Shown here piece after piece: positions 1-28,087 of a DNA stretch of 28,087 bases. This DNA comes from Ectocarpus siliculosus (taxonomy: Eukaryota > Sar > Phaeophyceae > Ectocarpales > Ectocarpaceae), in NCBI GenBank assembly GCA_000310025.1, contig FN647849.1, forward strand, positions 219,763 to 247,849, read 5' to 3'. The notes beneath the pieces were generated by a model. That model did not search any database. It had not been told where the DNA came from and was given only the letters and a program-made list of their open reading frames with translations. The position numbers and the translations under genes were made by a program. How positions within the stretch are numbered: the first letter of the stretch is position 1; every line of letters begins with the position of its first letter.

Positions 1-354
1 TTCAGGGGAGGCCCCCCCCCGGGGGGGCCCTCTAAAAAAAATAAAAAAAAATTTTTTTGGCGGGGGGGGGTTAAAGGGGGGAAAAAAAAAATTTTAAAAA
101 AAAAAACACCCGGGGCGCGTGGGGGGGGGGCCCCCCCCCCCCTGTAAATTAAAGGGGCCCCCTTTGTAACCCCCCTGGGGGTGGTTTCCCCCCCCCTTTC
201 CCCCTTTTGGGGGGGGGGGGGCCCCCCCCCCCCCCCCCCAAAAAAGGGGTAAACCGGGTCGGGGAAAACCCCGGGGTTTTCCGCCCGGTTTTTGAGGGGA
301 GGGGGGTTAAAGGTTTAAAGGTTTGGGGCAGGCAGTTTCCCCCCCCCCCCCCCC
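1..354. other. Low-quality homopolymer-shattered contig end
   Basis: Nearly the whole stretch is runs of C, G, A or T, broken only by short transitions, and it closes with 16 consecutive C at 339-354. Ordinary mixed sequence starts right after that run. No gene can be read in it. It looks like assembly or base-calling noise beyond a homopolymer, not biology. Confidence 0.8.
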
Positions 355-429
355 GACACTTCGATATCTGACGGTGCCCTGTCCACTACCTCCCTCCCTC
401 CGTTCCCTGCCCCCACTCTCTCGGCTTAG

Positions 430-537
430 GAAAAAATGGACACCGTGTGCCGAGAGATGTACCGGGCGGCATCTGTGGAGTGGAGCCCAGAGGCGGAGGA
501 GAAGGTGGCGATTTACGAGAAAGCCGGATACGGGAAG
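430..537 (+). CDS. FTHFS: FTHFS exon a (antepenultimate of gene)
   Basis: The acceptor is a long pyrimidine tract ending in ggcttag at 429. The exon has 36 codons in phase 0 and ends at a donor gtgtgc (538). The ATG at 436 is an internal Met, because the family continues upstream. Confidence 0.9.
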
Positions 538-2703
538 GTGTGCTTGTGTGCTTAGAAAAATATGCATATGACAAAAAAAATATAGAAGTACTAGCTTGAG
601 TTATTTGCTAAGGCGCGTGTGCGTGCGTGTCTCCGCAGTTGCAGCATCGACTGTACTGATCGGCCGATCAACGAGAATTCGTCGGTCTCAGTGCGGATGA
701 AAAACGAAAAAAACGCTCCTGAAGGTCATGTGTGTGTCTTCAGTATTCGCACCGGCGGCGCTAAACCGGCTGACCAATGAAAATGCGTCAACCTCAGTGG
801 GGCTAGAAACGGAACGTGTTTCTTCTAAAGGCCGTGACCTGGGACCCCGCGCTGGGAGGGTCACGGGAGAGGCTAGGCTATTATCCGGGTTAAATGACAG
901 AATGGTGTGTGCGGTGTTTTTGGTCATACGCGTCGACGGGGCCAGTTGCCGGACCACTGAATTCGCCAGTCTCTCTGCCACACGCCGAATCTTCTAGCGA
1001 GCGTCGACCTCTTCGGCAGGGCGACGAAGACGGGAAAAAAAGGCAACCGTACGGGCGACGTTTGCATTTGTTTTCTCTTTGCGAGCACAGCTAAAAGCGG
1101 ACGACGCTATACCCATCTCTGAATGAGACTTGCAAAGGTGCTCAGTGTCCTACCGAGGGTATTCCTCTCTTATGTTATGTTTCTGGTTACACCACATAGG
1201 GATATGGTGTTTCTTCTGCCACTTATCCTTGGGGTTTGTCTTTCAATTTTCCAAGACATCGATGTGGTCGCACCGCTGGCTTCGGGTGCTTGCGCAGGGT
1301 CGGGGGCACAAGGAAGGACCGCATATTGTTTACCCCCCCCTCGCTTGAATTGTTTTGGTTTTTCACGCCGTTTTCGTTGTGAATGTGCCCTTTGTGCCTC
1401 TCGTTACCACCGAGAGAGCAGAAAATAAATGATCTCAGACACATTCCAAAGTAGCCCCACCCCCCCCCACCCCCCCTCTTTTCCACCGTGATCCCCGGTT
1501 ACTGCCGTGTTTGTTCCGGTGTCCACAGAACGAGAGGCGGCCACATATCTCCTCATGGAAAACAACGCATCTCATTTGTTTTTTTGTCATCTTTCTCCCT
1601 CGGCCTATTGCCCCCGTTTCGTCCTTGACTTGCTCCCTTGTGTGCTGCGGCTTACCACATCCCGGTCACCTGAAAAGCCGGAGCTTTACCGGAACTAAAA
1701 CTTGACTTTCCTTTGTGCTCAATTCAAACATGCTTCTGTTGTATCTGTTTTGCATTTGCAGCTGCCTTTGTACTCAACTCAAACATGCTTTTGTGTGTGA
1801 CGAACCTATTCTTCAATTTTCAGCTGCCGATTTGCGTGGCGAAGACGCAGTACTCACTTTCCACGGACCCGTCGGCTAAGGGGGCCCCGTCAGGACATAC
1901 GGTGAGGGGGTGGAGACGTCACCAGAGAAGAGGTTCTCCTACCTCTGTGCGAACGCCCAACAGCTGTTTTCTGTGTGTCGATGTTTCTTTGCAGGGTATG
2001 AAAACCGGGGATACTATGTATTTGCTTGTCTTGTGATTGTCATGCCGCGGGACTCGGGAAGTTCCCACGTGTTTCTTTCTGCTGTTTTCTGTACAAGTGT
2101 ACTGTCCATTTTTTGCCTGGCGGTCATGACTTTGGGAGGGTCAAGTCTGTGTTTATCTGCGTTGCTGTGGCAGCCATTCCTTCTGATTTAAGCAAATACC
2201 TTCCGCAAGGGCACTGGTTGACCTGACAGCTCGCTCTCGAACCTCTGCCATGCGAAAGTATGCGCATCCGATGTCAAACCCTGCCTGCCGTCGGCCATGG
2301 GCACAACTCGATGACGGCCGGGGCCTGGAGTGTTGATCTATTCCTATGTGGATTCAATGGAAGCACGACGAACAGCTAGGTTTGGTGGTTCGTACCGAAC
2401 CTGTTTTTTAGCTTTTCAACTTTTTTTTTTTTGCATTTGCATACCGCTCGCTCTTGTTCTCGTGGGTTTGATTCGTAGTTGTTTATTGTTACTCACACAG
2501 CTGGTTGTTGTCTTTTTTCCGTCTACCTATTGAAAATCTTGGTCATTCAGGTGTTCGTACGCGACGTGCGGGCTTCCGTGGGGGCAGGGTTCGTCTACCT
2601 TCTTTGCGGCGACATTAACACCATCCCGGGCCTTCCAACACGGCCGGGTTTCTATGACGTTGACATCGACTTCGGCACGGGGCGTGTTGTTGGTCTGTTT
2701 TGA
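430..2703 (+). CDS. FTHFS: Formate-tetrahydrofolate ligase, 3' partial (three last exons)
   Basis: The enzyme makes 10-formyl-THF from formate, THF and ATP in one-carbon metabolism. It is normally cytosolic, either alone or as the C-terminal domain of C1-THF synthase. Three exons join in phase 0: 430-537, 1824-1901 and 2551-2703. The first reads as the family segment before LPIC ([22 protein letters not shown]). The second gives [13 protein letters not shown] and KGAPSGHT. The third gives [29 protein letters not shown] and the terminal RVVGLF followed by TGA. These are the conserved final ~110 residues of the family in order and without gaps. Both introns are GT-AG, 1286 and 649 bp. The ATP-binding N-terminal region is not in the window, so I cannot tell a monofunctional enzyme from a fusion protein. 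Confidence 0.95.
1712..1828 (+). repeat. Tandem duplication of a splice-acceptor segment
   Basis: Two diverged copies of a 55-62 bp unit sit at the end of FTHFS intron 1. One starts at 1712 (tttgtgctcaattcaaac) and the other at 1767 (tttgtactcaactcaaac). Each ends in a cag followed by ctgcc (cag at 1759-1761 and 1821-1823). Only the second acceptor continues in the coding frame, so the first is a decoy copy. Confidence 0.75.
1824..1901 (+). CDS. FTHFS: FTHFS exon b
   Basis: The acceptor is ttcaattttcag (to 1823) and the donor gtgagg (1902). There are 26 codons, starting with [13 protein letters not shown], a signature segment of the family. Confidence 0.93.
2551..2703 (+). CDS. FTHFS: FTHFS terminal exon
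   Basis: The acceptor is gtcattcag (to 2550). Fifty codons are followed by TGA at 2701-2703. It contains [12 protein letters not shown] and ends RVVGLF, the usual C-terminus of the family. Confidence 0.95.
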
Positions 2704-4507
2704 TGTGCTGATGAGGAAGGGAGGTCGCGTTTTTGTTCAGTCCCTTGTTTTGGTTGACCTTCTCAATTGGAGGTTGTTCCGACGCTTGTTTTTGTTTTTT
2801 TCAGACGGGAATTGTTTGATCGCCCGTCTTGGTTTGCTTTAGACGAAAATTGTTTGGCTTGATACACCCTGATAGACGGATCGTTCCTACCCTTTGTTTC
2901 TTTCTCAACAGCTGCCTGATATCCCATTCGATAAGCCTTGCTTAGCATTGCTGACATGCCTCCTCGTACCCCTCATGTGGATCTCCTAGACCTATTGGGA
3001 ATTTCTTACGTCTCTCATAGCCTTGCTTGATGTCCCATGAACCCCGCAACGGTTGCCTACGGCGTGGGTACCGATTTTGTCAGTGTCGCGTGTACCTGAA
3101 GCGTTCGCCGGGTGATGTTGCTGGAGTGCTTGGCTCCTTGGGACGGGGATGTCGGCAGCAGTTGTTGCCAGAGACAAGCCTTGCTTCACCCTTGTTTTTT
3201 TTTTTCATCATGCTCTCGTACACTTGTGGGATAGCGAGACCGGCCTATGTACCCGACCGACTGACTTGTCCCCTGCTTCGTGTCGTGTGTGTGTGTTGTT
3301 CCCGTACCTAGCATACCCGAGTAGCAGAAGTAGGGGATTGGGTGGGCGGGATGCGGAGATAGCCAATCAATCTGACTGCTGTTGTTTGTTGGGTTGTGGT
3401 GATGTTTTGTCAGGTTCAACCTTCCCTGGCCTCTTCAGCACATATTATTGCTGTTGTAGATCTCCAGCACACAACTTACGGATGGAATGAACGTCGGTGT
3501 GAGAGATTCAAATGGCGAGGCAACTTCCTTTCTGGTGGTCCCACAACGTGCCACGATGCAAGTGTTGTTTCCTGTCTAACGGAGGACGCTACGCCGCTGT
3601 TTCCCCTCAGGGCTGTTGTTTCTCTTTCTTGAGTCGGCCATCACCATCGATCGCCGTAGCAGACATCTCTCGCATTGAATCGTCGGCGCCAACCCCAAAA
3701 ACAACGTGGCGCAAAATGAGGAAGAACGACGCGGCGAGGCAAAGAAGGCGAGCGTAAAGCACCGTGCTTTCGAGCAAGGGGAGCGATCGCTTCTCGGCTG
3801 AGAGAGATTTTGATTTTTTCCAAACCATGGGTATCCGACTTTCGGGACCGACCGTCGACCAATTGTGTGAAAGAGCCCAGAAGAACGAAACACAGCACGG
3901 CTACTTGCTGCTGGGGTACACAAGCGACTGTACTAGTCCGCCCTTAGCGCAGTGCACGCATCCTTTCGGTATAAGGTGTTCAAGTACTTGAGTGACAGCA
4001 CAGGTAATAATGTATGGACTGGCAACGCAAGAAGAGACCGATCGTGTACAGAACTCTGCCCTATATTCACGCGTTGGGCAGCCTCCATAAACTCCTCCGG
4101 AATACCGTTTAAATGATAATCCATATCTGAGCCTACTGCAGTAGTGCCAAACCTTTAGCTGTGATACTGAATCTGTGGTGTGGGAGAGGAGACATGACGT
4201 GGTTCAGACTATGGCGTGAGGGTGTGTGTTGGTTTGCCGGGCAGACTGTTACAACCACGGAGCCCAGGTACCCGGTAATTTGATCTTCTAGATGTCACGG
4301 GGTCCCCAAGGCGGTTCAATATCATTTTGTGCAACACACGACAACGCAAAGAAGTCAGTGGATCCTTGGGGCCGGACCAACAATTCCTGTCGTACGAGGT
4401 GTGTACTCGACACCCGTGGGATCTCTTCTTTGATCTGGCCCGCGATCCTCGCCGTTTTGAGCAGGGGTTGAATGCTGTAGCCCGAATCACATCGCGCCTC
4501 GATCCCC
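2704..4507. other. Intergenic: FTHFS 3' flank and DZIP1-like 5' flank
   Basis: No reading frame here resembles a protein family, and all ORFs are short and overlapping. T-rich stretches follow the FTHFS stop. AGCCTTGCTT recurs three times (about 2934, 3020 and 3175). I saw no AATAAA near the stop and no convincing TATA box before 4508. Confidence 0.5.
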
Positions 4508-4518
4508 ATGAACGATGT

Positions 4519-4550
<32 letters not shown>

Positions 4551-4626
4551 TACCAATCGGCATGGGCACCAAGATACAAGGGGTGGGCGTGTCACTCGGA
4601 CCCGTGGCGTTCTACTTCAGACAGAG
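4508..4626 (+). CDS. DZIP1: DZIP1-like exon 1 (polyQ, start of DZIP domain)
   Basis: ATG at 4508, then MNDV, ten Gln from a pure CAG tract (4520-4549), then GVSLGPVAFYFRQ. The donor gtgggt (4627) splits an Arg codon (ag|g). The preceding in-frame stop is at 4478-4480 with no other ATG between. Confidence 0.85.
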
Positions 4627-7600
4627 GTGGGTGTTTTTGCAACAGTCGGGACTGAGGCGCAGCTGGATGTTGGTCGGTTTGCTTCTTTGCTCTCTTGCCA
4701 ACAGCAGGGATGTCGTGGTTTCTTTTCGGTCCTTTCGCGCCAAGATTATATCAAGAATGCATTGTATCCAACTTGCATACAGCGTGTAGTGTATCCGATC
4801 AATGATCCCATCACGACGGCACAATAGATTTCACTACCTGGTACGTTCTTTGTTGTGCTCGTGCACCGCGAGAGGACACTCCATCCGTCCCGGAACACAG
4901 AAGGCACATCAACAACATTGCCCGTGGTTTGGATAACATTAGACTTCAGAGAAGTTCAGCCTCCGTTGTGTGGATTGAACGTTCGGTGGCCAGTGGCGCC
5001 GTGCTGCCCTGACCCCCAACATAGACTGGACTTTCTTGTCCTGGTTGCCTCCGATGCCTGTGTATGTGCGGGAGGTTGACGTAACAGCTCTATGCATCTG
5101 GAAAGGGTTGCTGTCCGTGTGGTCTGTGTGTGTTTTCAGCTGCAGTTGCCGCATCTTTCCGCTCTGAGGAGGGTGAGAATGTCGACGTGTTACTGATGGG
5201 TTTGACCGGGGCAACTGCGTCTTATGGAGCGAGTGAATGGCTCTGGCGGCAAGCGTTGTTCTTCTACTAGTAGGAAACAGTACTAATCATGACCAAGACC
5301 TGAAACAAGGCCTGAAAATGAACTCAAAATCAGTATGTCCTGCCTGCTTACGAAGCGGTAGAAGATGCTGGTACAGGGGAATCGTCTTCCGAAAGTCACC
5401 CCGTTGCAACGATGATATACTGAAGAATATGGTAGTGAAGCATATTTTTATCTAATCGTTTCAACTGATCACGACCAAGGCAACGTAGTTTTCCTGAAAG
5501 TCAACACAATATCAAGTATGTCCTGCCTCGGCCGTTGGTGCGAGCCATTCAACAATCATCTCACCCAATCCCTCTCCCAACAGGCACGGAAAGCTCGACT
5601 GGAAGAAGCTAGCCCGAATCGACGTCGACGAAGTCGTGCGAGAAGTGGACATCGCGGTGCTCCAGGACCTGCTGGACGAGGTGAAGTGTTTGCACACCAC
5701 GCGGATCCGATAAGCTCCGGTATCCGCACAACAACAAGTTATATATCTGCAAGAACACCTCATAGATCCCATGCCCAACCCATGCTGCTATAGAACACCA
5801 TATTGTACTGGACACATCGTTCAAGAAGCACGGTTGTGCAAGAGATTAAGGTTGGACTCATCAAGAGCATCAGAACATTGGTGGCAAGGTCTTCATGAGT
5901 CTGCGTAGGAGGCAAGGGTTATAGGCCATGAGAAACCATTTAGACTGGCCTAAGGCAACCAACTAGCAGTTTGGTGAGGGGTTGTTGTGTACCACAGCAG
6001 TTGTACAACGCGAGAGGTTCGTGCGACGATCACAACATATCCTCCCACAGATAATGTAGGTCTACTGAAGCGGGCTCCTGGGTGAAACTCTTGGCTCAGA
6101 CTGATCATCATCACCTTTTCATGAGCATGGTCCATGCACGCACTAAGCGCAGGTCACCTCAAGATTCTGTTCACCTTGAGCATTCCTGCATACACCATCT
6201 GCCTTGAAACCCGGCTGTCTGTGCCACACTTTACGTCTGGTACCAACCCGCCTCGGACTAGCATAAAACAAGTGTGCCTAGAGTAAAAGTGATTCCTGAA
6301 CAAGGCCGCATGGATAAGGCAACATGGATAAGGCCGGTCGCCCTGTGTAAGGCCGGTGTAACCGCGTGACACGGATGGAATACTACTCAAGTTATCCCAT
6401 ATTCTGGACAGTGCCCGGTGCCGGGTATAGGGCTGGCCAAACTAAGGGTGACCTCGACGTGACCGTCTTAGTCGTACGAGTCCACTCCCAGGGAGCCTCT
6501 CCCTCCTCCCTGTATTGCATCCACGCTGGCATCGAGCTCGTACATGAATGCCTTTCGAGAGGGCCACACATTGTCTGGTTGTCTACATTGCTGTGTCGTG
6601 TGATAGGCGTGTATCAGGCTTGTGATATCGACCTACCACGAATAATAATAGGAGCGTACCGTGCGTTCTTCAATTTGCCGCTGGTCAACACTGTGCCGGC
6701 CGGTGCTTTGCGGTGGTGCGTGCATGTCCGCCCAGGTTGCATTCTGTGAGGTGTCTGCGGAAGACATACCGCCGACCGGAGTCGACGATCTCTCTGTCAA
6801 GCTCATACGCCTGTCGCAGCTCACGATAGAGTACCTGCTCCACGTGCAGGTAAAGCACCCTGCCATGCCTACCAACACTCGAGAGACCACGGTAGTTACC
6901 GTCTGACCGATGAAAACTTACCCCCCCGGCAGGACACAACTGACGAAGAATTAGCTCCCCCCCCCCCCCCCCCGGCGGAAGGGAGTACCGGAGGAGACCG
7001 GACGACCGACTTCTGCCTGTGTGTCGAATGTATTGCCGTTCGCCCTCGTGCTCTCGTAAGATGGCTTCAGATCGGGTCGTACTTTCGAGAGTAATCGCTG
7101 CCCGTTCCATGTAGACAACGGGAAATCAGGGTGGGGAACGGTGTATTGCATGCCTTGTGCGCGTGCCGTGTATATGGTCGTTGCTCGTTCTTGTTCTTCG
7201 CCCGTCCACTCAGAGGCACCGCTCTTTCAAGACACTGGCCTGCGGAGGGCTGTGTAAGAACGACACATATGCGTTAGTGCACAGTACACTGCATATAAAG
7301 GCCGAGAGAATTCTATCTGGTGTTCTTCTGTCCTTTCGGATCTGGCTTGTCGATGCTCTCCTCGCAAGCTATGTAGAAGGCTTCAACGATGGGCCAATCA
7401 CCATTCCACGGTCATTCTTTCGATACATTTCGGGAATGGTTCTAGGAGTGCCAGGAAGGCTACATTCAAGGCCTGGTTCGGCAGCTGGAGACGGCCAACA
7501 ACAACAACCAGCGTCTCAAGGTAATGCCAACGTTAGGCAGGGTCATGGTAAGCGAGACGAAATCAACGACGTTACGCGATAAACAGTGTGCCCTACCCCA

Positions 7601-9538
7601 ACATTTGCTCAGGGGAAAAAACTCGGCAGTCCCGAAATAAGGAGCCGGAAAGCACCTATTTTCAAATGGATCAGAACTCTAACGTGCTACTCGCTGTGAG
7701 GGTGCACGACGAGTGGGTTCTTGAAATGCACTTGATGTTTAGCGATTTGTGTTGCTCAATGTTGTCCTTCTCGCTGGGTGACACGTACAGGCCTATGCCG
7801 AGTTGTCGGCCAAGGACGGTAGAAGGATGAAGAGAGAGTCCGTGCAGCACAAGCACGTCCTCAATACTTGCCAGGTAAGCACAACGAGCCCGACGACTCT
7901 AGGCGGGTCGCATGCGCGTGTCGTAACTCGCTGCTGTAGTATTTCTGACTTTCTTGGTGATGGAAGTATAAAAAAGTTCCACGAGTTTCTCACGCGATCT
8001 CAACTCTCTAGATGGGCATATTTGTGCTGTCGGTCGCCCCGTGAGACGGGGCTACGGGAAACTGTCCCATTCCTCACACAGAGAGCATAGTAGGTTACAT
8101 CCACAAACAATCGATTCATTCTCGGCCACATCGAAGTCCCTATCCCTAATCAAGCCGGCGAGACAACGAAACCAACGTCCCGGGCACAATTCCACGCTTC
8201 CGCAGAGTGTTCTCCGACAGTACGGCATCGACCCAAGAGCAATCTGGGAATCTCTCCCGGCCGAGGTAGCTGGAGCAGGAGGGTGTTCAGGGCCGGGTGC
8301 GCAACCGAAAGACCCGCGATCTTGTCTACCAGCGGCCGGCATGCCGTCTTGCGGAAGCCACAAGCCCTCCGCTCCACCCCCTCCTGTGGAGGATTCGGGG
8401 GTGGCGCAGGGGGGTCATAACTGCGGGGCCGCAGTCAGTGGTGGGGGGGCGTCGACGTCAGGAACCCCGGTGGCAAGGGTTTGCGGGGCCTGCGGAAAGG
8501 CGTTTTCGTCCGAGCAGTTCCTGAGAAAGCACATGGATCGCCGGCACCCGGATCTAGTGCGGCAGGACACTGCACCCCTCGCGGAGAAAGAGGAAGTAAA
8601 AAACGACTCTCCCGCTTCGACACCGCTGCCGCCGCCTGGGGAAGAGGCTCGGGCGACCGAGGAACAACCCTCGCCGCCACAGCAGCAAGAAGAAGCGGCG
8701 GGAGGAAAGGGAACCGGAAGCGAAGATAAGGGGGGTGGTGAAAACGTCATCGGCTCCGAGGTAGTGGAAGGAGCGAGGCGACTCGGGGAGCTCGTCCGCG
8801 AGAGGGAGCACGCCCGGTTCAAGCTGGAGGTGGTGGCTCTTCGGAGGGAGGTGCAGGACCTCAAGGTTCGGCCGTTGAGTTCTTGCCGCATGGCAAGAGT
8901 ACTTGACAGGATAGGGCGTTCATCGAGGAAATTCAAGCTGGTCTTCGCAGTAGAAACGAGTAACTTTGGCGCAGGGATGCATCACGCTGTCAAGGCTGTA
9001 CTAAATCAGCGTCGCGCCTAGCACAGAGAACAGGAGGGTGACCAAAGCGATGTTTTTCTAAAGGGCGTGATGTGCCAGTGTGTAAAGGCGGGCGATCGTT
9101 ACTGGCGCTTCGCAGTCAACGTGTAGGACGACCGCACGTCCACGTTTTTTTGCTGAGGTCTCCTATGTCATCCGAAAGAAAATTTGCCTGGTGTGCGCGA
9201 TATCCGTGCAATCAAGATTCACGTCCGAGGTTATGGTGTCTTCGTATGAAGACAGATGGCCTGAACCCCCGATGACCTTTGCTATGTAGTACATATTATC
9301 GTGTTCGTTCTGGCTTCGTATGAGGTTCATGTTGCAGCTGCTGCCATGTTTGTTTGCGCGTACCCGGGGTCTTCGGGCATATCAATCGGCTACAAACTCA
9401 CTAGGCTTACTCCGCAAAGGCATGACACATCGGATGGATTCACAGAGTTTACCGCCCATCCGTTCTCCTCCCTTCCCACCCACCCACTCCGTGTCAACGT
9501 CGTTTTCCGCCCGCCCATTCTCCATTCTGTTCCTCTCT

Positions 9539-9614
<76 letters not shown>

Positions 9615-12600
9615 CCTCTGTCTCTCTGTCTCTGTCTCTGTCTCTCTCTACCTCCCTCTCTCCTCCTCCCTCATCAATGCAGCGGAAAGGTGAAGCAATC
9701 CAGTGCTTGCCGCAGCAGCAGCCGCAGCCGCAGCCGCAGCCGCAGCCGCAGCTGTCGCCACCACCAACATCATCGCCGTCACCGTCGATGCCGCTGCCGC
9801 CGCGGGGTGGCGATGGAGATCGCCGCCGCCGCCGTGTGCGTGGGATAATCTCCATTAGGTGCTCGACAAAGTGAAACTCTTGCCCACTATATGTTTTTCG
9901 GTGTCAGGGGCGGATGCTTGTTTTCATGGTATGACGGTTTGGTCATTTCCCCGTCCAACCTTGCAGTCATTGTTGAGTCCATCAACTCCAGCTAGTCCAC
10001 TGTTGTGAAGCAGCACAAGCCGAACAATAAATGGCCTACAACAGTGACTTAGCACCGTTCCAAACCATTCGCCGTAAACCTGACGCCCAAACGTGCTGAA
10101 TCAACATGTGGGTGTACCTGCCAATGTCAACCGCGTTCGCTCTCCTCAGGCGAATCCTGCGCGAGCAGGACAGGCGTCGTAAGGAGAGAGCCATGGACAA
10201 ATGGCGGGCCTCTGTCACTACCACTACCACTACCACAATTACTACCGTCACGCCCCCAGTTCCGCAACCTCAACCGCCAAGGCCAAAGCAGCCAATCAGG
10301 CGCTGGGGACTCGACGAATTACTGCTGATGGCTCACCGGTGGGGATGCGGTCGTTCTTTGGCTGCGTACTCTTTCCTTCGGTCAGGAGTTGTTTTTCCGC
10401 CGCTGGCTTCGGCCGTGCGTTTCAGCACGGAAATCTCATGAGGCATGCGCATTCGAAAGGGCGGGGGTAGATGCCATTTTGTAGAACGGAGGTCGACAAC
10501 TGGATGGTGGCCTTGCGGGAGGAGCAGAGGGCATGGAGATTGTTGTGACTCGTCGGAATCGAACTCAGGCTGCGGACGCACGCCTAAACGGGCTACCACG
10601 CACCTTGCCTATGTATCGTTACCTGATATGACCAAACTTCTTTGTGCTACTCTGTTTTCCTGTCCTGCAGGAGAGCAGATCGCGCCGCCCAGGAGGCTGC
10701 CAGAGGAAAGGGGGCACGCGTGGAAGGATCACAGCCGTCCCATGGCAAGGGGGCGCACGCGTTGAGGCTTACCTCTGGGGTAGAGATTGGGGCACATTTT
10801 CCAGTCGACCGGCAGCAGGTAAGGGGAGATGTCAATCGAAGAGAACCCTGTGGCTTGCGATTACCGATTGAAATGATACTCCGGTGTACATGTCTTCTCC
10901 TTGTCAGCGGACTGCAACGATGAGTTGAAATAATGTTCTGTTTGTCTGTGATCCAGGGGAACCCTGCTTTCTTCCCCTCACGACAGGTAGTTGCAGAAAT
11001 TGCACACGCAGCAGCAGCAACAACACGACCGTCATCGCAAGCATACAACAGTCCAACAGATTTCGTTGCTTGTACGAGATATAGAGATCACCACCCTTTG
11101 AAAGCGTCGCGGGTATATCGCGAACTGCTGTGTAAACACATGGGACCTAGTACGAGCCCCGCTTCGCACCTGCTGCCTTCTTGTTTGGAATCTGGTCGAC
11201 ATATAGGCAGAGGAGGCACGAGAGGAGGTGGTGAGGGAGCTCCGAGAGCGCGCGCGCAGGTGGGTCGGGATATGGGCAGCGGCCAGCTGGGCAATAAATA
11301 CGCACGGTTCCCGTCTCCGCTGTTCGGCCGTCTACTATCGTAACCTTTTCTCGCCGGAAGGCGTACAAATAGTTGTTTTTGATGCTCGACCCACGCAACA
11401 GCCGGGAGTCATTCCCCCCTCGCCCCTCTCGTCAACACACATTGCTCCAACACCCCTTCATACAGCTACGGGGTAGACGCTGAACGCGCCGGAATGAGTG
11501 GCGCGGAGTACCAGGCTAAGCTTGGACAAGTGTTGGCGAAGAGACACGAGAGTGTGGTGGAATCGTCATCGACGGCTGCCACCGGGCTCGATGATGCCTA
11601 CGCGCTCGTAGCGAAAGAACTGCGGCTCGCAGGAACCGCACGCGAAAACAACGCCAACAGCAATAACGCTAAGACGGGAAGCTCCAGAGGCAGCGTTCAC
11701 CTCTTTCCGTCAATGGAAGGCGGTCGTCTTGGGCATAGCTTGTCGTCGTCCTTTCCTCGACCCGACAGCTCTGGCGGCGCTGCTTCTACTCAAGCCACCG
11801 CTTTTTCTCGTGGTTCAAGGCTCGACACGCCTTCAAAATTAGAGCCTTGCGTGAGGTCCTTTTCTCAAGCCATCGGGGGCGGGGGTAGCGGCAGCGGTGG
11901 TGGCAGCACCGCGCCATTCGTCACCAGCCGGTGGCAACCCCCTCGAAGCGGAGGTGGTGGCCCTACTGCGTCACATACGACAGGGGCAAGAACGGGGTTG
12001 GGGGACGGGAACGCGGTCGAAGGGGGCGTGAGGGAAGGGATCGGTTTGGGCTGGGGAGGCGGTGGTGGTGTTGATTCGAAGGTGAGATGTGCTGTTGCTT
12101 GGTGCTTGAAGTGTGGTGCCGGTTCCCTGGTTCGGTGTGGGCGCTATCAAAACGACCCGCAAAGAGTCCCCGTTGAAAGAAAGGTAGTGGGGGCCATTTT
12201 TCCACTAACGTGACGTAGTCAGGACAAACTCAAGGCTGCGTCCTTGGCAACATAACTAAGGGACGCAGTTGTGTTACAGAAGCTCTTCAGCTTGGTATTT
12301 TCTGCGAAGATGTCGCCGGAAGGCAGGATGCAATTCGCTGAGCCGCAATTGCTTCTTGTGGCGTACAGTACTGTAGCGCGACAGTGAAACTAACAACGGC
12401 GGTTGGTTGCTGCATGGCGTCCAAGCCGCAAACAGGCAGCCATTCCTTGGATATTTTGTTGTCACGTGGTGCATGTCTTGGTTGTCATGGATTGGAACCG
12501 TTGCTTCGTAATCGCCTCCTCGTTTATCAGGAGTAACCGAGCCTAACGTCCCATGCATGCAGGAAATGCTCGCGATTGCCAAGCGGACAGCCGAGATAAA

Positions 12601-15600
12601 TTGGGAAGCCGTCAAACGCAGGCGATCTGCCAGGTAGACAGAGAGTACGAAAGAAGCAACCGGAGAATTGGCTGACGAGTGGGGAATACGCCTCGAAGTA
12701 GAGACAAGACATGCACACATGCACTCCAAAACCCTGGCGTATATGATCAACACACACTGTATCGGTACCTCTGACGGTTGGTCCCCTGTGCCCCGTAAGC
12801 GTAAACCGTAACTCTGCTGGTTGCTACACTTGGATTGTCGGATGATACCTCAGGATTACGATTGAAGAGGGTAGCGATTTTCAAAGCGTCGTGCATGCAT
12901 TTCGACCACATGCGCTCCAATGTTCAAGGCCATGAATTCAACGCCGAACGCCCAGCTTGTTTCTCGAAACCCGCGATATATTCGACACCGTTCAGCGAAG
13001 CGGCGAAGGCAGCGGCAGCATCCACGTCGGTAACCGCCGTGTCCGGCATCAACGTTGACAGTGTTTGTCGTCAGGGAGAGATAACAAGAACAACGGCAGC
13101 GGCGGCAGATCTGTCGACACCGACTGCCAAGGCAGTGGCCACAACAACGGCGTCTGGTGCCTCGCTTTGCACCGTTCCTTCTCCGGCGCCGGAAACTCCC
13201 GGCGTGGCTGCACAGAGCCCCGTAGTCGTATCGTCGTGGCAGCGACCTACCTCCACAACGACCGCTGGTACTCTGGGCAGCGAGCACAACACGCTGGGCG
13301 ACGAGTCCCTGGTACCCCGTGGCGTTTTAGCATCTGAAGCGCGAGAACCGACGAATATTGTTATCCAGGTGGAGAGCCGTAGTGCTAGCCGCCGCAACGA
13401 TGTCTTGGCCAATTCTAGCGGACAAGACGAAGAGAAAGAGGAGACAAATGACTGTGACGGGGGCGTTGGGACCGACACAATGGTGAACGCACCGTACAGC
13501 GGTGTTGATGCTGGTGCCGGTGCCGGTGCTGATGCTCCTCACAACCGACGAGCTGTCACAGAGGCTACATCGGATACGAAACAAGCTGAAGGAGGATGGG
13601 CGTTCGCCACGAGCGCCGTGTCGGGTGCGGAAATCGATCGGGGCACCGGCGAACCGGGTGCGGCGGTGGCGGCGGTAGGGCTGTTTGGAAAGGACAAACG
13701 TCCCCAGCTTAGTTTCGCACTTTCTTTCTCCGACGACGAAGAGGAAGGGGAGGGAAGCGGGGATAACAACGATGGCAACAGCCACAGTCGAACGGGCGAT
13801 GCTGCTGTGGTGAACGCGGCGGGGGATGGGGCTACTTCGAGACCCGACGACTCCCTTGCCTCCTCGATCCCAGCCAAGACACACATCCGACCTATGCCCA
13901 GTTTTTCCTCGTCGGATGCCTCTGTTGTCGACGAACAACGTCTAGAAGACTTTGGCGAGGATAGACCGAGAATGTCGTCTGCCAAACAGCTGCCAGACAA
14001 AAGCGGAGACCGATATCACGTGGCAGTGAAAGAGGCGGCATTGACCGACAGGGAGGAGGGCGAGGACCAAGAGAAAGCCGGTGCCGGGGCGACGCAAACG
14101 GCGAAGTCTATTTTAGCGACCCCGGTCGTTTCCCCTCGCGAAGAACTGGCCGAAAGGGCTTCCACGAGGTGGATTAATACCGTCGCCGCTGGTGGTCTTG
14201 CAGCGCAGGCGTCCGTGGGGCACTTTTCCGAGTGGGACGATGATCGCAACGGCGGGTGGGTGACATTTGCAAAGCAGCGCATGTACACACAATCAAACGC
14301 ACAGATCCAATGGGGAAGGCTCCGTGAGTCTGTCGATTGAGATGGCTACAGTACCGCTGCTGTTTGTTGTTCTCCTCTCCGTTGCCCAATTTAGTCGCGT
14401 ACTGCAATTCCAAGCGTTGGCGAACTTACCCTTGGAAAAGGTAGCATGCGGTCTCTTCGCGCATGCTACATACGCCGTCTCCACCTACCTTGTGAACGTA
14501 TTTTCGGGTGCCATAGGGTCACGATGGGCCAGAAGGAAGAATCATCCCACAATAGCAAGTAAAGATGGCGAGACCAGAATAGACATGCGACGGCATTCAT
14601 CATCCTTTTGGATGGAAGCACGTATCAGATGCGTATCCCGACCCCGCCCGGCATCAGACCGTCGCCCAAAAATCTCTCTGGAGGAGGCACGCAGCGAAAC
14701 AAGTAAGGACCCACCCCACCCCCCGCAGAGGTTCTGGAGCCGACGAAGGCCGCGTGCCACCTTCGTTTGAGCCCCGGCTGACAACGACGTCGGACTTTCT
14801 GGATGGATCTATAAGGGACTCCAGTGGCGGAGGTGCCCTTGGCGCATTAAACAGCCGCGGTGGGGTTGAGAGCACCGCCATGGGGACGGCGGCGGAAGTG
14901 GCGACAGAGGACGGTGTTGAAGGCAAGCTTGCTGACGACGGGCAGGAGCCTACCGCTGTGCGGTCGGATGTGGGGGACACTGAGGTGTGGGTGGCACTGC
15001 TATGGTTGCTCGCGTATGCTTTGTCTCGAAAATTTGGCCCACTGTCTCAAACGACATACCACCAACACGACGGACTGAACGTGAATACGTAGGCGATTGC
15101 CTTCGAGGGCGCAGCGTAAGGTGGTGATGGGTATTGTTGCGGTCGAGAACCACTCCCCCGCCACTTGTTCTTTGTACTGTAGTAGGATTACATTTTCTGT
15201 CCGCTTTGTAGGGCCTAGAATGTTGAATTTTTTCGAAGTCTTTTCTGAAAGCTCGTAATGTTTTCTAATTCGAAAATGGAAGCAACATTCAGACATGTGA
15301 GGGCAACCACAGAATATGCCGTAGACAGTGAGGTGGCAAGATGGGCGTAGCTGGCCAAACTTCGGGGAGTAGCCACAGATTGGAGCCAGTGGGCCACGCT
15401 GAAACCGCGTGCAAATACAGCGTTCCAGGTGCCCCCCTCTCACAACCCGAATCGTATAGGCCGTTGTGCCTTTCTCACGAGAGGTTGAACTTTTGGCGTG
15501 CACTCCATGTTGTACGTCTCGCAAATTGGGTCCAGCCGCAGCACAAATGTGAAATAACCATTCATTATACAAAGCAATCGTGTTGTTGTCAGCACGGGGT

Positions 15601-16865
15601 AGACGTTGTATGTCGTTCATCTTTCGATTCATTATTTAGCTCGACCGTTCTGTCGGCGTGGCGGCGTTAGAAAATGCGCCTCTAGACTATGGTTCGAAGA
15701 GTGCGGCCATGAATGATGCTTGGCACACACCCAGCAGTACATAGTACAAGTGGACCGGGCTTCCAATATCCCCCTCGTCTTGTTGTCCAGCTACGTACAA
15801 GATCGACGTCAGTCAATGAGAGCCGGTTAGACTACTCGTGGAAATTCAAGAAAAATAAACACAAAACACCTGCGCGCCGCTTCCAATGTGAATGTTTTGT
15901 CAAGGACAAGGCTAGTGCTTCGTCGGACGAGGGAGGTGGAGAAAAGCAATGTCGCGATTCGTCGGGAGGAGAGGGGGGAGGAGAAGGAGGAGGGAGGGGG
16001 GAGGATGGGGTGGACGCTTTAGTGAGGCCCACTTATGGCCTTTTAACTCTAGGATCTGGGCTGTCGCAATTTCCAAAGAGGTGCGGACGTTGTGCGGGAG
16101 GATGTCTGCGTATGATTGTTGTGTGTGGCGTACTATGCTACCTTAGGTCCTGGTATCCCGCTATAGCCAGGACAGGTTTCGAAACCCATGTATGGTTGGT
16201 TGCGCCAGAGTACCAAGCACGCGAGCTGTTCACCGAACTGATCGTACGAAGCGACGAGGTTCATCCCAACCACGGGCAACGTGTGCGGTGTACATCCGCG
16301 CGACATGCTGAAAACGACAGCCAAGCAATGACTGACGTGGCTGGCCTCTGTGTCCGCTTTCAGCAGATCTCTCTGTAGCTCGCTGAATTAACGAATTAAC
16401 CCTATTGACTAACTCTCTGGTGAGGTGCAACCATTGCTTACACCGCACGTGGCAAGCTTTGTAGTTCTCGAGATGACGACATGGGGGGGCTTACAAATCT
16501 CCACGTGTCCTGCCGATATTACCATTTCGTCGTCCAAGGAAGTTTCCTCACCACACGATGAGATTTATTCAATGTTGCATGGGAAAATAATTTTGTCCGG
16601 GGTACCAGAGAGCTGGCATCGAGAAAATAATGAAGTTGGTATACCCCTCGCTTGTCGTTATCTACACAGGAAACAGCAGAAGAGCATGCCCACAACGGGG
16701 GGAGAAGCACCGACGATGGAGGTAGAAGAAGTAGGGCAAGCGTGGCAGGGAGTAGACAGTAGTAGAAGTATTCCTGCGAGGGCGCCGAAGGGAGAACAGT
16801 TAGCGGCAGGGGTAGTCGGTGGTGGCGGGGTTGATGACGAGGTCATCATGGTGGAAGAATTCTGA
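4508..16865 (+). CDS. DZIP1: DZIP1/Iguana-like basal-body zinc-finger protein, multi-exon
   Basis: DZIP1-family proteins act at the basal body and ciliary transition zone and influence ciliogenesis and, in vertebrates, Hedgehog signalling. Exons 1-13 (4508-4626, 5584-5680, 6736-6849, 7455-7520, 7791-7874, 8206-8865, 9683-9858, 10150-10338, 10485-10544, 10671-10818, 10957-10986, 11207-11259, 11466-12081) splice with matching phases into 804 codons. Family features appear in order: GPVAFYFRQR then KLDWKKLARIDVDEVV (residues ~31-58), KLIRLSQLTIEYLLHVQ (~94-110), a coiled coil, one C2H2 finger (C253, C256, H269, H274) with the DZIP1 C-x2-C-x12-H-x4-H spacing, and a C-terminal YGVDAERAGMSGAEY block (~600-614). 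The ATG at 4508 is the first after an in-frame stop at 4478. The 3' end is unsettled: short terminal exons are possible at 12223-12255 or 12563-12637, or an acidic Gly/Ser-rich tail may run to 16865. Exons 7-9 and 11 are less sure than the rest. Confidence 0.85.
5584..5680 (+). CDS. DZIP1: DZIP1-like exon 2 (DZIP N-terminal domain core)
   Basis: The acceptor is tctcccaacag (5583). The first base completes the split Arg codon. The exon reads HGKLDWKKLARIDVDEVV, then REVDIAVLQDLLDE, the family's 'DW..L..IDVD' segment. It ends in phase 0 at donor gtgaag. Confidence 0.9.
6736..6849 (+). CDS. DZIP1: DZIP1-like exon 3
   Basis: The acceptor is gcccag (6735) and the donor gtaaag (6850), phase 0 at both ends. 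It starts VAFCEVSAED and ends KLIRLSQLTIEYLLHVQ, matching the conserved end of the DZIP1 N-terminal domain. Overlapping frames on both strands here are shadows of this exon. Confidence 0.92.
6957..6973. repeat. C17 homopolymer in DZIP1-like intron 3
   Basis: Seventeen consecutive C. Length is likely unstable both in the organism and in the assembly. Confidence 0.8.
7455..7520 (+). CDS. DZIP1: DZIP1-like exon 4 (coiled coil)
   Basis: The acceptor is agtgccag (7454) and the donor gtaatg (7521). The 22 codons are in phase 0 at both ends and read EGYIQGLVRQLETANN then NNQRLK. The pattern is heptad-like, as expected after the N-terminal domain. Confidence 0.78.
7791..7874 (+). CDS. DZIP1: DZIP1-like exon 5 (coiled coil)
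   Basis: The acceptor is acacgtacag (7790) and the donor gtaagc (7875). The 28 phase-0 codons read AYAELSAKDGRRMKRE then SVQHKHVLNTCQ. This basic, helical segment sits where the family has its KEE.K.RKK stretch before the finger. Confidence 0.75.
8206..8865 (+). CDS. DZIP1: DZIP1-like exon 6 (C2H2 zinc finger)
   Basis: The acceptor is cacgcttccgcag (8205); a second in-frame acceptor exists at 8220. The exon has 220 codons. After YGIDPRAIWESLPAE comes a Gly/Pro/Ser-rich insert, then the finger (CGACGKAF, FLRKHMDRRH). An acidic Gln/Pro/Glu stretch follows, then the helical segment GARRLGELVREREHARFK. It ends ...VQDLK at donor gttcgg (8866). The frame stays open to 9021, but the helix ends at 8865. 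A shorter exon ending at gccgag (8264, donor gtagct) is an alternative. Confidence 0.85.
9541..9608 (+). repeat. (TGTC)17 tetranucleotide microsatellite
   Basis: Seventeen uninterrupted TGTC units are followed by imperfect CT/CTGT sequence up to the acceptor of candidate exon 7 (9682). The repeat therefore forms part of that intron's pyrimidine tract. Frames through it (Cys-Leu-Ser-Val plus, Gln-Thr-Asp-Arg minus) are spurious. Confidence 0.95.
9683..9858 (+). CDS. DZIP1: DZIP1-like exon 7 (Gln/Pro-rich), tentative
   Basis: The acceptor is catcaatgcag (9682), placed after a very long pyrimidine tract that includes a TGTC microsatellite. It reads RKGEAIQCLPQQQ, then Gln-Pro repeats, Pro/Ser, and a run of Arg. 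Phase 0 at the start fits exon 6. A weak donor gtgctc (9859) leaves phase 2, which fits exon 8. Confidence 0.5.
10150..10338 (+). CDS. DZIP1: DZIP1-like exon 8 (basic helix, Thr/Pro-rich)
   Basis: The acceptor is gctctcctcag (10149). It reads ILREQDRRRKERAMDKW, then a Thr run and Pro/Gln-rich linker, then RRWGLDELLLMAH. The donor gtgggg (10339) leaves phase 2. The helix is persuasive; the 3' boundary is a guess from phase. Confidence 0.55.
10485..10544 (+). CDS. DZIP1: DZIP1-like exon 9 (coiled coil)
   Basis: The acceptor is ccattttgtag (10484) and the donor gtgact (10545), phase 2 at both ends. It reads TEVDNWMVALREEQRAWRL, a charged helix that runs straight into exon 10 (LRADRAAQEAARGKG). 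Confidence 0.6.
10671..10818 (+). CDS. DZIP1: DZIP1-like exon 10
   Basis: The acceptor tttcctgtcctgcag (10670) and the donor gtaagg (10819) are both near consensus. It reads RADRAAQEAARGKGARVEG through GAHFPVDRQQ, and ends in phase 0. Confidence 0.7.
10957..10986 (+). CDS. DZIP1: DZIP1-like micro-exon 11, tentative
   Basis: Ten codons (GNPAFFPSRQ) lie between cag (10956) and gtagtt (10987). Since the exon is a multiple of three and phase 0 at both ends, including or skipping it keeps the frame. It may be a cassette exon or a chance match. Confidence 0.4.
11207..11259 (+). CDS. DZIP1: DZIP1-like exon 12
   Basis: The acceptor is gacatatag (11206) and the donor gtgggt (11260). It reads AEEAREEVVRELRERAR and ends with two bases (ag) of a codon completed by exon 13. 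A strong amphipathic helix. Confidence 0.68.
11466..12081 (+). CDS. DZIP1: DZIP1-like exon 13 (C-terminal conserved block, Gly/Ser tail)
   Basis: The acceptor is cccttcatacag (11465); the first base completes Ser. SYGVDAERAGMSGAEYQAK follows, resembling the family's C-terminal 'GI.P...GIS...F' block, then LGQVLAKRHESV. The rest is low-complexity Gly/Ser/Pro, ending GGGVDSK at a consensus donor gtgaga (12082) in phase 0. Confidence 0.75.
12223..12255 (+). CDS. Possible alternative terminal exon of DZIP1-like gene
   Basis: After gtagtcag (12222) ten codons (DKLKAASLAT) run in phase 0 to TAA at 12253-12255. It would give a short terminal exon in frame with exon 13. It competes with the 12563 exon. 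Confidence 0.25.
   Translation, partial: DKLKAASLAT
12563..12637 (+). CDS. DZIP1: Probable exon 14 of DZIP1-like gene
   Basis: The acceptor is catgcatgcag (12562), phase 0. It reads EMLAIAKRTAEINWEAVK then RRRSAR, with TAG at 12635. The same point carries a possible donor gtagac (12634) leaving phase 2. So it may end the protein or lead on into the long downstream frame, for example to the phase-2 acceptor ccgttcag at 12995. Confidence 0.45.
   Translation, partial: EMLAIAKRTAEINWEAVKRRRSAR
12805..14323 (+). CDS. Large acidic Ala/Ser/Thr/Gly-rich exon, function unknown
   Basis: A frame of about 1.5 kb stays open from 12805; its true left edge (a splice acceptor between 12853 and 12995, or an ATG at 12895) is not settled. 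The product is low complexity: poly-Ala, Thr-rich, and an acidic patch near the middle (SFALSFSDDEEEGEGSGD). Towards the end it becomes ordered (FSEWDDDRNGGWVTFAKQ). A perfect donor gtgagt lies at 14324, 17 bases before the TGA that closes the frame at 14338-14340. It is probably a 3' exon of the DZIP1-like gene, or else a separate unknown gene. I recognise no domain. Confidence 0.5.
14395..14440 (+). CDS. Candidate small exon following the long acidic exon
   Basis: The acceptor is an excellent pyrimidine tract ending caatttag (14394), and the donor is gtagca (14441). Entered in phase 1 from 14323 it reads LAYCNSKRWRTYPWK and leaves phase 2. No family is recognised. Confidence 0.4.
14583..14702 (+). 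CDS. Candidate exon, left edge uncertain
   Basis: In the frame demanded by the previous exon it reads HATAFIILLDGSTYQMRI, PTPPGIRPSPKN, LSGGGTQRN. The left edge may be 14583 or 14565, both phase 2. It ends at donor gtaagg (14703), two bases into a codon. Confidence 0.38.
14729..14984 (+). CDS. Candidate Gly/Ser/Asp-rich exon
   Basis: The acceptor is ccaccccccgcag (14728). One base completes a Lys codon, then GSGADEGRVPPSFEPRL, TTTSDFLDGSIRDSSGGG and an acidic tail ending VGDTE at a possible donor gtgtgg (14985), phase 0. The composition matches the other tail exons. Confidence 0.42.
15000..15904. other. No supported gene (probable intron)
   Basis: An open frame of 210 codons exists on the minus strand (15000-15632), and shorter ones on the plus strand. 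None resembles a known family or shows coding composition like the neighbouring exons. I treat it as an intron of the DZIP1-like 3' region. Confidence 0.45.
15905..16021 (+). CDS. Candidate Gly/Glu-rich exon
   Basis: The acceptor is atgttttgtcaag (15904), and the donor a good gtgagg (16022). The 39 phase-0 codons start DKASASSDEGGGEKQC, continue with Gly/Glu repeats and end EDGVDAL. The start phase fits the exon ending at 14984. Confidence 0.42.
16670..16865 (+). CDS. Candidate terminal exon with acidic C-terminus
   Basis: The acceptor is gttatctacacag (16669). Entered in phase 2 it reads KQQKSMPTTGGEAPTMEVEE and ends GGGGVDDEVIMVEEF followed by TGA (16863-16865), a plausible acidic protein tail. 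The preceding candidate exon leaves phase 0, so an exon between them is missing or one boundary is wrong. In phase 0 the frame stops after 30 codons. Confidence 0.4.
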
Positions 16866-18365
16866 GGATCATCTGCACATTGTTGATGGTAGAACACTCA
16901 CGACCGCTGGGAAGGCCGTGCGTAGCATGGGTTCTCCGAACGCACCCACGGGTAGATTTCATCGGATAGACTATCCCACACAAAGTAATATTTGCCCTCT
17001 CTCCGCCGCACCTTATCGTGCCCCCCACTCTGAAGTAGCTATAACTACAACGAGGTTTTATAACATAACCAGAAAGATCCCTTCGTGGAGCGCCCGACCG
17101 TCTCACTGCCTTGGGATTCGCCTTGTGCTTCTTCTCCCGCTTAGCTTGGGATAGCCCCTGTGGTAGAAATGATGACGGCGTGTGTGTTTGTATCACCCGA
17201 AGTGAATTACTGATGTTTCTGTCGTCTTCGCAGACCGATTGAACGATGAAATCATCCCCAGTTTCCACCGGGATAGAACGTGCTCGCCCACGGCCAGCCA
17301 GAGGGAGAAATCAATATGTCAACATCAATCCGACTCATCGTTGCGCGTGGAGCAGTGACCTGGAGCACCTGTACGCCCCCCAGTACTGTTCGGAAATGCC
17401 GCATACGCACACACAATCGGCGGTGCAACACAACACGGCTGAGACCGCAGCGCCGTTCTCTTGATATTGATCATGATACATGCGTGCGGTGTGGTCTCTT
17501 CTTCGTGGTTCGTGTGCCTGGCTGAACCCTTTTCTTCTTGGCGATCTTTTACCATGCTGTCATATACCGCTTCAGTCTTCCACCGGTTTTACCCTCTCAA
17601 GGGCGTGGTTCCGATCAGGGATTAAAAGCCCTCCTTGCAGTAGTATGCGGGGAGCACCGTTTCAGCGAGCTGTTGCTGACCACACGAACGAAACCGCTTA
17701 CTTTTAGTCTACTATACTGCTGTATTTGCATTTCATATTGTTGCATCATGTTGCATCATTCATGAGGAAATCGCAGCACCATCATCAACTTCGCCGGACG
17801 GACTAAATACGGAAGATTGAATCCAATAGGGTACGCTCGATATCTTTGTGGTCTGGTCTCTGGTCTCGCCCTGCATGCCGCACGGCGGTCGGTGGTCTGT
17901 CCTTCTGCCCCCCCCCCCCCCCCCTCCTCCCCGAAAAAATCCAAAACCTGATTTTTGTACATAGCGCGTACCCTACCCGGAGGGGAAATGAGATATCACG
18001 CCCCATGGACCTGTTTCAAAGAAAGCTCGATTCTCCCATGCATACCTACAGACCTACATTGCTAGTCTAGGTAGGGAGGCACACTCAACGTAAACCTGTT
18101 CACTGGATCCCGTTCTATTTTCGCAGTAAGTATGTATGAAGATCACCGAAACAAGGCTGCACGTTCTTTCCCAAGAAGAGCGTAAAATTAGACTCAAGAT
18201 TTGACCCCAAAAGTGCACCGCTTTTACCGTGTACCGTAGCAGCATCACTCTACAGCAGTAGAGAGCAGAGTGGCAGCGCCAAAACGGCGCCGTTGAAGCC
18301 GTCTCGTCGAGAGCTTTCGGAAACGCATCTTTTCATCACGCACAAACATGATGAGTCTCTTGCAT

Positions 18366-18600
18366 GCACGGGTGGCCAAAGGGAGGTTGTAAGTGGTGCC
18401 CAACCTCCCCGGGGTCAGGTTGGGATGTTGGGGATCGACCTTGGACAACATGTAGTCTACGCTGCCCGTCCGCCCTATTGAATGAACCAACGACGCAATC
18501 CGTGATGCGGGGCTAGCTTCATATGTCGGCGTACAACCTGACCCTAGAGAGGTTGTGGGGAGGTTGTGCACCAGATACAACCTGCTTTGGCCACCCGTGT
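18366..18600. mobile_element. Fold-back (MITE-like) element with nested hairpins
   Basis: The left arm 18366-18422 and the right arm 18535-18600 are inverted copies. Both contain CACGGGTGGCCAAAG, then AGGTTGTA, TGGTGC, CAACCTCCCC and GGGTCAGGTTG; the right arm carries a 12-base insertion. Each arm can also fold on itself (AGGTTG...CAACCT). About 112 bp lie between the arms, with no ORF of note. No clear target-site duplication is visible, so the exact ends and the MITE label are inference. Confidence 0.7.
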
Positions 18601-18930
18601 GTACATACATACGCATTCTCCTCGTACAAGTAGTGGAGAAAAATCGGGCAACTTTGAAAACCGGTCCAGGGGGTGTGGTATCTTGTGTCGGTGGTCTGTT
18701 TTTGTTTTTTGTTTTTTTGTTTTCACTTCAAATCAGCGCTCCAATAATAGTGCCGTTTACTCCAACCCGTGGTCACACAGAGGAGCCCCTCTCTACCCTC
18801 CCCTCCTGCGGTATTTGCCTTCGACTTTAATGCGAGAAGAGTTCAGCACTCTCTTCCCTCTGTGTATACGCGAACTATCCACTAGGTCAGAGGCGGAAGC
18901 GAGAGAAAAACTCACTTCGCAAAAAAAGCT

Positions 18931-19003
18931 CGCTTACGCCGGGATTCGAACCCCTGACCTGACCCCCAGAAGGTGTCGAGCGCACCAACTAGACCACCGG
19001 GGC
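18931..19003 (-). repeat. tRNA-like Pol III element (SINE head or tRNA pseudogene)
   Basis: Read on the minus strand, an A box TGGTCTAGTTGG (18985-18996) and a perfect B box GGTTCGAATCC (18942-18952) are 44 bases apart start to start. A T7 terminator (18921-18927) lies 14 bases after the tRNA-like body. A UCU (Arg) anticodon loop can be drawn. The stems are poor: the T stem keeps three pairs and the anticodon stem has a mismatch; ends ACGCC/GGCGT can pair. I therefore do not call a functional tRNA. The plus-strand frame over it reads GIRTPDL, a familiar false peptide of tRNA-like sequence. Confidence 0.6.
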
Positions 19004-19389
19004 GTGCCTGTTGGGCCGCGTCATGTTTTCGCAGCGGACCTTGCTTGGCCGGCCGCAGTTACCGTGACTGCTTTGAGACTCTTGACACGTTTTGTTGCTC
19101 ATGTTTTCGGTGCTATCGTGCAGGGTGAATGATGGCTTTACGTTCATTGGTAGTAGCCCTTTTGCAAGGCAGCTGCATGTATATCTAGCAGACGCGAGGA
19201 CATGCACCACCTCATTTCCTAGCTGACACCCCGAGAGTACGGTTGGTGTAAACTCAACGTCGGTTGGATGTCTGTTGTCTTGACGTATTGATGCCACACA
19301 ATCTCCGTTTATTTTGTGTGTCGAACAGTCTCTAACTTATCTCCGCGGGCAGTTGCAGTTCAGAACCACCAAACTGCATTACCCAGTTC

Positions 19390-19427
19390 GAAACAGGGTT
19401 GCATGGCGCTGAGGGTTGCCCAACCCT
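19390..19427. repeat. Hairpin related to the fold-back element arms
   Basis: CAGGGTTG and CAACCCTG form an 8-bp stem around a 19-base loop, followed by CTGGGGT. The arrangement GGTTG...GCCCAACC..GGGGT matches the left arm at 18384-18416, suggesting a diverged relative. Confidence 0.45.
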
Positions 19428-19886
19428 GCTGGGGTGTAAAAGCAGCGGGAGGTGCAAGTGGCGTGTGTGTGTGTCTCTCGCCCTTTTTCGACCGAGAGAC
19501 CACGCCACTGATGACGTCACGTGCACGGCAAAAGATAGAACGTAGGATTGGGATCTTTAGATTTCCGGTGGTCCGACTGCAACTGATGATGGGGTTGCAG
19601 ACTCGACAAGCAATTCTACCCTGCGCTACTTGCCACAGCGCGGTGTCGTTTCTTCGTTGAGGTCAGCAACCTCCTGGTCTGGTTTGGCGTGCGTGCCTCT
19701 TGTCGCGCGCACCGGGGGGAAGAAGAAGAAAGACTGTCGCGGCCGGTACGAGTTGTCTTGCCGCCCCCCTCTCGAAACACCCCGCATTTAGAGTGTTTTC
19801 TTCCTATCTGAAAAGCAGCGCACGGACAACACCTGTGCGCTTAACGGTTTGCGCGTGTATGCCGCGCGCCGCCCCTAAAAAACTCC

Positions 19887-19893
19887 TATATAA
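19887..19893 (+). promoter_or_regulatory. Candidate TATA box of the HSF gene
   Basis: TATATAA lies about 380 bp before the HSF start codon, with pyrimidine-rich sequence downstream. It is the only strong TATA match I saw in the flank. No perfect three-unit heat shock element (nGAAn) was seen nearby. Confidence 0.35.
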
Positions 19894-20273
19894 TCTCTAC
19901 CTGTCTTGGAAGAGCCCGGCGGTTTTGGACACACACACTCTTGACTTGGTTTTAGTGTGGAGGATCGTGCCTGAAAAACAATTTCAACCTCTCTCTCACC
20001 CGCTGGCGACCCTTTCTGTTTGCATAGCATCATCATCATCAACCAAAATCCCCCTCTACACACCCCTTGCGACCTCTACCCCGAACACACGCACAAACGC
20101 GCACGCGCGAACACCACCGCACCCAAGCACAGAACAACCAGGAACTAGCACACCGGCGGTGGCGGCGGCGGACCCCGTCCTCCCAAACGAGGTTGAACTC
20201 TCTCTCGACACTCCTTGCAGAGCAGTAGAGGGCGCGAGCGCGCATCGGCCACTTTTTGTTGTGTTCAACAGCC

Positions 20274-20475
20274 ATGCGTGGATCCTTAGGAGCGAGTAGC
20301 TCAAAGAGCAAGGGCAGCAGCGGCAGCGGCAGTAACCCGGTTGCAGCGAGGGCGCCTCCGGCAAAGAAGAAGGGCGGGAAGCGGGGGGCCCCCCAGACCT
20401 TTGCAAGCAAGCTCTTCAACGTGCTCCAGGCGGCGGAGGGCAAGAAGGGGTCGCCGGTTAGCTGGTGTCTCGAAG
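20274..20475 (+). CDS. HSF: HSF exon 1 (start of DNA-binding domain)
   Basis: MRGSLGASSSKSKGS, a Lys-rich stretch, then TFASKLFNVLQAAEGKKG and PVSWCLE. The exon ends after the first base of a Gly codon at donor gtgtgc (20476). Confidence 0.92.
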
Positions 20476-22556
20476 GTGTGCGAGACAGACAGACAGACCT
20501 GTTCCTTTGCGAATAGGAACGGGCTTGTAGGTGGCATCTCTTTTGTGTTTTTTGCAATTGGTTTTTTGTACCCCCGCGACCTTTGCTCTCTCTCTCTCTC
20601 TCTCTCGACTCTTTTCGAGGCGCAGGCGGGCGCCTGTGATCGGCCTGCGTTTGTCGTCTTCCATCTCCGCGCCCGCCGGAGGGCGCCAGTGGTATGTTCG
20701 CCCCCCCGGCGGCACAGGGCCGTCCCTTACTCCGATCTTGTGGAATCGTGCGTCCTTCGGTGCCACACGGCAGGCGGCGGCTCTCTTTTCCACACCGCTT
20801 TTTTTTCCGTGTTTATGTAGCTGTGTCGATTGCTGTGGGAGCAAAGCAAAAGCTGTGCGTGCCTGCTGCGCAATTCTCATTCAGCAAGTGTTGCACCCTG
20901 TGTGCCATCGATCACGGAGAGAGGCGCACCGTGTTGCGTTTCCTCCGTTTCGAGAAAGAAACCCTGCTGCTGCTGTTGTTGTTGTTGTTGGTTTGGATTG
21001 CGGGTGGCCTCCAATCCTTGCATGTGCGAATTGAATTGCGAAAGAAAGTGTCGGGTTGGGGAGAGGTGTCGGCGCTTCGCCCACGTGCGTGGATCCAGCC
21101 CAGGTTGTTCAATTGCCAGCAGGCACGACACGGCAGCTTTCCACTGAAAAAAACAGTAACCACTCCCAAGATCGGCGGTGAAAGCAGGGGCGCATTTGGC
21201 CGAGAGATACACACACGAATAATCGACCGTGTCGTGCGAACATCCCTGCTGAGCTGCCTTTTGGTTATCTGCCTCTGTCGTTTGTGGAGCAACATTGGGA
21301 GTATAATTACGGCGAGATCACCTGCTGCTGCTGCTGTGCCACCACATGCTGCCGTATTTCTATGGTATTTCTCACCCGGTTCTTCCTCTCTCCTCCTTGA
21401 AGCAAAGAGGGTTTGTGTACCTCGCAGCGGCAATGCATTTTTTGCTCTCTCAAATGTGTGAGGGAAAGGTGCTCTAGTATCATACACCCAGGAGAGTCAC
21501 GGGGCGGCTGACCCTCGATGTGGACACTGCTGGTTGTTTGTTACTTGTCGGAAGGACCGCATCGCCACGGCGGCAGACCTCCTTGCGCGCAGTTTATTTA
21601 GGGGGGTCTCCCTCGTTCTATGAAAAGGCAATGTTTTGGTGTTGCAGCCTCGGCAAGATTATTTTATTTGTATGCACGAAACGACGATAAGTGTTGTTGC
21701 TGGAGATTGACAAGAGAGGCACGTCCTCTCCACCCACGTTGAAGTGTACTGCTGTAGCCTGCCTCGTCTTGGCGAGGCCGACACCAGCCGTGGATACCCC
21801 CCAAAAAGCGGTCGTAGACACGACATTTCGCCGTGCGACCCCCTCGTGTTCGGTGAATGAATATGTACGCGTCTCGGCACAAACCAGGCACCCCACGCGC
21901 TGAATAAAAAACGATCGTCGGTCATGTTTTTGGGTTTCACTTGACAACCTTAACCTTTTGTTGTGCAAGGTGGAGGAGCCGGCCGTGGCTCGGAGTCCGA
22001 TCCAAAAACACGCAACGCCGTTCGGGCAGCAGCAGTGAAGTTCTCTTTTTCTTGCTTGAACCTTTTCGCGAATACCACTCGGAAGTGCAAGGTAGAGAGA
22101 GATCCATCAGCGTATCCTGGGATATTGAGGTGTGCCGCCCTCCGCCCTAACACAACCAGTATCGGCGATTCAGTTGAAATACGGGGATCGTGCTCGCTCT
22201 TTTCCCCTTATGTCTTCCAACCTTAGCATGTACCAGTAGAAGGGACGCATCCGGTTGATATCTCGAGGGGCAGAGGATCTCTCCGAACTACTAGTGTAGA
22301 TAAAGCAGCTGCTGATGATACAAGGCTAGACTTCATGCGATAGGTTGGCTGATCGTACTTTGTACGTTGAAGCATAATGCCGCGGAGTGATGGAGCATGT
22401 TGTCTAGGCGCAGAGCGGAGCCATGTGTAGATAGGACGAAAACACGCCTAAATAATAAATGCAAACACAGCTGTCGCAGCTGTAGCATATCACGTTTGTT
22501 TGTGCGATGTTTTTTTTTGCGCGTGACAAGTTCCGTCTTGCCCCTCCTCTCCGCGG

Positions 22557-22587
<31 letters not shown>

Positions 22588-25500
22588 CTTCACATTAAAC
22601 TCGTGTCAGTTGCTAATCCCAAAATGTAGCAAAAACGCGGTCCCTGATCACAAAAATGCTAAGAGCCATCAGACGATCCAAACAACACTCAAACTATTAT
22701 TAGCAAGAAAAGGGTACACAAGCCCGAAGAGGTACTCCTACATCCCTGCAGCAGCACGTTTGCGTGCCCAAAAACTGAAGTACCCGTCCACACACTACAT
22801 TCGACTACAGCAGCATCACCCCCCCTGTCCTACACTTTACCAAAATGAATGTCAACTACAGCGTACAGCTGTCTGGAGTGCTGCCTGTACAATACAATAA
22901 CACCATAGGGTAGGCATGGTACAAGTTCGGGGCGCGCAACTGCTGTCTGAAGTGTCACAATGCGTCCGTGGACATGAAGTGAAAAATAACAACCAACCAA
23001 AGCCATCATTGCAATTGACAATCACCGAATCTACCCCTGATCATCTGTGTTTGACACAACAGTGATAATAATGGACACTGATGAGAAATCGTTCCACATT
23101 GAAGGGCTCTTCCACGATGCAGGTACACAATAAAGGCATCCGGGCTATCCGTGCCATCTCTGCCGCGTCTCTCTACAAAACCAAGGACGTCATCACATAC
23201 ACACTAACGCTCAGGAAAAAAAATGGAAAATATTTGACAAAATGTTTGACAACACAAAATGTTCGTCCGTGCGTCACGGTTCGATGTCGTCCGTGTGCTC
23301 CGGCGCCGCTGCTCCGGTGTCGCTGCGGCCAGTCCTAGCACGACCAAAATCGATCCGCTCCGTCCGTACACGCTGTCGTTGCTGTCCTTCCCCAGTCGGT
23401 TCCTCGCTTTCTCCCTCGTTGCACTTAGGGTTCTTGGTCGTCAAATTCTCGCGCCGAAGGGTCAACCAACCCACTCAGCTCGTCACCTTTTTTTTAACCC
23501 TGACCCTTTGATGGCGAAGCCAGGTTACTGAGACAGTACAGCTCCCTCTAGCAAACCTGGGGCCGTGTACATAGTGCCCGTCCACCTTTCTGATGGCGTC
23601 TGCCTCCGCGCACAAAACTGAGATGGACATTTTGCTGTCTACACCGACGGCCATGAGGCCCGCGCATCTGCATTTTTGTAATCACGCATGTTGCTGGTCG
23701 GCTGGCGACACGGGAACTTTAACCCTCGTAGTAATGGGTAGTCGTCTCCCAATGATACGCTCGTCTTTTGGATGCTATTCGTAAAAGGGTTGCATGCAGG
23801 GGTCGGGTTGTGCTTTCCAGTCCAAGCGGTCACGGCATCTCAACCATACAACAGTTACAACGTCTGTGTCGCCCGTGGTCCACTGATGACCGACCGGGTT
23901 TGATTCCGCTCCCAAATTCGATTTCCGGGGTCACGAGCGTTGTTGCCGTTCATCAGTGGCCGAGTGCCCTCGGTAACCCTTGTGTGTACGCTGAACTTGT
24001 TCGAGGCTGCTGGCTCACTTCGGAAATTGTTCCGCAGTTCTTTCACCAATGGTAACACGACGGTCATTGGGAAACCTTGAGATATTTCATTGCCATGCTG
24101 AATCTTGAAAATCACCATCTTCATCCTACCCGCTACCACCCATTACCATATTTCCCCTCTCCCTTTCCTAATATGTAGCCATAACGTACGGTACGGGCAG
24201 ACACGGAACGGTGTGTCCTCCCGGGCCCAGCTGTAGATGAAGGAGCGTCGTCACTTCCATTTTTGACACGTGCCCGATAAGGATGTGTTCTTGCTTCTTT
24301 CCGGTACATTTCACTTTGTTTTACCCGTGCTTGTTCGAGATTATTATGAAGGTGTGTGTTCTAACTTGTTATTTTGCACGTATGCATATGTGTGTAGCGT
24401 GTTTGTCGAGGACCCTACTGGTAAATCCAAGCTTCAAGCGTGCGTGCTCTACTGTACGCATCTCTCTCTAAACCCCTTTCACTCGGCCCTCCCGCTTCTC
24501 TCCCCCTCCATAGGAAACTCGTTCACCGTGCACAACGACAAGGACTTCGAGACGCAGGTCCTGACGGCCAACTACCGGCATGGCAAGTTCTCGAGTTTCC
24601 AGAGGCAGCTCAACATGTACGGCTTCCGGAAGGTGGCGGACTGCTCCGACCGCACGTACTCCCACCCTTTCTTCCGCCGCGATCAATCTGACCTCCTCGC
24701 CCAGGTGCGTCGCGTCGTGAACGACACCGTCGGCGCCGCCAACGCCAACGCCACCTTCAGCCCCAGTGGAAACCCGGTCGTCAAGCGGCCTGCGCACGCA
24801 CTGGCACCCTCTGTCCGCCGCCCGAAGCTGCAGCAGGCCGGGGGCCGGAAAGGCGAGTCAGCGGACAACAGCGAGAGCGGCGGCGGTGGCTCCCGCCGGC
24901 AGGCCGCCCGCAAGAAGGCCCGGCGCTGCCGTGACGTCACGCCATCCTCGTCTTCTGCGGTGAGCACCGCGACGACCTCTGCTAGCGGCGGTGGCGGCCT
25001 TCGGCGCAAGCTGGCGAGCGGTGGTGGCGAGGCCGTCGGACGTGCAAGTCCGAGAGGGGACGAAGACAGCAGCAGTACGGTCTTCCCAGCCCCGTCGCAG
25101 CAGCAGCAGCAGCAGCAGCCGGGTCGCGCAGCCGCAGCAGCAATCGCCAGCACTACCCCGGCGGCACAGCAGACACGTCACACACCCCGCCCCTGGCCCC
25201 AGCAGCAGCACCAGCAGCAACACCAGCGCGTCAACGAGGAACAGCTGCACCACCAGCAGCGGCCGATCTCTGCGCAAGAGATTGCGGCCGGGCAGCGGAA
25301 TCCCTCCCTGCAGGAGTTCTCGTCCGTGTGGAGCCGGCACACGGGGCGCTGGGACGTGCCGGCCGTGAACGGCAGCAGCCTCGGTGATGACGGCGGCACG
25401 TGGACTACGGCTTCCTCTTCCGCGGCCTCGTCGGTGGAAGAGGCGGTGTCCCCGGTCCTGCTGCCCACCACCCCGGCCAGCCTCGACTGCAGCAAGAGCT

Positions 25501-26555
25501 TCGTCCCGCCGTTCCGGCTCCAACAGGACGTGTCTCCGAGCCTGGCGGACATGTGCCGCCGCAATGGCTACGGCGGACACCCCCCCAGCAGCAGCGGCGC
25601 GCCCACCAACACCTTCGGGCCGAGCAACCCCGTGCTCGTTAGCCCCGCCCCGGTGATGTTTGGCGGCGGCGGCGGCGGCGGCAGTGGCGGCGGCCGTGAT
25701 GCCGAGGTCGATGTGCTGGACGGCCGGAGAGGAGACCCCATGCCTTCGTCCACGGCGGCGACGTTTGCCCGCTCGTCGCCGGCTATGATGTACCACTCCG
25801 AGGCGCAGGGGCCCGTTGGACAGGACGCGCCGGGAGGGGGGCTCTACATCATGGGCGGCGGAACGGGGTGGCGTGGCGGCGGCGGCGGGAGAGGTGACGA
25901 GGGCGGGATTCCTCCGGCCGACGAGGCCGGCCACGGGCCGACGCCCACTAGGTGTCCGTCCTTCGACAAGATCTTCGGGCGCCAGGAGCCGCGCTCTTCG
26001 TCGCACGGCAGTGAGTGAATAAATGTACTAGCTTTCGCGCGAGATTGTTTCGATTGTTTGTAAGGAAACACGTTGGGAAGCTGGGTTTAGGGTGTGAAGA
26101 GATGGGCATACGGTCTGCATGCCCCCTCCCTGTTGCTATTTCCTCATAAACTCCTTTTCTCGCCAAGGTGGCGCTCCGTATCCCCTCGTACTTTTTTTTT
26201 TTTTCCTTCTCTGCCTCGCGCTCACGACTCTCCGTACGCTGGCTTCCCCATGTTGTGTCAGACCAACCCGGCATGGCGCAGCTGGACAACCCTCGCACCG
26301 CTAAGCCGGGCGCCGCCATCGACACCGGCAATGCTGTTGTGCCGGTTTCCCCGACAGCCTCGGCCAACGCCACTGCGGACGGATGGGACCTGGCGTGCCT
26401 AGGCGGCGCGGGCTGGGGCAGCCCGGACACAACGGAAAGCCCCGCGGCGGAGGTATGGGCGGCGATCCCTCCCCTCGTAGCGCAGGAGTCCTGCGAGCGG
26501 GGGGTGTCGCCAAGACCTTCGCCGTTCGGTGAGGCTGGCGGCGTGGGCGGAGTGT

Positions 26556-26620
<65 letters not shown>

Positions 26621-26908
26621 GCCGGGCCGTACAACCGTTCCCTGTCGCCCCCGCCCGCTTTCTCGTTTTCGGTGGCAGGGGGCGGGGCCGGCCGCAAAGG
26701 CGAGCCCTCGGTAGGCGGCGGGGCGGCGGCGACCGACCCGCTCAACTGGTCCGTCCTCAGTGACGACGCGGCCAAGGCCGGTATGCGGTTGGGCTACGCT
26801 GACGAGGGCTCGATGATGGCGACCGGCGGCGGCGGCGGCGGGGTCGTGCGCAGGGCGTCTCCGCCCTATTCGATCATGCCCCCCCCCGGGTTGGCTCCGT
26901 TGGGCTAA
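20274..26908 (+). CDS. HSF: Heat shock factor (HSF-type) transcription factor, three exons
   Basis: HSFs bind nGAAn arrays in the nucleus and activate stress or developmental genes. Exons 20274-20475, 24514-26010 and 26262-26908 join in matching phase (1/1, 1/1) into 781 residues. The DNA-binding domain spans ~41-134: FASKLFNVLQ and PVSWCLEG from exon 1, then NSFTVHNDKDFETQVL, the recognition helix FSSFQRQLNMYGFRKV (93-108) and SHPFFRRDQSDLL from exon 2. A basic RRQAARKKARR near 195 is a likely nuclear signal. The tail is Gly/Ser/Pro-rich with polyQ in exon 2 and 20 Gln in exon 3. I see no leucine-type HR-A/B trimerisation repeat. Start: the first ATG of the frame, at 20274. A shorter form ending at 26018 is possible if the second intron is kept. 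Confidence 0.93.
20476..24513 (+). other. HSF intron 1 (4038 bp)
   Basis: The intron runs from gtgtgc to ctccccctccatag and splits the Gly of the domain's GNSF motif. Contents: a CT tract (20586-20606), a GTT tract (22556-22587), a GCT/GTT-rich patch near 20970-20990, and a tRNA-like A/B-box pair (23819-23907). Several ORFs cross it, but none resembles a protein family. Whether it includes another exon in the 5' UTR or a non-coding RNA cannot be seen. Confidence 0.8.
23819..23907 (+). repeat. Possible degenerate tRNA-derived (SINE-like) element in HSF intron 1
   Basis: AGTCCAAGCGGT (23819-23830) resembles a Leu/Ser-type A box, and GGTTTGATTCC (23897-23907) is a B box with one mismatch. The spacing suits a long-variable-arm tRNA or a SINE. 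Stems are poor and no T-run terminator follows closely. Confidence 0.35.
24514..26010 (+). CDS. HSF: HSF exon 2 (rest of DNA-binding domain, low-complexity tail)
   Basis: The exon begins with two bases of the split Gly codon, then NSFTVHNDKDF and the helix-turn-helix. After ~residue 138 it is disordered: Gly/Ser runs, RRQAARKKARR, Gln/His-rich repeats. It ends ...PSFDKIFGRQEPRSSSHG at donor gtgagt (26011). Confidence 0.95.
26018..26023 (+). promoter_or_regulatory. AATAAA poly(A)-type hexamer overlapping an intronic stop codon
   Basis: AATAAA starts on the last base of the in-frame TGA (26016-26018), just inside HSF intron 2. If the intron is retained, the protein ends two codons past the junction (Ser-Glu-stop), and this hexamer could direct 3' end formation. 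Confidence 0.35.
26262..26908 (+). CDS. HSF: HSF exon 3 (polyQ C-terminal region)
   Basis: The acceptor is cccatgttgtgtcag (26261). Entered in phase 1 it reads QPGMAQLDNPRTAKPG, a Trp-containing acidic part (DGWDLACLGGAGWGS), 20 Gln, then Gly/Ser/Pro and MPPPGLAPLG followed by TAA (26906-26908). An ATG at 26273 could start a separate ORF, but the phase match and consensus donor favour one gene. Confidence 0.78.
26558..26617 (+). repeat. Pure (CAG)20 in HSF exon 3
   Basis: Twenty uninterrupted CAG codons encode polyGln. There are no CAA interruptions, so replication slippage and length variation between strains are likely. Confidence 0.95.
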
Positions 26909-28087
26909 CCGCGGGCGGCCCACGCCAAGAACGGTGGTGCTGTTTTTTTGTGTGCTGCACTCTCCCTTGTCGTGATGGTGTGCTGTTTCGGGGGGGCTCC
27001 GTGGAGTTGTAAGTCATGCCGGGCCAGCGCACGGTGGTTTTGTAGACCTGGCCCGCCGGTGGGACCGAATAGCAATCGTCAAGACTAAGCAACACACGCC
27101 GTCTTTTCGTTGCGCCCACTTTTTTTTTTTTAAGTTTGGTAAGCGCGCCTTTTTTGGCCTGTGGCGACTGACTCTTCGCTTGGCCCCCTTTTTTTTCGTC
27201 GCGCAGGCCGTTCACTTGTAACTTGATGCTTGTTGTGGATGGGGGAGGTGGAATCGACTCGAGCTTAGTTGCGCACGTATTTTTAAAACTGTCTTCCTTG
27301 TCTACCTTTTTGAGTGTTTTACGCACCTTCTCGCGAGTGTCGGATGTCGGATGTGATGAAAAGGGAGGGTGCCTGTGGGAAGGGGTGGGTACAGTGGGGG
27401 GCATGAAGGTGGGAAGTCCAATAGTCACGCTTGTGGGCAGGCGCCGTCAACAGAGGCAGTGCCACGCCAAAGTTATGGTACATGTTTGGCTCTCTGGGGG
27501 AGAAAGCCCGGGGGTGGGGGGGGGGTGGGGGGGGATCCAAGATAGATAATAGATGTGCGTGGGAGCCGCCTTTTTCCTGCTCAGCAGCACATGCCCTGTG
27601 ATTGTCGTCGTAAAGTACTTTCTCTTGTAACGGCAGCCGGCGTATCGCAAGCGAAGTTTTTTGGCGCGCCGTTTTCTTTCTCTCCGTTTCTCCTTTCCTT
27701 TTCCCAAGAGGCGAGTGCGTGTGAAGTTTGAACGAAAATAGGCGCTGTTCTGTCCCGCCCTTTGCTTGTTGGACTGGACGTTTTTTCGTTTTTCCTAGTA
27801 GTGTAAGCACTCATCCCCGCCTCCTGCCTTCCCGAAGATTGATCGTCGTACGCCCGGATAAAGTAAGAGCGACTGTAGGAGAGAAGTGTCAATCAAGCAC
27901 ATGGTGGTTTTTAGGTATGAGATGGGAGTATTAAATCATGCTGTCAGTACGGTACCGCATTCCCGTGTAACCTTTTTACGGCGCGGAGGGGTAATGGTGG
28001 TGGATGGGGGGTCGATTTTGTTTTTGCAAAGAAGCAGCAACGATCATGTCTGCGTGTTCCAGAGGGGGGGGGGGGGGGGGGGGGGGG
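26909..28087. other. HSF 3' flank and contig end
   Basis: No coding frame is supported. T-rich and G-rich tracts are frequent (for example 27509-27533), and the last 24 bases (28064-28087) are all G. An ATTAAA lies near 27932, probably too far from the HSF stop to be its signal. Confidence 0.55.

Follow-up and report, generated by a model that had tools for sequence, protein, structure and literature searches.

Results

A DZIP1-family gene split into small exons

The window, a stretch of 28,087 nucleotides from the genome of the brown alga Ectocarpus siliculosus, carries on its plus strand a gene that we rebuilt manually from splice sites and reading frames as 11 exons between positions 4508 and 12081. 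All ten introns in this interval are GT-AG introns with matching phases, and the joined exons 1–11 encode 777 residues without a stop codon. An earlier note on this DNA had proposed a DZIP1-family gene split into many small exons, with its start at 4508 and an exon border at 12081. The independent rebuild arrives at the same start and border, and the proposal itself is supported by the rebuild, a match to the Pfam model PF13815 and a spliced alignment; the 13 exons counted up to 12081 in the note become 11.

Exon 1 (4508..4626) opens with the start ATG and encodes a poly-Gln run and the first part of a Dzip-like_N domain (..FYFRQ), which continues through exon 2 (5584..5680; HGKLDW..LLDE) and exon 3 (6736..6849; VAFCEV..LLHVQ). 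Exon 1 is backed by the rebuild, Pfam and the spliced alignment, and exons 2 and 3 by the rebuild, a genome search and the spliced alignment; each of the latter two also matches PF13815 alone (E = 8.2e-8 and 4.8e-8, respectively). Exon 4 (7446..7520) and exon 5 (7791..7874), drawn from the rebuild and the joined Pfam match, hold the C-terminal part and the end of the domain. Exon 6 (8206..8865) encodes a linker, a C2H2 zinc finger, an acidic and Gln-containing stretch and a charged segment that looks like a coiled coil by eye. Exons 1–6 and their phases, the Dzip-like domain and the finger motif are the demonstrated part of the gene.

The following exons are Gln/Pro repeat-rich (exon 7, 9683..9858, without homology), charged, helix-like by eye and Thr/Pro-rich (exon 8, 10150..10338), charged and helix-like by eye (exon 10, 11207..11259; AEEAREEVVRELRERAR) and marked by a 'YGVDAERAGMSGAEYQAKL..' block, referred to here as GVD..GMS, with a Gly/Ser-rich stretch (exon 11, 11466..12081). 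Exon 9 spans 10671..10818. By eye, charged, helix-like stretches occur in exons 4–6, 8 and 10. Splice sites and phase are the sole basis for exons 7–11, as they are for the tentative exons 12, 14 and 15 described below, and such joins allow choice. A short open stretch after an AG at ~10987 was dropped from the model because, by eye, it has no in-phase donor downstream. Two simple repeats lie in this region, a GCA array at 4519-4550 that encodes the poly-Gln run of exon 1 and a TCTG tetranucleotide array at 9539-9647 in the intron before exon 7; the length of either might differ among strains.

The Dzip-like_N domain

The profile search of the joined N-terminus suggested in the earlier note gave a significant result: against the joined exons 1–5 (163 residues), PF13815 (Dzip-like_N) scores 102.2 bits (E = 2.1e-29; cut-off 27.9), with a match that covers model positions 1-117 of 118 and ends at residue 152. 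The gene carries the N-terminal domain of the DZIP1 family. The note had spread this domain over three exons; those three hold its core, whereas the full match spans five. Judged from these sequence matches, membership of the DZIP1/Iguana family is supported. DZIP1 (Iguana) proteins help to construct the base of cilia and flagella. A search of solved structures with residues 1-284 named no DZIP1 among its 20 matches (E up to 1), which were mostly zinc-finger proteins aligned at the finger, the best being CTCF (E = 0.0055).

Further family loci in the genome

We searched the genome (189.5 Mb in 492 contigs; match counts are lower bounds) with PF13815 and found at least five open-frame matches at at least three loci, namely the window gene and one locus each on contigs C12 and C26. 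Exons 2 and 3 of the window gene are both above the cut-off in this search. At the C12 locus (G000:C12:1656363-1660930), four exons were modelled, which when joined score 96.8 bits against PF13815 (E = 1e-27; model positions 1-103 of 118). At the C26 locus (G000:C26, minus strand, around 285076-285300), a single exon carries the entire domain match, which scores 51.4 bits (E = 1.3e-13; model positions 3-76 of 118) and covers the first two thirds of the domain, the part shared with the window gene. Behind this domain runs a low-complexity open frame of 498 codons that putatively belongs to the same gene.

Pairwise comparisons of the domains are well separated from the maxima of 500 shuffles each: identity is 45.5% between the window gene and C12 (77 columns; score 168 versus 55), 33.3% between the window gene and C26 (75 columns; 108 versus 48) and 30.1% between C12 and C26 (73 columns; 106 versus 39). 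The positions of introns in the domain differ between C12 and the window gene, and the domain exon borders differ among all three loci, which fits old duplications.

Splice junctions recovered by alignment to paralogues

Spliced alignment of positions 4300-7600, in which any GT and any AG were allowed and a paralogue from the same genome served as the query, provided a control on the manual junctions. With the C12 query, the alignment selected 4626/5584 (phase 2) and 5680/6736 (phase 0) with a score of 148. On 60 dinucleotide-shuffled sequences the score averaged 37.6 (s.d. 5.7) and peaked at 56, and the reverse strand scored 39. The C26 query returned 5680/6736 with a score of 92 (shuffle maximum 54, n = 60; reverse strand 33). 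Both junctions, which had been named in the earlier note, are therefore recovered by the manual rebuild and by an automatic procedure. At the third junction, near the domain's end where conservation is poor, the C12 query chose the acceptor 7557 instead of the 7446 of the manual model, which is a point against exon 4 as drawn; we retained exon 4 because the joined Pfam match passes through it.

A single C2H2 finger and the GVD..GMS block

The zinc finger in exon 6 (8482..8547, plus strand; CGACGKAFSSEQFLRKHMDRRH) has the pattern C-x2-C-x12-H-x4-H and is the only match in the window, scanned in six frames, to C-x(2-4)-C-x12-H-x(3-5)-H. Pfam finger models reach E = 0.0005 at best and stay under their cut-offs (20.4 versus 25 bits), so that the single C2H2 finger expected behind the domain in this family is present as a motif with sub-cut-off Pfam scores. 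The C12 paralogue shares both the Dzip-like_N domain and a C-x2-C-x12-H-x4-H finger with the window gene, its one motif in the plus frames of its stretch (L007) lying at 8779. The two differ in the linker between these elements: in the window gene, residues 152 and 255 mark the end of the domain match and the start of the finger match (~100 residues), whereas the corresponding residues in C12 are 123 and 143 (~20 residues). The 'family spacing' that the earlier note had ascribed to the finger accordingly applies within the finger and does not extend to the distance between domain and finger. At the C26 locus, the minus-strand frames of a 9.9-kb stretch (L006) contain no C2H2 motif in a scan that an intron-split finger would escape.

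The GVD..GMS block in exon 11, which the earlier note gave as the C-terminal block of the protein, may resemble a conserved C-terminal block of animal DZIP1. No Pfam model matches it above the cut-off (the best is MDM1, E = 0.028, 13.8 bits versus a cut-off of 27). The genome search with this block (E up to 10) returned three matches, namely two of the gene's own exons and contig C16 (E = 5), with no second genomic copy at E < 5.

Tentative continuation beyond position 12081

Although 12081 had been put forward as the end of the gene, the sequence there is a splice donor (gtgaga) and holds no stop codon. Because of this, the gene is incomplete at 12081 and we infer that its coding region continues. 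A tentative extension on the plus strand adds exon 12 (12563..12633), chosen by GT-AG sites and phase only; exon 13 (12996..14255), which lies within a 511-codon open frame; exon 14 (14729..14986), chosen by GT-AG sites and phase; and exon 15 (16670..16865), which encodes an acidic C-terminus (DDEVIMVEEF) and closes with a TGA at 16863-16865. The extended model would comprise 15 exons in phase, joined by GT-AG introns, and encode 1371 residues.

The best support for this continuation is the 511-codon open frame (12805-14340), which compares to a longest open run of 326 codons in 500 mononucleotide shuffles of 12562-14400. In the region of exon 6, 349 codons are open, and the longest run among 500 shuffles reached 340, a narrow margin. 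As both regions were picked for their long open frames, these tests lend weak support. A Pfam search with the C-terminal 594 residues of the tentative model gave no matches, nor did a search with exon 12 alone, leaving exons 12–15 without homology. Second-position GC is 0.19-0.39 in exons 1–5, a strong coding pattern, and 0.47-0.64 in exons 6–15, a weak one; the introns of the model, taken together, have a value of 0.515.

Other features of the window and other ciliary families

Upstream of the gene, an exon of a formate-tetrahydrofolate ligase gene lies at 1821-1904 (plus strand; PF01268, E = 7.4e-8), and this neighbour likely ends near 2701, by eye. Positions 1-360 are rich in homopolymers (runs of six or more make up 48% of bases, versus 2.0% elsewhere) and look like poor assembly. 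Downstream, an open frame at 24267-26018 encodes an HSF-type DNA-binding domain (PF00447, E = 4.2e-18) and is followed by a CAG array of 20.7 copies (26558-26619). Neither Rfam nor a tRNA scan found anything in the window. Elsewhere in the genome, a broken PsaA/PsaB-like fragment with one internal TGA (G000:C109:105538-105705, L019; E = 2.8e-6) is possibly an insertion of plastid DNA.

Profile searches of the genome matched two of five ciliary families. B9-C2 gave eight exon matches on contigs C18, C20, C21 and C23, and IFT57 gave one match (E = 4.2e-8); of the 14 control genomes, 3 were also matched by this model, below its cut-off. The models for Chibby, FAM92 and CEP290 CC5 had no genome matches in an exon-by-exon search that ran without a positive control; because they found nothing in the control genomes either, we do not take this result as absence.

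Discussion

We conclude that the locus is very probably a nuclear gene for a DZIP1/Iguana-family protein with a Dzip-like domain, one C2H2 finger and long low-complexity or charged stretches, most likely a protein of the basal body and transition zone. A gene of this family is to be expected in any flagellated organism and is ordinary here. What our analysis adds is an exon model for a probable flagellar-base protein, its extension past 12081 and the existence of at least three family loci.

Two alternative readings of the locus are compatible with family membership, so that our confidence in them and in the preferred reading is not meant to sum to one. The window gene could be a paralogue that has diverged and taken on a different role, with the C12 gene as the true DZIP1 orthologue, a reading that we regard as possible without favouring it. 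The C12 gene combines the domain (PF13815, E = 1e-27) with a finger ~20 residues behind it, and given this shorter spacing it may be the true orthologue; the window gene has a ~100-residue linker and a tentative long, repeat-rich tail, and the two genes differ in the introns of the domain. Yet the fit to the family model is at least as good for the window gene, both in score (102.2 bits for the N-terminal 163 residues versus 96.8) and in coverage (positions 1-117 versus 1-103 of 118). It is also conceivable, if rather unlikely, that our model fuses two genes: one, DZIP1-like, that stops at some point between exons 6 and 12, and another downstream of it that includes the frame 12805-14340. This frame has ATG codons of its own, in-phase joins can be found given the freedom of choice, and behind the finger Pfam matches neither exons 12–15 nor, above cut-off, exons 7–11. 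Against such a fusion stand the ten in-phase GT-AG introns up to 12081 and the lack of any stop ahead of the donor there, as well as the C26 locus, where a long low-complexity frame (498 codons) likewise follows the domain in what is putatively one gene. That the window gene is a decayed copy seems very improbable: two further family loci could carry the function, but the 11 joined exons run without a stop or frame break, and both domain and finger are intact.

Taking the locus as a gene for a DZIP1-family protein, a role can be proposed by analogy with work on animals. In flies, the N-terminus of CEP290 recruits DZIP1, which in turn recruits Chibby and Rab8; Rab8 is bound by the N-terminus of DZIP1, which favours the GDP-like form (PMC7793253). 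Dzip1, Fam92 and Chibby are described as an ordered module in flies, and the same report detected no homologues in C. elegans (PMC6904220). If the algal protein behaves like DZIP1 of flies and vertebrates, its most likely place is the basal body and transition zone of the flagellum. There, the N-terminal domain may bind partners such as CEP290, the GDP form of Rab8 and Chibby, as in flies and mammals. This binding would start the assembly of the flagellar membrane and of the transition zone, the gate, in motile cells.

The three loci offer a way into the question of how DZIP1 functions in an organism that may lack Chibby and FAM92. A bolder proposal, which we consider improbable, is that three ancient members of the DZIP1 family are in use in this lineage, of which two have the finger and one lacks it. 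On this view, they may act at the base of the flagellum in the absence of Chibby and FAM92 and perhaps divide the work, for example between the two unequal heterokont flagella.

The distribution of the family has been surveyed by BLASTP in 11 organisms, a set that includes no stramenopile; DZIP1 is reported as one of six satellite proteins found in every flagellated organism of the set, among them Chlamydomonas, Tetrahymena and Trypanosoma, and as absent from non-flagellated yeast and Arabidopsis (PMC12203921). Another study lists Ectocarpus with the ciliated groups, and its main text does not name DZIP (PMC10425847). In the open-access literature, we found no paper on DZIP1 or DZIP1L in brown algae, Phytophthora or stramenopiles, and none that pairs Dzip-like with flagell-.

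Compared to known systems, the window gene shares with animal DZIP1/Iguana, vertebrate DZIP1L and Drosophila Dzip1 (CG13617) a Dzip-like_N domain of near full model length that is followed by a single C2H2 finger. Animal DZIP1 carries one finger behind the domain. The window gene differs from animal DZIP1 in its poly-Gln, Gln/Pro, Thr and Gly/Ser-rich stretches and in a tentative length of 1371 residues.
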